From Streptomyces sp. Je 1-332 (lineage in GTDB: Bacteria > Actinomycetota > Actinomycetes > Streptomycetales > Streptomycetaceae), in assembly GCF_040730185.1 (NCBI RefSeq), contig NZ_CP160402.1:5890001-5954000 (forward strand): a stretch of DNA of 64,000 nt, given 5' to 3'. A model generated the notes under the pieces. That model was given only the letters and a program-made list of their open reading frames with translations, did no database searches and was not told the origin of the DNA. Position numbers and translations under genes: made by a program. Positions within the stretch are counted from its first letter, which is position 1. Each line of letters starts with the position of its first letter. Shown here one piece after another: positions 1-64,000 of the stretch.

Positions 1-42
1 CCGGAATGGAACCCCTGGGCATCCCGGCTCGTTGTTCACGAC

Positions 43-639
43 GTGAGCACGACACCACCTGTTCTCGCCGCAGAGCTGGCACAGGCGTGGGCCGATATTC
101 AGCGGCACCACCCCGAGCTGCCCGATCTTGCCGCGCCCGAATCCCTGATCGGAGAGTCGTCGTCCGCCTGCGGCGCCGAACTCTCCTTCGAGCGACTGCT
201 CCATGAGGCAGTCCATGGCATCGCCGCGTCACGCGGCGTACGCGACACCTCACGTGCGGGCCGCTATCACAACCGCAGATTCCTCGCGATCGCCGAGGAG
301 CTGGGCCTCGACCACCCCGAGGAGCCGCACCCCAGCAGCGGCTTCTCGCTGGTCACGCTCAACCCCGAGGCGCGTAAGCGCTACCGCCCGACGATCGAGC
401 GACTCCAGCGCGCCCTCAAGGCGCACACTGCCGCGACCGCCGCCGACACGGCACGCAGCTTCCGGGGCCCGGCCGCCCGGCACGGCTCCTCCGGGGGCGG
501 CGTCCGCGTCAAGGCGGTCTGCGACTGCGGGCGCAACGTCCGCGTGGTCCCCTCGGTGCTCGCCCAGGCGCCCATCGTCTGCGGCGGCTGCGGCAAGCCC
601 TTCCGCATCCCGGAAGTGGTCGGTGCCGTGGCGGGCTGA
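43..639 (+). CDS. SprT-like zinc metalloprotein
   Basis: 198 aa from a GTG start. An HEAVHG segment near residue 55 gives the HExxH zinc-protease signature, and a conserved-looking RAGRYHNRRF segment follows. The C-terminus carries a zinc-ribbon-like set of cysteines (CDC near 163 and CGGC near 179). HExxH followed by a zinc ribbon is the layout of SprT/Spartan-like proteins, some of which cut DNA-protein crosslinks. Here the function is inferred from layout only. It lies just upstream of the rpsP block on the same strand, separated by about 215 bases, and is probably transcribed separately. No ribosome binding site is obvious before the GTG, so the start is uncertain. Confidence 0.75.
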   Translation: MSTTPPVLAAELAQAWADIQRHHPELPDLAAPESLIGESSSACGAELSFERLLHEAVHGIAASRGVRDTSRAGRYHNRRFLAIAEELGLDHPEEPHPSSGFSLVTLNPEARKRYRPTIERLQRALKAHTAATAADTARSFRGPAARHGSSGGGVRVKAVCDCGRNVRVVPSVLAQAPIVCGGCGKPFRIPEVVGAVAG

Positions 640-854
640 CGGGCTGACGGGCTGAGCTGGGGCTGCGTGGGCCGGGGCGCCGGACTGGTGACGGACGCCC
701 CGGCGGCGTATGGCACAATGGCTAGCTGTACTCGACAGCCGCATAGGAACCCTCTCGCCTCCGGCTGACGCGTCCATCGGGCACCCCGAGTACCGCAACC
801 CCACGTGGCATCTCGTTGTGCCCAACCACGTCAAGACCAGGAGACACCACTCCA

Positions 855-1292
855 GTGGCAGTCAAGATCAAGCTGAAGCGTCTGGGCAAGATCCGTTCGC
901 CTCACTACCGCATCGTCGTCGCCGACTCCCGTACCCGCCGTGATGGTCGGGCCATCGAGGAGATCGGTCTGTACCACCCGGTGCAGAACCCCTCGCGCAT
1001 CGAGGTCGACTCGGAGCGCGCGCAGTACTGGCTCTCCGTCGGCGCTCAGCCGACCGAGCCGGTCATGGCGATCCTGAAGCTCACCGGTGACTGGCAGAAG
1101 CACAAGGGCCTGCCGGCCCCGGCGCCGCTGCTCGTCGCCGAGCCCAAGGACAAGCGCGCCGCGTTCGAGGCCTTCACCAAGGGCCTCGAGGGCGACGAGG
1201 CGAAGGGTGAGGCCATCACCCAGAAGGCCAAGAAGGCTGACAAGAAGGCGGACGAGGCCAAGGCCGAGTCCACCGAGTCGACCGAGGCCTGA
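855..1292 (+). CDS. rpsP: 30S ribosomal protein S16
   Basis: 145 aa. The opening [20 protein letters not shown] is the canonical S16 N-terminus. The last 40 residues are a lysine/alanine/glutamate-rich tail typical of actinobacterial S16. The GTG at 855 is chosen because it begins exactly at the family N-terminus; the open frame extends upstream to 816 without family similarity. It is the first gene of a translation/RNA-modification block with khpA, rimM, trmD and rplS, and only 2 bases separate it from khpA. S16 assembles early into the 30S body. Confidence 0.97.
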
Positions 1293-1294
1293 GC

Positions 1295-1534
1295 ATGCTC
1301 GAGGAGGCTCTCGAGCACCTCGTGAAGGGCATCGTCGACAACCCCGACGACGTGCAGGTCGCCTCGCGCAACCTGCGCCGGGGGCGTGTGCTCGAGGTCC
1401 GGGTCCACCCGGATGACCTCGGCAAGGTGATCGGCCGCAACGGCCGTACCGCGCGCGCTCTGCGGACCGTCGTGGGCGCCATCGGCGGCCGCGGTGTCCG
1501 CGTCGACCTCGTCGACGTGGACCAGGTTCACTGA
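1295..1534 (+). CDS. khpA: KH-domain RNA-binding protein KhpA
   Basis: 79 aa, a single KH domain with the GxxG-type loop in VIGRNGRTARALR (about residues 45-57). Small KH proteins of this size between rpsP and rimM are KhpA, which partners KhpB/Jag in many Gram-positive bacteria and binds RNA. It starts with ATG two bases after the rpsP stop, so translation is probably coupled. The full length matches the family. Confidence 0.95.
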   Translation: MLEEALEHLVKGIVDNPDDVQVASRNLRRGRVLEVRVHPDDLGKVIGRNGRTARALRTVVGAIGGRGVRVDLVDVDQVH

Positions 1535-1552
1535 ACCACAGGTAGCACCGGC

Positions 1553-1590
1553 ACGGGCCGGGGAGGGCTTCTGGGCCTTCCTCGGCCCGT
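1553..1590 (+). terminator. Strong hairpin between khpA and rimM
   Basis: A near-perfect stem: ACGGGCCG at 1553-1560 pairs with CGGCCCGT at 1583-1590, and the stem continues inward with mostly paired bases to a small loop near 1569-1574. There is no T tract. It may be a partial terminator or an RNA-processing site that sets the ratio of rpsP-khpA to rimM-trmD transcripts. Confidence 0.6.
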
Positions 1591-1648
1591 AGTCGTCTGT
1601 AGGCGCTTACGGGCCCCCTTCCGTAGGCACACGACAGGAGAGAGAGCA

Positions 1649-2227
1649 GTGCAGCTGGTAGTCGCGCGGATCGGCCGCGCCCATGGCATCAAGGGTGAGG
1701 TCACCGTCGAGGTGCGCACCGACGAGCCGGAACTGCGGCTCGGGCCCGGCGCCGTGCTCGCCACCGACCCCGCTTCCACGGGGCCGCTGACGATCGAGAC
1801 CGGCCGGGTGCACAGTGGCCGTCTGCTGCTGCGCTTCGAGGGCGTACGTGACCGCACGGGCGCCGAGGCGCTGCGCAACACGCTGCTGATCGCGGAGGTC
1901 GACCCGGAGGAGCTTCCGGAGGACGAGGACGAGTACTACGACCACCAGCTGATGGACCTCGACATCGTCACCAAGGACGGCACCGAGGTCGGCCGGATCA
2001 CCGAGATCTCGCACCTGCCCTCGCAGGACCTGTTCATCGTGGAGCGGCCCGACGGCAGCGAGGTGATGATCCCCTTCGTGGAGGAGATCGTCACCGAGAT
2101 CGACCTGGAGGAGCAGCGGGCGATCATCGACCCGCCGCCCGGCCTGATCGACGACCGCGCGGAGATCGCCTCCGCCAGGGACGACGAGGGGTCTGCGGGG
2201 GACGAGTCCCCGAGGGACGGCGCCTGA
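1649..2227 (+). CDS. rimM: Ribosome maturation factor RimM
   Basis: 192 aa from GTG, preceded by a purine-rich AGGAGAGAGAG run. The N-terminal RimM domain begins [27 protein letters not shown], and the PRC-barrel part follows near residues 100-170 ([13 protein letters not shown], then [22 protein letters not shown]). RimM helps assemble the 30S head and works with S19. An acidic C-terminal tail of about 25 residues is actinobacterial in style. Its stop overlaps the trmD ATG by one base. Confidence 0.97.
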
Positions 2228-3048
2228 TGCGGCTCGACGTCGTCACGATCTTCCCCGAGTACCTGGAACCCCTGAACGTCTCCCTCGTCGGCAAGGCACG
2301 CGCGCGTGGCCAGCTCGACGTGAACGTGCACGACCTCAGGGAGTGGACGTACGACCGGCACAACACGGTCGACGACACCCCCTACGGCGGCGGCCCCGGC
2401 ATGGTCATGAAGACCGAGCCCTGGGGCGCGGCGCTCGACGACGTACTCGCCGAGGGGTACGAGGCGGGGGCCCACGGGCCCGTCCTCGTCGTCCCCACGC
2501 CCAGCGGACGCCCCTTCACCCAGGAGCTCGCCGTGGAGCTCTCCGAGCGGCCCTGGCTGGTCTTCACGCCCGCGCGCTACGAGGGCATCGACCGCCGCGT
2601 CATGGACGAGTACGCGACCCGGATGCCGGTCTACGAGGTGTCGATCGGCGACTACGTCCTGGCGGGCGGCGAGGCGGCCGTCCTGGTGGTCACCGAGGCC
2701 GTGGCCCGGCTCCTGCCCGGAGTCCTCGGCAACGCCGAGTCCCACCGCGACGACTCCTTCGCGCCCGGCGCCATGGCGAACCTCCTCGAAGGTCCCGTCT
2801 ACACCAAGCCGCCCGAGTGGCGCGGTCACGGCATTCCGGACGTGCTGATCAGCGGCCACCACGGCAAGATCGCGCGCTGGCGCAGGGACGAGGCGCTGCG
2901 GCGAACGGTCCGCAACAGGCCCGATCTGATCGAGCGCTGCGACCCCGCTATCTTCGACAAGAAGGACCGCGAGATGCTCTCGATCCTGGGGTGGCGTCCG
3001 GGCCCCGACGGCCGATTTGGGCGAGACCCCGAGGCCGTGGAACAATAG
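2227..3048 (+). CDS. trmD: tRNA (guanine-N1-)-methyltransferase TrmD
   Basis: 273 aa. It begins [16 protein letters not shown] and contains the knotted SPOUT-fold segments: the PYGGGPGMVMK motif near residue 55 and YEVSIGDYVLAGGEAAVLV near 138, the SAM-binding knot. It methylates G37 of tRNAs to prevent frameshifting. It is translationally coupled to rimM through the shared base at 2227. The length matches the actinobacterial family. Confidence 0.97.
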   Translation: MRLDVVTIFPEYLEPLNVSLVGKARARGQLDVNVHDLREWTYDRHNTVDDTPYGGGPGMVMKTEPWGAALDDVLAEGYEAGAHGPVLVVPTPSGRPFTQELAVELSERPWLVFTPARYEGIDRRVMDEYATRMPVYEVSIGDYVLAGGEAAVLVVTEAVARLLPGVLGNAESHRDDSFAPGAMANLLEGPVYTKPPEWRGHGIPDVLISGHHGKIARWRRDEALRRTVRNRPDLIERCDPAIFDKKDREMLSILGWRPGPDGRFGRDPEAVEQ

Positions 3049-3179
3049 GCCGCTGCTGTACGTCCAGCGCGCGCCCCTGCCACAGGGGGAACGACGCCCG
3101 CCCGACGCGAACAGCTATCGAATCTCATCACGAATCTCCCGCTGATGACCTGTGGCATCAGTGAAGAAAGCAGACGATC

Positions 3180-3530
3180 ATGGCTAACCTGCTCGACTCC
3201 GTCGACAGCGCTTCGCTGCGCACCGACATCCCGGCCTTCCGCCCGGGTGACACCGTCAACGTCCACGTGCGCGTCATCGAGGGCAACCGCTCCCGTGTCC
3301 AGCAGTTCAAGGGCGTAGTCATCCGTCGCCAGGGTGCCGGCGTGCGCGAGACCTTCACGGTCCGCAAGGTCTCCTTCTCCGTCGGCGTGGAGCGCACCTT
3401 CCCGGTGCACACCCCGATCGTCGAGAAGATCGAGCTCGTCTCCCGCGGCGCCGTGCGCCGCGCGAAGCTGTACTACCTCCGTGAGCTGCGCGGCAAGGCC
3501 GCGAAGATCAAGGAGAAGCGCGACAACTGA
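3180..3530 (+). CDS. rplS: 50S ribosomal protein L19
   Basis: 116 aa, the usual L19 length. Family signatures include [33 protein letters not shown] and FTVRKVS. L19 sits at the 30S-50S interface. A 131-base leader separates it from trmD and contains a small hairpin (CTGATG and CATCAG arms near 3141-3161), so it may have its own promoter or leader control. The ATG at 3180 is preceded by GAAGAAAGC as a weak ribosome binding site. Confidence 0.97.
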
Positions 3531-3575
3531 GCTCGCGCACGGGTCCACAGCGGAGCCGGATAGCATCTGGCCCCG

Positions 3576-4295
3576 ATGGACACCGAAGCACAGCACACGG
3601 AGCGCGAACGCTCCTCCCCACCCACCGATTCCCCGAGCGCCGAGCGCGAGGGTGAGTCCGAGGGGGCGGAGGACCGGTCGCGCTCCGCTTTTGTGTCGTT
3701 CGTGTCCTGGGTCCCCGGCGGCAGAGCCACCCTGACGCTGCTGATCTGCATGGTGTCCCTGCTGCTCGTCAGCACCTTCGTGATGCAGCCGTTCCAGATC
3801 CCCAGCGGCTCCATGGAGCCCGCGTTCCGGGTCGGAGACCGGGTACTCGTCAACAAGTTGGCGTACCGTTTCGGTTCCGAGCCGCAGCGAGGTGACGCGG
3901 TCGTCTTCGACGGCAGCGGCTACTTCGGAGATGCCGACTACATCAAGCGGGTCGCAGGGGTAGGGGGAGACCGCGTGGTCTGCTGCGACGAGCGGGGGAG
4001 GATCAAGGTGAACGGCGAGCCCGTCGACGAGCCGTACCTCTACCCGGGAGACGCCCCCTCGAGGGCGCGCTTCGTCGCCGTCGTCCCCGAAGGCAGCCTG
4101 TTCCTCCTCGGTGACCACCGCAGCGACTCCCGTGACTCCCGCGACCACCTCGGGCAGCCCGGCGGCGGCATGATCCCCGTCGACTCCGTGATCGGCAGGG
4201 CCGACTGGATCGCCTGGCCCATCGGGCACTGGACCTCCCTGGAGCGTCCCGACAGCTACGCGCGCGTGCCGTCACCAGGCGGCGCGCATGGGTAA
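3576..4295 (+). CDS. sipW: Type I signal peptidase (SipW-like)
   Basis: 239 aa, first of four adjacent signal peptidases. A charged, acidic N-terminal cytoplasmic region precedes one membrane segment (about 52-71). The catalytic serine lies in PSGSM (Ser79) and the general-base lysine in YIKRVAGVGGD (Lys124). The GDHRSDSRDSR box near residue 176 is the conserved signal peptidase box. No C-terminal membrane anchor is visible, unlike the last two copies. The order of four sip genes matches the known S. lividans sipWXYZ cluster (Parro et al.), so the letter is assigned by position only. Its end overlaps the next gene by 8 bases. Confidence 0.93.
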   Translation: MDTEAQHTERERSSPPTDSPSAEREGESEGAEDRSRSAFVSFVSWVPGGRATLTLLICMVSLLLVSTFVMQPFQIPSGSMEPAFRVGDRVLVNKLAYRFGSEPQRGDAVVFDGSGYFGDADYIKRVAGVGGDRVVCCDERGRIKVNGEPVDEPYLYPGDAPSRARFVAVVPEGSLFLLGDHRSDSRDSRDHLGQPGGGMIPVDSVIGRADWIAWPIGHWTSLERPDSYARVPSPGGAHG

Positions 4296-5373
4296 CCGCG
4301 GGCGGGCACGCGCGGCCAGTCACCGAGCCGACACCCGGCTGCCCACCGGTGACCGGCCCACCACAGGGCCCGTCCTGCCCGGGAGGGCCGAGCGGCGCAA
4401 GCTCGCGCGGAAGGTCAAGCGGCGAAGGCGGCGCTCGGCGATCAAGGAGATACCCCTCCTGATAGGCGTCGCGCTGCTGATAGCCCTGGTCCTGAAGACC
4501 TTCCTGGTGCAGGCGTTCGTGATCCCGTCGGGCTCGATGGAGCAGACGATCAAGATCGGCGACCGCGTACTGGTCGACAAGCTCACCCCGTGGTTCGGTG
4601 CCAAGCCCGCGCGCGGCGATGTCGTCGTCTTCGAGGACCCCGGCAACTGGCTCGAGGACGAACAGACCAAGAAGAAGGACGACCCCGTAGGCGTCAAACA
4701 GGTCAAGGAAGGCCTCTCCTTCATCGGACTGCTGCCGTCCGACAACGAACGCGACCTGATCAAGCGTGTGGTCGGCGTCGGCGGCGACACCGTGAAGTGC
4801 TGTGACAAGAACAAGAAGCTCACGGTCAACGGAGTCCCTCTCACCGAGCCGTACATCAACCCGGGGGACGAGCCCTCGTCCTTCGAGTTCGAGGTGAAGG
4901 TCCCCGAAGGGCGCCTCTTCGTCATGGGTGACCACCGCTCCGACTCGGCCGACTCCCGCTTCCACCGCACCGAGAAGTTCAGCGGCACCGTCTCCGAGGA
5001 GAGCGTGGTCGGGCGCGCACTGGTCATCGCCTGGCCCTTTGACCATTGGCGCAAACTGGAGGAGCCGGAGACGTACGCGTCGGTGCCCGACGCGCGTGCG
5101 GGGTCGGACACGGCCCTCGGGCCGTCGCATAGGGTGGCACACGGCGATCGATACGGATTGACCGGACTCCCGACCCCTGCGGAACTCCCGCTCGTTATGG
5201 GAGTGGTGGGCCTGCATCGCATCAGGAGCGGGCAGCGGCACGGACTGAGGAGTGGATGTGGGGGATGTGGCGGTCGGCGCACGGTCCGGACACGGTGGGC
5301 CCGAGGAGCAGCCAGGGCGATCAGGCGAGCCGGAGGCCGAGGCCACGGCGGGCGGCGTGAACCCCGGGAGTGA
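4288..5373 (+). CDS. sipX: Type I signal peptidase (SipX-like)
   Basis: 361 aa. A very basic N-terminus (RRKLARKVKRRRRRS) precedes a membrane segment at about 54-74. The catalytic Ser83 is in PSGSM and Lys159 in DLIKRVVGVGGD; GDHRSDSADSR follows. Catalytic signatures end near residue 270. The remaining 90 residues are Arg/Gly-rich and run about 115 bases into the next sip gene, so this tail is probably little constrained. Its start overlaps the previous gene by 8 bases, indicating an operon with translational coupling. Confidence 0.92.
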   Translation: MGNRGRARAASHRADTRLPTGDRPTTGPVLPGRAERRKLARKVKRRRRRSAIKEIPLLIGVALLIALVLKTFLVQAFVIPSGSMEQTIKIGDRVLVDKLTPWFGAKPARGDVVVFEDPGNWLEDEQTKKKDDPVGVKQVKEGLSFIGLLPSDNERDLIKRVVGVGGDTVKCCDKNKKLTVNGVPLTEPYINPGDEPSSFEFEVKVPEGRLFVMGDHRSDSADSRFHRTEKFSGTVSEESVVGRALVIAWPFDHWRKLEEPETYASVPDARAGSDTALGPSHRVAHGDRYGLTGLPTPAELPLVMGVVGLHRIRSGQRHGLRSGCGGCGGRRTVRTRWARGAARAIRRAGGRGHGGRREPRE

Positions 5374-6229
5374 CACCGCGGGCGTCTCGGCCGCACCCGG
5401 TGAGCAGGACGGGAAGCCCGCCAAGGAGGCGAAGAAGCCCCGCTCCTTCTGGAAGGAGCTGCCGCTCCTCATCGGCATCGCGCTGATCCTGGCGCTGGTG
5501 ATCAAGACGTTCCTGGTGCAGGCGTTCTCGATTCCCTCGGACTCGATGCAGAACACGCTCCAGCAGGGCGACCGCGTACTGGTCGACAAGCTGACCCCGT
5601 GGTTCGGCTCGGAGCCCGAGCGCGGCGAGGTCGTCGTCTTCCGGGACCCCGGCCACTGGCTGGACGGTGAACCCACCCCCGACCCGAACGCGATCCAGCG
5701 GGTCCTCGGCTGGGTCGGCCTGATGCCGTCCGCCGACGAGAAGGACCTGATCAAGCGGGTGATCGCGGTCGGCGGCGACACGGTGGAGTGCAAGGGCACA
5801 GGCCCGGTGAAGGTCAACGGCAAGGCACTGAACGAGCCGTACGTCTTCGAGGGCAACACCCCGTGCAGCGTCGACGACCAGGGCGGCCAGTTCAAGGAGA
5901 CCGTTCCCCCGGGCAAAATCTGGGTCATGGGTGACCACCGGCAGAACTCGCTGGACTCCCGCTACCACCAGAACCAGCCCGGCGGCGGCGCCGTCCCCGT
6001 GGACAACGTCGTGGGCCGCGCCATCGTGATCGCCTGGCCGCCCACCCGCTGGGCCACGCTGCCCAAGCCGGACACCTTCGACCAGCCCGGCATCAACGCC
6101 GCGATGAGCGCGGCCCCCGCCGCCCTCGGGCTCGCAGGTGCGGTGCCGGTCGTGCTCTGGCGCAGGCGTCGGCTCACGGTGGCCGCTGCGCGGGCCGCGA
6201 GGGTTTCTGGCGGAGGTACCGCCGGGTAG
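5258..6229 (+). CDS. sipY: Type I signal peptidase (SipY-like)
   Basis: 323 aa. GTG 5258 is chosen because GAGGAG at 5247-5252 sits 5 bases upstream; GTG 5252, two codons earlier, would lie inside that site. A long hydrophilic N-terminus precedes a membrane segment at about residues 67-87. The catalytic serine is in PSDSM and the lysine in DLIKRVIAVGGD. The active-site serine motif is SDSM rather than the SGSM of the other Sip proteins. A second hydrophobic stretch near residues 290-305 followed by RRRR suggests a C-terminal anchor, a feature reported for streptomycete signal peptidases. It overlaps the previous gene's 3' end. Confidence 0.92.
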   Translation: MGDVAVGARSGHGGPEEQPGRSGEPEAEATAGGVNPGSDTAGVSAAPGEQDGKPAKEAKKPRSFWKELPLLIGIALILALVIKTFLVQAFSIPSDSMQNTLQQGDRVLVDKLTPWFGSEPERGEVVVFRDPGHWLDGEPTPDPNAIQRVLGWVGLMPSADEKDLIKRVIAVGGDTVECKGTGPVKVNGKALNEPYVFEGNTPCSVDDQGGQFKETVPPGKIWVMGDHRQNSLDSRYHQNQPGGGAVPVDNVVGRAIVIAWPPTRWATLPKPDTFDQPGINAAMSAAPAALGLAGAVPVVLWRRRRLTVAAARAARVSGGGTAG

Positions 6230-6309
6230 GGTGCCGTCCCAGATCGCCGATCTTCCGCGCGCCTGTTCGTAGGGGCGCGGGGTCGTCTCCGATATGGGGG
6301 AGCACCGGG

Positions 6310-7077
6310 ATGAGCAGGACACAACGTACGGACGAGGGCCACGGACGGCTCGGCAGCGTGCTGTCGGGACTGGCCGTGGCCCTTGGCTGTGTGCTCTTCC
6401 TGGGGGGCTTCGTGTGGGGCGCCGTCGTGTACCAGCCGTACACCGTTCCCACCGGGTCGATGACGCCGACGATCGGCGCGGGCGACCGTGTTCTGGCCGA
6501 GCGGATGGACGGCGACGATGTGCGCCGCGGTGACGTCGTCGTCTTCCGGCAGGCCAGCTGGGGCGATCTGCCGATGGTCAAGCGCGTGGTCGGCGTCGGC
6601 GGCGACCGGATCTCCTGCTGCACGGACGGCAAGCTGATGGTCAACGGCAAGCCGGTCGCAGAACCGTATCTGCTGGACGGTGAGGGTGCCGCGGCCACCG
6701 GAATCCCGGCCACCACGGTCCCCAAGGGCAACCTCTTCCTGCTCGGTGACGAGCGCAGCGGCTCCCTGGACTCCAGCGTGCACCTGGGCGACTCCAACCA
6801 CGGCTCGGTGCCGCGCAGCGCGGTGGAGGGACGGGTCGACGCGGTGGCCTGGCCGACGGAGAGGCTCGGCACGCTGGAGCGGCCGGAGGGCTTCGCGGAC
6901 ATGCCGGGCGGCATCTCGGACCCCGGGCCGGTGGGACTCATGGTGTGGTCAGTGGTGGCGGGCGCCGTGCTCGTCCTGGGCGGCGCCGCGTACGGACCGG
7001 TGGCCAAGCGGATGCGGCGCGGTCGTGAGCGGCCGCGGAGCGGTGAACGCACGGGGGCGACGGCCCGTGTCGGCTGA
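6310..7077 (+). CDS. sipZ: Type I signal peptidase (SipZ-like)
   Basis: 255 aa with an N-terminal membrane segment (about 17-40), Ser50 in PTGSM, Lys91 in MVKRVVGVGGD, and a variant box LLGDERSGSLDSS where GDHRSDS is usual. A C-terminal hydrophobic segment (about 216-235) followed by KRMRRGRERPR suggests a second anchor. Eighty bases separate it from the previous sip gene. In S. lividans the fourth sip gene starts a separate operon with unrelated genes, and here a NUDIX gene overlaps its end, which fits. Confidence 0.92.
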   Translation: MSRTQRTDEGHGRLGSVLSGLAVALGCVLFLGGFVWGAVVYQPYTVPTGSMTPTIGAGDRVLAERMDGDDVRRGDVVVFRQASWGDLPMVKRVVGVGGDRISCCTDGKLMVNGKPVAEPYLLDGEGAAATGIPATTVPKGNLFLLGDERSGSLDSSVHLGDSNHGSVPRSAVEGRVDAVAWPTERLGTLERPEGFADMPGGISDPGPVGLMVWSVVAGAVLVLGGAAYGPVAKRMRRGRERPRSGERTGATARVG

Positions 7078-7570
7078 GCCGCAGCCGGAAGCGTCGCGGA
7101 AGGTCGCGCGGGTGGTGCTGCTGGACCCGCAGGACCGGATTCTCCTGCTGCACGGCCATGAGCCGGAGGACGTGGCGGACGACTGGTGGTTCACGCCGGG
7201 CGGCGGTCTTGAGGGCGACGAGACGCATGAACAGGCCGCACTGCGTGAACTGATGGAAGAGACGGGCATCACGGAGGTCGAGCTCGGCCCCGCCCTGTGG
7301 CAGCGGTTCTGCTCCTTCCCCTTCGCCGGACGGCGCTGGGACCAGGACGAGCGGTACTACCTGGCGCGTACGTCACAGACGTTCACGCAGGCCACAGGGC
7401 TGACGGAGCTGGAACGACGGAGTGTCGCCGGAGCGCGTTGGTGGACGTGCCAGGAACTGACCGAGGCACATGAGACGGTGTATCCGACCAGGCTCGCCGA
7501 GTTGCTTCGCAAGCTGCTCGACGAGGGTCCTCCGAGCCGGCCCGAGACCCTCGACACGGAAATCGTGTAG
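7067..7570 (+). CDS. NUDIX hydrolase
   Basis: 167 aa. The Nudix box GGGLEGDETHEQAALRELME followed by ETG matches GX5EX7REUXEEXGU. The family hydrolyses nucleoside diphosphates linked to another group; the substrate cannot be read here. GTG 7067 is preferred because GGGGGCGA lies about 8 bases upstream. GTG 7043 is in frame and possible. Either start overlaps sipZ, so the genes are probably co-transcribed. Confidence 0.9.
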   Translation: MSAEPQPEASRKVARVVLLDPQDRILLLHGHEPEDVADDWWFTPGGGLEGDETHEQAALRELMEETGITEVELGPALWQRFCSFPFAGRRWDQDERYYLARTSQTFTQATGLTELERRSVAGARWWTCQELTEAHETVYPTRLAELLRKLLDEGPPSRPETLDTEIV

Positions 7571-7625
7571 AGGCTCCAGAGGCTGACGCACAATAGGGGG
7601 ACGCACGGCTGAAGGGGAACATGCC

Positions 7626-7934
7626 ATGAGCGCCGAGGACCTCGAGAAGTACGAGACCGAGATGGAGCTGAAGCTCTACCGGGAGTACCGCGATGTCGTC
7701 GGTCTGTTCAAATACGTGATCGAGACCGAACGGCGCTTCTACCTCACCAACGACTACGAGATGCAGGTGCACTCCGTCCAGGGTGAGGTTTTCTTCGAGG
7801 TGTCCATGGCGGACGCCTGGGTGTGGGACATGTACAGGCCCGCGCGGTTCGTGAAGCAGGTGCGTGTCCTCACGTTCAAGGACGTGAATATCGAGGAGCT
7901 CAACAAGAGCGACCTCGAGCTGCCGGGAGGCTGA
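7626..7934 (+). CDS. DUF2469 family protein
   Basis: 102 aa, acidic and Tyr/Val-rich, starting MSAEDLEKYETEMELKLYREYRDV (split here only for length) and ending with LNKSDLELPGG. This is the small, highly conserved actinobacterial DUF2469 family, usually found close to the signal peptidase and yraN genes. Its function is unknown. A GGGGAAC segment 6-12 bases before the ATG is the likely ribosome binding site. It probably continues the sipZ-NUDIX transcription unit. Confidence 0.92.
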   Translation: MSAEDLEKYETEMELKLYREYRDVVGLFKYVIETERRFYLTNDYEMQVHSVQGEVFFEVSMADAWVWDMYRPARFVKQVRVLTFKDVNIEELNKSDLELPGG

Positions 7935-7982
7935 GTCCACCGCCTTCGCGCCTTCCGCTTTCCGCCTCCCGCCTCTCCTTCG

Positions 7983-8024
7983 CCGTCACGGGTGAGCGAG
8001 TTCACCGTCACGGGTGAGCGAGTT
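7983..8024. repeat. Two 20-bp tandem direct repeats, 22-bp period
   Basis: CCGTCACGGGTGAGCGAGTT occurs at 7983-8002 and again, identical in all 20 bases, at 8005-8024. The second copy runs directly into TTATCCACA. The repeats are non-coding and lie between the DUF2469 gene and yraN. Confidence 0.9.
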
Positions 8025-8059
8025 ATCCACAACGCGTGAGTCGTCCACCAAGATCCACA
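8023..8059 (+). promoter_or_regulatory. Cluster of DnaA-box-like 9-mers
   Basis: TTATCCACA at 8023-8031 is an exact DnaA box. TCGTCCACC (8041-8049) and AGATCCACA (8051-8059) each differ at two positions from TTGTCCACA or TTATCCACA. All three point the same way. This is not an origin as such, because no larger AT-rich element or dnaA/dnaN genes are present. It could bind DnaA to regulate yraN-comM-dprA or to titrate DnaA. Confidence 0.5.
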
Positions 8060-8105
8060 ACGCTCGGGGCTGAGTCCCAGTGTGGGTGTCGGAGGTGGTT
8101 CCGAC

Positions 8106-8483
8106 ATGAACGCACGTGGAGCACTCGGGCGGTACGGCGAAGATCTGGCCGCGCGGCGGCTGGGCGAAGCCGGGATGACGGTTCTGGAGCGCAACTGGCG
8201 CGGTGGCAGGACCGGCGAGATCGACATCGTGGCCATGGACGGCGAAGCGCTGGTCGTCTGTGAGGTCAAGACGCGCAGAGCCGCCATGGTCGGCTCGGGG
8301 ATCTATCAGCATCCGATGGCGGCCGTGGGCCGGACCAAGGCGGAGCGGCTGCGGCGCCTGGCCGAGCGCTGGATCGAGGAGCGCGGGGGCCCACCGCCGG
8401 GCGGAGTGCGGATCGACCTCGTCGGCGTGCTGATCCCACGCCGCGGGGCCCCCGTCGTGGAGCACGCGCGGGGGGTGGCCTGA
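8106..8483 (+). CDS. yraN: YraN family (UPF0102) nuclease-like protein
   Basis: 125 aa from ATG 8106, where family similarity starts ([19 protein letters not shown]). The motif [21 protein letters not shown] contains the D...ExK residues of Holliday-junction-resolvase-like nucleases. The family role is unproven; it is typically next to comM and dprA, as here. Its stop overlaps the comM ATG by one base, so they are co-translated. Confidence 0.93.
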
Positions 8484-10102
8484 TGGGATTCGCGCGTACG
8501 TGTTCCGTAGCGCTGGTGGGCGTCGAGGGCGTGGTCGTCGAGGTGCAGGCCGACCTGGAGCCGGGCGTCGCGGCGTTCACGCTGGTCGGGCTCCCGGACA
8601 AGAGCCTGACGGAGAGCAAGGACCGGGTCAGGGCCGCGGTGGTCAACTCCGGCGGGGAGTGGCCGCAGAAAAAGCTCACGGTGGGCCTCAGCCCGGCGTC
8701 GGTGCCCAAGGGCGGCAGCGGCTTCGATCTCGCGATCGCCTGCGCGGTGCTCGGCGCGGCGGAGCGGATCGACCCGCGGACCCTCGCGGACATCGTGATG
8801 ATCGGCGAGCTGGGGCTGGACGGGCGGGTGCGGCCGGTCAGGGGAGTGCTGCCCGCGGTCCTCGCGGCGGCGGACGCGGGCTATGAGCAGGTCGTCGTCC
8901 CGGAGTGCACGGCGGCGGAGGCGGCACTGGTGCCGGGGGTCTCGGTGCTCGGGGTGCGCAGCCTGCGCCAGCTGATCGCGGTGCTGACCGATGAGCCGGT
9001 CCCCGAGGAGGAGCCGGACGAACCCGGGCGGCCGGACCCCATGCTCGCGGGCCTCTGCGTGCCCGGGACCGGCGTGGGCACGGGGCTCAGCGGCGGCCTG
9101 GACGACGCCCTCGCCCTGGACCTCGCCGATGTCGTCGGACAGACCTCCGCCCGGACCGCCGTGGAGGTGGCGGCGACAGGCGGCCATCACCTCTTCCTGC
9201 AGGGCCCGCCGGGCGCCGGAAAGACGATGCTCGCGGAGCGGCTGCCGGCGATCTTGCCCCGGCTCACCCGGGAGGAGTCCCTGGAGGTGACGGCTGTCCA
9301 CTCCGTGGCGGGCATGCTCCCACCGGGCAAGCCGTTGGTGGACACCGCGCCGTACTGCGCGCCGCACCACTCCGCGACGATGCAGTCCTTGGTGGGCGGC
9401 GGCAAGGGAGTCGCGCGGCCTGGAGCGGTGTCGTTGGCACATCGTGGCGTGCTCTTTCTCGATGAGGCGCCGGAGTTCAGCAGCCAGACCCTGGACTCCC
9501 TGCGCCAGCCCCTGGAAGCGGGCCATGTGGTGATCGCTCGCAGCGCGGGAGTGGTGCGCCTGCCCGCGAAGTTCCTGATGGTCCTTGCGGCCAACCCCTG
9601 TCCGTGCGGTCGGCACACCCTGCTGGGCGAAGGCTGCGAGTGCCCGGCGTCCGTCATCCGCCGCTACCAGGCGCGGCTCTCGGGGCCGCTGCTCGACAGG
9701 GTCGACCTGAAGGTCGAGGTGGAGCCCGTCACCCGATCCGAACTGGCGGGGTACGGCACTCCGGGGGACTCCACGCAGACGGTCGCCGACCGGGTGCGCG
9801 CCGCCAGGGAGCGGGCGGCGGCCAGGCTGGCGGGCACCGGGTGGCGGACGAACGGCGAAGTGCCGGGGCACGCCCTGCGCACGCGGTGGCCCGCGGAACC
9901 GGGCGCCTTGGACGCCGCCGAACTCGACCTGGAGCGCGGGTTCCTGACCGCCCGAGGGCTCGACCGTGTCCTGCGGGTCGCCTGGACCGTCGCGGACCTC
10001 GCGGGGCGCGGCCGGCCCGCGACGCAGGACGTCGCCCTGGCGCTGCAGTTGCGGACGGGGGTGGCGCGCGGTGTGCCGATGGCGATCGGGGCGCTGACAT
10101 GA
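8483..10102 (+). CDS. comM: ComM/YifB Mg-chelatase-like AAA+ ATPase
   Basis: 539 aa. The N-terminal ChlI-like domain begins RTCSVALVGVEGVVVEVQAD. Walker A GPPGAGKTM is near residue 239, Walker B LFLDEAPEF near 329, and a C-terminal Mg-chelatase domain holds NPCPCGRH and a cysteine cluster. ComM is a hexameric branch-migration helicase in natural transformation of other bacteria; in Streptomyces its role is not established. It ends with an ATGA overlap into dprA. Confidence 0.95.
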   Translation: MGFARTCSVALVGVEGVVVEVQADLEPGVAAFTLVGLPDKSLTESKDRVRAAVVNSGGEWPQKKLTVGLSPASVPKGGSGFDLAIACAVLGAAERIDPRTLADIVMIGELGLDGRVRPVRGVLPAVLAAADAGYEQVVVPECTAAEAALVPGVSVLGVRSLRQLIAVLTDEPVPEEEPDEPGRPDPMLAGLCVPGTGVGTGLSGGLDDALALDLADVVGQTSARTAVEVAATGGHHLFLQGPPGAGKTMLAERLPAILPRLTREESLEVTAVHSVAGMLPPGKPLVDTAPYCAPHHSATMQSLVGGGKGVARPGAVSLAHRGVLFLDEAPEFSSQTLDSLRQPLEAGHVVIARSAGVVRLPAKFLMVLAANPCPCGRHTLLGEGCECPASVIRRYQARLSGPLLDRVDLKVEVEPVTRSELAGYGTPGDSTQTVADRVRAARERAAARLAGTGWRTNGEVPGHALRTRWPAEPGALDAAELDLERGFLTARGLDRVLRVAWTVADLAGRGRPATQDVALALQLRTGVARGVPMAIGALT

Positions 10103-11265
10103 CCTCGGCCGCGGGTTCCGCCCCGGAGGAAGAGCGGCTGGCGAGGGCCGCCCTGACCCGGATCCTCGAACCGGGGGACGAGGTGGGCGGGCGGTGGTTG
10201 CGTGAGACCGGGGCCGTCGAGGTGGTGCGGCGGCTGATCGAGGGGGAGGAGCTTCTTGCTGGGGTGACACCGGCCCGGTGGGAAGGGCTGCGGGCGCGGG
10301 CAGGGAAGGCGCGGCCCGAGCGGGACCTGGCGGAGGCGTGGGACGCGGGAGTGCGGTTCGTGTGTCCGGGGGAGGCGGAGTGGCCCGTTCAGTTGGATGA
10401 TCTCGGGGACGCGCGGCCGGTGGGGTTGTGGGTGCGGGGGCGGCCCAGCCTGCGGATATGGGCCCTGCGGTCGGTGGCGGTGGTCGGGGCCCGGGCCTGC
10501 ACGGAGTACGGGGCGCACATGGCGGCGGGTCTCGGCGCGGGGTTGGCCGAGCGGGGCTGGGTGGTCGTGTCGGGCGGTGCCTATGGGGTGGACGGGGCCG
10601 CGCACAGGGGAGCGCTGGGCGCCGGTGGGGCCACGGTCGCGGTGCTTGCGTGCGGGGTGGACCGGGCCTATCCGCGAGGCCATGCCGAGTTGCTCAGGAG
10701 GATCGCGGAACAGGGTCTGCTGGTGGGGGAGTTGCCGCCCGGGGATCACCCCACACCGAGCAGATTCATCCTCCGTAACCGCCTGATCGCCGCTCTCACC
10801 CGGGGGAGTGTCGTCGTCGAGGCCGCGTACCGCAGTGGTGCGCTCGCCACGGCGCGCAGCGCGCGGGAGCTGGGACGGTTCACGATGGGGGTGCCGGGTC
10901 CCGCGACAAGCGGTCTGTCGGCGGGGGTGCACGAACTCCTGCGGCGTGACGGGGTTCTGGTGACCGACGCGGCGGAAATCGTCGAGTTGGTGGGCGACAT
11001 GGGCGAGCTGGCTCCCGAGCGGCGGGGCCCTGTCGTGCCGCGCGATCTGCTCGCGCCGGAAGCCGCGCGGGTCCTCGCGGCCGTGCCCGGCCGGGGCAGT
11101 GCCTCGGCCCAGGAGATCGCACTCGGGGCGGGCATGGTGGTCGACGCGGCGATCGGTCGGTTGTACGAGTTGCGCTCCCTGGGGTTTGTCGAACGACACG
11201 GCGACGGCTGGCAGTTGACACGCCAGGCGAATGCATCGGTCTTGCAGAAGGGAGGCGGTTGGTGA
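10099..11265 (+). CDS. dprA: DNA processing protein DprA
   Basis: 388 aa. The Rossmann core includes VVGARACTEYG, SGGAYGVDGAAHRGAL, LACGVDRAYPRGH and SRFILRNRLIAAL, all DprA/Smf signatures. A C-terminal winged-helix-like region follows (about 305-388). DprA loads RecA on single-stranded DNA. The ATG overlaps the comM stop (ATGA), so yraN-comM-dprA form one unit. Confidence 0.95.
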   Translation: MTSAAGSAPEEERLARAALTRILEPGDEVGGRWLRETGAVEVVRRLIEGEELLAGVTPARWEGLRARAGKARPERDLAEAWDAGVRFVCPGEAEWPVQLDDLGDARPVGLWVRGRPSLRIWALRSVAVVGARACTEYGAHMAAGLGAGLAERGWVVVSGGAYGVDGAAHRGALGAGGATVAVLACGVDRAYPRGHAELLRRIAEQGLLVGELPPGDHPTPSRFILRNRLIAALTRGSVVVEAAYRSGALATARSARELGRFTMGVPGPATSGLSAGVHELLRRDGVLVTDAAEIVELVGDMGELAPERRGPVVPRDLLAPEAARVLAAVPGRGSASAQEIALGAGMVVDAAIGRLYELRSLGFVERHGDGWQLTRQANASVLQKGGGW

Positions 11266-11593
11266 CCGACCGTGTTCGGCCGTCTGGATGAACCCCCGAC
11301 GGCCTTGGGAATGGCCGTAGTTGACGCTTCATGGTCGTCACACACGGCGACGAGCGGTACTCGGTGGGGCGCCCAGCGGAACGTATCTGCGTACGCGGGA
11401 TCCCCTACTGTTCGCACACTGCGACACTTCAGTCACGCTACGCTCACAAGGATTCCGACGCGGACAGGCAACCACAGGCAAGCAGACGGACAACCTCATT
11501 CACTTCACGCAAACTCACCACCTCGCGGGCGTGGACCACTCCATCGGCTCGCACGACCTCACCAGTTCACGGCAGAACGGCTCAAGGCAACAA
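11266..11593. other. 328-bp gene-free region upstream of whiG
   Basis: It contains an inverted repeat GGCCGTC/GACGGCC (11278-11284 and 11298-11304), probably a dprA terminator, and a TTGACG hexamer at 11321 that could be a -35 element without a clear -10. The whiG reading frame stays open to 11321, but that upstream translation has no sigma-factor similarity and irregular composition. I see no other gene in it. Confidence 0.6.
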
Positions 11594-12436
11594 ATGCCCC
11601 AGCACACCTCAGGGTCCGATCGGGCGGCGGCTCCCCCCGCCGCCCGTAGCGGCGAGCGGGAGCGGCCCCCCGCCCCCTCGTCGCTGGACGAGCTGTGGCG
11701 GTCGTACAAGGACACGGGGGACGGGCGGCTGCGCGAGCAGCTGATCCTGCACTACTCACCGCTGGTGAAGTACGTCGCGGGCCGGGTCAGCGTGGGCCTG
11801 CCGCCCAATGTCGAGCAGGCGGACTTCGTGTCGTCCGGGGTGTTCGGTCTCATCGACGCGATCGAGAAGTTCGACATCGAGCGGTCGATCAAGTTCGAGA
11901 CGTACGCGATCACTCGTATCCGTGGCGCGATGATCGACGAACTCCGGGCGCTCGACTGGATTCCCCGGTCCGTGCGGCAGAAGGCACGCAACGTCGAGCG
12001 GGCCTACGCCACGCTCGAGGCGCAGTTGCGGCGCACGCCGTCGGAGGGCGAGGTCGCCCACGAGATGGGCATCGCCATCGAGGAACTGCACGCCATTTTC
12101 AGCCAGTTGTCGCTGGCGAACGTGGTGGCCCTGGAGGAGCTGCTGCACGTCGGCGGTGAGGGCGGCAACCGGCTGAGCCTGATGGACACGCTCGAGGACA
12201 CCGCCGCCGACAACCCCGTCGAGGTCGCCGAGGACCGCGAGCTGCGGCGGCTGCTCGCGCGCGCGATCAACACGCTGCCGGAGCGGGAGAAGACCGTCGT
12301 CACGCTCTACTACTACGAAGGCCTGACGCTCGCCGAGATCGGCAACGTGCTCGGCGTGACGGAGAGCCGGGTGAGCCAGATCCACACGAAATCCGTGCTG
12401 CAGCTGCGGGCGAAGCTGGCGAGTTTCGGCCGCTGA
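11594..12436 (+). CDS. whiG: RNA polymerase sigma factor WhiG (sporulation)
   Basis: 280 aa, the known WhiG length. Region 2 includes [35 protein letters not shown] and [20 protein letters not shown]. Region 3 follows with [14 protein letters not shown]. Region 4 carries [20 protein letters not shown] and [10 protein letters not shown]. It is a FliA-type sigma factor that commits Streptomyces aerial hyphae to sporulation and is held by an anti-sigma factor (RsiG with c-di-GMP) in the genus. ATG 11594 follows CAAGGCAACAA, a weak ribosome binding site. Confidence 0.97.
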
Positions 12437-12566
12437 GAGCGCTGAATCGTCCCTGCCCCAGGCCCACGGCCGCCCCTGCTCCGGCCCGTGCCGCGCGGTC
12501 CGGGGGCGCGGGTCTCAGCGGTGTATCGACTCCCGTCCCGGCGGTCACGTCCGTAGAGTGGAGGGC

Positions 12567-13148
12567 GTGCCAAGGATTCGAGCGGCCTCTGTGGCCGAGC
12601 ACCGGTCGATGCAGCGCGGCGCCCTGCTGGACGCCGCGAGGTCCCTGCTGTCCGAGGGCGGTACGGAGGCGTTGACCTTCCCCGCCCTCGCCGAGCGAAC
12701 GGGGCTCGCGCGGTCCTCCGTGTACGAGTACTTCCGGTCGCGGGCCGCGGTCGTGGAGGAGCTGTGCGCGGTTGACTTCCCCGTCTGGGCCGCGGAGGTC
12801 TCCGCCGCGATGGAGGGGGCCGATTCCGCCGAGGGCAAGGTCGAGGCGTACGTCAGGCGTCAGCTCGATCTGGTGGGGGACCGGCGCCACCGGGCCGTCG
12901 TCGCGATCTCCGCGGCCGAGCTGGACGCGGGTGCGCGCGAGAAGATCCGGGCCGCGCACGGAGGGCTCGTCGCCATGATCGGCGAGGCGCTGTGCGAGCT
13001 GGGGCACGCTGAGCCACGGCTCGCGGCGATGCTCCTGCAGGGTGTCGTGGACGCGGCCGTGCGGCGCATCGAGCTGGGCGCCGCGGAAGACCCGTCCGCC
13101 ATCACCGAGGCGGCCGTGACCATGGCCCTGCGGGGTGTGCGGGGCTGA
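12567..13148 (+). CDS. TetR/AcrR family transcriptional regulator
   Basis: 193 aa from GTG 12567, which has GGAGG four to eight bases upstream; GTG 12558 is also in frame. The N-terminal helix-turn-helix LTFPALAERTGLARSSVYEYF (shown in part; about residues 37-57) is typical of TetR proteins. The ligand domain is unassigned. Its last 47 bases overlap, on the opposite strand, the 3' end of the M23 peptidase gene. The target is unknown. Confidence 0.88.
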   Translation: MPRIRAASVAEHRSMQRGALLDAARSLLSEGGTEALTFPALAERTGLARSSVYEYFRSRAAVVEELCAVDFPVWAAEVSAAMEGADSAEGKVEAYVRRQLDLVGDRRHRAVVAISAAELDAGAREKIRAAHGGLVAMIGEALCELGHAEPRLAAMLLQGVVDAAVRRIELGAAEDPSAITEAAVTMALRGVRG

Positions 13149-13761
13149 GGCCTCCCACATCGAAGCCCGGCAGAACGCCTGCCCACAGGGGGACCGGCCG
13201 CAGCAACGGCACATCGATCACCGGCAGCAGGCGGGACGCCCCGCGTCGCAGCAGCCATGGCGGCATCAACGCCAGTGGGTCCAGATACGCCTCGCCCCGC
13301 AGCAGCCCCCAGTGCAGGCAGCTGCCCGTGCAGTGGGCGCGGGGCGGTTCCAGCACCCCCAGCGTCCCGCCCGCCGCCACTTCGGCGCCCTTCTTGACCG
13401 TGGCCCGCACCGGCTCGTACGTCGTACGCAGGGGCGGGTCGCCGGTGCCCGTCAGCTCCACGGAGATCACTCCCCGCCCCGCCACCCGGCCGGCGAAGGA
13501 GACCCTGCCCGCGGCCGCGGCCCGGACCACCGAGCCCGGCGCCGCCGCGAGGTCCACGCCCCGGTGGCCCCGGCCGTACTCCGTCGCCGGCGGCTCCCAG
13601 CCCCGTACGACAGCAGGCCGCACCCCCACGGGCCAAGCGCGGCCGATCTTCGGTACCGGCTCCCCGGCGGCGCCGGCCGGGAACGTCACCGCAGTGATCA
13701 GTGCCACGGCCGCCAGCACAGAACCCAGCCCTCTGCTCAGCCTTCTTCGCATGTGAGACAT
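13102..13761 (-). CDS. Secreted M23 family metallopeptidase
   Basis: 219 aa with a signal peptide (MSHMRRRLSRGLGSVLAAVA, cleavage after about residue 32 at AGA). The LytM/M23 core shows GHRGVDLAA (zinc His/Asp) and, downstream, CLHWGLL, the HxH-like end of the site (here LHW with one His visible). Such proteins cut peptidoglycan cross-bridges or regulate amidases. It is convergent with the TetR gene (47-base 3' overlap) and divergent from rpsB, which lies 280 bases away. Confidence 0.88.
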   Translation of the reverse strand: MSHMRRRLSRGLGSVLAAVALITAVTFPAGAAGEPVPKIGRAWPVGVRPAVVRGWEPPATEYGRGHRGVDLAAAPGSVVRAAAAGRVSFAGRVAGRGVISVELTGTGDPPLRTTYEPVRATVKKGAEVAAGGTLGVLEPPRAHCTGSCLHWGLLRGEAYLDPLALMPPWLLRRGASRLLPVIDVPLLRPVPLWAGVLPGFDVGGLSPAHPAGPWSRPPR

Positions 13762-13811
13762 GGCAGAACCGTCCCGCGACGAGCCGGTCCGCGGGGATCA
13801 TGGCGCGGATC

Positions 13812-13838
13812 TGTGGATGACCAGCCGCTTGTGGATAT
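13812..13838 (-). promoter_or_regulatory. Pair of DnaA-box-like 9-mers
   Basis: On the minus strand TCATCCACA (13812-13820) fits the Streptomyces consensus YYVTCCACA, and ATATCCACA (13830-13838) differs at one position. They lie 18 bases apart in the divergent region between the M23 peptidase and rpsB. Binding is not shown. Confidence 0.4.
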
Positions 13839-13867
13839 CGGCGTCACCCGCTGCCTCGCGGGTCCCG

Positions 13868-13873
13868 TACACT
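13868..13873 (+). promoter_or_regulatory. Possible -10 element for rpsB
   Basis: TACACT follows a GC-rich stretch about 170 bases before the rpsB ATG. No convincing -35 box is seen at 17-18 bases, so this is only a candidate. The long leader is consistent with a ribosomal-protein S2 regulatory leader. Confidence 0.3.
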
Positions 13874-14042
13874 TCTTGTGGCGATCCGGGTCACCGGGTC
13901 GACTTCGCACGCCCCGACATCAGGCCATGAAAAGCCAGGTGCCAGCGCCTCTCGGTCCTCTGTGGCACGGCGCATCGCGGGCGTCAGGCGCGACCGCCAT
14001 CCGGCGGACGCGGCACAACCGAGAACACCAAGGAGTACGGCC

Positions 14043-14984
14043 ATGGCCGTCGTCACGATGCGGGAGCTGCTGGAAAGCGGCGTCCACTTCGGTCACCAGA
14101 CCCGTCGTTGGAACCCGAAGATGAAGCGCTTCATCTTCACGGAGCGCAACGGCATCTACATCATCGACCTGCTCCAGTCGCTGTCGTACATCGACCGCGC
14201 CTACGAGTTCGTCAAGGAGACCGTCGCCCACGGCGGCACGGTCATGTTCGTCGGCACGAAGAAGCAGGCGCAGGAGGCCATCGCCGAGCAGGCGACCCGC
14301 GTCGGCATGCCCTACGTGAACCAGCGCTGGCTGGGCGGCATGCTCACCAACTTCTCGACCGTCTACAAGCGCCTGCAGCGCCTGAAGGAGCTCGAGCAGA
14401 TCGACTTCGAGGATGTGGCCGCGTCCGGCCTCACCAAGAAGGAGCTGCTCGTCCTCTCCCGCGAGAAGGCCAAGCTGGAGAAGACCCTCGGCGGTATCCG
14501 CGAGATGTCCAAGGTGCCCAGCGCCGTCTGGATCGTGGACACCAAGAAGGAGCACATCGCGGTCGGCGAGGCCCGGAAGCTCAACATCCCGGTCGTCGCC
14601 ATCCTCGACACCAACTGTGACCCCGACGAGGTCGACTACAAGATCCCGGGCAACGACGACGCGATCCGCTCCGTCACCCTGCTCACCCGCGTGATCGCCG
14701 ACGCCGTCGCCGAGGGCCTCATCGCCCGTTCCGGCGTGGCCACCGGCGACCAGAAGCCGGGCGAGAAGGCCGCCGGCGAGCCGCTCGCCGAGTGGGAGCG
14801 CGACCTGCTCGAGGGCGACAAGAAGGCTGACGAGCCCAAGGCCGACGAGCCGAAGGCCGCCGAGGCCGAGGCCGAGGTTCAGAAGTCCGCCGAGACGGAG
14901 AAGGCCGCCGACGCCGAGCAGGCCGAGGCCCCCGCCGAGGTTGCCGCCGCCGAGGCCCCCGCCGCGGAGACCGAGCAGGCCTGA
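14043..14984 (+). CDS. rpsB: 30S ribosomal protein S2
   Basis: 313 aa. The S2 signatures [32 protein letters not shown] and [15 protein letters not shown] [13 protein letters not shown] are present. ATG 14043 is preceded by AAGGAG nine bases upstream. The C-terminal 80 residues are a low-complexity Ala/Glu/Lys tail (repeated DEPKA and AEAEA segments) typical of high-GC actinobacteria. It is followed by a hairpin and then tsf. Confidence 0.97.
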
Positions 14985-15005
14985 CCTTCACAGGTTCGGT
15001 AGTTG

Positions 15006-15034
15006 ACGGCGGGGGCCCAACAGGCCCCCGCCGT
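15006..15034 (+). terminator. Perfect 12-bp hairpin between rpsB and tsf
   Basis: ACGGCGGGGGCC (15006-15017) pairs exactly with GGCCCCCGCCGT (15023-15034) around a CAACA loop. No T run follows directly. It is likely an attenuator that lowers tsf transcription relative to rpsB. Confidence 0.8.
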
Positions 15035-15078
15035 TCACCCGTAGATCTTTCAGACCTCCGAAAGAGAATTTCAGGATC

Positions 15079-15915
15079 ATGGCGAACTACACCGCCGCTG
15101 ACGTCAAGAAGCTCCGCGAGCTCACGGGCGCCGGCATGATGGACTGCAAGAAGGCGCTCGACGAGGCCGACGGCAGCGTCGACAAGGCCGTCGAGGCCCT
15201 GCGCATCAAGGGCCAGAAGGGCGTCGCCAAGCGCGAGGGCCGCTCCGCCGAGAACGGCGCCGTGGTCTCCCTCATCGCCGACGACAACACCTCCGGCGTG
15301 ATCGTCGAGCTGAAGTGCGAGACGGACTTCGTCGCCAAGGGCGAGAAGTTCCAGGCCGTCGCGAACTCGCTGGCCGCGCACATCGCCAAGACGTCGCCCG
15401 CCGACATCCAGGCGCTGCTCGCCTCCGAGATCGAGGCCGGCAAGACCGTCCAGGCGTACGTCGACGAGGCCAACGCCAACCTCGGCGAGAAGATCGTCCT
15501 GGACCGCTTCGCCCAGTTCGCGGGCACGTACGTCACCGCGTACATGCACCGCACCATGCCCGACCTGCCCCCGCAGATCGGTGTTCTGGTCGAGCTGGAC
15601 AAGGCCGACGCCGACCTGGCCAAGGGCATCGCCCAGCACATCGCCGCCTTCGCGCCGAAGTACCTCTCCCGCGAGGACGTCCCGGCCGAGGTCGTCGAGT
15701 CCGAGCGCCGCGTCGCCGAGGAGACCACCCGCGCCGAGGGCAAGCCCGAGGCCGCGCTGCCCAAGATCGTCGAGGGTCGCGTCAACGGCTTCTTCAAGGA
15801 GGCCACCCTCCTCGGTCAGCCGTACGCGCTCGACAACAAGAAGTCCGTCCAGAAGGTCCTGGACGAGGCCGGTGTCACCCTGAAGCGCTTCTCGCGCATC
15901 AAGGTCGGCATCTGA
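15079..15915 (+). CDS. tsf: Elongation factor Ts
   Basis: 278 aa. N-terminal UBA-like domain: VKKLRELTGAGMMDCKKAL. Core signatures: RSAENGAVVSL, ELKCETDFVAKGEKFQ and VALHIA-type AHIAKTSP. EF-Ts recycles EF-Tu-GDP. The ATG at 15079 follows GAAAGAGAATTTCAGG. The size matches streptomycete EF-Ts. Confidence 0.97.
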   Translation: MANYTAADVKKLRELTGAGMMDCKKALDEADGSVDKAVEALRIKGQKGVAKREGRSAENGAVVSLIADDNTSGVIVELKCETDFVAKGEKFQAVANSLAAHIAKTSPADIQALLASEIEAGKTVQAYVDEANANLGEKIVLDRFAQFAGTYVTAYMHRTMPDLPPQIGVLVELDKADADLAKGIAQHIAAFAPKYLSREDVPAEVVESERRVAEETTRAEGKPEAALPKIVEGRVNGFFKEATLLGQPYALDNKKSVQKVLDEAGVTLKRFSRIKVGI

Positions 15916-16100
15916 GTCCGTACCGCGATCGACGGTAGACCCCGCTAGGGTCGACAGCGGTCGCCCGCGTACCCACGCGTACGCGACGTACGACCGCAGG
16001 ATCTGACGAGGAGGCCATTGCCGAGCATGGGATGCGAACGACACCCCACCGGCAGTGGCCTTCTTCGTATGTGCGCCGAGCAAAAAGAAGCGAGTACTCC

Positions 16101-16862
16101 ATGACCACCAAGGCCGACACAAACAGTGGCGACGATAAAGTCCCCGGTCGTTTCCTGCTGAAGCTCTCCGGTGAGGCGTTCGCCGGCGGGGGCGGCCTTG
16201 GCGTCGACCCCGACGTAGTGCACGCGATCGCCAAGGAGATCGCCGCGGTCGTCCGCGACGGTGCCCAGATCGCGGCCGTCATCGGCGGCGGCAACTTCTT
16301 CCGCGGCGCGGAGCTCCAGCAGCGCGGCATGGACCGGGCCCGCTCCGACTACATGGGCATGCTCGGCACGGTCATGAACTGCCTTGCCCTCCAGGACTTC
16401 CTGGAGAAGGAAGGCATCGAGTGCCGCGTGCAGACCGCCATCACGATGGGCCAGGTCGCCGAGCCGTACATCCCGCTGCGCGCCGTACGGCACCTGGAGA
16501 AGGGCCGCGTGGTCATCTTCGGTGCCGGCATGGGCATGCCGTACTTCTCCACCGACACGACCGCGGCGCAGCGCGCCCTGGAGATCGACGCCGAGGCCCT
16601 GCTCATGGGCAAGAACGGCGTCGACGGTGTCTACGACTCCGACCCCAAGACCAACCCGGACGCGGTGAAGTACGACGCGCTCGGCTACGGCGAGGTCATC
16701 ACCCGCGACCTGAAGGTCGCCGACATGACCGCGATCACGCTGTGCCGCGACAACAAGCTGCCCATCCTGGTCTTCGAGTTGCTCTCCAGCGGCAATATCG
16801 CCCGTGCCGTCAAGGGTGAGAAGATCGGCACACTCGTGGGCGACGAGGGCACCCGCGCCTGA
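16101..16862 (+). CDS. pyrH: Uridylate kinase (UMP kinase)
   Basis: 253 aa. An amino-acid-kinase fold is shown by [62 protein letters not shown] and [12 protein letters not shown]. It phosphorylates UMP to UDP. ATG 16101 is chosen over upstream in-frame codons because the family begins there; AAAGAAGCGAG precedes it. A 185-base gap from tsf suggests its own leader or promoter. Confidence 0.97.
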
Positions 16863-17022
16863 TCCCGGGGCGCCCCCCGAGGGCCACGAGGGATGGACAA
16901 AGCCCTGCCGGTCGGACACGGTGCAGGGAAAAGAGACGCGACGCAGCCGACACCCCATGGACTCCCCCTACTTCACCGTGTGGGGGCGCCCCCAGCCCAC
17001 TCACAACACGCAGGAGCAAGTG

Positions 17023-17580
17023 GTGATCGAAGAGACCCTCCTCGAGGCCGAGGAGAAGATGGAGAAGGCCGTCGTGGTCGCCAAGGAGGACTTCGCCGCG
17101 ATTCGCACAGGCCGTGCGCACCCGGCGATGTTCAACAAGATCGTGGCCGACTACTACGGCGCCCTTACGCCGATCAATCAGCTGGCCTCGTTCTCGGTGC
17201 CCGAGCCGCGGATGGCCGTGGTGACCCCGTTCGACAAGAGCGCGCTGCGCAACATCGAGCAGGCGATCCGCGACTCCGACCTCGGCGTCAACCCCAGCAA
17301 CGACGGAAACATCATCCGGGTGACGTTCCCCGAGCTGACGCAGGACCGCCGCAAGGAGTTCATCAAGGTCGCCAAGACCAAGGCCGAGGACTCCAAGATC
17401 TCGATCCGCTCCATCCGCCGCAAGGCCAAGGAAGCGATCGACAAGGCGATCAAGGACGGCGACATCGGCGAGGACGAGGGCCGTCGCGCGGAGAAGGAGC
17501 TCGACGACACCACCGCGAAGTACGTCGCTCAGGTGGACGAGCTGCTCAAGCACAAGGAAGCCGAGCTGCTCGAGGTCTGA
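17023..17580 (+). CDS. frr: Ribosome recycling factor
   Basis: 185 aa, the exact family length, starting [17 protein letters not shown] from GTG 17023 with GGAG six bases upstream. Signatures include [32 protein letters not shown] and [20 protein letters not shown]. It splits post-termination ribosomes with EF-G. A second GTG immediately before (17020) is also possible. Confidence 0.97.
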
Positions 17581-17614
17581 GGGCTCGAAGTCTGAGGACT
17601 GAGGAATCCGATCC

Positions 17615-18697
17615 GTGAACGACTCTTCCTGGGGGGCGCCTCCCAGAGCCGGGTACTGGGGGCCGCCCGACCAGGGCCCTGCTCAAGGGGCTGCCCCGGC
17701 AGGTCCCGCGTACGATGCGCATGACGCCCTGTATCCAGCAGAGACGCAGCCCATGCCCATCGTGCCCGACATGCCTGAAGTCCCCCGGGAGCCCATGCCC
17801 AGCGCATCACAGCCCGCCCCCGAGTCGCCGCGAGCGCCTCAGGTGCCTCAGACGCCGGGCGCGCCCCAAGCGCCGCAGAAGAAGAGCGCGGGCCGTGATC
17901 TCGGGGCGGCCATAGGAGTCGGCGTGGGGCTCGGCGCGGTGATCGTCGCGTCGCTCTTCATCGTGAAGGCCGTCTTCATCGGCGTCATAGCGGTCGCCGT
18001 CGTGGTCGGTCTCTGGGAGCTCACCTCCCGGCTCCAGGAGCGCAAGGACATCAAGGCGCCGCTGGTCCCACTGGCGGTGGGCGGCGCCGCGATGGTCGTC
18101 GCCGGGTACGTCCGCGGACCCGAGGGCGCCTGGGTCGCCATGGCGCTCACCGCGCTCGCGGTGCTCGTCTGGCGGATGACCGAGCCGCCCGAGGGCTATC
18201 TGAAGGACGTCACGGCGGGCGTCTTCGCGGCGTTCTACGTCCCCTTCCTCGCCACGTTCGTGGCGCTGATGCTCACCGCGGACGACGGCTCGATGCGGGT
18301 GCTCACGTTCCTGCTCCTGACCGTGGTCAGCGACACCGGGGCGTACGCGATCGGCTGGCGCTTCGGCAAGCACAAGCTCGCCCCGCGCATCAGCCCCGGC
18401 AAGACCCGCGAGGGCCTGGTCGGCGCGGTGACGTTCGCGATGGCGGCCGGCGCGCTGTGCATGGAGTTCCTGATCGACGGCGGCACGTGGTGGCAGGGGC
18501 TGCTCATCGGCCTCGCGGTCGCCGCGAGCGCGACGCTCGGAGACCTGGGCGAGTCGATGATCAAGCGTGACCTCGGGATCAAGGACATGGGCACGCTGCT
18601 GCCGGGGCACGGCGGCATCATGGACCGCCTCGACTCACTGCTGCCCACCGCGCCGGTGGTCTGGCTGCTGCTCGTCATCTTCGTGGGGTCCAGCTGA
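17615..18697 (+). CDS. cdsA: Phosphatidate cytidylyltransferase
   Basis: 360 aa from GTG. The first 90 residues are Pro/Ala/Gln-rich and cytoplasmic. About eight membrane segments follow, ending with the CDS signature, seen as SDTGAYAIGWRFGKHKLAPR, ISPGKTREGL, GDLGESMIKRDLGIKDMG and LLPGHGGIMDRLDS. It makes CDP-diacylglycerol for phospholipid synthesis. It lies 34 bases after frr and closes the translation/lipid block. Confidence 0.96.
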   Translation: MNDSSWGAPPRAGYWGPPDQGPAQGAAPAGPAYDAHDALYPAETQPMPIVPDMPEVPREPMPSASQPAPESPRAPQVPQTPGAPQAPQKKSAGRDLGAAIGVGVGLGAVIVASLFIVKAVFIGVIAVAVVVGLWELTSRLQERKDIKAPLVPLAVGGAAMVVAGYVRGPEGAWVAMALTALAVLVWRMTEPPEGYLKDVTAGVFAAFYVPFLATFVALMLTADDGSMRVLTFLLLTVVSDTGAYAIGWRFGKHKLAPRISPGKTREGLVGAVTFAMAAGALCMEFLIDGGTWWQGLLIGLAVAASATLGDLGESMIKRDLGIKDMGTLLPGHGGIMDRLDSLLPTAPVVWLLLVIFVGSS

Positions 18698-18717
18698 CCC
18701 GCACCCCGCTGTACGTG

Positions 18718-18753
18718 AGGGGCTCGCTGTCCACGGGACGGTGGGCCCCTTTT
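18718..18753 (+). terminator. Terminator after cdsA
   Basis: AGGGGC (18718-18723) pairs with GCCCCT (18745-18750), with a small inner GTCC/GGAC hairpin, and TTTT follows. It lies between cdsA and the convergent PAS-like gene. Confidence 0.75.
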
Positions 18754-18776
18754 CGTGTCCTGAACTCCCGGAGGGT

Positions 18777-19523
18777 CTACAGGACCGAGAGGGACCTGAG
18801 CGCGCCGCTGATCAGCGCCGTCACCGACTCCAGGTGCTCCGTCGGGGGCGGCGGTCTCTTCGTGGTGAGGACGAGGGTGGCGTGGGGGCCGACGGGGACG
18901 TGGAGGCGGTCGGGGCCGGGCGACGGAGGGGTGAGGTGCAGGGCGGCTTCCGTGCAGCCGAGGGCCGGGGGCGCGTGGTCGGCCACCGACCTGGCGAGGG
19001 CCGCGGTCGTGGTGGACGAGGCGACCGCCTGGACGAGCGCGTGCAGGTGCTCGAGCTGCTGGTGGGCGGCGGTCAGGGACGAGTTGAGCCGTAGGCGGTC
19101 CTCGGTCGCGCGGAAACGGAGCGTGCGCTCGCGCTCAAGGGCGTTGACGCGCTCCTTGACGGTGAGGAAGCGGTCGCCGGGGTCGATACGGACGGCCCGC
19201 AGGTGCACCGCAAGGGTGGGCAGCCACTGGGCCCGGGCACCGAAGCAGCGGCAGCGCACGCGTGCGCCGTCGTAGCCGTGCAGGGTGAGGCCGGCCGGGG
19301 TCGGGTGGCCGGTACGCAGCCACTGCCGTACGTACGTGGCGACGTCCTCGGCGGTTTCGGAGACCATCTCGCTCAGGGGCGCCGCGTCCTCGACACCCGG
19401 AAGCATCCGGGCCGCCGAGGGGTTCGCGGCCAGTACACGCGTGTCGGCGGCGACGAGCAGCACGGGCTCCGTGAGCAGCCCGGTGATCTTCCGGAAGAGG
19501 GCCAGGGGGTCATCGACGGTCAC
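18777..19523 (-). CDS. PAS/coiled-coil/GAF-like sensory protein
   Basis: 248 aa. A PAS-like N-terminal half (about 5-110: LFRKITGLLTEPVLLVAADT, then VLAANPSAARMLPG) leads to a coiled coil rich in Arg/Glu/Leu (about 122-165: VKERVNALERERTLRFRATEDRL and following). A GAF-like C-terminal part follows without a kinase or output domain. It is likely a sensor that signals through a partner. Its ATG overlaps the upstream MetOD1 gene by 4 bases, so the two proteins are probably made together. The ligand is unknown. Confidence 0.75.
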   Translation of the reverse strand: MTVDDPLALFRKITGLLTEPVLLVAADTRVLAANPSAARMLPGVEDAAPLSEMVSETAEDVATYVRQWLRTGHPTPAGLTLHGYDGARVRCRCFGARAQWLPTLAVHLRAVRIDPGDRFLTVKERVNALERERTLRFRATEDRLRLNSSLTAAHQQLEHLHALVQAVASSTTTAALARSVADHAPPALGCTEAALHLTPPSPGPDRLHVPVGPHATLVLTTKRPPPPTEHLESVTALISGALRSLSVL

Positions 19524-20038
19524 AGGGCATCGCCGTAGTACTCACGGCCCGTGGTCAGTTCCGCTTCGGAAGGCGGCCTGAGGTGGACCACGACGCGGCA
19601 GCCCACGTCCCAGCGGGCGATGGTCTTCTCCAGCTCCACGCGCGCGTAGCCGAGGTTGTCGGCGGCGATGGTCCCGAAGATGTTCGACGTCATCATGCAC
19701 ATGGAGGGCCGGCCGAGGACCTTCTCGCCGAACGGGCACACCCGATTGCCGAGGACGATGCGCCGGTCGTTCTCTTCCACGACGAAGAAGCCCCCGCCGA
19801 GCCGCTTCTTGAGGTCGACCATGACCTTCGCCACCTGCACGCGGTCGAGACGGTCGACCGACAGTGCTTTGGTGTACTGGCCGTTGATGTCGTCGCCGAT
19901 GGTCTGACTGACGAGGCTGACGTAACCCGCCGCCTCCTCCAGACCGACGACGTCCTCAAGGACGCGCGCCAGTTCACGGATGAGGCTGCGCATGAACACA
20001 TCGCGGTCGAGGGCGATGGGTGCGTCGGATGGTTCCAC
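19520..20038 (-). CDS. Methanogen output domain 1 (MetOD1) protein
   Basis: 172 aa from GTG 20038, preceded by GAGGGGGA about 6 bases away; the frame is open to 20167. The C-terminal segment NRVCPFGEKVLGRPSMCMMT and following FGTIAADNLGYARVELEKTI matches what I recognise as the MetOD1 domain, first described as an output domain of archaeal sensor kinases. Its two cysteines (in NRVCPF and SMCMM) may bind a ligand or metal. It overlaps the PAS-like gene by ATGA and is divergent from rlmN. Confidence 0.75.
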   Translation of the reverse strand: MEPSDAPIALDRDVFMRSLIRELARVLEDVVGLEEAAGYVSLVSQTIGDDINGQYTKALSVDRLDRVQVAKVMVDLKKRLGGGFFVVEENDRRIVLGNRVCPFGEKVLGRPSMCMMTSNIFGTIAADNLGYARVELEKTIARWDVGCRVVVHLRPPSEAELTTGREYYGDAL

Positions 20039-20223
20039 TGGGTCCCCCTCGCCGGCAGTCACTCGACACGCTGACTTACCTTGTGTGACCACATGATGGC
20101 GCACTGTGAGAGGCCCTGTCGACCGACTTCGAGAGGCCCACGGAGCCCCGCCCCCTGGGCCGGGCACCCTCCGCCGAACGGTGGCCGGGTGGCGCTCCCG
20201 CAGTCTGCGACACTGGAATCACC

Positions 20224-21330
20224 ATGCCTGTACCCGGAGAACTCACCTTCGTCGCGCCCCGCGGAGCCAAGAAGCCGCCGCGGCATCTCGCCGACCTCAC
20301 GCCCGCCGAGCGCAAGGAAGCCGTCGCCGCCGCAGGCGAGAAACCGTTTCGCGCCAAGCAGCTCTCGCAGCACTACTTCGCGCGGTACGCGCACGACCCG
20401 GAGCAGTGGACCGACATTCCCGCCGGTTCGCGCGGGAAGCTCCAGGAGGCGCTGCTTCCCGAGCTGATGTCCGTGGTGCGGCACATCAGCTGCGACGACG
20501 ACACCACCCGTAAGACGCTGTGGCGGTTGTTCGACGGGACGCTCGTCGAGTCCGTGCTCATGCGCTATCCCGACCGCGTGACGATGTGTATCTCGTCGCA
20601 GGCCGGGTGCGGGATGAACTGCCCGTTCTGCGCGACCGGACAGGCCGGTCTCGACCGGAACCTGTCCACCGCCGAGATCGTGCACCAGATCGTGGACGGG
20701 ATGCGGGCCCTGCGCGACGGGGAGATTCCCGGTGGGCCCGCGCGGCTCTCCAACATCGTCTTCATGGGGATGGGCGAGCCGCTCGCCAACTACAACCGCG
20801 TGACCGGGGCGATCCGCCGGCTGACCGACCCCGAGCCCGACGGGGTCGGCCTCTCGCAGCGTGGCATCACAGTGTCGACCGTGGGCCTCGTGCCCGCCAT
20901 CCACCGGTTCGCTGACGAGGGCTTCAAGTGCCGCCTCGCCATCTCGCTGCACGCGCCCGACGACGAGCTCCGCGACACCCTCGTACCCGTCAACACGCGC
21001 TGGAACGTGCGCGAGGTGCTTGAGGCAGGGTGGGAGTACGCCGCCAAGTCGGGGCGCCGCCTGTCCATCGAGTACGCGCTGATCCGGGACATCAACGACC
21101 ACGCGTGGCGCGGTGACCGGCTCGGGCGGCTGCTCAAGAACAAGCCCGTGCACGTGAACCTGATCCCGCTGAACCCGACGCCGGGCTCGAAGTGGACCGC
21201 GTCGCGGCCGGAGGACGAGAGGGCCTTCGTGAACGCCATCGCCGCTCATGGGGTGCCCGTCACGGTGCGTGACACCCGTGGCCAGGAGATCGACGGGGCG
21301 TGCGGTCAGCTCGCCGCGGCAGAGCGTTAG
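20224..21330 (+). CDS. rlmN: 23S rRNA/tRNA A-methyltransferase RlmN (radical SAM)
   Basis: 368 aa. The radical-SAM cluster is C129-x3-C133-x2-C136 in [16 protein letters not shown]. Other signatures include [24 protein letters not shown] [16 protein letters not shown] and the C-terminal [14 protein letters not shown] with the catalytic cysteine. It methylates A2503 of 23S rRNA and some tRNAs. ATG 20224 is preceded by weakly purine-rich sequence. Confidence 0.97.
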
Positions 21331-21335
21331 GCTGG

Positions 21336-21389
21336 CCGAAACACAACTTCAGAGTGAGAAGACAACTTCATATCCGAAACACATCTTCA
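21336..21389. repeat. Direct repeats CCGAAACACAWCTTCA upstream of riboswitch
   Basis: CCGAAACACAACTTCA (21336-21351) and CCGAAACACATCTTCA (21374-21389) match at 15 of 16 bases, 38 bases apart. A shorter related segment, ACAACTTCATA (21362-21372), lies between them. The tract is unusually AT-rich for this genome and may be the promoter/operator of the thiamine operon. Confidence 0.55.
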
Positions 21390-21392
21390 TAT

Positions 21393-21494
21393 TCCGACAG
21401 GGGAGCGCCACAGCGCTGAGAGTGCGGCAGCCAAGGACAGGTTGGCCGCAGACCCTCTGAACCTTGCCCGGGTCATTCCGGGTAGGAAGTTCGG
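21393..21494 (+). promoter_or_regulatory. TPP (THI-box) riboswitch
   Basis: All main aptamer parts are present: CAGGGGAGCG near 21398, GCTGAGAGTGCGG at 21415, a variable stem (GCAGCCAAGG and GGTTGGCCGC), the core GACCCTCTGAACCTTG at 21451, then CCGGGTCATTCCGGGTAGGAAG, with closing TCCGA/TCGGA arms. It lies directly before a thiamine ABC transporter operon. Ligand binding by thiamine pyrophosphate would reduce expression of the importer. Confidence 0.93.
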
Positions 21495-21513
21495 ACATCA
21501 CTCAAGCTGTTGC

Positions 21514-21549
21514 GCCCTGCCCGCCGGCCCTTCGGTCCGCGGGCAGGGC
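21514..21549 (+). terminator. Hairpin of the riboswitch expression platform
   Basis: GCCCTGCCCGC (21514-21524) pairs perfectly with GCGGGCAGGGC (21539-21549) around a loop with CCCTTCGGTCC. It lies between the aptamer and the thiB start codon. No T run follows; a CTCTTCC segment does. It may be a terminator or a scaffold for sequestering the ribosome binding site. Confidence 0.6.
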
Positions 21550-21558
21550 CGCGTCTCT

Positions 21559-21577
21559 TCCTGGTCACTCCAGGAGG
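21559..21577 (+). promoter_or_regulatory. Hairpin covering the thiB ribosome binding site
   Basis: TCCTGG (21559-21564) pairs with CCAGGA (21570-21575) over a TCACT loop, so part of the Shine-Dalgarno AGGAGG (21572-21577) is buried. This is the expected output of a translational TPP switch. Confidence 0.55.
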
Positions 21578-21587
21578 AATGAATTCA

Positions 21588-22673
21588 GTGAGCACCACCA
21601 AGAAGATCACGCTCACCGCGGTCGCGGTGAGCGTCGGGCTCGTCGCGCTCTCCGCGTGCGGCGGCTCGTCCGACAGCGGCGACAAGGCCGACTCCAAGAG
21701 CGTCACGCTCGTCACCCATGACTCCTTCAACGTCTCGAAGGACGTACTGAAGGCGTTCGAGAAGAGCTCCGGGTACAAGGTCGACGTCCTCAAGGACGGG
21801 GACGCGGGCGCCGCCGTGAACAAGGCGATCCTGTCCAAGGACAACCCGCAGGGCGACGTCTTCTTCGGCGTCGACAACACGCTTCTGTCGCGTGCGCTCG
21901 ACAACGGCCTCTTCCAGTCGTACGAGGCCAAGGGCTCGGACCAGATCGCCTCGCAGTTCCGCGTCGATCAGGGGAAGCACCGGGTCACGCCCGTCGACAG
22001 CGGCGACATCTGCGTCAACTACGACAAGAAGTACTTCGCCGACAAGAAGCTCGCGCCGCCGGAGTCCTTCGCCGATCTGACCAAGCCCGCGTACAAGGAT
22101 CTGCTGGTCACCGAGAACGCCTCGACCTCGTCCCCCGGCCTCGGGTTCCTGCTCGGCACCGCCGCCCAGTACGGCGACGACGGCTGGCAGGGCTACTGGA
22201 AGAAGCTCAAGGACAACGGCGTCAAGGTCGTCGACGGCTGGGAGCAGGCCTACAACGAGGAGTTCTCCGGGTCCGCCGGCGGCAAGAAGGCCAAGGGAGA
22301 CCGGCCGCTCGTCGTCTCCTACGCCTCGTCCCCGCCCGTCGAGGTGCGCTACGCCAAGCCGCAGCCCAAGGAGGCGCCGACCGGCGTCGCGACCGGCACC
22401 TGCTTCCGGCAGGTCGAGTACGCGGGTCTGCTGGGCAACGCCCAGAACGAGAAGGGCGGCAAGGCGCTCCTCGACTTCCTGATCAGCGCCGAGTTCCAGG
22501 AGGACATGCCGCTGAACATGTTCGTGAACCCGGTCCGCGAGGGCAGCAAGCTGCCGGAGCTGTTCACGGAGCACGGCGTGAGCGTCGACAAGCCGGAGAC
22601 CATGGCTCCGAAGAAGATCGCCGACAACCGCGAGCAGTGGGTCAAGTCGTGGACCTCGCTCGTACTGAAGTAG
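21588..22673 (+). CDS. thiB: Thiamine ABC transporter substrate-binding lipoprotein
   Basis: 361 aa. It begins MSTTKKITLTAVAVSVGL, with a lipoprotein signal ending LSACGG (lipid Cys near residue 23). The mature part is an extracellular solute-binding protein (VTLVTHDSFNVSKDVLKAFE, TPVDSGDICVNYDKKYF) in the ThiB-like family. The position behind a TPP riboswitch and ahead of thiP/thiQ supports thiamine as ligand. GTG 21588 is preferred because AGGAGG lies 10 bases upstream; ATG 21579 would be only one base from it. Confidence 0.92.
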   Translation: MSTTKKITLTAVAVSVGLVALSACGGSSDSGDKADSKSVTLVTHDSFNVSKDVLKAFEKSSGYKVDVLKDGDAGAAVNKAILSKDNPQGDVFFGVDNTLLSRALDNGLFQSYEAKGSDQIASQFRVDQGKHRVTPVDSGDICVNYDKKYFADKKLAPPESFADLTKPAYKDLLVTENASTSSPGLGFLLGTAAQYGDDGWQGYWKKLKDNGVKVVDGWEQAYNEEFSGSAGGKKAKGDRPLVVSYASSPPVEVRYAKPQPKEAPTGVATGTCFRQVEYAGLLGNAQNEKGGKALLDFLISAEFQEDMPLNMFVNPVREGSKLPELFTEHGVSVDKPETMAPKKIADNREQWVKSWTSLVLK

Positions 22674-24334
22674 GCACGTCCCGTAAGGGGCTCGCGCGCG
22701 GGAGCGCGGCGCGGCTCGGTCTCATGGCCGTGCCCGTCGCGTTCTTCGCGGTCTTCTTCGCCTATCCGGTCGCCGCGATCGTCGCGCGGGGCCTGAAGGT
22801 CGGCGGCCAGTGGCAGTTCGGGCGGATCGCGGAGGTCGTCGGGCAGTCCGACGTCCGGCACGTGCTGTGGTTCACCACCTGGCAGGCGCTCGCCTCGACG
22901 GCGCTCACCCTGCTGATCGCGCTCCCCGGCGCGTACGTCTTCGCGCGCTTCGAGTTCAGGGGCAAGCAGATTCTGCGGGCCGTCGTCACGGTGCCGTTCG
23001 TGCTGCCGACCGTCGTCGTCGGGACCGCGTTCCTCGCGCTGCTCGGCCGGGGCGGGCTGCTCGACGAGATGTGGGGCGTACGCCTCGACACGACGGTGTG
23101 GGCGATCCTGCTCGCGCACGTCTTCTTCAACTACGCCGTCGTCGTACGGACCGTCGGCGGGCTCTGGTCGCAGCTCGACCCGCGCCAGGAGGAGGCCGCG
23201 CGGATGCTCGGCGCCTCGCGGTGGACCGCCTGGCGGACCGTCACGCTGCCCGCGCTCGGACCCGCGGTCGCCGCGGCGTCCCTCATGGTCTTCCTCTTCA
23301 CGTTCACCTCCTTCGGTGTCGTGCAGATCCTCGGCGGACCCGCGTACTCGACGCTCGAAGTGGAGATCTACCGGCAGACCGCCCAGCTCCTCGACCTGTC
23401 GACGGCCGCCGTACTGACGATCGTGCAGTTCGCCGCGGTCGGCGCGATCCTCGCCGTGCACGCGTGGACCGTGCGCCGCAGGGAGAGTGTGCTGAAGCTG
23501 GTCGACGCCTCCGTGGTCGCGCGCCGCCCGAGGGGCGCGGGGCAGTGGTCGCTGCTCGGCGGGGTCATGGTCACGATCGCCGTGCTGATACTGCTGCCGC
23601 TCGGGGTGCTGATCGAGCGGTCGCTGAGCGGCCCCGACGGCTACGGCTTCACGTACTACAAGGAGTTGACGTCGGCGGAGGGCGGGGCGTTCCTCGTCCC
23701 GCCGATCGAGGCGGTCTGGAACTCGCTCCAGTACGCGCTCGCCGCCACCGCCATCGCCCTGGCGATCGGCGGGCTCGCCGCCGCGGCGCTCACCCGGAAG
23801 GCGGGCCGCCTGGTGCGCGGCTTCGACGCGCTCCTGATGCTGCCGCTCGGGGTGTCCGCGGTGACGGTCGGCTTCGGGTTCCTGATCACGCTGGACAAGC
23901 CGCCGCTCGACCTGCGCTCGACGTGGATCCTGGTGCCGCTCGCGCAGGCTCTGGTGGGCGTTCCCTTCGTCGTACGCACCATGCTTCCCGTCCTGCGCGC
24001 GGTGGACGGACGCCTGCGCGAGGCGGCGGCAGTGCTCGGGGCCTCGCCGCTGCGGGCGTGGCGGGAGGTCGACCTGCCGATGGTGCGGCGCGCGCTGCTG
24101 ATCGCCGCCGGGTTCGCCTTCGCCGTGTCCCTGGGGGAGTTCGGCGCGACCGTGTTCATCGCGCGGCCGGACAACCCGACGCTTCCGGTGGCCGTGGCGC
24201 GGCTCCTGGGGCGGGCGGGGGAGCTCAACTACGGGCAGGCGATGGCACTTTCGACGATCTTGATGGTGGTGTGCGCGGTGTCGCTGCTGCTGCTCGAACG
24301 CCTCCGTACCGACCGCACGACCGGGGAGTTCTGA
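22637..24334 (+). CDS. thiP: Thiamine ABC transporter permease
   Basis: 565 aa with about twelve membrane segments in two fused halves, each with an EAA loop: EAARMLGASRWTAWRTVTLP in the first half and EAAAVLGASPLRAWREVDLP in the second. The fused-dimer arrangement is the ThiP/iron-permease type. Its GTG start lies inside the last 37 bases of thiB; GTG 22649 is an alternative. The stop overlaps the thiQ ATG by one base. It carries thiamine or its phosphates inward together with ThiB and ThiQ. Confidence 0.92.
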   Translation: MGQVVDLARTEVGTSRKGLARGSAARLGLMAVPVAFFAVFFAYPVAAIVARGLKVGGQWQFGRIAEVVGQSDVRHVLWFTTWQALASTALTLLIALPGAYVFARFEFRGKQILRAVVTVPFVLPTVVVGTAFLALLGRGGLLDEMWGVRLDTTVWAILLAHVFFNYAVVVRTVGGLWSQLDPRQEEAARMLGASRWTAWRTVTLPALGPAVAAASLMVFLFTFTSFGVVQILGGPAYSTLEVEIYRQTAQLLDLSTAAVLTIVQFAAVGAILAVHAWTVRRRESVLKLVDASVVARRPRGAGQWSLLGGVMVTIAVLILLPLGVLIERSLSGPDGYGFTYYKELTSAEGGAFLVPPIEAVWNSLQYALAATAIALAIGGLAAAALTRKAGRLVRGFDALLMLPLGVSAVTVGFGFLITLDKPPLDLRSTWILVPLAQALVGVPFVVRTMLPVLRAVDGRLREAAAVLGASPLRAWREVDLPMVRRALLIAAGFAFAVSLGEFGATVFIARPDNPTLPVAVARLLGRAGELNYGQAMALSTILMVVCAVSLLLLERLRTDRTTGEF

Positions 24335-25377
24335 TGGCCTTGCTGACGCTGGCGGACGCGACCGTGCGGTTCGGGGCGCGGGCCGTCCTCGACGCTGTCG
24401 CCCTGGAGGTCGAGGAGCACGAGATCCTGTGCGTGCTCGGGCCGAGCGGCAGCGGCAAGTCGACGCTGCTGCGTGCGGTCGCCGGGCTCCAGGATCTCGA
24501 CGGCGGGCAGGTGCTCCTCGGCGGGAGGGACCAGCGGGGTGTGCCCGCGCACAAGCGTGGGGTCGGCCTGATGTTCCAGGACCACCAGCTTTTCCCGCAG
24601 CGTGACGTGGCGGGCAATGTCGCCTTCGGGCTGCGGATGCACGGGGCTTCGCGGGGCGAACAGGCCGACCGGGTGGCCGAGTTGCTCGAACTCGTGGGGC
24701 TTCCGGGTGCGCAGCGCCGGGCCGTCGCCTCGCTCTCCGGCGGCGAACAGCAGCGGGTCGCCCTCGCGCGTGCGCTCGCACCGAGGCCGCGCCTGCTGAT
24801 GCTCGACGAGCCGCTCGGGCAGCTCGACCGTTCGCTGCGGGAGCGGCTTGTCGTCGAACTCCGTGAACTGTTCGACGAGTTGGGTACGACGGTGCTCGCG
24901 GTCACGCACGACCAGGGCGAGGCGTTCGCGCTCGCGGACCGGGTGGTGGTGATGCGGGACGGGCGGATCGCCCAGTCCGGTACGCCACTTGAGGTCTGGC
25001 GGCATCCGGCTGACGAGTTCGTCGCACGTTTCCTGGGCTTCGACAACATCGTCGACGCGACGGTGTCCGGTGAGGTGGCCGACACCGCCTGGGGCAAGGT
25101 TCCGGTGCCGGCGGGTGCCGGGGGCCCTGGTGGGGGCCCGGCGGACGGGCGGCGCCGGCTGTTGGTGCGGCCGGCCGGGGTGCGGCTGGTGCCGGCCGAT
25201 GAGGGGCTGGCGTGCGCGGTGACGGCACGTACGTTCCGGGGCACGCATGTCGCCGTCCATCTGGAGCCTCGGACGGGTCCGCGGCTTGAGGCGGCCTGTG
25301 CGTTGCGGGATGCGCCTGGGGTGGGGGAGACGGTGGGGGTGGCGTTTGATGTGGAGGATGTTGTGGTGTTGGGGTGA
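24334..25377 (+). CDS. thiQ: Thiamine ABC transporter ATPase
   Basis: 347 aa. Walker A GPSGSGKSTLLRAV is near residue 34, Q-loop MFQDHQLFPQ, signature LSGGEQQRVALARAL, Walker B LLMLDEPLGQLD and H-loop VTHDQ. A C-terminal TOBE-like regulatory region follows (about 235-347). Towards the 3' end the codons become G/T-rich and less GC3-biased. It is the last gene of the riboswitch operon. Confidence 0.93.
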   Translation: MALLTLADATVRFGARAVLDAVALEVEEHEILCVLGPSGSGKSTLLRAVAGLQDLDGGQVLLGGRDQRGVPAHKRGVGLMFQDHQLFPQRDVAGNVAFGLRMHGASRGEQADRVAELLELVGLPGAQRRAVASLSGGEQQRVALARALAPRPRLLMLDEPLGQLDRSLRERLVVELRELFDELGTTVLAVTHDQGEAFALADRVVVMRDGRIAQSGTPLEVWRHPADEFVARFLGFDNIVDATVSGEVADTAWGKVPVPAGAGGPGGGPADGRRRLLVRPAGVRLVPADEGLACAVTARTFRGTHVAVHLEPRTGPRLEAACALRDAPGVGETVGVAFDVEDVVVLG

Positions 25378-25470
25378 GGTGGGGTGGTGCCTGGGCTGAG
25401 GTGGGGTCTGCGCTGAGGTGGGGGTGGGCCGGTGTCGGGCGCGGCGTTATTGAGGTGTGCGTGGTTCGGG
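25378..25470 (+). repeat. G-rich imperfect repeats GCTGAGGTGGGGT
   Basis: Three imperfect copies of TGAGGTGGGGT lie after thiQ (near 25374, 25397 and 25414). They are G-rich and non-coding, with G runs that could form a quadruplex. Confidence 0.5.
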
Positions 25471-25491
25471 GGTCTGTCTAGGCTTCGGGCC

Positions 25492-26283
25492 ATGACGACA
25501 TGGGAGTACGACCGCCATCGCGCCGAAGTCGCCGTCCAGCTGGGCCTCTTGAGAGAAACGTTGGCCGGGGTTGATCTGTCGGTCGTCGTGCCGACGTGTC
25601 CGGAGTGGACCCTCGGGTACCTCGCCCGGCATGTGGGGGGAGCCGTGCGCTGGGCCGAGCGGTTGGTGGGCACGCGGGCTACGAGGGGCATCCCGGAGGA
25701 GGAGGTTCCGGGGATCCGCGGTCCGGAGGGTGACGATCCCGCGGCCCTCGACGCGTGGCTGGCGGAGACCGCCGAGCTCGTCGTGCGGACGATGGGCGGC
25801 GCACAGGCCGATACGGCGGTGTGGTCCTGGTCCGACCGCCACGACGCCGGGTTCTGGGCGCGGCGCATGACGCATGAGGTGGCCGTGCATCGGGCGGATG
25901 CGGCGATCGCCGCGGGCGTCCCGTACGAGGTCGCGCCGGATGTCGCCGTCGACGCGATTGATGAGTGGCTGGAGATCGTGCAGTTCGTGCAGCGGTCCGA
26001 TGCCGAGGACAGTGCCGCTGAGTTGCGTGGGGCGGGGCGCAGTATTCATCTGCATGCGACTGATGTGCCGTCGGAGCTGAACGCGGAGTGGGTCATCGAG
26101 TTCGTCGACGACGGCTTCGTGTGGCGGCGGGGGCACGAGAAGGCGACGGTTGCTCTGCGGGGGCCGCTTACTGAGGTGTTGCTGGCCTTCTACCGGCGGC
26201 GTTCCCTCGACAGCGGGGCCGTAGAGGTGTTGGGGGAGCGGGGGTTGCTGGAGTTCTGGCTGGAGCGGGCTTCGTTCGGGTGA
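25492..26283 (+). CDS. Mycothiol-dependent maleylpyruvate isomerase family protein
   Basis: 263 aa from ATG 25492. It is a DinB/MDMPI-like protein: the N-terminal helix bundle contains VVPTCPEWTLGYLARHVGGAVRWA, with a metal-ligand histidine in LARHVGG and a later RRMTHEVAVHRADA. The C-terminal MDMPI_C-like part follows (IHLHATDVPSELNAEWVIEF). Such enzymes use mycothiol, the actinobacterial thiol. The substrate is unknown, and it stands alone between the thiamine operon and a LOG-family gene. Confidence 0.88.
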   Translation: MTTWEYDRHRAEVAVQLGLLRETLAGVDLSVVVPTCPEWTLGYLARHVGGAVRWAERLVGTRATRGIPEEEVPGIRGPEGDDPAALDAWLAETAELVVRTMGGAQADTAVWSWSDRHDAGFWARRMTHEVAVHRADAAIAAGVPYEVAPDVAVDAIDEWLEIVQFVQRSDAEDSAAELRGAGRSIHLHATDVPSELNAEWVIEFVDDGFVWRRGHEKATVALRGPLTEVLLAFYRRRSLDSGAVEVLGERGLLEFWLERASFG

Positions 26284-26370
26284 ACTGTCCCCAACCCCGC
26301 CCCTTCCCGGAAACTCGCTCTGGCGCGAGGGCCTTGGTGGCCGTCATCACCGGCTCCGCCGAGTTCGTCC

Positions 26371-27537
26371 TCAAGCGCCGGACGGGCTGAAACCTCGGAG
26401 CGTGTCCGGGACCTCCTCCACCCTGTCCACCAGCGCGATCCGCGACTCCATCGAGCGGCCCCGTGCCAGCGCCTGCAGCAGCGGCCACGCGGGGAGGCGT
26501 TCCGTCCAGTGTTCGTGGTTCACCAGGATCATGGGGGCCGGTTCGCCGCGGGACTCGTAGTAGTTCGGGGTCGCCGCGTCGAAGATTTCCTGGAGCGTGC
26601 CCGCGGCGCCGGGGAGGAAGATCACGCCCCCGTTCGAGCGGGCGAGCAGGCCGTCCTCGCGGGTGGCGTTCGCGAAGTACTTCGCCAGGTGGGTGGCGAA
26701 GGCGTTCGGCGGCTCGTGGCCGTAGAACCATGTGGGGACGCCCACCGAAGCGCCACCGTCCGGCCAGCGCTCGCGCACGTCGAAGGCCGCCCGCGCCCAC
26801 TCCGTGACCGAGGGGGTGAACGACGGGGCCTTGGCGAGGAGTTCGAGCGCCTCGTCCAGCATCTCGTCGCGGAAGACCGACGCGTACGCGCCCAGGTTCG
26901 CCGCCTCCATCGCGCCCGGCCCGCCACCCGTGGCGACCGTGAACCCGGCGCGGGCGAGCGAGCGGCCGAGCCGGGCGGCGCCCTCGTACGCCTCCGTGCC
27001 GCGGGCCATCGCGTGGCCGCCCATCACGCCCACCACCCGGGCGCTGACGAGCAGTTCGTCCAGGGCGTCCGAGATCGAGTCGTCGTGGATCGCGCGGAGC
27101 ATCGAGGAGAAGACGTCACCGTCGGCCTTGGTCTCCTGGAACCACTCGTACGCACGGGCGTCGGGAGTCGCCTCGTACCCACCCTCGGAGAGCCCGGCGA
27201 AGAGCTCGTCCGGCGTGTGGAGAAGTCCGCGGTACGGGTCGAACGGCAGGCCGGGGACGGGCGGGAACACCAGCGCCCCGGCGGCCCGGACCGCGTCCGC
27301 CGCGCTCGGCTCCATCAGGCAACCGAGGAACACCGCGCCCGTGGCGTCGCACGCCGTCAACGCGGACGTACGCCCCATCAGGTCTATGGCCTGGACACGG
27401 CACCCGGCGAGCGAGCCGCCCGCGGCGATCTCGTCGAACTCGGCGAGCGACTCGATCTCGCGGTCGCCGCCCGGGAGTCGGGGCGAGGGGGCGGGGGCGG
27501 ATGCGGATGCGGGTGCGGGTTCGGGAGTCGGCAGCAT
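26371..27537 (-). CDS. LOG family (Rossmann) protein
   Basis: 388 aa. A Pro/Ala-rich N-terminus is followed by an unassigned 150-residue domain and then a LOG-like domain (about 160-345) with GVMGGHAMARG, ATGGGPGAMEAANLGA and LPGAAGTLQEIFDA. The usual LOG motif PGGxGTxxE reads PGAAGTLQE here. LOG proteins release a base from nucleotide monophosphates or bind nucleotides. The long N-terminal extension distinguishes this subgroup. The function is not known. Confidence 0.8.
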   Translation of the reverse strand: MLPTPEPAPASASAPAPSPRLPGGDREIESLAEFDEIAAGGSLAGCRVQAIDLMGRTSALTACDATGAVFLGCLMEPSAADAVRAAGALVFPPVPGLPFDPYRGLLHTPDELFAGLSEGGYEATPDARAYEWFQETKADGDVFSSMLRAIHDDSISDALDELLVSARVVGVMGGHAMARGTEAYEGAARLGRSLARAGFTVATGGGPGAMEAANLGAYASVFRDEMLDEALELLAKAPSFTPSVTEWARAAFDVRERWPDGGASVGVPTWFYGHEPPNAFATHLAKYFANATREDGLLARSNGGVIFLPGAAGTLQEIFDAATPNYYESRGEPAPMILVNHEHWTERLPAWPLLQALARGRSMESRIALVDRVEEVPDTLRGFSPSGA

Positions 27538-27648
27538 CCGCCCATGCTAAGCAGACCGCCCGATCGTCGGTTGCCCCCCTTGCCCCCTGCCCGCCGGGTG
27601 GGCCGGGTTCGCCGGCCCAGTACCTCTGGCCCCCGGCTCCCGGCCCCC

Positions 27649-28053
27649 TTACCCCTCCACCGCGGACGCGTCCATCCACATGATTTCCCACGTGTGGCCG
27701 TCCAGGTCGTCGAAGGCGCGGCCGTACATCATGCCGAAGTCCTGTGTCCTGCCCGCCGTGCCGCCTGCCGCCACGGCCTTGTCCACCAGCTCGTCGACCT
27801 TTTCGCGGCTCTCGGCGCTCAGACAGATCAGCGCCTCGCTGGTCGTCCGTGAGTCCGCGATCTGCTTCTCCGTGAACTGCTGGTACTTGCTCTTGCCCAG
27901 CATCATCGCGACGATCGTGTCGCTGATCACGACGCAGGCGCAGTCGTCCGTCGTGAACTGCGGGTTCAGCGAGTAGCCGAGCTCCGTGAAGAACTTCTTC
28001 GAGCTGTCGACGTCGTCCACGGCGAGGTTCACGAAGATCATCTGCTGGTACAT
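27649..28053 (-). CDS. VOC (glyoxalase-fold) family protein
   Basis: 134 aa, starting MYQQMIFVNLAVDDVDSSKK (then FFTELGYSLN). Two beta-alpha-beta modules and the ending YGRAFDDLDGHTWEIMWMD are typical of small VOC proteins. The histidine in DGHTWEI and glutamate residues may bind a metal. No pathway is implied by the neighbours. The ATG is preceded by a clear AGACCTC-complement (GGGAGACCTC on the minus strand). Confidence 0.88.
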   Translation of the reverse strand: MYQQMIFVNLAVDDVDSSKKFFTELGYSLNPQFTTDDCACVVISDTIVAMMLGKSKYQQFTEKQIADSRTTSEALICLSAESREKVDELVDKAVAAGGTAGRTQDFGMMYGRAFDDLDGHTWEIMWMDASAVEG

Positions 28054-28144
28054 GAGGTCTCCCGTTGCGGTGAGTTCTGCGTGGCGTGTGCGTTCGTGTC
28101 TGTGTCTTACGGAGGGGTAGACGAACGTTCGACGCAGAACTCAT

Positions 28145-28166
28145 CGCCCGCAGCGGGCTCTTTTTT
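28145..28166 (+). terminator. Hairpin followed by T6 on the plus strand
   Basis: GCCC/GGGC arms with a GCAGC loop (28146-28158) are followed by TCTTTTTTC. The T run is on the plus strand, although both flanking genes are on the minus strand and the nearest plus-strand gene ends at 26283. Confidence 0.5.
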
Positions 28167-28187
28167 CGCGAGTTGGACGCGGGCTCC

Positions 28188-29366
28188 TCAGCCCGCGAGT
28201 GGCAGCGCCGCCAACTCCGCCACCACCCAGGTCAGCGGCCCGAACACGGCCGCGAGTGTGCCTGCCCGCAGTGCGGCGGTGCCGCGCAGCATGGACGCCG
28301 GAGCCCCGAGTTGGAGCAGCGCCGACGTCGTGTCCGAGCGCGCGTGCTTGGCCTCGACCGCGGCCGTGGCCAGGGTCAGTACCGCGCAGCCCGCCACGAG
28401 CAGCGAGCCGAGCGTGGTCAGCGGGCCGACCTCGGGCCGGTTGCCGGAGTAGAGCGTGAGCGCCGCGTACGCCCCGGAGCCGACCACACACAGCACCCCG
28501 AGCGGCCGGCCGATCCGCCGCGCCTCCTCCTGCAGCCCGCGCCCGGCCAGCAGCCGCATCGCTCCGGGCCTGGCCGACTGCAGGATGCGCCCGCACAGGA
28601 ACGTGAGGCCGGGGCCCGCGATGGCGAGGCCGAGCGCGGTGAGCGCCCATCCGGCGAGCACGCCCGCCGGGCTGCCGGTCAGACCGCCCGGCATCCGCAG
28701 GTCCGGAGTCCCGGGCGAGCGGCTCGCGTACGTCTCGACGGCGAGGCCTGCCGCGAGGAGCGCGACTCCCCAGGGAAGCCCGCTCGGCGGGGCCGCCGGT
28801 GCGTTCGGGTCCGCGGGGCCGGCGTGGTGGGCGTCCTGCTTGCCGTTGGACTTCGGGGTGCGGGGCCGCAGTACCGCGGCGCTCCCCGCGGAGGCGGCCA
28901 GTGGGACGAGGGCGAGCAGGGTGAGCGCCGCGGGGAGGGGCAACGGCTGCCCGGCGGCGAGCAGTTCGGACCCGGCGCCGTCGAACGGCAGGCCCGACAG
29001 GTCGCCGCGCAGGTGCAGGAAGAACAGGAGCGCGACCATCGAGCCGAGCGTGCACGCCACCGCCGTGGAGATCGTGGCGAGGACCATGAGCCTTGCCGGA
29101 CCGAGCCCCACCGCCGAGAGCCCGGAGCGCGGCCGGGTCGCCGGGTCGGTGCGCGCGACGGTGACGGCGAAGTACACGGTGGCGGCGATCGGCGCGACGC
29201 ACCAGGCGAGCCGCAGCACGGCTCCGCCGGACGCGTCCGGGTGGCTCATCGCGTAGCCCAGCGTGCACAGGAGAAGGAAGCCGGTGCCGGCCGATGCCCC
29301 GGCGACCAGCAGCCTGCGCAACTGGACCAGGGGATGGGCCCCGCGGGCTAGACGGAGAGCGAGCAC
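28188..29366 (-). CDS. ABC transporter permease-like membrane protein
   Basis: 392 aa from GTG. About nine to ten hydrophobic segments, for example ASAGTGFLLLCTLGYAMSH, ATVYFAVTVA, LMVLATISTAVACTLGSMVA, LPAALTLLALVPLAASAG and VAGCAVLTLATAAVEA. It overlaps the ATPase gene upstream by 19 bases and so is its likely partner. It resembles FtsX/MacB-type permeases only loosely, and no FtsX motif is clear. The substrate is unknown. Confidence 0.75.
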   Translation of the reverse strand: MLALRLARGAHPLVQLRRLLVAGASAGTGFLLLCTLGYAMSHPDASGGAVLRLAWCVAPIAATVYFAVTVARTDPATRPRSGLSAVGLGPARLMVLATISTAVACTLGSMVALLFFLHLRGDLSGLPFDGAGSELLAAGQPLPLPAALTLLALVPLAASAGSAAVLRPRTPKSNGKQDAHHAGPADPNAPAAPPSGLPWGVALLAAGLAVETYASRSPGTPDLRMPGGLTGSPAGVLAGWALTALGLAIAGPGLTFLCGRILQSARPGAMRLLAGRGLQEEARRIGRPLGVLCVVGSGAYAALTLYSGNRPEVGPLTTLGSLLVAGCAVLTLATAAVEAKHARSDTTSALLQLGAPASMLRGTAALRAGTLAAVFGPLTWVVAELAALPLAG

Positions 29367-30859
29367 GCGGCCCGACCTTCCGCGTCGTCGGAATCACCTT
29401 CGGCGGCCGCGGTGCGGGAGCCTGCGGCGGCCGCGGCGCCGGACCTTCCGGCGGCCATGGCCCCGCCTTCGGCGGCCGCGGCGCGGGAGCCCTCGGCGGT
29501 CACGGTGCCGGAGCCTTCGGCCGCCGCTGCGCCGGAGCCTTCGGCGGTCACGGTCCTGGAGCCCCCGGCACCCTCCGTGCCGGAGTCCCCGGCACCCGTG
29601 GTCCCGGAGCCTTTGGGTGCCGCTGGGCGGGAGCCCCCGGCGGTCACGGTCCCGGAGCCTTCGGCAGTTGCTGTGCTGGAACGTCCGGCACCTGCGGTTC
29701 CGGAGCCTTCGACGGCCGCTGTGCGGGAGTCCCCGGCACCCGCGGTTCCGGAGCTTCCGGCGGCCGCTCTACCGAAACCCCCGGCACCCGCTGTATCGGA
29801 ACGTCCGGCACCTGCCATCCCGGAGTCTCCGGCGGCCGCTCTACCGGAGCCCCCGGCGCCTGCGCTCCCGGAGCCTTTGGCCGCCGCTGTGCGGGAGCCT
29901 TCGGCGCCCACGGTCCCGGAGCTCCCAGCACCCGCGGTCCCGGAGCTCCCGGCACCCGCGTCCCCGGACCCCTCGGCCGAGGCACCCGCGTCCCCAGACC
30001 CCTCAGCCAAGGCACCCGCGTCCCCAGACCCCTCGGCCGAGGCATCCGCGTCCCCGGACCCCTCGGCCGAGGCATCCGCGTCCCCGGACCCCTCGGCCAA
30101 GGCACCGCCCGCGGCCTCGGGCGCGCCCCCGCCCGTACCCGCCTCCGCCGCCGCGAGCTCCTCCGAGCCAGGCAGATGCACCGTGTTCACGCGCCTCCCG
30201 TCGAGCAGCGTGATCGTCCGGTCGGCGAGGGCGGCGACCTCTGTGTCGTGTGTGGCGATGACGACCGTGATGCCGTGCGAGCGGGCTGCGGTCGTCAGCG
30301 TGCGCAGGACGTGGGCGCGGTCGGCGCGGTGCAGCGGCGCGGTCGGCTCGTCGGCGAAGATCACGGACGGCATCGTGACCAGGGCGCGGGCGATGGCGAT
30401 GCGCTGGCGCTGGGCCTGGAGCAGCGCGTGCGGCCGCTTGCGGGCGCAGTCACCGATGTCGAGCCGGTCGAGCCACTCCTGGGCCGTGGTCTTGGAGACC
30501 CGGTGCGAGGCGCCGCGCAGCATCAGCGGCATCGCGACGTTCTCCCAGCCCGTGAGCTCGGGCACGAGGTGCGGCTCGGGGTCGATCCAGCCGAAGCGGT
30601 CGCGGCGCAGGCGTTCGCGGATCACCGGGCCCATCGTGTGCACCGGCGTGCTGTTGAACCAGACCTCGCCCTCGTGGGGCAGGAGCTGCCCGGAAAGACA
30701 GCGCAGGAGAGTCGTCTTGCCGCTGCCGCGCGGGCCGGCGACGGCGAGGATCTCGCCCTCGCGGACACCGAGCGATACGCCGGTGAGCGCGGGCGAGCCG
30801 TTGTGTGTGACGTGGAGGGCGCGTGCCCACAGCACGTCGTTGTCCGGCGGGGCCACCAT
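29348..30859 (-). CDS. ABC transporter ATPase with long tandem-repeat tail
   Basis: 503 aa from ATG 30859 (GAGG about 8 bases upstream; GTG 30868 also possible). Residues 10-235 form an ABC domain: Walker A GPRGSGKTT (about 42), Walker B VIFADEP (about 166), H-loop ATHD (about 202). The Q-loop glutamine is replaced (FGWIDPEPH), the signature reads LLQAQRQ instead of LSGGQ, and the D-loop reads APLH. The remaining 250 residues are tandem Gly/Ala/Ser-rich repeats, first 10-residue AEGSGDAxAx units, then 8-residue GSGTAGAG-like units. No known ABC ATPase domain explains the tail. It pairs with the overlapping permease gene. Confidence 0.82.
   Translation of the reverse strand: MVAPPDNDVLWARALHVTHNGSPALTGVSLGVREGEILAVAGPRGSGKTTLLRCLSGQLLPHEGEVWFNSTPVHTMGPVIRERLRRDRFGWIDPEPHLVPELTGWENVAMPLMLRGASHRVSKTTAQEWLDRLDIGDCARKRPHALLQAQRQRIAIARALVTMPSVIFADEPTAPLHRADRAHVLRTLTTAARSHGITVVIATHDTEVAALADRTITLLDGRRVNTVHLPGSEELAAAEAGTGGGAPEAAGGALAEGSGDADASAEGSGDADASAEGSGDAGALAEGSGDAGASAEGSGDAGAGSSGTAGAGSSGTVGAEGSRTAAAKGSGSAGAGGSGRAAAGDSGMAGAGRSDTAGAGGFGRAAAGSSGTAGAGDSRTAAVEGSGTAGAGRSSTATAEGSGTVTAGGSRPAAPKGSGTTGAGDSGTEGAGGSRTVTAEGSGAAAAEGSGTVTAEGSRAAAAEGGAMAAGRSGAAAAAGSRTAAAEGDSDDAEGRAACSLSV
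29400..29951. repeat. 24-bp coding tandem repeat, about 23 degenerate copies
   Basis: Plus-strand units resemble CCGGAGCCTTCGGCGGTCAC plus four bases. The period is 24 bp, so each copy encodes eight residues of the ATPase tail. Copies diverge at several positions, which suggests an old array. All frames lack frequent stops because of the period and composition. Confidence 0.85.
29952..30101. repeat. 30-bp coding tandem repeat, five near-identical copies
   Basis: Five 30-bp units start at 29952, 29982, 30012, 30042 and 30072, each GCAYCCGCGTCCCC followed by RGACCCCTCRGCCRAG. They differ from each other by only a few bases, so this array is young compared with the 24-bp array beside it. Each encodes the ten residues AEGSGDADAS or a close variant. 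Confidence 0.92.
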
Positions 30860-30890
30860 CACGTACACCTCGGTTCAGATCAGTTTGCCT

Positions 30891-30906
30891 CCCCCGTACG
30901 GGGGAA
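30891..30906. promoter_or_regulatory. Perfect 16-bp palindrome upstream of the ABC operon
   Basis: TCCCCCGTACGGGGGA is self-complementary over its full length and lies about 30 bases upstream of the ATPase start. It is a good candidate operator for a dimeric repressor controlling the ATPase-permease pair; no regulator gene is adjacent. Confidence 0.55.
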
Positions 30907-30972
30907 CGAAGGCGGGGCCGATCGGTCACTGGGCACGCTAGGGATCCAGGCCGCGATGCCTGGAAACGACGC

Positions 30973-31017
30973 GGCCCGGGGGCACCCGTTCTCACTCGAA
31001 CGGGTGCCCCCGGGGCC
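30973..31017 (-). terminator. Terminator after the polyamine aminotransferase
   Basis: GGCCCGGGGGCACCCGTT (30973-30990) pairs with AACGGGTGCCCCCGGGGCC (30999-31017) with one bulged base and an 8-base loop. It lies 54 bases beyond the aminotransferase stop on the minus strand. Confidence 0.8.
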
Positions 31018-31070
31018 GGTGTTGATCACTCGATCACACTATGGGGCCCGCAGGCCCCACAGGTGGTGCG

Positions 31071-32450
31071 TCAGAGCTTCGTCCACGCCTCCGTGAGGAC
31101 CTGGCGCAGGATGCCCTCGATCTCGTCGAAGGTCTCCTGGGTGGAGATCAGCGGCGGGGCGAGCTGGACGACCGGGTCGCCACGGTCGTCGGCGCGGCAG
31201 TACAGGCCGTTCTCGAAGAGCGCCTTGGAGAGGAAGCCGTACAGGACGCGCTCGGTCTCCTCGTCGTTGAACGTCTCCTTGGTGGCCTTGTCCTTCACGA
31301 GCTCGATGCCGTAGAAGAAGCCGTTGCCGCGGACGTCGCCGACTATCGGCAGGTCGTGCAGCTTGCGCAGGGTCTGGTAGAACGCGTCCTCGTTGTCGAG
31401 CACGTGCTGGTTCAGACCCTCCTTCTCGAAGATGTCCAGGTTGGCGTTGCCGACCGCGGCCGAGACCGGGTGGCCGCCGAAGGTGTAGCCGTGCAGGAAG
31501 GTGTTGTCACCCTTGTAGAACGGCTCGGCGATCTTGTCCGAGACGATGCAGGCGCCGATCGGGGAGTAGCCCGACGTCATGCCCTTGGCGCAGGTGATCA
31601 TGTCCGGGACGTAGCCGAACTTGTCACAGGCGAACATCGTGCCGAGGCGGCCGAAGGCGCAGATGACCTCGTCCGAGACGAGCAGCACGTCGTACTTGTC
31701 GCAGATCTCGCGGACCCGCTGGAAGTACCCGGGCGGCGGCGGGAAGCAGCCGCCCGCGTTCTGTACCGGCTCCAGGAACACGGCGGCGACCGTCTCGGGG
31801 CCCTCGAAGAGGATCTCCTGCTCGATCTGGTCGGCGGCCCAGCGGCCGAAGGCCTCGGGGTCGTCGCCATGGATCGGGGCGCGGTAGATGTTCGTGTTCG
31901 GCACCTTGTGCGCGCCCGGGACGAGCGGCTCGAAGGGCGCCTTGAGCGCGGGCAGACCGGTGATGGACAGGGCGCCCTGCGGGGTGCCGTGGTAGGCGAC
32001 CGCGCGGGAGATGACCTTGTACTTCGTGTGGTTGCCGGTCAGCTTGTGGTACTGCTTCGCCAGCTTCCACGCGGTCTCGACGGCCTCGCCGCCACCGGTG
32101 GTGAAGAAGACCTTGTTCAGGTCGCCCGGCGCGTGGTTCGCCAGGCGCTCGGCGAGCCTGACGGCCTGCGGGTGGGCGTAGCTCCAGATGGGGAAGAAGG
32201 CCAGGTCCTGCGCCTGCTTGTACGCCGTCTCGGCCAGCTCGTGACGACCGTGTCCGGCGTTGACCACGAACAGGCCCGAGAGGCCGTCGAGGTACTTCTT
32301 GCCCTTGTCGTCGTAGATGTAGGTGCCTTCGCCACGCACGATGGTGGGCACGGGTGCGTTCTCGTAGTCCGACATGCGGGTGAAGTGCATCCACAAGTGG
32401 TCGTACGCGGTTTGGCTGAGGTCCTTGCTCACGGCTATCGGGTTCCCCAC
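31071..32450 (-). CDS. Class III aminotransferase, probable putrescine/diamine-pyruvate
   Basis: 459 aa. The PLP lysine lies in MITCAKGMTSGY. Other class III signatures are VFFTTGGGEAVETAWKLAKQ, AYHGTPQGALS, VLLVSDEVICAFGR and TFGGHPVSAAVG. Close neighbours are an Lrp regulator and an aminobutyraldehyde dehydrogenase, which points to removal of an amino group from putrescine or a related polyamine. The ATG lies 16 bases inside the upstream regulator gene, so translation is coupled. The exact substrate cannot be read from the sequence. Confidence 0.9.
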   Translation of the reverse strand: MGNPIAVSKDLSQTAYDHLWMHFTRMSDYENAPVPTIVRGEGTYIYDDKGKKYLDGLSGLFVVNAGHGRHELAETAYKQAQDLAFFPIWSYAHPQAVRLAERLANHAPGDLNKVFFTTGGGEAVETAWKLAKQYHKLTGNHTKYKVISRAVAYHGTPQGALSITGLPALKAPFEPLVPGAHKVPNTNIYRAPIHGDDPEAFGRWAADQIEQEILFEGPETVAAVFLEPVQNAGGCFPPPPGYFQRVREICDKYDVLLVSDEVICAFGRLGTMFACDKFGYVPDMITCAKGMTSGYSPIGACIVSDKIAEPFYKGDNTFLHGYTFGGHPVSAAVGNANLDIFEKEGLNQHVLDNEDAFYQTLRKLHDLPIVGDVRGNGFFYGIELVKDKATKETFNDEETERVLYGFLSKALFENGLYCRADDRGDPVVQLAPPLISTQETFDEIEGILRQVLTEAWTKL

Positions 32451-32932
32451 ATATAGGTCTGCTTCTTGAGCTTCAGATAGACGAAGCTCTCGGTGGAGCG
32501 CACGCCGGGGAGGGCGCGGATGCGCTTGTTGATCACGTCGAGAAGGTGGTCGTCGTCCTCACAGACGACCTCCACCATCAGGTCGAAGGAGCCCGCGGTC
32601 ATCACCACGTACTCACACTCGGCCATGGCCGTCAGCGCCTCCGCGACGGGATCCAGATCGCCCTCGACGTTGATGCCGACCATTGCCTGCCGCCGGAAAC
32701 CCACGGTGAGCGGGTCGGTGACGGCGACGATCTGCATCACGCCCTGGTCGAGCAGCTTCTGGACGCGTTGCCGCACGGCCGCTTCGGAAAGGCCCACGGC
32801 CTTGCCGATGGCGGCGTACGGACGGCGTCCGTCCTCCTGAAGCTGTTCGATGATCGCCAGGGAGACGGCGTCGATGGACGAAGAACCGTTCCCGTGTCGG
32901 GAACTGCTGGAATCTGCGCTGCGACTGGCCAC
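32435..32932 (-). CDS. Lrp/AsnC family transcriptional regulator
   Basis: 165 aa from GTG 32932; GTG 33010 (191 aa) is also possible, because the frame is open to 33058 and no strong ribosome binding site decides. The N-terminal helix-turn-helix (SIDAVSLAIIEQLQEDGRRP followed by YAAIGKAVGLSEAAVRQRVQ) is followed by the RAM ligand domain (MVGINVEGDLDPVAEAL and VVEDDD-like segments). It is cotranscribed with the aminotransferase and divergent from an aldehyde dehydrogenase, so it probably controls both in response to an amine or amino acid. Confidence 0.9.
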   Translation of the reverse strand: MASRSADSSSSRHGNGSSSIDAVSLAIIEQLQEDGRRPYAAIGKAVGLSEAAVRQRVQKLLDQGVMQIVAVTDPLTVGFRRQAMVGINVEGDLDPVAEALTAMAECEYVVMTAGSFDLMVEVVCEDDDHLLDVINKRIRALPGVRSTESFVYLKLKKQTYMWGTR

Positions 32933-33108
32933 GACCCCATGGTGCACAGGACTCGACAGTTCCGCAAGGTCAGATCGATGAAATTCGTTGTCTACGGGTT
33001 CGATCGTCACGGATTTCGCAGTTCTAGGGCTCCGGGTATGTTGAAAGCGTCGGTACAACGACTAGGGTGGGTGTCTCATCCACTGGACATCTGACTGGAG
33101 GGCCGGAA

Positions 33109-34548
33109 GTGACCACCGAGCTGCGCCGTCTGCGTAACTACATCGACGGAGAATTCCGGGACGCCGCCGACGGGCGGACCACCGAGGTGGTCAATCCCGC
33201 CACCGGCGACGCCTACGCCACCGCGCCCCTGTCGGGGCAGGCGGACGTCGACGCCGCCATGGACGCGGCCGCCGCCGCGTTCCCCGCCTGGCGCGACCTG
33301 ACGCCCGCCGAGCGCCAGAAGGCCCTGCTGAAGATTGCCGACGCCTTCGAGGAGCGTGCCGAGGAGCTCATCGCGGCCGAGGTCGAGAACACGGGCAAGC
33401 CGACCGGACTCACGCGGTCCGAGGAAATCCCGCCCATGGTCGACCAGATCCGCTTCTTCGCGGGCGCGGCCCGGATGCTCGAAGGCCGCGCGGCCGGCGA
33501 GTACATGGAGGGTCTGACCTCCATCATCCGCCGCGAGCCGATCGGCGTCTGCGCGCAGGTCGCGCCCTGGAACTACCCGATGATGATGGGCGTTTGGAAG
33601 TTCGCCCCGGCGCTCGCCGCGGGCAACACCGTCGTCCTCAAGCCCTCGGACACGACCCCCGCGTCGACCGTCCTGATGGCCGAGATCATCGGCTCGATCG
33701 TCCCCAAGGGCGTCTTCAACGTCGTCTGCGGCGACCGTGACACCGGCCGTGCGATGGTCGAGCACAACACCCCCGCGATGGCCTCCATCACCGGCTCCGT
33801 GCGCGCCGGCATGCAGGTCGCCGAGTCCGCCTCCAAGGACCTCAAGCGGGTCCACCTGGAGCTGGGCGGCAAGGCGCCGGTCGTCGTCTTCGACGACGCC
33901 GACATCGCCAAGGCCGTCGAGGACATCTCCGTGGCGGGCTTCTTCAACGCGGGCCAGGACTGCACGGCCGCCACGCGCGTACTCGTCCACGAGTCCATCC
34001 ACGACGAGTTCGTGACGGCGCTCGCCAAGGCCGCGGCCGACACGAAGACCGGCCAGCCGGACGACGAGGACGTGCTCTTCGGCCCGCTCAACAACGCCAA
34101 CCAGCTGAAGCAGGTATCCGGCTTCATCGACCGCCTCCCGGCGCACGCCAAGGTCGAGGCGGGCGGTCAGCGGGTCGGCGAGAAGGGCTTCTTCTACGCC
34201 CCGACCGTCGTCTCGGGCCTCAAGCAGGACGACGAGATCATCCAGAACGAGGTCTTCGGCCCGGTCATCACCGTCCAGTCCTTCACGGACGAGGCGCAGG
34301 CCGTCTCGTACGCGAACGGCGTGGACTACGCGCTGGCCTCCTCGGTCTGGACGCAGAACCACGCGCGCGCCATGCGCATGTCCAAGGTCCTCGACTTCGG
34401 CTGCGTCTGGATCAACACGCACATCCCGCTGGTCGCGGAGATGCCGCACGGTGGCTTCAAGAAGTCCGGCTACGGCAAGGACCTTTCGGCGTACGGGTTC
34501 GACGACTACACGCGCATCAAGCACGTGATGACGTCCATCGAAGGCTAG
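33109..34548 (+). CDS. Gamma-aminobutyraldehyde dehydrogenase-like (ALDH)
   Basis: 479 aa from GTG 33109 with GGAGGG about 6 bases upstream. ALDH signatures: Rossmann ALAAGNTVVLKPSDTTP, catalytic glutamate in LELGGKAPVVVFDD, catalytic cysteine in FNAGQDCTAATR. The NAGQDCTA context is typical of aminobutyraldehyde/betaine aldehyde dehydrogenases. It would oxidise 4-aminobutyraldehyde to GABA after the neighbouring aminotransferase. It is divergently transcribed from the Lrp gene and is a paralogue of the ALDH at 44567. Confidence 0.93.
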   Translation: MTTELRRLRNYIDGEFRDAADGRTTEVVNPATGDAYATAPLSGQADVDAAMDAAAAAFPAWRDLTPAERQKALLKIADAFEERAEELIAAEVENTGKPTGLTRSEEIPPMVDQIRFFAGAARMLEGRAAGEYMEGLTSIIRREPIGVCAQVAPWNYPMMMGVWKFAPALAAGNTVVLKPSDTTPASTVLMAEIIGSIVPKGVFNVVCGDRDTGRAMVEHNTPAMASITGSVRAGMQVAESASKDLKRVHLELGGKAPVVVFDDADIAKAVEDISVAGFFNAGQDCTAATRVLVHESIHDEFVTALAKAAADTKTGQPDDEDVLFGPLNNANQLKQVSGFIDRLPAHAKVEAGGQRVGEKGFFYAPTVVSGLKQDDEIIQNEVFGPVITVQSFTDEAQAVSYANGVDYALASSVWTQNHARAMRMSKVLDFGCVWINTHIPLVAEMPHGGFKKSGYGKDLSAYGFDDYTRIKHVMTSIEG

Positions 34549-34579
34549 TCGCGTCCGCCGGGTTGCTCGCCGTCGGCCT

Positions 34580-34631
34580 CTGCGGGGCAGTGGGGGCTGA
34601 TCGCGCAGTTCCCCGCGCCCCTTTGGGGCGC
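34580..34631. repeat. Streptomyces-type extragenic repeat with hairpin
   Basis: GGGGGCTGATCGCGCAGTTC continues into CCCGCGCCCC-TTT-GGGGCGC, a 7-bp stem (34615-34621 and 34625-34631). I recognise the GATCGCGCAGTTCCCCGCGC sequence as common between Streptomyces genes; this is from memory. It probably also ends the aldehyde dehydrogenase transcript. Confidence 0.6.
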
Positions 34632-34794
34632 CACCGGCGCCTTAAATCGTGTGACGTCCTTTCCGCCCCCGCGTACCGTCAGGTGTGCGGGGGCGGCTCC
34701 GTTGTGTGCTTCCTTCTTTCTCTTCTCTGCAAAAGATCCGTAGCGCACGCACTCTCCGCCCCCGCCTTTTCTGTACCTACGGGGGTGGGACCTG

Positions 34795-37398
34795 ATGATG
34801 ACGACAGCCGACGATCTCGCGGCGCTCCTGCTGTGCCGCCGGCAGAGTGTGCACGTACCCTCCGGCGCCGGACGGTCCGCCGAGACCGACGCCGGCGTGA
34901 TCGTCCTCGAAGCCGAACTCGCCGACCGCGGGCACCTGTTGACCGCCCCGCTGCGCCGCGCGCTGACCGCTCTGTCCGTCCCCGACCTCGCTGCGACCGG
35001 CATGAAGCTGCTCGCCGATGTCGACGCGCTGATGGGCTCCGACCGTCACCACGCCCCGCTGTTCCGGCGCTTCCCCGACGAGATCGCGTACCAGCCCGCG
35101 TACGACCGCTACACCTCCCTCGTCGTCGAACACCTCGCAGCCCAGCCCCACCAGCCCTGCATGAACTGCGCGGGCACCAAGGCCCGTGTCCGTGCGATCA
35201 AGCCGTGCGCCCATCTGCTGTGCGACGACTGCCACCGCAAGGAGCTGGACACCGGCTGCTGCGACGACTGCTGCATCTGGTACGCCTGCCCCGTCTGCGA
35301 GAACCGGTACGAGACGGACGGGCCCACCGACCCCTGGATCGACACCGGCGCGCACCTCGGCGGCGACGGCGGCGATGTCCTGCGTGCGCTGTGCCTGGCG
35401 GCGCCGGGTGACGCCGCCGCCGAGCTCGCCGCCCTGCTCGCCCGCCGTACGCCTCTGAACCCGCAGGACCACGACGACCTGGTGCTGCTCCTGGGGCAGC
35501 TGGACCCGGCCGACGCCGCTGACTGGCTGCCGGACGCGATTCCCCTGCGCGAGAGCAAGGCGCTCGCCCTCGCGCCGCTGCTCGACATGCCTGCCGTGCG
35601 CGCACTCGTGGGGGAGTACGTGGACACCGCCACCGACGTGCTGCGCATCCTCGTCGTACGGTCCGGTGGCGACCCCGACCTGCTCGAACTGCCGCGTCTG
35701 CGCGGGCTGTCGCGTCCCGTCCGCCGTGAACTCCTCGCCCTGCTCGACGGGTTCGACCTGCGACGCCTCGCCGAGGACATGGCCCGTAACCCGCGCGCCT
35801 GGAAGCGGGTCGGTGAGATCCTGCACCCCTTCGAGCACGCCCACCGGCACGCGCGCGTGGCGCTCGCCTTCGCCGTCCTGCGCGGGACCCGCATCGACGA
35901 CAGCGCACTCTCCGACGTGCTGCTCGCCGAGGCCGCGCGCCACGAGGACGTCCGTATCGCAGGCGACCGGCTGCGGATCTCCACGTGGCAGGGGCGCGTC
36001 GAGGAGGCCATCGGCCGCTGGGACACCACGGCCGCGGCGGGGCTGCTGCGCGAGCGCCCCGGTGATCTCCTGCGCCGGCTCGACGTGTTGCTGGCCCGCT
36101 CGGGATCGACGACCCTGCCGGAGTCCGTGGGCGAGGCGCTCGCCGAGGCCCTGCCCCGCTCCGGGCCCGGCCCGCTGCTCGGTGCGTACGGCCGCATGAA
36201 GGTGCGTGCCGTGCCGGGGCACCGCCGGGTCTTCTTCCCGCGCGGGCGCGTGACCCGGGCCTACGCGGTCGACGACGAGCGGCCGCCGCTGCCGTCCCGG
36301 GTGGCGGGGCGCACCGGTGAGCTCATCGAGGCGGAGGCCGTGCGGCGGCTCGCTGCCGGGGTGGGGGAGGGCGAGCGGTACGACGTGGCCGTCCTGGACG
36401 CCTCGCTGGCCGACCTGCCGGTGCCGTTCGCCGAGCGCGCTTCGGCGGCCTCGCTGGTCGCGGTGCCGCGCGGCAGCTCGCTGCCCATGCCCGCGGACAG
36501 CGAGAACGTGCGGCTCTTCCTGCACTGGCAGCAGCCCCAGGGCGTGCGCGTCGACCTCGACCTGTCCGTCGCGCTCTACGACGACCAGTGGCGCTTCATC
36601 GGCCTGTGCGACTACACCCACCTGACGTACGCGGGCGGCGCAGCCCGGCACTCCGGGGACCTGACGTCGGCCCCCGCCCCGCACGGCGCCACCGAGTACC
36701 TGGACCTGGACCTGCCGCGTCTTGCCCACGTGGGGGTGCGCTTCGTCGTGCCCGCGGTCCTCTCGTACAACAACGTGCCCTTCGACGAACTCCCGGACGC
36801 CTTCGCCGGGTTCATGGCGGTGGAGGGTACGGGGCGCGCGGTCTACGACCCGCGCACCGTCCGGCAGCGTTTCGACCTCGCGGGTGACGCGGCGCTGCGC
36901 GTGCCGATGATCGTCGACCTGCGGTCGCGCCGCGCCTGGTGGGCCGACGTCACCCTCGCCACGGGTGACGGCAACCACGATGTGTGGCGCTACCGCAAGC
37001 AGCTCGGCCGCATGGGCAACGACCTGCTCGACACCTTCCAGCCGCGCGGTCGGGCCACCCTGTGGGACCTCGCCTGCTGGACGGCGGCGGCCCGTACCGA
37101 AGGGCCGGTGTACGTGCGCGGCCGTGGCCACGTCCTGTGGGGCTACCGGCGCGGCGCCGACGAGCCGCGCGCCGACTTCGCGCTGCGGGTCCGCGACGGC
37201 TGGGAGCCCGACGAGCTGCGCGCGGAGGCGGAGCTGTCGGGCCGGCGCCCTCTTCTGGCGCTCCTGCACGGGGAGCTGGAGGGCGCGGACGGCGTCGCTT
37301 CCGGCACGGCCTACCGCCTCTACCCGGGGCCGGTCGACGCCGCGCCGCTGGAGCGGGTCACCGCGGGGGATCTGGCGGGGTGGCTGGAGCCGGGGTGA
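34795..37398 (+). CDS. RING-finger/TerD-like protein (MXAN_6230/SCO0854 type)
   Basis: 867 aa. A complete C3HC4 RING pattern is visible: C122-x2-C125-x12-C138-x-H140-x2-C143-x2-C146-x18-C165-x2-C168, with extra cysteines at 155, 156, 159 and 160. A helical-repeat-like middle (about 180-520) follows. Residues about 550-700 resemble TerD: VDLDLSVALYDDQWRFIG, ARHSGDLTSAPAPHGATEYL and VGVRFVVPAVLSYNNVPF. TerD proteins belong to tellurite/stress systems that bind calcium. The start follows GGGGGTGGGA. It is flanked by polyamine genes but has no obvious link to them. Function unknown. Confidence 0.78.
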   Translation: MMTTADDLAALLLCRRQSVHVPSGAGRSAETDAGVIVLEAELADRGHLLTAPLRRALTALSVPDLAATGMKLLADVDALMGSDRHHAPLFRRFPDEIAYQPAYDRYTSLVVEHLAAQPHQPCMNCAGTKARVRAIKPCAHLLCDDCHRKELDTGCCDDCCIWYACPVCENRYETDGPTDPWIDTGAHLGGDGGDVLRALCLAAPGDAAAELAALLARRTPLNPQDHDDLVLLLGQLDPADAADWLPDAIPLRESKALALAPLLDMPAVRALVGEYVDTATDVLRILVVRSGGDPDLLELPRLRGLSRPVRRELLALLDGFDLRRLAEDMARNPRAWKRVGEILHPFEHAHRHARVALAFAVLRGTRIDDSALSDVLLAEAARHEDVRIAGDRLRISTWQGRVEEAIGRWDTTAAAGLLRERPGDLLRRLDVLLARSGSTTLPESVGEALAEALPRSGPGPLLGAYGRMKVRAVPGHRRVFFPRGRVTRAYAVDDERPPLPSRVAGRTGELIEAEAVRRLAAGVGEGERYDVAVLDASLADLPVPFAERASAASLVAVPRGSSLPMPADSENVRLFLHWQQPQGVRVDLDLSVALYDDQWRFIGLCDYTHLTYAGGAARHSGDLTSAPAPHGATEYLDLDLPRLAHVGVRFVVPAVLSYNNVPFDELPDAFAGFMAVEGTGRAVYDPRTVRQRFDLAGDAALRVPMIVDLRSRRAWWADVTLATGDGNHDVWRYRKQLGRMGNDLLDTFQPRGRATLWDLACWTAAARTEGPVYVRGRGHVLWGYRRGADEPRADFALRVRDGWEPDELRAEAELSGRRPLLALLHGELEGADGVASGTAYRLYPGPVDAAPLERVTAGDLAGWLEPG

Positions 37399-37461
37399 GG
37401 CGGGCCGGCCTCGGATCGACAGGGTGTCGCTTCCCGAGGGCTCGGCTCGACGCAGCGTCCA

Positions 37462-38688
37462 TTGCCTGTACGGGACACGCAGGCGCATGCTGCCGGAGTG
37501 CGAGCGAATCCCAGTGCCTCCTCAGTCTCCCGCCGGTCCCTGCTGCGTGCACTCGGCGGTGGGGCGGCCGTCAGCGCGCTCGCGGGCTGCGGTGTGCCCG
37601 CCGCGTACATAGGTCCCGGCGAGCGCGCCGCCGGGGACCGCTCCCGGCAGGACGGAACGCTGACCTTCGCCAACTGGCCGCTGTACATCGACACCGACGA
37701 CGATGACTCGACGAAGCGGCCTTCGCTCGACGCCTTCGAGAAGCGGACCGGCATAGACGTCCGCTACACGGAGGAGATCAACGACAACGACGAGTTCTTC
37801 GGCAAGATCAGCCCGTCCCTGATGAACCACCAGGAGACGGGCCGCGACCTCATCGTCATCAGCGACTGGATGTGCGCGCGCTTCGTACGCCTGGGCTGGG
37901 TGCAGGAGATGGACAGGACCCGGCAGCCGAACGTCACCAAGTACCTCGACCCGCTGCTGCGTTCGCCGCACTTCGACCCGGGGCGCAAGCACACCGTGCC
38001 CTGGCAGTCGGGCATCACCGGCATCGCGTACAACAAGCGCAGGCTCGGCCGGGAGATCAAGCACGTGTCCGACCTGTGGGCCGACGATCTCAAGGGCCGG
38101 ATCACCCTGCTGTCCGGGCTCGACGAGTCGTTCGCGCTGCTGATGCAGGGCGACGGGGTCGACATCACCAAGTGGAAAGCCGACGATTTCCACGCGGTGT
38201 GCGACCGGGTGGAAAAACTGGTGGCCTCGAAACACATCCGCCGCTTCACCGGCAACGACTACATCAAGGACTTGTCGAGCGGCGACGTCCTGGCGTGCCA
38301 GGCCTACAGCGGTGATGTCATCCAGCTCCAGGCGGACGACCCGGACATCGAGTTCGTCGTCCCCGAGGAGGGCGCGGAGCTGTGGGCGGAATCCCTGATG
38401 ATCCCGAACCTGGCCCGCCACAAGCGGAACGCGGAACGGCTCATCGACTACTACTACGAGCCCGAGGTGGCCGCGGAGCTCGCCGCCTGGGTGAACTACG
38501 TCTGCCCGGTCCCCGCGGCCCGCGACATCCTCGCCTCGTCGAAGGACAAGGAACTGGCGGCCCTCGCGGAGGACCCGCTGATCTTCCCGGACGACGCGAT
38601 GCGGAAGCGGCTCGCGATCGCGCGGGACATCACGTCCGAGGAGCGCACGGAGTTCGCGAAGCGGTGGAACGCGATAGCGGGGCTGTAG
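37462..38688 (+). CDS. PotD-like polyamine-binding lipoprotein (orphan copy)
   Basis: 408 aa if started at TTG 37462; GTG 37498 is an alternative with 396 aa. A Tat-type signal SRRSLLRALGGGAAVSALAG ends in a lipobox cysteine. The mature protein shares long segments with the PotD-like protein at 46132: [50 protein letters not shown] and [18 protein letters not shown]. It has no adjacent permease genes and probably serves the PotABC importer about 9 kb away. The start is uncertain, since neither codon has a good ribosome binding site. Confidence 0.88.
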   Translation: MPVRDTQAHAAGVRANPSASSVSRRSLLRALGGGAAVSALAGCGVPAAYIGPGERAAGDRSRQDGTLTFANWPLYIDTDDDDSTKRPSLDAFEKRTGIDVRYTEEINDNDEFFGKISPSLMNHQETGRDLIVISDWMCARFVRLGWVQEMDRTRQPNVTKYLDPLLRSPHFDPGRKHTVPWQSGITGIAYNKRRLGREIKHVSDLWADDLKGRITLLSGLDESFALLMQGDGVDITKWKADDFHAVCDRVEKLVASKHIRRFTGNDYIKDLSSGDVLACQAYSGDVIQLQADDPDIEFVVPEEGAELWAESLMIPNLARHKRNAERLIDYYYEPEVAAELAAWVNYVCPVPAARDILASSKDKELAALAEDPLIFPDDAMRKRLAIARDITSEERTEFAKRWNAIAGL

Positions 38689-38709
38689 CGGGGCTGGGGG
38701 TGCTCCTGC

Positions 38710-39186
38710 TCAGAAGCTGCGGCGTCGACGGATGGCCTTCCGGGCGTCCGCGGCCGCGTACGTGGCCTCCAGTTGCCAGGTCTTCAGCTTGTCCTGCACC
38801 TTCGACGCGACCGCCCGCCACTTGAACCACAGCGGCAGCCGCCGGAACGGCACGTGGTCGAGGGTGTCGTCGACGGCGTTCCGGGCGAAGCCACCATGGC
38901 CCTCCGCGCGCAGCGCGGCGTACAGCTCCGGGGTCAGCTCGCCGTTGACCCGCGCCGCCGTGCCTGCCGCGGTGTAGGCGAAGCCTCGCTGACCGTGGTC
39001 CGCCAGCCGCATCGCCCTGACGATGCGCGGCGAGGCGTCCGCCAGCGGGCAGTTGAAGGCAAGACCGATCGCCGCCGTGCCGAGGCCCCGCTCGCCGCGC
39101 TCGTACGCCGCGTCCCAGTCCGCGGGGTCGTTGACGCGCAGCAGGGTCTCGCCGCGGCTCCAGTCCCAGTCGGTCTCCACGACCAC
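38710..39186 (-). CDS. Conserved hypothetical protein
   Basis: 158 aa, MVVETDWDWSRGETLLRVND at the start and a basic end (ADARKAIRRRRSF). No signal peptide or membrane segment is seen. Codon use is normal for the genome. It is convergent with the PotD-like gene, with a 21-base gap, and divergent from the CHRD gene. I do not recognise a family. Confidence 0.75.
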   Translation of the reverse strand: MVVETDWDWSRGETLLRVNDPADWDAAYERGERGLGTAAIGLAFNCPLADASPRIVRAMRLADHGQRGFAYTAAGTAARVNGELTPELYAALRAEGHGGFARNAVDDTLDHVPFRRLPLWFKWRAVASKVQDKLKTWQLEATYAAADARKAIRRRRSF

Positions 39187-39268
39187 GCTTCCTTTCCGTT
39201 GCCCGTGCTCGATCTGAACACCCGCGAGTCTCGCTGCGTTTCATGGGTAACCGAAAGGATCGAACGTG

Positions 39269-40078
39269 ATGCTCAAGCGAACCGGCCTTCTCGTGGCGCT
39301 CGCCGCCCTGCCCGCAGCCATCATCGCCGTGACCGTCTCGTCCCCGGTGTTCGCGGCGGACCCCCCTGCCTACCAGATCGACCTGGCCCCGTTGAACGAC
39401 TCCGGCTCCACGGGAACGGCCCTCCTGAGCCTGCGCGGCAACGCCCTGACCGTGTGGATCAAGTCCGAGGGCATGGTGCCGGGGCAGCCGTCGGCGCAGC
39501 ATCTGCACGGTTCCACCGACGGGCACGACTTCCAGTGCCCCGACGACGGCGACGACACCAACGGCGACGGGGTTCTCGACAACACCGAGGCCACCGTCCA
39601 CTACGGCGACATCAACATCTCGCTGACCGAGTCCGGCGGCACCGACGCGGGCAGCGGCCTCGCCGTGGACCGGATGCCGGTGGCCGACGCGCAGGGCAAG
39701 GTCTCCTACAAGCGGACCATCACCGTGGGGCAGGACGTGGTCGAGCACATCAAGGACCTGCACATCGTGCAGCACGGCATCGACCCCAACGACAACGGAA
39801 AGTACGACTTCGAGGGCGCGGGCAAGAGCGAACTCGACCCGAAGCTGCCCCAGGAGGCCACCGCTCCGACCAACTGCGGTGTGGTCAAGGGCGCGGCCGT
39901 CGGGTCCGTGCCCATCGGTGGGGTCGAGACCGGCGGGGGCGTGGAGGACCGTACGTCCGCCGGTGCCCTGACCGGCGCCGCGGGGGCCGGCGCGGTGACG
40001 GCCGCCGGGGTACTCGCACTCGCGCGACGGCGCATGGTGGCCGCCCGCGCGGTCGCGAGGGCCGGGGGAGTCGCGTGA
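39269..40078 (+). CDS. Secreted CHRD-like surface protein, probable sortase substrate
   Basis: 269 aa from ATG 39269, with AAAGGA nine bases upstream; GTG 39266 is adjacent. A signal peptide ends at VFAADPP. The middle resembles a CHRD domain (IDLAPLNDSGSTGTALLSLR, QPSAQHLHGSTDGHDFQCPD). The C-terminus has a membrane segment (ALTGAAGAGAVTAAGVLALA) and a basic tail. PIGGVETGGG (bases 39911-39940) stands shortly before it where an LPXTG-type motif would sit. Its stop overlaps the class F sortase start by ATGA-type overlap (GTGA). Confidence 0.82.
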   Translation: MLKRTGLLVALAALPAAIIAVTVSSPVFAADPPAYQIDLAPLNDSGSTGTALLSLRGNALTVWIKSEGMVPGQPSAQHLHGSTDGHDFQCPDDGDDTNGDGVLDNTEATVHYGDINISLTESGGTDAGSGLAVDRMPVADAQGKVSYKRTITVGQDVVEHIKDLHIVQHGIDPNDNGKYDFEGAGKSELDPKLPQEATAPTNCGVVKGAAVGSVPIGGVETGGGVEDRTSAGALTGAAGAGAVTAAGVLALARRRMVAARAVARAGGVA

Positions 40079-40743
40079 GCCGCACCGCACGACGGGCGTG
40101 GATCGGGGTTCGGCGTGGCTCGGCAGCCGTGGTAGCCGCCGTCGCGGCGGCTCTGGTGCTCACCGCGTGCGCGGGGCAGGACGGCACCGCTGCCTCGCCC
40201 GCGCCGCCACGCCAGGACGCGGCGGGGGAGGCCACACCGGGCGGCGGCCCCACGCGGGCGAAGGAGCCCGGCCAGGCCGACGCACCCCTGGACAGGTCGG
40301 TTCCGCAGCGGGTCGCCATCCCCTCCCTCGGCGTGTCGAGCGCGTTGGAGACGCTGGGGCAGGGCGGGGACGGGGCGATGACGACGCCGCAGGACCCCGA
40401 TCTGGCGGGCTGGTACGAACCGGGCCCCACCCCCGGCTCCAAGGGCCCGGCGGTGATCGCCGGCCACGTGACCTGGAACGGCGCGGACGCGGTCTTCAAG
40501 AAGCTGAAGACGATGAAGGCGGGGGACACGATCGAGGTGACGCGCGAGGACGGGAAGACGGCCACCTTCGCGGTGGACCGTGTCGAGGAGTACCCGAAGA
40601 AGAAGTTCCCCACCCTGGACGTCTACAAGAACATCGACCACGCGGGCCTGCGACTGATCACCTGCGGCGGGGAGTTCGACGCGGACCGCAACTACTACCC
40701 CAACAACGTCACGGTCTTCGCGAGCATGACGGGCGTCGCGTAG
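40075..40743 (+). CDS. Class F sortase
   Basis: 222 aa from GTG 40075, overlapping the CHRD gene by 4 bases. An N-terminal membrane or lipoprotein segment ends VLTACAG. The catalytic triad is visible: His131 in VIAGHVTW, Cys197 in LITCGGEFD, Arg205 in DADRNYYPN. Class F sortases attach surface proteins to the cell wall in actinobacteria. Tight pairing with one secreted protein suggests a dedicated substrate. Confidence 0.9.
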   Translation: MSRTARRAWIGVRRGSAAVVAAVAAALVLTACAGQDGTAASPAPPRQDAAGEATPGGGPTRAKEPGQADAPLDRSVPQRVAIPSLGVSSALETLGQGGDGAMTTPQDPDLAGWYEPGPTPGSKGPAVIAGHVTWNGADAVFKKLKTMKAGDTIEVTREDGKTATFAVDRVEEYPKKKFPTLDVYKNIDHAGLRLITCGGEFDADRNYYPNNVTVFASMTGVA

Positions 40744-40759
40744 CCCCCCTCCCGTAGCG

Positions 40760-40927
40760 TCACTTCGCCATGAGCAGGATGACCAGCACGATGCCGACCA
40801 TGAGGGCGAGGGTCAGCATGCGGCCGACGGGATGCCGAGGGTTGAGGCGGTGGCCGCGGTAGCCGCGTTCGTCGCGCTCGTACACGAAGAGCGGCTCTTC
40901 CCGCTTGTCGTCGTCGCTGTTCCCCAT
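40760..40927 (-). CDS. Small single-pass membrane protein, hypothetical
   Basis: 55 aa, MGNSDDDKREEPLFVYERDE at the N-terminus and one C-terminal membrane segment (MLTLALMVGIVLVILLMAK). It was read directly from the minus strand, and codon choice is consistently G/C-ending. No ribosome binding site is obvious. It lies between the sortase and a glycerophosphodiesterase gene. Confidence 0.6.
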   Translation of the reverse strand: MGNSDDDKREEPLFVYERDERGYRGHRLNPRHPVGRMLTLALMVGIVLVILLMAK

Positions 40928-40957
40928 GTAGCACAAGCTAGTTGAGGGGGCGCCCGG

Positions 40958-41656
40958 CTACGAGAGTGCGCCGTCGGCCCCGGCCCGCAGGGCGTGCAAC
41001 GTGTCGACGCGGTTGGTCGTGATCGAGTCGACGCCGATGTCGATGAGGCGGCGCATCGAGCGCTTGGTGTCCGGGGTCCAGGCCGAGACGAGCAGCCCCT
41101 GGCGGTGCACCTGCGCGACCAGTTCACGCCGGAGCAGAGAGAAGCGGTAGTTGAGCCAGCGGGGCCTGATCGCTTCGAGCACGGCCTGGCGCGGCGGGGC
41201 CAGGGTCGTCCAGGTCAGGGCGATCTCGGCGGCGGGATCGGCGGCGCGCACCGCGAGCATGGTCCGGGCGCCCGCGCAGTAGTACGCCCGCTCCGACGCC
41301 CCGAAGTCGGCGATGGCGCCGACGACCGTGCGCACGGAATCCGGTGTGGCGCCCGGCAGATCCACCATGAGCCGGTGCCCTGCGGTCGCCGCGATGGCCT
41401 CCTCGAGCGTGGGTACGCCGCCCTCCGTGAGGCCGCGCACCTCGTCCGCGGAGAGCGCGGACAAGGGGCGGTCGAGTTCCCACAGACGCTTGAGGGTCGC
41501 GTCGTGCAGCAGGACGGGAACGCCGTCACGGCTGAGACGGACGTCGATCTCCACCGCGTCCGCGCCCCGGTCGAACGCCGAGCGCAGGGAAGGGAGGGTG
41601 TTCTCGCGGACGCGGTAGGGATCGCCTCGGTGGGCCACGGCTGTCACGGTGCGCAT
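40958..41656 (-). CDS. Glycerophosphodiester phosphodiesterase
   Basis: 232 aa from ATG 41656. The GDPD signatures are at the N-terminus: VAHRGDPYRVRENTLPSLRS and GADAVEIDVRLSRDGVPVLL, with the catalytic HRG and E/D metal residues and HDATLKR. The C-terminal VSAWTPDTKRSMRRLIDIGV and following ITTNRVD complete the TIM barrel. It hydrolyses glycerophosphodiesters to glycerol phosphate and an alcohol. The frame stays open upstream to 42301, but that part is the deaminase gene in another frame. Confidence 0.93.
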   Translation of the reverse strand: MRTVTAVAHRGDPYRVRENTLPSLRSAFDRGADAVEIDVRLSRDGVPVLLHDATLKRLWELDRPLSALSADEVRGLTEGGVPTLEEAIAATAGHRLMVDLPGATPDSVRTVVGAIADFGASERAYYCAGARTMLAVRAADPAAEIALTWTTLAPPRQAVLEAIRPRWLNYRFSLLRRELVAQVHRQGLLVSAWTPDTKRSMRRLIDIGVDSITTNRVDTLHALRAGADGALS

Positions 41657-41676
41657 GGGCCCATTGTGGTGCCGCG

Positions 41677-42735
41677 CTAGGGGGCGAGCCAGGTCCGCGT
41701 GTACGTGTCGATCTCCGCGACGAGCTTCGCCTTGTCCGCCGGGTCGAGGAACGACGCGTCGACCGCGTTCTTCGCCAGGTCCGCGATGCCCCGCTCGTCG
41801 AGGTCGAGGAGGCGGGCGGCGATCGCGTACTCGTTGTTGAGGTCGGTGCTGAACATCGGCGGGTCGTCGGAGTTGATGGTGACCGGGACCCCGGCGGCGA
41901 CGAACTGCTTGATCGGGTGCTCGTCGAGGGTGGCGACGGCGCGCGTCGCGATGTTCGACGTCGGGCAGACCTCGAGCGGAATGCGGTGCTCGGCCAGGTG
42001 GGCGAGGAGCTTCGGGTCCTGGGCGGCGCTCGTGCCGTGGCCGATGCGCTCGGCACGCAGGTCGGTGAGGGCGTCCCAGATGGTGCCGGGCCCGGTGGTC
42101 TCGCCCGCATGCGGGACGGAGTGCAGGCCGGCGGCGATCGCGCGGTCGAAGTACGGCTTGAACTGCGGCCGCGGCACGCCGATCTCGGGCCCGCCGAGCC
42201 CGAAGGAGACCAGGCCCTCGGGGCGCAGCTTGTCGGTGGTCGCGAGCCGGACCGTCTCCTCGGCGGATTCGAGTCCCGCCTCGCCGGGGATGTCGAAGCA
42301 CCAGCGCAGTACGACACCGAGGTCTGCCTCGGCGGACTTGCGGGCGTCCTCGATGGCGTCCATGAAGGCGCGGTCGTCGATGCCGCGGCGCACGGAGCTG
42401 TAGGGGGTGACCGTCAGCTCGGCGTAACGGATGTTCTGCCGGGCCATGTCGCGGGCGATCTCGTACGTGAGCAGGCGTACGTCGTCCGGGGTGCGGACCA
42501 GGTCGACGACCGACAGATACACCTGGATGAAGTGGGCGAAGTCCGTGAACTGGAAGAAGTCCACGAGGGCCTCGACGTCCGTGGGCACCTTGGAGTCGGG
42601 GTGCCGGGCGGAGAGGGCCGAGACGATGCGGGGAGATGCCGAGCCGACGTGGTGCACGTGCAGTTCTGCCTTGGGCAGTCCTGCGATGAAGGCATGCGGG
42701 TCGCGTGGCTGCTCTGCGGCGCGGTGGTCGGTCAC
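41677..42735 (-). CDS. Adenosine deaminase family, probable aminodeoxyfutalosine deaminase
   Basis: 352 aa. Metal-site signatures: AELHVHHVGSASP (His26, His28), VPHAGETTGPGTIWDAL, ERIGHGTSA and INSDDPPMF. The HVHHVGS variant and the gene order with the GDPD gene match the S. coelicolor SCO5662 type, which was assigned to 6-aminodeoxyfutalosine deamination in the futalosine menaquinone pathway (Goble, Raushel and colleagues; from memory). An adenosine deaminase role is the alternative. It is divergent from the DUF4190 gene. Confidence 0.85.
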   Translation of the reverse strand: MTDHRAAEQPRDPHAFIAGLPKAELHVHHVGSASPRIVSALSARHPDSKVPTDVEALVDFFQFTDFAHFIQVYLSVVDLVRTPDDVRLLTYEIARDMARQNIRYAELTVTPYSSVRRGIDDRAFMDAIEDARKSAEADLGVVLRWCFDIPGEAGLESAEETVRLATTDKLRPEGLVSFGLGGPEIGVPRPQFKPYFDRAIAAGLHSVPHAGETTGPGTIWDALTDLRAERIGHGTSAAQDPKLLAHLAEHRIPLEVCPTSNIATRAVATLDEHPIKQFVAAGVPVTINSDDPPMFSTDLNNEYAIAARLLDLDERGIADLAKNAVDASFLDPADKAKLVAEIDTYTRTWLAP

Positions 42736-42859
42736 GGTTTCCTCCCCAGGAACGGAATTGATCGGCTGATCGGGTGGGTCGGAATCATCGTAGGCGGCGG
42801 ACCCTTGGCGGAGGGCGGGGGCCGTAGCATGACGGAACGTATGAAAGAGGTGACGCGGG

Positions 42860-43483
42860 ATGTCCGAGGGGTCGGCACGGCCGGGCGGGTCCGAGGGGCG
42901 CGATCCCTGGGCTCCGCCGGAGGATGAGGCGGGGCGGGTGCCGCTGGAGAAGCGGGACCCGTGGGCTGCGCCTTCGCCTGGCGCGGGGGCTTCGGGGGAG
43001 CCGGTGCCGCCGCCTCCGATCGGGCCCGAAGGGCCTGGTCAGGTGCCGTACGGATACCCCGGGCCGCAGGGTCACCCCGGGTACCAGGGTCATCCCGGAT
43101 ATCCCGGCTACCCGGGCTACCAGGGGCAGGGACCGCCCGGATACGGCTGGCCCGCGATGCCGATGGCGCCCGCCAACGGGATGGGCGTGACCGCGCTCGT
43201 CCTCGGGATCATCGCGGCCGCCCTCTTCTGCCTGTGGCCCCTGGCGATCGTGCTCGGCATCCTGGCGATCATCTTCGGGGCGATCGGGCGCGCCAGGGCA
43301 CGGCGCGGGGAGGCGACGAACCCCGGCCAGGCGCTGGCCGGGATCATCTGCGGAATCGCGGGCATCGTCCTGGGCGTGGCCCTGCTGGTGGTGCTGATCG
43401 TGGTGCCGGACGACGCGTTCGAGGAGGACGGGTCGGCTTCGGTGGGCGGCAGCTATTCGGCCTCCGTGGCCGCGGGCCGCTGA
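42860..43483 (+). CDS. DUF4190 membrane protein with PGY repeats
   Basis: 207 aa. The first 105 residues are Pro/Gly/Tyr-rich with repeats of PGYQGHPGYPGYPGYQGQ. Two membrane segments follow (about 108-140 and 155-178) with LGILAIIFGAIGRARARRGE between them, the DUF4190 pattern. The family function is unknown. Codon bias weakens in the repeat part. A hairpin follows the gene. Confidence 0.88.
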   Translation: MSEGSARPGGSEGRDPWAPPEDEAGRVPLEKRDPWAAPSPGAGASGEPVPPPPIGPEGPGQVPYGYPGPQGHPGYQGHPGYPGYPGYQGQGPPGYGWPAMPMAPANGMGVTALVLGIIAAALFCLWPLAIVLGILAIIFGAIGRARARRGEATNPGQALAGIICGIAGIVLGVALLVVLIVVPDDAFEEDGSASVGGSYSASVAAGR

Positions 43484-43523
43484 GCTTTTGCCGGGCGGGG
43501 GCGCCTTCCTCCGGAGTCCTGAG

Positions 43524-43540
43524 CCGCCGCTTCGCGGCGG
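43524..43540 (+). terminator. Hairpin after the DUF4190 gene
   Basis: CCGCCGC (43524-43530) pairs with GCGGCGG (43534-43540) over a TTC loop. There is no T run. Confidence 0.55.
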
Positions 43541-43547
43541 ATGTTCC

Positions 43548-43620
43548 CCGCCCACCCACTCGATTGCCCGGCGGTGCCGGGTGAGCGGAAGTGCACCGTT
43601 GCGGGGTAATCGGGTGGGTG
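43548..43620. repeat. Imperfect inverted repeat, likely extragenic family
   Basis: CACCCACTCGATTGCCC (43553-43569) is nearly complementary to GGGGTAATCGGGTGGGTG (43603-43620), with one or two mismatches. I recall similar sequence in other Streptomyces intergenic regions. Confidence 0.5.
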
Positions 43621-43631
43621 CGTGGGGAGGA

Positions 43632-43675
43632 GCCGCTGGGTGGGTGGGGAAGAGCCGCTGGGTGGGTGGGGAAGA
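43632..43675. repeat. 22-bp tandem repeat, two exact copies
   Basis: GCCGCTGGGTGGGTGGGGAA plus GA occurs at 43632-43653 and 43654-43675, followed by a third partial GCCGC. Non-coding. Confidence 0.85.
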
Positions 43676-43710
43676 GCCGCCGGGAAGCGGCGTTTTGCGC
43701 GTGGCGCCGC

Positions 43711-43833
43711 TCAAGGTGACGTGGAGGCCCCGCAGAGCCCGCAGCTAGCGGAGCGTTTCCCTGGCCTCCACGGTCAAGGTGGCGTGGAGGCCCGGCAAAC
43801 CCCGCAGCTAGCGGAGCCGTTCCCTGGCCTCCA
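43711..43833. repeat. 63-bp duplication of the NADAR gene 3' end
   Basis: Copy 1 (43711-43773) and copy 2 (43774-43833 and beyond) share TCAAGGTGRCGTGGAGGCCC and GCAGCTAGCGGAGC-TTCCCTGGCCTCCA at about 85-90 percent identity. Copy 2 includes the NADAR stop codon (43808-43810). Each copy is flanked by TGGAGGCC and GGCCTCCA arms and could form a hairpin. Confidence 0.85.
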
Positions 43834-44317
43834 TCAGCGCGAAGCCCAGCAGGTTCGGGCCCCGCCACTTCTCCGGATCCTGCGCGCGCTCGTCGTCGGC
43901 CGCCAGGCCGATCCCCCAGATGCGGTCCATCGGGCTCGCCTCGACCAGGACCCGCGACCCCGTGCCGACCAGGAACGAGCGCAGTGCTTCGGTCGACGCG
44001 AACTTGTGCACGCTGCCCTCGACCACGATGCCGAACCGCTCGCGCTCCCATATCGCCTCGTCGAAGCCCCGCACAAGACGCCCCGCGTTCTTCGCCTCCG
44101 CGGGCGTACGCGCGGCGAGGACCGTGGCCTCCGCCTCCGCGTCGGAGAAGAGGCGGGCCTTGGCGGCCATCATCCAGTGCTCAGCCGTCCCGTACTCCAC
44201 GCCGTCCACGGTGAACGGCGACAGCCACCACTGGCTCAGGCAGCTCGAACCGAGCGTCCCGTCCCGCCGCGGGGTGTGTCCCCAGAAGTGCAGATACTTG
44301 ACCCGATTCCCCCGCAC
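43808..44317 (-). CDS. NADAR family protein (probable frameshift at N-terminus)
   Basis: 169 aa in this frame. NADAR/YbiA-like features: YLHFWGH, SQWWLSPFTVDGVEYGTAEH, WMMAAKARLF, GRLVRGFDEAIWERERFG and LVEASPMDRIWGIGLAADDE. NADAR proteins hydrolyse ADP-ribose-type N-glycosidic bonds. The natural N-terminus appears in another frame (MTKIDSVDALVRVVRAGE, from 44360). One extra base near 44306 would join the two. As read, translation would have to start at GTG 44317, and the family start is missing. Confidence 0.8.
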   Translation of the reverse strand: MRGNRVKYLHFWGHTPRRDGTLGSSCLSQWWLSPFTVDGVEYGTAEHWMMAAKARLFSDAEAEATVLAARTPAEAKNAGRLVRGFDEAIWERERFGIVVEGSVHKFASTEALRSFLVGTGSRVLVEASPMDRIWGIGLAADDERAQDPEKWRGPNLLGFALMEARERLR

Positions 44318-44360
44318 GCACCACGCGGACCAGCGCGTCCACCGAGTCGATCTTCGTCAT
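44318..44360 (-). pseudogene. Out-of-frame N-terminal piece of the NADAR gene
   Basis: On the minus strand ATG 44360 reads MTKIDSVDALVRVVRAGE and then leaves the NADAR frame at about 44306. Removing one base (plus-strand A 44306) would give ...RAGE-RVKYLHFWGH. It is either a real frameshift or a sequencing error. Confidence 0.5.
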
Positions 44361-44432
44361 GCATGCGATTTTGGCACGCACCACTGACATTCCGTCCTGG
44401 GTTTTCCAGGAGGACTCGACACCTGGTCGACA

Positions 44433-44476
44433 GATTCCGTCGCGTAACCAAAAGGCAACAACGGAATCACTTGTTG
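44433..44476. promoter_or_regulatory. Nested inverted repeats before the polyamine operon
   Basis: GATTCCGT (44433-44440) is an exact inverted match to ACGGAATC (44461-44468). CAACAA (44456-44461) and TTGTTG (44471-44476) form a second pair. They lie about 90-130 bases before the ALDH start and may be operators of the polyamine uptake operon. Confidence 0.5.
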
Positions 44477-44566
44477 GAGTATCGCTGCTCTGTCAGGATC
44501 GGCACTCAAATCGATCTGGAGCTACGCCGACCCCCAGGGACGGGGGCGACGGCGGAGGAGAGCGTC

Positions 44567-46069
44567 ATGCACAACTTCCAGGCGCAGGACCACTTCGCGG
44601 ACGGCGCGCAGTACATCGCGGGACGGTTGACCGAGGGCACCTCAGGGCGCTCGCACGCCGTCGTCGACCCGGCCACCGGCGACGAGGTCCACCGTTACCA
44701 ACTCGCGGGCGAGAAGGACGTCGACGCCGCTGTCACCGCCGCGGCGAAGGCCTTCCCCGAGTGGGCCGGCGCGACCCCCGGTGAGCGTTCCGACGCCATG
44801 CACCGCTTCGCCGGCGTACTGGCCGAGCGCGCCGAGGAGTTCGCGCAGGCCGAGTCGCTCCAGTGCGGCAAGCCCATCAAGCTCAGCCGGGAGTTCGACG
44901 TCCCCGGCACCGTCGACAACGCCGCCTTCTTCGCGGGCGCCGCCCGGCATCTTCAGGGCCAGTCGGCCGGTGAGTACTCCGGCGACCACACCTCGTACGT
45001 ACGGCGTGAGCCCATCGGTGTCGTCGGTTCCATCGCCCCCTGGAACTACCCCCTCCAGATGGCCGCCTGGAAGGTACTCCCGGCCATCGCCGCGGGCAAC
45101 ACGATCGTCCTCAAGCCCGCCGAGCTCACCCCCTTCACCTCGCTCCTGTTCGCGCAGGCGGCCACCGAGGCGGGCATCCCGGACGGTGTCGTCAACATCA
45201 TCAGCGGGGCCGGGCGCGATGCCGGAGAGCGGCTCGTGGGGCACCCCGACGTCGCCATGACCTCCTTCACCGGGTCCACCGGTGTCGGCAAGCGCGTCGC
45301 CGAGATCGCCACCTCCACCGTGAAGCGGCTGCACCTGGAGCTCGGCGGCAAGGCGCCCTTCGTCGTCTTCGACGACGCCGACCTGGAGGCCGCCGTGCAC
45401 GGCGCGGTCGCCGGCGCGCTCATCAACACCGGGCAGGACTGCACGGCCGCCACGCGCGCGTACGTGCAACGTCCGCTGTACGACGCCTTCGTGGACGGTG
45501 TCGCCGCGCTCATGGAGAGCGTGCGGCTCGGTGATCCGTTCGCCGACGACACCGACCTCGGGCCCCTCATCTCGCACGTCCACCGCGACCGCGTCGCCGG
45601 CTTCGTCGACCGGGCACGCTCCTACGCGCGCGTGGTCACCGGTGGCGAGGCTCTCGCCCACCCCGGGGCCTTCTACAAGCCCACCCTCATCGCCGACGCC
45701 GCGCAGGACAGCGAGATCGTGCAGTCCGAGATCTTCGGTCCTGTCCTGGTCGTGCTGCCCTTCGACTCCGACGAGGAAGGCATCCGGCTCGCCAACGACA
45801 CCCCGTACGGTCTCGCCGCCTCCGCCTGGAGCCGCGACGTGTTCCGCGCCAACCGCGCGACGCGCGAGATCAAGGCGGGCTGCGTGTGGGTCAACGACCA
45901 CATCCCGATCCTGAGCGAGATGCCGCACGGCGGATACAAGGCATCCGGCTACGGAAAGGACATGTCCGCCTACTCCTTCGAGGAGTACACGCAGATCAAG
46001 CACGTCATGTTCGACAACACCGCGGTCGTCCGCAAGGACTGGCACCGCACCGTCTTCGGGGACCGATAG
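44567..46069 (+). CDS. Gamma-aminobutyraldehyde dehydrogenase-like (ALDH), second copy
   Basis: 500 aa from ATG 44567 with GGAGGAGAG upstream. ALDH signatures: APWNYPLQMAAWKVLPAIAA, catalytic Glu in LELGGKAPFVVFDDAD and Cys in INTGQDCTAATRAY. It has a longer N-terminus than the copy at 33109 but the same overall type. It is the first gene of a cluster with a PotD-like protein, PotABC and an amine oxidoreductase, so it probably oxidises aminoaldehydes formed from imported polyamines. Confidence 0.93.
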   Translation: MHNFQAQDHFADGAQYIAGRLTEGTSGRSHAVVDPATGDEVHRYQLAGEKDVDAAVTAAAKAFPEWAGATPGERSDAMHRFAGVLAERAEEFAQAESLQCGKPIKLSREFDVPGTVDNAAFFAGAARHLQGQSAGEYSGDHTSYVRREPIGVVGSIAPWNYPLQMAAWKVLPAIAAGNTIVLKPAELTPFTSLLFAQAATEAGIPDGVVNIISGAGRDAGERLVGHPDVAMTSFTGSTGVGKRVAEIATSTVKRLHLELGGKAPFVVFDDADLEAAVHGAVAGALINTGQDCTAATRAYVQRPLYDAFVDGVAALMESVRLGDPFADDTDLGPLISHVHRDRVAGFVDRARSYARVVTGGEALAHPGAFYKPTLIADAAQDSEIVQSEIFGPVLVVLPFDSDEEGIRLANDTPYGLAASAWSRDVFRANRATREIKAGCVWVNDHIPILSEMPHGGYKASGYGKDMSAYSFEEYTQIKHVMFDNTAVVRKDWHRTVFGDR

Positions 46070-46131
46070 CCGACAGCTGGAAGGCCGCCCGACCAGTGGC
46101 CGCCCATCCTCCCGAAAGGGCAACCAAGCGC

Positions 46132-47415
46132 ATGGAGCAGTACGAGCCCGACCTCCCCCAAGCTCTCAACTCCGTTCGAGCAGGGAGGGGCCCCCAGTCC
46201 CCGGCCCAACTGGCCGCCATGCACCGCAGCCTCAGGAACGGCAGGGCCTCCCTCACCCGCCGTTCCCTGCTGCGCGCCTCCGCGAGCGGTGCGTTCGCCG
46301 TCGGCGGTCTCGGCGCCCTCAGTGCCTGCGGCATCCCGGCAGCGAGCAAGGGTCAGGGCGACGTGTCGTCCGACGACCACTCGGACAAGGAGAAGCGGAT
46401 CACCTTCTCCAACTGGACCGAGTACATGGACGTCGACGACGACGAGCGCCGCCCCACCCTGGACGCCTTCACCAAGCGCACCGGGATCACGGTCAAGTAC
46501 ACCGAGGACATCAACGACAACGTCGAGTTCTTCGGGAAGCTCAAGCCGCAGCTCGCGGCGGGCCAGGACACCGGGCGTGACCTCATCTGCGTCACCGACT
46601 GGCTCGCCGCCAGGCTCATCCGCTTCGGCTGGGTCCAGAAGCTGGACCCGGCCAACCTGCCGCACGCGTACACCAATCTGGCCGCCCAGTTCCGTAACCC
46701 GGACTGGGACCCGGGGCGGGCCTACTCGTACCCCTGGACCGGTATCTCCACGGTCATCGCGTACAACAAGAAGGCGACCGACGGCGAGGACATCACCTCG
46801 GTGTCGCAGCTCCTGGACAACCCCAAGCTCAAGGGGCGCGTCGGTTTCCTCTCCGAGATGCGCGACAGCGTCGGCATGACGCTGCTCGACATGGGCAAGG
46901 ACCCGTCGAAGTTCTCGGACGACGACTTCGACGCGGCCATCGCCCGGCTCCAGAAGGCCGTCGACAAGAAGCAGATCCGCCGCTTCACGGGCAACGACTA
47001 CACGGCGGACCTCTCCAAGGGCGACATCGCCGCGTGCCTCGGCTGGGCGGGCGACATCGTGCAACTCCAGGCCGACAACCCCGACATCGCCTTCCACATC
47101 CCGGACCAGGGCTACATCACGTCCACGGACAACCTGCTCGTCCCGAACAAGGCACGTCACAAGCGCAACGCCGAACGGCTCATCGACTACTACTACGAGC
47201 CCGAGCCGGCCGCGCGCCTCGCCGCGTACATCAACTACGTGTGCCCCGTGGACGGTGTGCGCCCCGAGCTCGCCAAGCTCGACAAGGACGCCGCGGACAA
47301 CCCGCTGATCCTGCCGGACAAGGAGATGGCCGCGAAGTCCCGCGGGTTCCGCTCGCTGACGCCGAAGGAAGAGACGGCGTACGAGGAGAAGTTCGCCAAG
47401 CTGACCGGTTCCTAG
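46132..47415 (+). CDS. potD: PotD-like spermidine/putrescine-binding lipoprotein
   Basis: 427 aa. A 40-residue N-region precedes a twin-arginine signal [20 protein letters not shown] with a lipobox cysteine in LSACGIP. The mature part includes [35 protein letters not shown] and [20 protein letters not shown]. The gene is 60 bases before potA, in one operon with the two permeases. It delivers polyamines to the importer. It is a paralogue of the orphan at 37462. Confidence 0.93.
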
Positions 47416-47474
47416 GCGGCGCTCCCACGCCCCTTCGTAGTCCCCATGTCTCCCCTCGACCCCCTGGACGCACC

Positions 47475-48635
47475 ATGACGACTGCTTCAGAACACGGCGG
47501 CGACGTCCGCCTCACCGGGATCAGCAAGACGTACGGCTCCTTCAAGGCCGTGCGCCCCCTCGACCTCACCGTGCCGCAGGGCTCCTTCTTCGCGCTGCTC
47601 GGCGCGTCCGGCTGTGGCAAGACGACCACCCTGCGCATGATCGCCGGTCTTGAGGAGCCCAGCACGGGCACCGTGCACCTGGGCGAGCAGGACGTCACGG
47701 CGCTGCCGCCGTACAAGCGGCCCGTCAACACGGTCTTCCAGTCGTACGCGCTCTTCCCGCACCTCGACATCTTCGAGAACGTCGCCTTTGGCCTGCGCCG
47801 CCGCGGCATCAAGTCCGTGAAGGGCAAGGTCGGCGACATGCTCGACCTCGTCCAGCTGGGCGAGCAGGCCCGCAAGAAGCCGCACCAGCTCTCCGGCGGC
47901 CAGCAGCAGCGCGTCGCGGTCGCCCGCGCCCTGATCAACCACCCCAAGGTGCTGCTCCTCGACGAGCCGCTCGGCGCACTCGACCTCAAGCTGCGCCGCC
48001 AGATGCAGCTCGAACTCAAGCGCATCCAGACCGAGGTGGGCATCACCTTCATCCACGTCACGCACGACCAGGAGGAGGCCATGACGATGGCCGACCAGGT
48101 CGCCGTGATGAACGCGGGCCAGGTCGAGCAGCTCGGCGCCCCCGCCGACCTCTACGAGAACCCCCGCACCACCTTCGTCGCCAACTTCCTCGGCACGTCG
48201 AACTTCATCGAGGCCGAGATCACCGGCCGCAGCGGCGACGACCTCACCCTCAAGGCGGGCGACGGCAAGCTCACGCTGCCCGCCGCGCGATGTACGGCGC
48301 CCACCACCACCGGCGGCAAGGTCATCCTCGGCGTACGCCCCGAGAAGATCTCGCTCACGCACGCCGACGACGCGGGGCAGATCCCCGAGGGCCGCAACCG
48401 CATCACGGGCCGTATCGCCGACAGCAGCTTCATCGGGGTGTCGACGCAGTACGTCGTCAACAGCCCCATCTGCGAGGAGTTCGAGGTCTACGCCCAGAAC
48501 ATCGAGCGCGACACCCGCCTGGTCCCCGGCGTCGACGTCGTCCTGCACTGGAACCCCGCGCACACCTTCGGCCTTGACCCCGCCCAGGACATCGACGCGG
48601 GCGTCGAGAAGGTCGAGGAGGACGCCTCCGCATGA
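47475..48635 (+). CDS. potA: Polyamine ABC transporter ATPase
   Basis: 386 aa. Walker [21 protein letters not shown] is near residue 40, Q-loop [10 protein letters not shown], signature [15 protein letters not shown], Walker [13 protein letters not shown]-loop [11 protein letters not shown]-terminal TOBE domain follows (about 240-386). All catalytic motifs are intact, in contrast to the degenerate ATPase at 29348. It ends with an ATGA overlap into potB. Confidence 0.95.
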
Positions 48636-49561
48636 CGACGACCCTCACCGAAGCGCCGCCGGAGAAAGAGCCGGAAGCGGCGCCCCGCAAGGTCCGCAAG
48701 CGCGGCCGTCTCGTCCCCTACTGGCTGCTGCTCCCCGGCATCCTGTGGCTCGTCGTCTTCTTCGCGCTTCCGCTGGTCTACCAGGCGTCGACGTCCGTCC
48801 AGACGGGCTCCCTCGAAGACGGCTTCAAGGTCACCTGGCACTTCGCCACCTACTGGGAAGCCCTGAGCGACTACTGGCCGCAGTTCCTGCGCTCGGTCCT
48901 GTACGCGGGCGCCGCCACGATCCTGTGCCTGCTGCTCGGCTATCCGCTCGCGTATCTGATCGCGTTCCGCGCGGGCCGCTGGCGCAATCTCATCCTGGTC
49001 CTGGTCATCGCGCCGTTCTTCACCAGCTTCCTCATCCGTACGCTGGCGTGGAAGACGATCCTCGCGGACGGCGGGCCCCTGGTGGGCGCCCTGAACTCGC
49101 TGCACGTCCTGGACGTCACCAGCTGGCTCGGCTGGACGGAGGGCGACCGGGTCCTCGCCACACCGCTGGCGGTGATCTGCGGACTCACGTACAACTTCCT
49201 GCCGTTCATGATCCTGCCGCTCTACACCTCACTGGAGCGGATCGACGGCCGGCTGCACGAAGCGGCGGGCGATCTCTACGCGAAGCCGACCACCACCTTC
49301 CGCAAGGTGACCTTCCCGCTCTCCATGCCGGGTGTCGTCTCCGGAACGCTGCTCACGTTCATTCCGGCGGCGGGCGACTACGTGAACGCGGATCTGCTCG
49401 GCTCCACCGACACCCGCATGGTCGGGAACGTGATCCAGACGCAGTTCCTGCGCATTCTGGACTACCCGACGGCCGCGGCCCTTTCCTTCATCCTCATGGC
49501 GGCGATCCTCGTCATGGTCACCGTCTACATCCGTAAGTCCGGGACGGAGGATCTCGTCTGA
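48632..49561 (+). CDS. potB: Polyamine ABC transporter permease (PotB-like)
   Basis: 309 aa with about six membrane segments (LVPYWLLLPGILWLVVFFAL, YAGAATILCLLLGYPLAYLI). The EAA loop is EAAGDLYAKPTTTFRKVTFP. Four-base overlap with potA and one-base overlap with potC show a tight operon. It forms half of the membrane channel for polyamine import. Confidence 0.94.
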   Translation: MTTTLTEAPPEKEPEAAPRKVRKRGRLVPYWLLLPGILWLVVFFALPLVYQASTSVQTGSLEDGFKVTWHFATYWEALSDYWPQFLRSVLYAGAATILCLLLGYPLAYLIAFRAGRWRNLILVLVIAPFFTSFLIRTLAWKTILADGGPLVGALNSLHVLDVTSWLGWTEGDRVLATPLAVICGLTYNFLPFMILPLYTSLERIDGRLHEAAGDLYAKPTTTFRKVTFPLSMPGVVSGTLLTFIPAAGDYVNADLLGSTDTRMVGNVIQTQFLRILDYPTAAALSFILMAAILVMVTVYIRKSGTEDLV

Positions 49562-50361
49562 TGGCTGCCTTCTTCCGCTGGCTCCGCGGCAAATTCGTCG
49601 TCATCGCGGGTCTGCTGACGCTCGCGTATCTGCTGCTCCCGAACATCGTCGTGACGGTGTTCTCCTTCAACAAGCCGAAGGGCCGCTTCAACTACGCCTG
49701 GCAGGACTTCTCGCTCGACGCGTGGAAGGACCCCTGCGGTGTCGCCGACATGTGCGGCTCGCTCAGCCTGAGTCTGCAGATCGCGGCCTGGGCGACGATC
49801 GGCGCGACCGTGCTCGGCACGATGATCGCCTTCGCGCTCGTGCGCTACCGCTTCCGGGCGCGTGGCGCGGTCAGCTCGCTGATCTTCCTGCCGATGGCGA
49901 TGCCCGAGGTCGTCATGGCCGCCTCGCTGCTCACGCTCTTCCTCAACATGGGCGCCCAGCTCGGCTTCTGGACGATTCTCATCGCCCACATCATGTTCTG
50001 CCTCAGCTTCGTGGTGACCGCCGTCAAGGCGCGCGTGATGTCCATGGACCCGCGTCTGGAACAGGCCGCACAGGACCTCTACGCGGGCCCCGTGCAGACC
50101 TTCCTCCGGGTCACGCTGCCGATCGCCGCTCCGGGCATCGCGGCGGGCGCGCTGCTCGCCTTCGCGCTCTCCTTCGACGATTTCATCATCACGAATTTCA
50201 ACGCGGGCTCCACCGTGACCTTTCCCATGTTCGTCTGGGGATCGGCACAGCGCGGTACGCCCGTTCAGATCAATGTGATCGGTACGGCGATGTTCCTGGT
50301 CGCCGTTCTCCTGGTGCTTGGCGGCATGATCGTCTCCAAGCGCCGCAACAAGCAGGCGTAG
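49561..50361 (+). CDS. potC: Polyamine ABC transporter permease (PotC-like)
   Basis: 266 aa with six membrane segments. Its EAA loop is in QAAQDLYAGPVQTFLRVTLP, and SFDDFIITNFNAGSTVTFPM is typical of PotC permeases. The ATG uses the last base of the potB stop. It pairs with PotB. Confidence 0.94.
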   Translation: MAAFFRWLRGKFVVIAGLLTLAYLLLPNIVVTVFSFNKPKGRFNYAWQDFSLDAWKDPCGVADMCGSLSLSLQIAAWATIGATVLGTMIAFALVRYRFRARGAVSSLIFLPMAMPEVVMAASLLTLFLNMGAQLGFWTILIAHIMFCLSFVVTAVKARVMSMDPRLEQAAQDLYAGPVQTFLRVTLPIAAPGIAAGALLAFALSFDDFIITNFNAGSTVTFPMFVWGSAQRGTPVQINVIGTAMFLVAVLLVLGGMIVSKRRNKQA

Positions 50362-50394
50362 TAACGCCTTTACGTTTCTGAAGGAGTGGAAATC

Positions 50395-51813
50395 ATGGCC
50401 CCGAGCGCCATGACCCGTTGGACCACGTCTCTCTCCGACGCCCAGCCGGTCTCGTACTGGCTGGACGACCCCGGCAAGCCACGCGCCGAGCCCGCCCTCA
50501 CCGCCGACGAGCAGTGCGATCTGCTCGTGGTCGGCGGCGGCTACAGCGGCCTGTGGACCGCGCTGATCGCCAAGGAACGGAACCCGGACCGTGATGTGGT
50601 CCTGGTCGAGGGCCGGGAGGCGGGCTGGGCCGCCTCCGGCCGCAACGGCGGCTTCTGCGCCGCGTCCCTCACGCACGGCATCTCGAACGGTCTCTCCCGC
50701 TGGCCCGACGAGATCGCGAAGCTGGAGGAGCTCGGCGCCCGCAACCTGGACGAGATCGAGGCGGCCGTCAAGCGCTACTCCATCGACTGCGACTTCGAGC
50801 GCACCGGCGAGATCGACGTGGCGACGCAGCCGCACCAGCTCACCGAACTGCGCGAGATGTACGAGGAGATGGCGGAGCACGGCCTCGCGGGCGGCTCCGA
50901 ACTGCTCGACGCGGACGCCGTGCGCGCCCACGTCGACTCACCGACCTTCCTCGGCGGTCTCTGGGACCGCGAGGGCGTCGCCATGCTCCACCCGGCGAAG
51001 CTCGCCTGGGGTCTCAAGCGTGCCTGCATGGACAAGGGCGTACGCGTCTACGAGCACACACCCGCGCTCGAACTCGTCTCGTCCGGCGCCGGGATGGCGG
51101 TGCGCACCCCGTACGGCCGCATCCGTGCCCGCCAGGTCGCGCTCGCCACGAACATCTTCCCGTCGCTGGTCAAGCGCATTCGCTCCTACACCGTGCCGGT
51201 CTACGACTACGCGCTGATGACGGAGCCGCTGACCGAGGAGCAGTTGGAGTCCATCGGCTGGAAGAACCGCCAGGGCCTCGGCGACAGCGCCAACCAGTTC
51301 CACTACTTCCGGCTCTCCGCCGACAACCGCATCCTGTGGGGCGGCTACGACGCCATCTATCCCTTCGGCGGCAAACTGCGCGCCGAGCACGACGACCGTC
51401 CCGAGACGTACGCGAAGCTCGCGGGCCACTTCTTCACCTGCTTCCCGCAGTTGGAGGGCGTCCGGTTCTCGCACGCGTGGGGCGGGGCGATCGACACGTG
51501 CTCGCGCTTCTCGGCGTTCTTCGGGACGGCTCACGCGGGACGCGTCGCGTACGCGGCGGGATACACCGGCCTCGGGGTCGGGGCGACGCGCTTCGGCGCC
51601 GACGTCATGCTGGACCTGCTCTCCGGCGAGCGCACCGAGCGCACGTCCCTGGAGATGGTGCGCACGAAGCCGCTGCCGTTCCCGCCCGAGCCGTTCGCGT
51701 GGACGGGCGTGGCCCTGACCAAGTGGTCCCTGGCCCGCGCGGACGAGAACGGCGGCCGGCGCAACCTGTGGCTGAAGACCATGGACAAGCTGGGCCTGGG
51801 CTTCGACAGCTGA
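50395..51813 (+). CDS. FAD-dependent amine oxidoreductase (PuuB-like)
   Basis: 472 aa from ATG 50395 with AAGGAG eight bases upstream. The dinucleotide-binding motif VVGGGYSGLWTALIAKE is near residue 43. The DAO-type fold shows GREAGWAASGRNGGFCAASL and SHAWGGAIDTCSRFSAFFGT. DAO/PuuB-type enzymes oxidise glutamyl-putrescine or amino compounds and release ammonia and peroxide. It directly follows the PotABC genes, so it probably acts on imported amines. Confidence 0.9.
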   Translation: MAPSAMTRWTTSLSDAQPVSYWLDDPGKPRAEPALTADEQCDLLVVGGGYSGLWTALIAKERNPDRDVVLVEGREAGWAASGRNGGFCAASLTHGISNGLSRWPDEIAKLEELGARNLDEIEAAVKRYSIDCDFERTGEIDVATQPHQLTELREMYEEMAEHGLAGGSELLDADAVRAHVDSPTFLGGLWDREGVAMLHPAKLAWGLKRACMDKGVRVYEHTPALELVSSGAGMAVRTPYGRIRARQVALATNIFPSLVKRIRSYTVPVYDYALMTEPLTEEQLESIGWKNRQGLGDSANQFHYFRLSADNRILWGGYDAIYPFGGKLRAEHDDRPETYAKLAGHFFTCFPQLEGVRFSHAWGGAIDTCSRFSAFFGTAHAGRVAYAAGYTGLGVGATRFGADVMLDLLSGERTERTSLEMVRTKPLPFPPEPFAWTGVALTKWSLARADENGGRRNLWLKTMDKLGLGFDS

Positions 51814-51894
51814 CCCGCTGCGGGGCTGAAACGGGCCCCTGTCGACGATTCGTCAACAAGTTCCCGGAACCCGCGTAACGCTTGGGCCCGAAGG

Positions 51895-51938
51895 CCCTCT
51901 CTCCTGTGACAGGCACAGCCGCAACACAGGAGAGAGGG
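51895..51938. promoter_or_regulatory. 14-bp perfect inverted repeat next to a ribosome binding site
   Basis: CCCTCTCTCCTGTG (51895-51908) and CACAGGAGAGAGGG (51925-51938) are exact complements with a 16-base spacer. The right arm runs into GGGAGG, the ribosome binding site of the next gene (ATG 51949). It is either a terminator of the polyamine operon or a hairpin that hides this site. Confidence 0.75.
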
Positions 51939-51948
51939 AGGTCCCGCC

Positions 51949-52446
51949 ATGGCTGGCTCGGGCTCGGGAGCGAGGTCTGCGGTCGAATGGCTGGTGTCGG
52001 TGGCACCGGATCCGGAGGCCTGCCGCTGGGAGTGGGAGCGCAACCCCCTGGGGGTCGCGCTCCTTCCCGCGGGCAGGCTCTGGGACGTACTCATCCTCCC
52101 CGGCGATCTCGGCTACCCCACGCTCGACGTCCTGACCCGTTGCGTCGACCGTCCCGGTCCGGTGCTCGCGGACTTCGGCGACTCCCGCATGGGCTTCTTC
52201 GTCCCGGCGGGCACGGTGGCCCGCTGGATCGGCACGGGCGTACGGGGCGCGGGGCGCGGCACGTGGATCGTGGTCCCCTACCCGGGGCGCTCCACGGGCG
52301 GGGTCCGCTGGCTGGTCCCGCCCGACGGGTCGGGAACGCTGACGGATCCCGCGCTTCTCGAACTGGCGATGCACGAGGCGGCGGCGCAGCTGGCTCCGCG
52401 GGACGGAGACGCACGCGACGCACCCGATTGCTCACCCGATTCTTGA
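51949..52446 (+). CDS. Conserved hypothetical protein
   Basis: 165 aa. MAGSGSGARSAVEWLVSVAP then WDVLILPGDLGYPTLDVLTR and GPVLADFGDSRMGFFVPAGT. No signal or membrane segment is seen. The middle vaguely recalls the N-terminal part of bifunctional primase/polymerase-like proteins of actinomycetes, but I cannot assign it. The upstream hairpin suggests post-transcriptional control. Confidence 0.75.
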   Translation: MAGSGSGARSAVEWLVSVAPDPEACRWEWERNPLGVALLPAGRLWDVLILPGDLGYPTLDVLTRCVDRPGPVLADFGDSRMGFFVPAGTVARWIGTGVRGAGRGTWIVVPYPGRSTGGVRWLVPPDGSGTLTDPALLELAMHEAAAQLAPRDGDARDAPDCSPDS

Positions 52447-52453
52447 CGGGGCC

Positions 52454-52459
52454 TTGACA
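52454..52459 (+). promoter_or_regulatory. TTGACA -35 element of the chitinase promoter
   Basis: An exact TTGACA lies 63 bases before the chitinase GTG. The -10 at 17 bases spacing would be CAAATT, a weak match, and the DasR-like site lies between the two. Confidence 0.5.
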
Positions 52460-52465
52460 AGTCAA

Positions 52466-52479
52466 TTGGTCTGGACCAA
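52466..52479. promoter_or_regulatory. DasR-responsive element (dre) before the chitinase
   Basis: TTGGTCTGGACCAA is a palindrome with TG at the centre and agrees with the dre consensus WSTGGTCTAGACCASW known for Streptomyces chitin and N-acetylglucosamine genes. It overlaps the promoter, so DasR would repress until glucosamine-phosphate signals arrive. Confidence 0.8.
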
Positions 52480-52521
52480 ATTGAGCGGCCCACCCTCCAT
52501 CCCCCATGCCCGGAGGCAGTC

Positions 52522-53667
52522 GTGGATCGTTCCGTGCCGCGTTACCTGAGACGTCTTTCCGTGGCCGTGGTCACGGCCTGCGCGCTGGCCGCGTCCGGCC
52601 TGCTCGCCACCGAGGCCTCGGCGGGCCCTTCGACCGGGCCCGCGCCGAAGGCGGCCGCCGACCACGCCCTGGTCGGCTATCTGCACACGAGCTTCGCCAA
52701 CGGGTCCGGGTACACCCGGCTCGCGGACGTCCCCGACAGCTGGGACATCATCGACCTCGCCTTCGGCGAACCGACCACCGCCACGTCGGGCGACATCCGC
52801 TTCAGCCTCTGTCCGCAGTCCGAGTGCCCCGGCGTCGAGACCAAGGACGAGTTCAAGGCCGCGGTCAAGGCGAAGCAGGCGGCGGGCAAGAAGGTCCTGA
52901 TCTCCATCGGCGGCCAGAACGGCCAGGTCCAGCTGACGACGACCCAGGCCCGCGACACCTTCGTACGGTCCGTCTCCGCGATCATCGACGAGTACGGACT
53001 CGACGGCCTGGACATCGACTTCGAGGGCCACTCCCTGTCGCTGAACGCCGACGACACCGACTTCAAGAACCCGAAGACCCCGTCGATCGTCAACCTCATC
53101 TCCGCGGTCAAGACCCTCAAGGCCAAGTACGGCAGCGGCTTCACGCTGACGATGGCCCCCGAGACCTTCTTCGTGCAGCTCGGCTACCAGTTCTACGGAA
53201 CCGGCAAGTGGGGCGGCCAGGACCCCCGCGCCGGCGCCTACCTGCCGGTCATCCACGCCCTGCGCGACGACCTCACGCTGCTGCACGTCCAGGACTACAA
53301 CTCGGGCCCGATCATGGGCCTCGACAACCAGTACCACTCGATGGGCGGCGCGGACTTCCACATCGCGATGACCGACATGCTGCTCACCGGCTTCCCGGTG
53401 GCGGGCGACACGAACAACGTCTTCCCCGCGCTGCCCCCGGAGAAGGTGGCCATCGGCATGCCCGCGTCGGTGAACGCGGGCAACGGCCACGTCCCCACGA
53501 GTGAGGTCAACAAGGCCCTGGACTGCCTGACGAAGAACACCAACTGCGGCTCGTACCAGACGCACGGCACCTGGCCCGGCCTGCGCGGCCTGATGACCTG
53601 GTCGATCAACTGGGACCGGTACGACAACTGGGAGTTCTCGAAGAACTTCGACGGTTACTTCGGCTGA
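52522..53667 (+). CDS. GH18 chitinase, secreted
   Basis: 381 aa from GTG with GGAGG seven bases upstream. A signal peptide ends near ATEASAGPS. The GH18 catalytic DGLDIDFEGH puts the acid Glu at residue 168, and GKKVLISIGGQNG is the second family motif. No carbohydrate-binding module is visible, so it is a single-domain enzyme. By position it may be the S. coelicolor chiB orthologue (from memory). The dre site upstream agrees with chitin control. Confidence 0.94.
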   Translation: MDRSVPRYLRRLSVAVVTACALAASGLLATEASAGPSTGPAPKAAADHALVGYLHTSFANGSGYTRLADVPDSWDIIDLAFGEPTTATSGDIRFSLCPQSECPGVETKDEFKAAVKAKQAAGKKVLISIGGQNGQVQLTTTQARDTFVRSVSAIIDEYGLDGLDIDFEGHSLSLNADDTDFKNPKTPSIVNLISAVKTLKAKYGSGFTLTMAPETFFVQLGYQFYGTGKWGGQDPRAGAYLPVIHALRDDLTLLHVQDYNSGPIMGLDNQYHSMGGADFHIAMTDMLLTGFPVAGDTNNVFPALPPEKVAIGMPASVNAGNGHVPTSEVNKALDCLTKNTNCGSYQTHGTWPGLRGLMTWSINWDRYDNWEFSKNFDGYFG

Positions 53668-54359
53668 CCCGCGTCCGCTTCGAAAGCAGCGGGGCCGCGG
53701 CCGTACCGAGCGACGACCAGCACCACCCCCACGAGCACCATCCCGAACAGACACCAGCTGGCCACGACATCCAGCGGCCAGTGATATCCGCGCCGCACGA
53801 GCCCGAGCCCGACCCCGAAGTTCAACAGGGCGCACGCGATGACCAGTTCACGCCGTGCGTACGTGCCGCGCAGATACGGCAGCAGGAGCAGCGCCGCCCC
53901 GCCGTAGGCGACCATGGCGGTGGCGGTGTGCCCCGAGGGGTAGTAGCCGGTGCCGTCCATGCCCGGCGGCCCTGTGCGCCCGATGAGTTCCTTGAGCGGG
54001 ATCACGAGCACCGGGACCGCGGCCATGGCCACGGCGGTGGCGACCGGGGCCAGCCACCAGCGGAAGACACCGGCCCGGTGGCCGCGCCACCCCGCGTAGC
54101 CGATGGCGGCGGCGAGGAACGGCACGGCGATGGTGACGCCGCCCAGATCGGCGAGGAGCTCGGCGGCGCCGTCCGGCAGCCGGCTTCCGGTGATCCAGGG
54201 GCCGAGCCGCTCGTCCGCGTCGCGGAGGGGGCCGTCGGCGAGCACTTGCCAGGTGATGAGCGCGAAGAACAGCGCACAGAGGGAGAAAAGAAAAATGGTC
54301 GGCCGCCCCGGAACAGGGGGGGTAGTTCCGAGGCGGCCGACCTGACCGGTGTGCCGCAC
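53655..54359 (-). CDS. PAP2 family phosphatase
   Basis: 234 aa from GTG 54359. Six hydrophobic segments. PAP2 motifs: KELIGRTGPPG, YYPSGHTATAMVAYG and RRGYHWPLDVVASW (Arg-x5-His-x3-Asp pattern). The frame is open to 54611, but the extra residues are Pro/Arg-rich without similarity, so the start is tentative. The family removes phosphate from phosphatidate or undecaprenyl pyrophosphate. Its 3' end overlaps the chitinase end by 13 bases (convergent). Confidence 0.8.
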   Translation of the reverse strand: MRHTGQVGRLGTTPPVPGRPTIFLFSLCALFFALITWQVLADGPLRDADERLGPWITGSRLPDGAAELLADLGGVTIAVPFLAAAIGYAGWRGHRAGVFRWWLAPVATAVAMAAVPVLVIPLKELIGRTGPPGMDGTGYYPSGHTATAMVAYGGAALLLLPYLRGTYARRELVIACALLNFGVGLGLVRRGYHWPLDVVASWCLFGMVLVGVVLVVARYGRGPAAFEADAGQPK

Positions 54360-54739
54360 GCCCCGGGGGGTTTGGGGCGGGCGGCCATCCGATCGGTGAG
54401 GAGTTCCAGAGCCGGTGACTCCGGGTGTGTGCGCGAGGGCACGACCAGGACGGGGCTGGGGAGACTCCGTCCCGGTGTCGCCCACAGTCCCCTGTGGGCG
54501 GGGTGTTTCTCTCATCTGCAGAAACCGTACGTCAGGTGGTCTCGGGCCGACAGGCGGAACGGCAACCCGGCATGGGTCCCGCACACCTTCTTCACACGCC
54601 CTGACGGTCACCCCAGGTCACGGCTGCGGCACCGCGCGCTGTACACACACGTCAGGGCATGTGCGGATACATGCGGAGCCGGGATCTTCCCCCTTTGGGG
54701 TGATCCCGGCTCCGTCGGACGCTATGCGCCGTACAGGTC
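54360..54739. other. 380-bp intergenic region
   Basis: It holds the upstream region of the PAP2 gene and the terminator of gabT. The minus-strand open frame through 54611 has no protein-like composition. I see no further gene. Confidence 0.5.
54675..54713 (-). terminator. Terminator of gabT
   Basis: GGAGCCGGGATC (54675-54686) and GATCCCGGCTCC (54702-54713) form a perfect 12-bp stem; the loop contains CCCC-TTT-GGGG. Confidence 0.85.
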
Positions 54740-56074
54740 TCAGACGCCCGAGAAGGCGGCCTCGATGATGTCCAGGCCCTCGTTCAGGAGGTCGTCGCCG
54801 ATGACCAGCGGCGGCAGGAAGCGCAGGACGTTGCCGTACGTGCCACAGGTGAGGACGAGCAGGCCCTCCGCGTGGCAGGCCTTGGCCAGCGCGGCCGTCG
54901 CCTCGGGGTTGGGCTCCTTCGTGGCGCGGTCCTTGACCAGCTCGATGGCGATCATCGCGCCACGGCCGCGGACGTCGCCGACGATGTCGTACTTCTCCGC
55001 GATGGCCTTCAGGCGGGCCTTCATCGTCGCCTCGATGGCCTTGGCCTTGCCGTTGAGGTCGAGCTCCTTCATCGTCTCGATGGCGCCGAGCGCGCCGGCG
55101 CAGGCCACCGGGTTGCCGCCGTAGGTGCCGCCGAGGCCGCCGGAGTGCGCGGCGTCCATGATCTCGGCGCGGCCCGTGACGGCGGCGAGCGGCAGACCGC
55201 CCGCGATGCCCTTGGCGGTCGTGATCAGGTCGGGGACGATGCCCTCGTCCTCGCACGCGAACCACTGGCCCGTGCGGCAGAAGCCGGACTGGATCTCGTC
55301 CGCGACGAAGACGATGCCGTTGTCGTTGGCGAACTTCACGATCTCGGGCAGGAAGCCCTTCGCGGGCTCGATGAAGCCGCCCTCGCCGAGCACCGGCTCG
55401 ATGATGATCGCGGCGACGTTCTCGGCGCCGACCTGCTTGCTGATCTGGTCGATGGCCTGCTTGGCGGCCTCGGGACCGGCATTCTCCTCGCCCGTCGGCC
55501 AGCGGTAGCCGTAGGCGACCGGAACGCGGTAGACCTCGGGCGCGAACGGCCCGAAGCCGTTCTTGTACGGCATGTTCTTGCTGGTCAGAGCCATGGTCAG
55601 GTTGGTCCGACCGTGGTAACCGTGGTCGAAGACGACGACGGCCTGGCGCTTGGTGTGCGCACGGGCGATCTTGACGGCGTTCTCGACGGCCTCGGCGCCG
55701 GAGTTGAAGAGCGCAGACTTCTTCGCGTGGTCGCCCGGCGTCAGCTCCGCGAGCTGCTCGGCGACGGCGACGTACCCCTCGTACGGCGTGACCATGAAAC
55801 AGGTGTGGGTGAAGTCGGCGAGCTGCGCGGTCGCACGGCGTACGACGGCCTCGGCGCTGGCACCGACGGACGTCACGGCGATGCCGGAGCCGAAGTCGAT
55901 GAAGCGGTTGCCGTCGACGTCCTCGATGATGCCGCCACCCGCGCGCGCCGCGAAGACAGGCAGCACGGAACCCACGCCACCGGCGACCGTGGCGGTCCGG
56001 CGGGCCTGCAGCTCCTGGGACTTCGGCCCGGGAATGGCGGTGACGACGCGGCGCTCCTGCGGAAGTGCGGTCAT
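54740..56074 (-). CDS. gabT: 4-aminobutyrate aminotransferase
   Basis: 444 aa from ATG 56074 (MTALPQERRVVTAIPGPKSQ), with AGGAG about 6 bases upstream. PLP lysine in LITTAKGIAGGLPLAAV; other class III signatures are FNSGAEAVENAVKIARAHT, FDHGYHGRTNLTMALT and VFVADEIQSGFCRTGQW. It converts GABA and 2-oxoglutarate to succinate semialdehyde and glutamate, the next step after the aldehyde dehydrogenases in this region. Confidence 0.94.
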   Translation of the reverse strand: MTALPQERRVVTAIPGPKSQELQARRTATVAGGVGSVLPVFAARAGGGIIEDVDGNRFIDFGSGIAVTSVGASAEAVVRRATAQLADFTHTCFMVTPYEGYVAVAEQLAELTPGDHAKKSALFNSGAEAVENAVKIARAHTKRQAVVVFDHGYHGRTNLTMALTSKNMPYKNGFGPFAPEVYRVPVAYGYRWPTGEENAGPEAAKQAIDQISKQVGAENVAAIIIEPVLGEGGFIEPAKGFLPEIVKFANDNGIVFVADEIQSGFCRTGQWFACEDEGIVPDLITTAKGIAGGLPLAAVTGRAEIMDAAHSGGLGGTYGGNPVACAGALGAIETMKELDLNGKAKAIEATMKARLKAIAEKYDIVGDVRGRGAMIAIELVKDRATKEPNPEATAALAKACHAEGLLVLTCGTYGNVLRFLPPLVIGDDLLNEGLDIIEAAFSGV

Positions 56075-56245
56075 GGGGTGCTCCTGGGGGTGGGGCGAGG
56101 CGGACGCTCGGTGCTTGTCTGCTTGCTTTCGTTGCTGCTTTCTTTCGCAGGTTAGGGGCGAAGGGCGGGGGCGGGCATGCTCCATGGGGGAGTTGTTGGG
56201 TGTGGCGGTTTGTCCTTGGTGGACATAGCGGCGGGACCCGGTGGA

Positions 56246-57391
56246 TCAAGGGGTGGGCGCGAGGCTGACGGGGCGGGCGCCGCCGGGCGCGGAGGCCATG
56301 CAGCGCGAGCCGATGTCACCCGCGATCCACAGCCGGGTGGCGGCGCCGTCGACGTAGGTGCGCCACGGGCTGGGGGTCAGGACCCGCCCGTCGACCGTGA
56401 TCAGCTGGGCCTTGCCCCGCATACGGACCGTGCAGTCCACGGGGCGCCAGGCGTGGGCGGCCAGGAGACGGGTCATGCGGCGGGTGCTGACGAGTACGCA
56501 GATGTGCATCGGCAGCGCCGTCAGCTGGAGCAGCACGCCGCACATGAGGACGCCGATCCTGTCGTAGTCGTCGGTGGCGACGATCGTGACCTGGACGGCG
56601 AGCAGCGCGGGCCACACGAGGAGGAGGAGAAGGCGGCGGCGCATCCGGCTGCGCATCGTGCGGGCCGTGGGCGGGTGGGAGAGAGCCGGACGCGGGTCGT
56701 CGGGCAGGACCGGGTCCGCGGACGCGGGGTCCGCCGGGCGACGGTGGCGTCGGCCGGCGACGAGGGCGTGGCGCTGCTGGAGATGGACGAGGCGGCGAGG
56801 TGTCTTCCCCGCTCCCGGGTGGGCGGACGCGGCGATGACCACGTCGGCACGGGGATCGCCGCAGCACCACAACACGCCGATCTCCGCCCGCTGTTCGGTG
56901 CTGGCTCCGGTACGCATGCGCCGGGTCCACCAGCGGGTGCGGGGGCCCGAGAGGAGAAGAGGAAGCCGTGCGTCGGGGTCGTCCGGGGCCTCGGGATCCG
57001 GGACGGCGAACCACGGGGAGTCCCGCGCCGCCGCCGGATGGGCCGCAAGGCCGTGCTCGGCGCCTTCGATCAGCTGCCAAGGATGGCGGCGCAGCGTGCG
57101 GCGCATCCGGACCGTGCCGGGGAGCTCCGCGAGCAGCAACGTGAGGACGGGGTAGGGGGCGCAGAAGGTGTACGGGATGAAGACCACGGACGCCAGGGCG
57201 TAGACGTCCCGTGTGATACCCAGCAACACGAACCACCCCGCGATCCACGCGACGAGGGCAAGCCCGGCCCTGACGGTGTGCCGACGCCAGGCCCGGCGGG
57301 TCGTGGGGGCGTCCCAGGCGACGGGGTTTCCGGGGGACGGAAGCGGCGGTCGCGGCTGCGGGGTCGTGTCGGCGTCCTGGTGAGCGGGCAT
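56246..57391 (-). CDS. Hypothetical membrane protein
   Basis: 381 aa. Hydrophobic pairs near residues 41-62 (TVRAGLALVAWIAGWFVLLG) and 70-90, and again about 255-275 and 283-300 (LLLLLVWPALLAVQVTIVAT), with an Arg/Pro-rich soluble loop between. The layout looks like two membrane hairpins. I recognise no family. It is divergent from the VirD4-like gene, with a 157-base gap. Confidence 0.75.
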   Translation of the reverse strand: MPAHQDADTTPQPRPPLPSPGNPVAWDAPTTRRAWRRHTVRAGLALVAWIAGWFVLLGITRDVYALASVVFIPYTFCAPYPVLTLLLAELPGTVRMRRTLRRHPWQLIEGAEHGLAAHPAAARDSPWFAVPDPEAPDDPDARLPLLLSGPRTRWWTRRMRTGASTEQRAEIGVLWCCGDPRADVVIAASAHPGAGKTPRRLVHLQQRHALVAGRRHRRPADPASADPVLPDDPRPALSHPPTARTMRSRMRRRLLLLLVWPALLAVQVTIVATDDYDRIGVLMCGVLLQLTALPMHICVLVSTRRMTRLLAAHAWRPVDCTVRMRGKAQLITVDGRVLTPSPWRTYVDGAATRLWIAGDIGSRCMASAPGGARPVSLAPTP

Positions 57392-57548
57392 CGGAAGACG
57401 GTAGCCGGAAAGCCGTGTTCCGCCCAGTTCGAGAGCCCGGCACCGCGCTGTCGCCGCAGGTCCCGGGCGCGTATCCGGTGAACTACCCCTGTGGGGGCAC
57501 TAGATTGACGGCTGAACCGACAGACCGGCAGGTCAGGGGGCAAGGGCC

Positions 57549-59735
57549 ATGGACTCCGAAGGCACGCACGACGCTCGCGGCACACACGCCACACCGGTGC
57601 CGCGTCCGGCGGGGCCTCCCGGCTCCGCCGGACAGCGGGGTGTGCCGGCCGGCTCCGCAGGTCAGCAGGGCGCGCACACCACTCCGCCGCGACCTGTGCA
57701 GGCGCCGGGAACGGTGGGCGCGGGGGCGCCGCCGCTGCCCGACGGTTCCGCCTTTCTGACCTGGCTGCGAACGCCGCGGCCCGGGGCGCAGCCGGGGGTG
57801 TGGCGGTTCGGGCACCGGCCCCGGCCCGAGCAGGAGCCCGAGATCACCCCGGCCCGGCAGTTGTTCACGGGGGCGCTGATCGCGTTCCTGGTGGGGTGGC
57901 TGCTCTGGTCGCTGCTCTGGAACGGCTATCTCGGCGGCTGGTGGGTGCTGCCGCTCGAGCTCTTCCTGCCCGACGCGTGGATCTACACGGGCGACCGGGT
58001 CGGCAACGCGGTGGTCTGGTACGGCTACTACACGCTGATCGTGCTCATCATCATGATCGGCGTGGGTCGCATCGGCCGCTGGGACGAGATCTGGCGCCGC
58101 TACATTGCTCCCCGATTCCGTCGCCCCGCCCCCCCGCAGGCTCCCCCCGCCCCCGGCGAGGACCCCGCCCAGTGGCCCGAGCTGCGCGAAGCCGGGGCGC
58201 GGGACGCCGCCGAGCGGCTTGCCTCCGATGCGCGGGCCGGGCTCATGCGGGATGTCGACCATGCCCGGATCACGCGGGCCTGGCGTTCCGTGCGGGCCGG
58301 GCGCAACAGCCTCTCCGCGTTCAGCGAGTCCGTCGTGAGGGAGGGGGCTGCCGCCTGCGCCCACCCCTCGGGCGACCGGGACCTGCCGGCGCGCGCCGCC
58401 CGCCACGACCTCGCCACGGCACAGGTGCGGCTCGGGACGACGGTCGATGATCCGCGTAATCCCTATGCCTACCGGGGTACGGGCCTCGGGATCGGTCCCG
58501 AGCTGCTCGGGACCTCGCTGCTCGCCGTGGGCCCCGCCGGGTCCGGCAAGACGAGCGGAGTGGTGTGGCCGGTCGCCGAGTCGCTGTGCCTGGGGGCGCT
58601 GGCCGGACGCGCCGCCGTGGTCGTGGTGGGAGCCGCGGGCGCCGGGCTCGGGCCCGCCGACGACTACGACGTGGTGGTGCGGATCGGGCACCCCGACTCC
58701 GTGTACGACCTCGATCTGTACGGCGGCACGAATGACCCGGACGAGGCGGCCGCCGTCCTCGCCGAGGCCCTCGTCGGCGACCTCGTCGACCCGCACCCCG
58801 GAGCCGACAGCCGCCGCTCGACGACCGTGCTCGCCCAACTCCTCGGCCCTTACCACGCGGTGCACCACCGCTTCCCCTCCGTACCCGAGCTGCGCGCCCT
58901 GCTGGACGGCGCCCCCGGCCCCCTCGGCGCTCTCCGCAAGGCGCTCCAGGACGCGGGGCAGGAGGCGATGCTGCGGGAGCTCGACGCCCGCGAACGGCAG
59001 TTGGGCCACCCCGGCGACCCGGGCGCCGTCATCGCCGACCGCATCGCGCTGCTCGACCGCCCGGCCTTCGCCTCCTTCTTCGACACGTCGGGCCAGAGCA
59101 CGCCCTTCTCGCTGCGGGCCCTCGACCACCCCGTACGCGTCCGCGTCGATCTCCCGGAGCGCGGTCACGCCGACGCGTCGCGGATCCTCGCCCGGCTGAT
59201 GCTCGCCCAGTTCATGGCGAGCGCCGCCGCCCGCGAGGACCGCTCGCTCTTCGCCTGCCTCGTCCTCGACGACGCGACGGGGACGGTCACCCCGGAGTCC
59301 GTACGCCGTCTGCAGCGGCTCCGCTCCGCGAACGCCGGGGTCGTGCTGACCCTGCGTACCCTCGACGACGCGCCACGCCCGCTGCGCACCCCGCTGCTCG
59401 GCTCGATCGGCTGCCGTATGGCGCTGTCCGGGCTCACCCCGTGGGACGGGCAGGACTTCGCGGAGGTCTGGGGCAAGGAGTGGATCGAGGCACGGGACGT
59501 CACCGACCGGCAGATCATCGCCGAGACCCCGCTGGGCAAGACGGTGCACATGCTCCGCCGCGTCATCACCGGCAACGCCCCGACCGCGCGCGCCGTCACC
59601 GTCCGCCAGGTCGAGCGCGAGCGCTGGTCCGCGTCCGAGCTCGCGCACGGGGTGCCGGCCGGGCACGCGGTGCTGTCCCTCACGGACGTGCGGGGCGAGC
59701 ACGCGCCACCGCTGCTGGTGGATCTTCGGGGGTAG
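57549..59735 (+). CDS. Membrane-anchored VirD4/TraG-like P-loop ATPase
   Basis: 728 aa. A Pro/Gly-rich N-terminus is followed by two membrane segments (about 104-125 and 155-175). The ATPase core has Walker A AVGPAGSGKTSGVVWPVAES (about 326) and Walker B-like LFACLVLDDATGTV (about 567). Arg-rich segments such as RRLQRLRSANAGVVLTLRTL follow. The two-membrane-plus-large-cytosolic-ATPase layout recalls type IV coupling proteins or FtsK/TraB-like DNA pumps, but no relaxase or mating genes are near. Function unproven. Confidence 0.75.
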   Translation: MDSEGTHDARGTHATPVPRPAGPPGSAGQRGVPAGSAGQQGAHTTPPRPVQAPGTVGAGAPPLPDGSAFLTWLRTPRPGAQPGVWRFGHRPRPEQEPEITPARQLFTGALIAFLVGWLLWSLLWNGYLGGWWVLPLELFLPDAWIYTGDRVGNAVVWYGYYTLIVLIIMIGVGRIGRWDEIWRRYIAPRFRRPAPPQAPPAPGEDPAQWPELREAGARDAAERLASDARAGLMRDVDHARITRAWRSVRAGRNSLSAFSESVVREGAAACAHPSGDRDLPARAARHDLATAQVRLGTTVDDPRNPYAYRGTGLGIGPELLGTSLLAVGPAGSGKTSGVVWPVAESLCLGALAGRAAVVVVGAAGAGLGPADDYDVVVRIGHPDSVYDLDLYGGTNDPDEAAAVLAEALVGDLVDPHPGADSRRSTTVLAQLLGPYHAVHHRFPSVPELRALLDGAPGPLGALRKALQDAGQEAMLRELDARERQLGHPGDPGAVIADRIALLDRPAFASFFDTSGQSTPFSLRALDHPVRVRVDLPERGHADASRILARLMLAQFMASAAAREDRSLFACLVLDDATGTVTPESVRRLQRLRSANAGVVLTLRTLDDAPRPLRTPLLGSIGCRMALSGLTPWDGQDFAEVWGKEWIEARDVTDRQIIAETPLGKTVHMLRRVITGNAPTARAVTVRQVERERWSASELAHGVPAGHAVLSLTDVRGEHAPPLLVDLRG

Positions 59736-59757
59736 GCGCAGGGGCAGGGGCAAGGAT

Positions 59758-59788
59758 GTACGTACGGGCAATTCGGTCCCGTACGTAC
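59758..59788. promoter_or_regulatory. 11-bp perfect inverted repeat upstream of pucR-type gene
   Basis: GTACGTACGGG (59758-59768) and CCCGTACGTAC (59778-59788) with a 9-base spacer. A further ACGTACCGG half-site lies near 59825. It is a candidate operator for the PucR-type gene or a terminator of the preceding ATPase gene. Confidence 0.55.
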
Positions 59789-59939
59789 CGTACGGTGAGG
59801 CAGAATCGACACAGGTCGTTCATACGTACCGGCCAAAAGATCCACATCTCGTCCGGGATTCAATGGCCGACCGGCGCGCGTGCTCGACCGCCGCTGCCAG
59901 ACCTGCCGCCCTGACCTGCTGACCACACCTGAAGGCCCC

Positions 59940-61529
59940 ATGCCGCCCACGCTCGCCTCCCTCGTCCACCACTCCGCACTCAAGCTCACCGTGCGCGCGG
60001 GTGAGGAGCATCTGGACGCGCCCGTGCGCTGGGCGCATGCCAGTGAGCTCACCGACCCCGTGCCCTACATGGAGGGCGGCGAACTCCTCCTGATCACCGC
60101 GCTCAAGCTGGACGCGGAGGATCCGGAGGCGATGACCCGGTACGTGAAGCGGCTCGCGGCGGCAGGCGTCGTCGGGCTCGGGTTCGCGGTCGGGGTGCAC
60201 TACAAGGACATCCCGGAGGCGCTGGTCGCGGTCGCCGCCGAAGAGGGGCTCCCGCTCCTCGAAGTGCCGCGCCGCACCCCCTTCCTCGCCATCAGCAAGG
60301 CCGTCTCCGCGGCCATCGCAGCCGACCAGTACCGCGCCGTCACGGCCGGCTTCGCGGCCCAGCGCGAGCTGACGAAGCAGGCGCTGAGCGACGGGCCCGA
60401 GGGGCTGCTCGGCGCGCTCGCCGGACAGGTGGACGGCTGGGCCGCGCTGTACGACGCGTCCGGCGCCGTCGTCGCCGCGGCGCCCGAGTGGGCCTCCCGC
60501 AGAGCCGCCCGCCTCACCTCCGACGTGGAACGGCTGCGCGATCGGGCAGCGCCCGCGAGTGCGGTCGTCGCAGGCGCGGAGGACCGGGTGGAGCTGCACT
60601 CGATCGGCACGGGACGGCGGCCCCGCGCCGCGCTCGCCGTCGGCACGGCATCCACCCTCGGCACCGCCGAGCGCTACGCACTGCATTCCGCCATAGCGCT
60701 GCTCACCCTCACCACGGAGCGCAACCGCTCGCTGCAGGCCGCCGAGGCCCGCGTCGGTTCCGCGGTGCTCCGGATGCTGCTCGCCGGGGAGCCGGACCAC
60801 GCCCGCACGGTGGCGGGGGAGTTGTACGGCAGCCTGCTCGACGCCCCGTTCCGCCTGGTGGTGGCGGAAGTCCCGGCCTCCGCAGCGCCGGAGGACGGCG
60901 ACCCCTTCGCCGGGCTCACCGACGCCGTCGAGTCGGCCGCCGCGCGCGCCGGCGAGGCACTCCTGGTCGTCCCCTACGGCGAGCGCCTCGTGCTGCTCGT
61001 CGTGGACGGCGGCGCGGGCGCGGCGGCCTGCGTCGCGTACGCGCAGACGCTGGAAGCAGCGCAGTCCGAGGCGCCCGAGGCCGGCGCGGGCGACGGGACC
61101 GCTCTCCTTCTCGGCCTCTCCGCGCCCGCGGGCCCGATCGCGGCGGCCACCGCGTACAAGCAGGCCGACCAGGCGCTCTCCATCGCCCGGCGCCGGGGCC
61201 GCGCGATGGTCGAGCACGAGGACCTCGCGGCGGGCTCGGTCCTGCCGCTGCTCGCCGACGACGCGGTGCGGGCCTTCGCCGACGGCCTGCTGCGCGCCCT
61301 GTACGAACACGACGCCACCGGCCGCGGCGACCTGATCGCCTCCCTGCGCGCGTGGCTCTCGCGCCACGGCCAGTGGGACGCGGCGGCGGCCGACCTCGGC
61401 GTCCACCGCCACACCCTGCGCTATCGCATGCGCAGGGTCGAGGAGATCCTGGGCCGCTCCCTGGACGACCCGGACGTCCGGATGGAGCTGTGGCTCTCGC
61501 TGAAGGCGACATCGAGCGGGACCGAGTAG
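59940..61529 (+). CDS. PucR family transcriptional regulator
   Basis: 529 aa from ATG 59940. The N-terminal PucR domain (about 1-125: PPTLASLVHHSALKLTVRAG) includes MEGGELLLITALKLD. A GGDEF-like middle (about 290-430) and a C-terminal helix-turn-helix (AAADLGVHRHTLRYRMRRVE) follow. PucR-type regulators activate purine, GABA or amine catabolism. It is followed 155 bases later by an aldehyde dehydrogenase, its probable target. Confidence 0.92.
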   Translation: MPPTLASLVHHSALKLTVRAGEEHLDAPVRWAHASELTDPVPYMEGGELLLITALKLDAEDPEAMTRYVKRLAAAGVVGLGFAVGVHYKDIPEALVAVAAEEGLPLLEVPRRTPFLAISKAVSAAIAADQYRAVTAGFAAQRELTKQALSDGPEGLLGALAGQVDGWAALYDASGAVVAAAPEWASRRAARLTSDVERLRDRAAPASAVVAGAEDRVELHSIGTGRRPRAALAVGTASTLGTAERYALHSAIALLTLTTERNRSLQAAEARVGSAVLRMLLAGEPDHARTVAGELYGSLLDAPFRLVVAEVPASAAPEDGDPFAGLTDAVESAAARAGEALLVVPYGERLVLLVVDGGAGAAACVAYAQTLEAAQSEAPEAGAGDGTALLLGLSAPAGPIAAATAYKQADQALSIARRRGRAMVEHEDLAAGSVLPLLADDAVRAFADGLLRALYEHDATGRGDLIASLRAWLSRHGQWDAAAADLGVHRHTLRYRMRRVEEILGRSLDDPDVRMELWLSLKATSSGTE

Positions 61530-61684
61530 CTCCGGGGGATTGGTCCGGATTCGGTCCCCTGCCAAAGAGGCGCGGGCTGCCCGGCCAGTACTCCGCGTCG
61601 GACAAACGACCGTCGCCCTTGCCGCCCCTACGGTGGGGAACGTACCCCCCAAGACACACCTTCGCGGAAGGGCCGGGAATCGAC

Positions 61685-63130
61685 ATGACTTCCATCCACG
61701 CCTTCTGGCTCGCCGGTCGCCAGACCACCGGTGAGACCACTCTCGACGTCACATCGCCCTGGGACGGGCGGATCGTCGGCAAGGCTGCCGTCCCGACCGA
61801 CGCCCAGGTCGAGGAGGCCGTCGCCGCCGCGTACGCCGTGCGCGACGAGTTCGCCGCGACCCCGGCGCACGTGCGGGCCGCCGCCCTCGACCACGTGAGC
61901 CGCAGGCTCGTCGAGCGGACGGAAGAGATCGCCCAGCTCATCTCCGCGGAGAACGGCAAGCCGATCAAGTGGGCCCGCGGCGAGGTCGGCCGCGCAGTCT
62001 CCGTCTTCCGGTTCGCCGCGGAGGAGGCCCGCCGGTTCAACGGCGGCGAGGCCCAGCGCCTCGACACCGACCTCGGTGGCCAGGGGCGCCTCGCCTTCAC
62101 GCGCCGCTACTCCAAGGGTGTCGTCCTTGGCATCGCGCCGTTCAACTTCCCGCTGAACCTCTGCGCCCACAAGATCGCCCCGGCCATCGCGTCCGGCACG
62201 CCGATCATCCTCAAGCCGGCGCCCGCCACCCCGCTCTCCGGTCTCCTCATCGGCGAGCTGCTCGCCGAGACCGAACTGCCCGCCGGTTCCTGGTCGGTCC
62301 TGCCGGTCGCGAACGAGAAGATGCCCGCCCTCGTGCAGGACGAGCGCCTTCCCGTCATCTCCTTCACGGGCTCCGAGAAGGTCGGCTACGCGATCATGGA
62401 CTCCGTGCCGCGCAAGCACTGCACCCTGGAACTCGGCGGAAACGGCGCCGCCGTCGTCCTCGCCGACTACTCCTCCGACGCGGACCTCGACTGGGCCGCC
62501 GCGCGCATCGCGACCTTCTCCAACTACCAGGGCGGCCAGTCCTGCATCTCGGTGCAGCGCGTCATCGCCGACGCCTCGGTGTACGACCGGCTCGTGCCGC
62601 GCGTCCTCGCGGCCATCGAGGCCCAGGTCACCGGCGACCCGTCCGACCCGAAGACGGACGTCGGCCCGCTCGTCAACGAGGACGCCGCCAAGCGCGTCGA
62701 GTCCTGGGTCGACGAGGCCGTGCAGGCGGGCGCCCAGCTGCTCGCGGGCGGCAAGCGTGACGGCGCCTCGTACGCGCCGACCGTGCTCGCCGACGTGCCG
62801 GCCGACGCCACCATCGCCTGCGAGGAGGTCTTCGGACCTGTCCTCACGATCAAGAAGGTGGACGGCGAGGCGGAGGCGTTCGCCGCCGTCAACGACTCCA
62901 AGTACGGCCTCCAGGCGGGCGTCTTCACGCACGACCTGCAGACCGCCTTCCGCGCGCACCGCGACCTGGAGGTCGGCGGCGTGGTCATCGGCGACGCCCC
63001 CTCCTACCGCGCCGACCAGATGCCGTACGGCGGCGTCAAGCAGTCCGGCGTGGGCCGCGAGGGCGTCCGCTTCGCGATGGACGACTACACCTACGAGCGC
63101 GTCATGGTCCTGACGGGCATCGCCCTGTAA
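61685..63130 (+). CDS. Aldehyde dehydrogenase, possible succinate-semialdehyde type
   Basis: 481 aa. ALDH signatures: IAPFNFPLNLCAHKIAPAIA, catalytic glutamate in TLELGGNGAAVVLADY, cysteine in YQGGQSCISVQR. The cysteine context (GGQSC) differs from the NxGQDC of the two other ALDHs here, so it belongs to another subfamily (semialdehyde or lactaldehyde-like). With gabT nearby, succinate semialdehyde is plausible. It probably is controlled by the upstream PucR gene. Confidence 0.9.
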   Translation: MTSIHAFWLAGRQTTGETTLDVTSPWDGRIVGKAAVPTDAQVEEAVAAAYAVRDEFAATPAHVRAAALDHVSRRLVERTEEIAQLISAENGKPIKWARGEVGRAVSVFRFAAEEARRFNGGEAQRLDTDLGGQGRLAFTRRYSKGVVLGIAPFNFPLNLCAHKIAPAIASGTPIILKPAPATPLSGLLIGELLAETELPAGSWSVLPVANEKMPALVQDERLPVISFTGSEKVGYAIMDSVPRKHCTLELGGNGAAVVLADYSSDADLDWAAARIATFSNYQGGQSCISVQRVIADASVYDRLVPRVLAAIEAQVTGDPSDPKTDVGPLVNEDAAKRVESWVDEAVQAGAQLLAGGKRDGASYAPTVLADVPADATIACEEVFGPVLTIKKVDGEAEAFAAVNDSKYGLQAGVFTHDLQTAFRAHRDLEVGGVVIGDAPSYRADQMPYGGVKQSGVGREGVRFAMDDYTYERVMVLTGIAL

Positions 63131-63157
63131 GGCCGGCCTCGCAAGGCCACGATCCGG

Positions 63158-63192
63158 ACGGCCGGAGCCCACTGTGCGGGGGCTCCGGCCGT
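63158..63192 (+). terminator. Terminator after the third aldehyde dehydrogenase
   Basis: ACGGCCGGAGCCC (63158-63170) is perfectly complementary to GGGCTCCGGCCGT (63180-63192) with a 9-base loop. Confidence 0.85.
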
Positions 63193-63272
63193 TCTCGTGC
63201 GCGAGGGCGCCGGGCGGCCCGCGCTGCGCCGAACGCTGCGCGAAGACTGGTGGGCCGAGAACGAATCGGGTA

Positions 63273-63290
63273 CATACGATCCATACGATC
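63273..63290. repeat. 9-bp tandem duplication CATACGATC
   Basis: CATACGATC occurs twice in a row (63273-63281 and 63282-63290) about 90 bases before the acyl-CoA dehydrogenase. It may be part of its promoter. Confidence 0.6.
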
Positions 63291-63376
63291 GAGTAGCACC
63301 AGTCAGTAACCGACCGGGTCAAGATCGGGTCATCCGGAGCCGATCGGCCCCCCTTCGCGGCGAGGTGAGCTCCTCA

Positions 63377-64000
63377 ATGCCCGCACAACCCACACCCCCT
63401 TCCGGGGCGGCCGTCAGCGAACGCGAGGCCCGGCAGGTCGCCGAGGCCGCCCGTGAACAGGACTGGCGCAAGCCCAGCTTCGCCAAGGAACTCTTCCTCG
63501 GCCGCTTCCGGCTCGACCTGATCCATCCGCATCCCATGCCCGCCGACGAGGACGCCAGGCGCGGCGAGGAGTTCCTCGCCAAGCTCCGCGACTTCTGCGA
63601 GACGAAGATCGACTCGGCGCGCATCGAGCGCGAGGCGAAGATCCCCGACGAGGTGATCAACGGGCTCAAGGAGCTCGGCGCGCTCGGCATGAAGATCGAC
63701 ACCAAGTACGGCGGCCTCGGCCTCACGCAGGTGTACTACAACAAGGCCCTGGCCCTCGTCGGCTCCGCGAACCCCGCGATCGGCGCGCTGCTCTCCGCCC
63801 ACCAGTCGATCGGCGTACCGCAGCCGCTCAAGCAGTTCGGCACCCAGGAACAGAAGGACGAGTTCCTGCCGCGCTGCGCCCGCACCGACATCAGCGCGTT
63901 CCTCCTGACCGAGCCCGACGTCGGCTCCGACCCGGCGCGCCTGGCCACCATGGCGGTGCCCGACGGCGACGAGTACGTCCTGGACGGCGTGAAGCTGTGG
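63377..64000 (+). CDS. Acyl-CoA dehydrogenase (5' part)
   Basis: 208 codons are present with no stop before the window end, so the gene continues beyond. MPAQPTPPSGAAVSEREARQ begins the protein. Acyl-CoA dehydrogenase features are ELGALGMKIDTKYGGLGLTQ, SANPAIGALLSAHQSIGVPQ and FLLTEPDVGSDPARLATMA. An N-terminal extension of about 50 residues before the family start resembles large actinobacterial ACADs. GTG 63365 is an in-frame alternative start. Confidence 0.9.
   Translation, partial: MPAQPTPPSGAAVSEREARQVAEAAREQDWRKPSFAKELFLGRFRLDLIHPHPMPADEDARRGEEFLAKLRDFCETKIDSARIEREAKIPDEVINGLKELGALGMKIDTKYGGLGLTQVYYNKALALVGSANPAIGALLSAHQSIGVPQPLKQFGTQEQKDEFLPRCARTDISAFLLTEPDVGSDPARLATMAVPDGDEYVLDGVKLW

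Follow-up and report, generated by a model that had tools for sequence, protein, structure and literature searches.

A repeat-expanded tail between an ABC ATPase domain and a conserved gene overlap in Streptomyces

The window analysed here is a stretch of 64,000 nucleotides from the genome of Streptomyces sp. Je 1-332 (assembly GCF_040730185.1, contig NZ_CP160402.1, positions 5,890,001 to 5,954,000). On its minus strand lies a gene for an ABC ATPase with a long tandem-repeat tail, which overlaps the downstream gene (28188-29366), for a predicted permease, by 19 nt. The features of the two genes are as follows, in window coordinates.

30859 (ATG)..29348 (stop), minus strand: ABC ATPase gene, 503 aa (open reading frame, Pfam and orthologue starts)
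30338..30787, minus strand: ABC_tran domain (Pfam), residues 28-177 of the 506-aa open reading frame
30578..30580, minus strand: Q-loop position, Pro for Gln (FGWIDPEP); Gln in 0 of 196 family members
30410..30424, minus strand: signature position, LLQAQ for LSGGQ; Gly at the second Gly position in 4 of 196
30329..30340, minus strand: D-loop, APLH where the canonical paralogue L236 has GALD; Asp in 1 of 196, His in 188 of 196
29390..30169, minus strand: hypervariable linker, 260 residues here and few in the typical orthologue (orthologue comparison)
29951..30106, minus strand: near-identical 30-bp repeats adjoining the ABC domain, 5.2 copies, of AEGSGDADAS type (TRF, in-frame units)
29397..29956, minus strand: diverged 24-bp repeats, about 22-23 copies, consensus AAGGSGTA (TRF, in-frame units)
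29389-29351, minus strand: conserved C-terminus DDAEGRAACSLSV (orthologue comparison)
29376..29381, minus strand: GGAAGG, an SD-like site of the permease inside ATPase codons (sequence, locus comparison)
29348..29366, minus strand: 19-nt overlap GTGCTCGCTCTCCGTCTAG, shared by the end of the ATPase (CSLSV-stop) and the opening codons of the permease; geometry identical in 168 of 168 genus loci
28188..29366, minus strand: permease gene, 392 aa, with several hydrophobic segments, possibly distantly FtsX-like (profile comparison)
28779..28868, minus strand: central hydrophilic loop of the permease, hypervariable (10-296 residues in 144 loci)

The ATPase frame reads unbroken to the stop at 29348. 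There is an alternative in-frame GTG at 30868 in the same open reading frame; the ATG at 30859 is the start that matches the orthologues, which open with MVAPPD. The match to ABC_tran (PF00005) has an E value of 9.8e-30 and 104.4 bits, against a gathering cut-off of 25. After the ABC domain come the motif DGRRVNTVHLP, a Gly-, Ala-, Ser- and Thr-rich stretch of 260 residues, and DDAEGRAACSLSV. The C-terminus is conserved among the orthologues as EGRAACSLS[V/A], and the growth sits between the ABC fold and this end. A sequence-only reading of the same stretch had described a tail of about 230 residues; the tail stands, but the linker is 260 residues long (30169-29390). That reading had also allowed for a frameshift or stop in this strain, to be seen in an alignment of orthologues. 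The alignment shows neither: the protein runs in frame to EGRAACSLSV. The sequence-only reading made no mention of this conserved end, of the shared stretch with the permease gene or of the degenerate ABC motifs.

According to TRF, the period-24 array has 22.0 copies (29397-29922, 66% matches, score 280) and the period-30 array 5.2 copies (29951-30106, 92% matches, score 263), which are the top two scores among the 25 TRF rows in the window. Cut in the ATPase frame, the arrays give 23 units of 24 bp (29956-29405), with a mean identity of 0.75 to their own consensus, and five units of 30 bp, which are much more alike. The lag-24 identity within the 24-bp part is 0.66, compared with a mean of 0.41 and a maximum of 0.47 for codon shuffles (n = 500). 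TRF, the in-frame units, the unbroken frame and the shuffles thus bear out the earlier description of an ABC ATPase that continues in frame into drifted 24-bp and nearly identical 30-bp repeats. A search of the strain's own genome (E ≤ 1e-5) returned no match to the array outside the array and only a 72-base inverted match inside it, which at that sensitivity rules out a dispersed element. Elsewhere in the window, TRF reports, at 43615-43833, a 22-bp repeat of 3.2 copies with 93% matches and, next to it, a pair of 63-bp copies with 90%, and a cluster of short tandem repeats with periods of 12-30 at 14821-14964.

An orthologue, one per genome, was found in 242 of the 246 genomes of the genus that were searched (E ≤ 1e-70). 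We read 110 loci, including that of the window, picked from the better-scoring matches among the 242, and added by hand 40 more places from an order-wide search, half of them being the most diverged. The locus set comprises 170 distinct loci, namely 169 orthologues and the canonical paralogue L236, which is excluded from the family counts; the loci were chosen from the listed matches and are a non-random sample. One orthologue, L026, is truncated by the end of its contig and has at least 322 residues beyond the DGR motif; the remaining 168 have a stop. Measured from the DGR motif, these 168 have a median length of 26 and a minimum of 17 residues; the length is at most 40 in 142 loci, more than 40 in 26, at least 94 in eight and at least 100 in seven. 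The 284 residues found here are the longest. One orthologous gene thus provides a natural series in which the part beyond a common motif ranges from 17 to more than 300 residues, in line with the length-variable linker that the sequence-only reading had proposed. The typical gene is almost without a linker and, judged against it, in-frame tandem repeats have added about 250 codons in this strain. Among the protein matches listed, the best relative is P0001, which is 95% identical in the domain and has a segment of 59 residues that contains the two array flanks and one AEGSG unit; the search covered proteins of about 278-885 residues with 8000 candidates scored, and closer short relatives may have been missed. 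As proteins 95% identical in the domain differ here by 225 residues, the change in array length must be recent. A scan of named genomes matched generic ABC patterns and was set aside, only two of its 80 loci (L126 and L127, 75-77% identity) being close to the query.

All nine tails of at least 94 residues (L026 included) are periodic beyond every codon shuffle (n = 300), with their strongest lags at 18, 24, 48 or 63 bases, and 17 of the 33 tails tested (>40 residues) reach p ≤ 0.01. The repeat units differ among tails (AEGSG, TTSTTS, GGRPTPEA, ADGSTDTS and others). On a tree of 196 domains, 169 from the genus and 27 from other genera, the 17 tails of at least 60 residues call for at least 11 changes between long and short, six of them forced by starred branches, a count that does not separate gain from loss. 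As read from these sequences, long tails arose repeatedly, with different repeat units. Pooled over 15 tails of at least 60 residues, the hydrophobic share is 4.9% when they are read in the ATPase frame and 9.1-21.6% in the five alternative frames, although the ATPase frame is the least hydrophobic of the six in only 10 of the 15 tails; L292 and L297, in which the start of the tail is unsure, are excluded from these counts and from the SD-like counts given below, but are kept in the tree count. We compared 15 orthologue pairs with a domain identity of at least 0.90 (90-97%) and tails of more than 40 residues: pN/pS is 0.34-0.96 in the tail and 0.09-0.25 in the domain, and is higher in the tail in all 15 pairs, although these between-locus values are rough, coming from protein-guided alignments of low-identity repeats. 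Within the array it is 0.65 in the ATPase frame and 0.61 in an antisense frame, and hence is not frame-specific. The lack of stops in the tails was dropped as evidence, since a tail is defined up to the first in-frame stop and the property holds by construction; the arrival of all 168 genes at one and the same end, with an identical overlap, does carry weight. By these measures the tail is a soluble, weakly constrained segment, and its composition suggests that it is probably disordered. The binding surface also suggested by the sequence-only reading finds no support, the tail being poorly conserved even at 90-97% domain identity.

The far end of the tail behaves quite differently. In all 168 genus loci the permease start codon precedes the ATPase stop by 16 nt, independent of tail length; it is GTG in 167 and ATG in one, and the ATPase stop is TAG in 96 and TGA in 72. 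The permease N-terminus was placed at that start by tblastn in 161 loci, and in the remaining seven (L046, L052, L234, L235, L238, L240 and L241) the open reading frame from that start reads as permease. Just upstream of the start, GAAGG or GGAGG is present in 150 of the 168 loci compared with 1.9% of control windows, and any SD-like 4-5-mer in 164 compared with 14.8%, the controls being 12017 windows from the ABC domains of the same genes. The downstream start thus precedes the upstream stop and an SD-like site lies within the upstream gene, as in translationally coupled pairs. The Glu codon at the SD-like site is GAA in 107 of 148 cases, compared with 14.8% of Glu codons in the domains.

The bases of the overlap itself are nearly frozen, including those that are silent in the permease. 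Permease codons 2 and 4 are CTC in all 168 loci (38% of Leu codons in the ABC domains), codon 3 has T as its last base in 166 (GCT is 1.4% of Ala codons in the domains) and codon 6 is CTA in 96 (0.1% of Leu codons in the domains). As a control, the share of the commonest base in 63 other conserved four-fold columns of 144 permeases has a median of 0.64 and a maximum of 0.88. The four ATPase residues that depend on the permease-silent bases are, in order, Ser (all 168 loci), Leu or Val (166 loci, with Pro in two), Ser (all 168) and Val or Ala (167 loci, with Thr in one). Permease codon 7 tracks the ATPase stop, starting with G in the 96 loci with TAG and with A in the 72 with TGA; its first base fits the stop because the overlap requires it to. 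The near-freezing of permease-silent bases implies that two reading frames, or the RNA, are constrained; the stretch bears the signature of more than one constraint, and selection at the RNA level could also freeze it. No slippery heptamer for programmed frameshifting was seen by eye in the overlap. Growth of the repeats from the hinge (SD) segment was rejected as a general rule (p = 0.82 for the window, with L087 marginal at p = 0.03). The best case of hinge copying is L094 (genome G124), whose tail holds a copy, matching at 23 of 24 bases, of the segment preceding the permease start, suggestive of a duplication of the hinge into the linker; 0 of 300 shuffles were as good.

In the 27 loci from other genera, where orthology is assigned by similarity alone, the overlap is 22 nt in three (CSPTSV) and 19 nt in nine. 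In five others a candidate start precedes the end of the stop by 7-10 nt; this start is clearly that of the permease in L291, plausibly so in L292 and unsure in L282, L283 and L298; four start beyond the ATPase stop (L277, L278, L279 and L293), and the scan found no permease start in six. As only 12 of the 27 keep a 19- or 22-nt overlap, the hinge is dispensable over longer times. Eleven of these 12 end in Ser-Val or Ser-Ala (L287 ends in CSAPA), and endings such as CSPTSV, CSTSA, CSASA, CSASV and CPASA occur together with other permease N-termini. An end motif of the C-S/P type is present in 117 of 120 listed protein records, the exceptions being P0053, P0063 (annotated as partial) and P0120 (which ends in SSC). 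In L277, L278 and L279, all from one other genus, the permease still opens with M-x-Y-L-x-L even though its start follows the stop; L278 has GGA CTC and L279 CGG CTG as codons 5 and 6, unlike the frozen codons of the genus.

The permease has no Pfam hit. None of 30 members tested matches FtsX (PF02687), and the only Pfam hit among them is Got1 in four, with a best E value of 0.036; no solved structural relative was found at E ≤ 1. When compared by hhalign with the permease adjacent to L236, a single FtsX-matching protein (E = 4.1e-6), the permease profile aligns over most of its length with a probability of 94.2 and an E value of 1.1e-7. Tail length and permease loop length were compared in 144 loci, and a correlation is supported neither by rank (rho = 0.15, p = 0.08) nor by a Fisher test (p = 0.48). 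The motif FGAYG or FGAYV occurs in 34 of 144 permeases, and in several long loops (including those of L120, L115 and L073) it lies within a stretch such as GRFGAYG...ETFGAYGRFG.

More surprising, as a feature of the family, is the degenerate ATPase domain. When 196 family members are aligned with the canonical paralogue L236, the Walker A Lys is kept in 193 and the Walker B Asp in 196, followed by Glu in 184 and Asp in 12, and the H-loop His is present in the window protein and in 159. As aligned, the family lacks the Q-loop Gln, LSGGQ and the D-loop Asp, while Walker A and Walker B are kept. In ABC dimers, the signature and D-loop elements reach across to the ATP of the partner. Given this layout, the changed motifs correspond to the trans-reaching elements and the kept ones to ATP binding in cis. 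A possible, if doubtful, reading is that an ATPase that still binds ATP, but would be without the trans-acting elements and the Q-loop Gln at both of its sites, serves as a nucleotide sensor or scaffold instead of a power-stroke motor, or as one half of a heterodimer with a canonical ATPase, and presents a short C-terminal peptide, co-encoded with the permease start, on a freely evolving repeat tether. An ATPase that occurs in 242 of the 246 genus genomes searched and has no canonical trans-acting motifs raises the question of how, or whether, it hydrolyses ATP.

For the tail, we consider it reasonably likely that it is a passive, hydrophilic and probably disordered spacer, grown by tandem duplication and kept in frame by its coupled end. 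The repeats would arise through slippage or unequal recombination. The hinge carries the SD-like site of the permease, its GTG start and the last ATPase codons (CSLS[V/A]-stop); the ribosome would have to stay in the ATPase frame until the stop, which lies 16 nt beyond the permease start, and the permease would be translated through coupled termination-reinitiation, which may keep the ATPase and permease in proportion. Growth by other than a multiple of three would be removed, because the ATPase stop would be misplaced relative to the permease start; among the 168 loci there is none in which such growth has moved the stop off the start. The spacer itself would have little or no sequence-specific function. 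The doubly coded fixed end points to a way in which a bacterial protein can acquire a long flexible tail with the operon unbroken, and with a segment that expands in frame between a folded domain and a doubly coded overlap, the neutrality of the tail becomes directly testable.

Part of the same evidence can be read in other ways. The motif CSLS[V/A] might be a docking or recognition peptide with the hypervariable segment as its flexible tether, which would explain why the four bases that are free in the permease frame give near-invariant ATPase residues across the 168 loci and why the Ser-Val or Ser-Ala end persists in 11 of the 12 overlap loci of other genera despite other permease N-termini. 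However, the GTG start and the C after it leave no choice but Cys, some proteins of other genera end in ...C, ...CS or quite differently, so that the motif is not needed family-wide, and an RNA-level constraint could account for the overlap too; we think a tethered motif unlikely. Selection on the tail as a low-complexity region whose length matters, for binding, condensates or regulation, is improbable. It would fit the recurrence of independent length changes on the tree, the depletion of hydrophobic residues in the pooled tails and the hypervariable loop that the permease has of its own, and the disordered linker of the Mycobacterium tuberculosis ABC transporter Rv1747 is said to phase-separate in the excerpt of PMC13257379 that was consulted. 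It fits poorly with long tails that have no common sequence and a varied composition (lags of 24 or 48 recur, but so do 18 and 63), with a pN/pS above that of the domain in every pair, with the 142 of 168 loci that have at most 40 residues and with the absence of a clear correlation between tail and loop lengths.

An effect at the level of translation, with SD-like purine runs in the repeats slowing ribosomes or acting as decoys and so adjusting permease output, is very improbable. The 15 long tails do contain 165 SD-like 4-mers compared with 141.2 expected from synonymous shuffles (sd 7.3), but the window tail has 30 compared with 30.4 expected, and the z values of 1.9-2.9 in six tails (L026, L087, L094, L264, L280 and L291) are inflated, as repeats copy one unit and the sites within a tail are non-independent. 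That the tail is untranslated in a decaying gene, or that the array is an assembly or annotation error, is extremely unlikely: although the codon usage of the tail is atypical (third-position GC of 0.78, compared with 0.94 in the ABC domain), the genome is in a single contig with a completeness of 100, periodic tails of at least 94 residues occur in eight or more further loci, and the conserved C-terminus past the array is intact and in frame. None of these readings displaces the passive spacer as our preferred explanation.

Searches of an open-access collection of papers brought up no recognisable account of this gene pair, nor of a Streptomyces ABC ATPase that carries a tail of this kind. 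The closest known ATPases are those of the LolD, MacB, YtrE and FtsE types (TIGR02211, TIGR02673; PDB entries 7arh, 9o9x and 5lj9). LolD is the best NCBIfam match (residues 27-225), but at 148.1 bits compared with a cut-off of 307.75, and FtsE gives 139 compared with 264.85, which places the ATPase in neither equivalog. Rv1281c ranks first among its solved relatives, with YtrE and LolD also high. As in these types, the ATPase gene adjoins a gene for a membrane protein; unlike them, the ATPase lacks the Q-loop Gln, LSGGQ and the D-loop Asp and has a long repeat tail, and its partner permease belongs to no Pfam family. This partner may have a remote similarity to the FtsX-like permeases (PF02687), by way of the permease adjacent to L236; a direct match is absent.

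The arrangement of the genes has its nearest parallel in translationally coupled pairs such as drrAB of Streptomyces peucetius, an ABC pair described as such in the consulted part of PMC3711429; termination-reinitiation at gene overlaps is established elsewhere, according to excerpts of PMC6728339 and PMC10666635. In such pairs too, the start of the second gene precedes the stop of the first, with an SD-like site in the first gene, and the partners are likely to act in one complex, as may be the case here. The overlap described here differs in being 19 nt rather than the common 4 or 1 nt, nearly frozen, and placed after a hypervariable repeat spacer; the excerpt of PMC10666635 gives overlaps of about 10-60 nt as several times rarer than short ones. 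The linker of Rv1747, as presented in the excerpt of PMC13257379, is likewise a low-complexity segment outside the ABC fold, whereas the spacer here lies between a stand-alone ATPase domain and an overlap hinge and appears to grow by tandem units that differ from one lineage to another.
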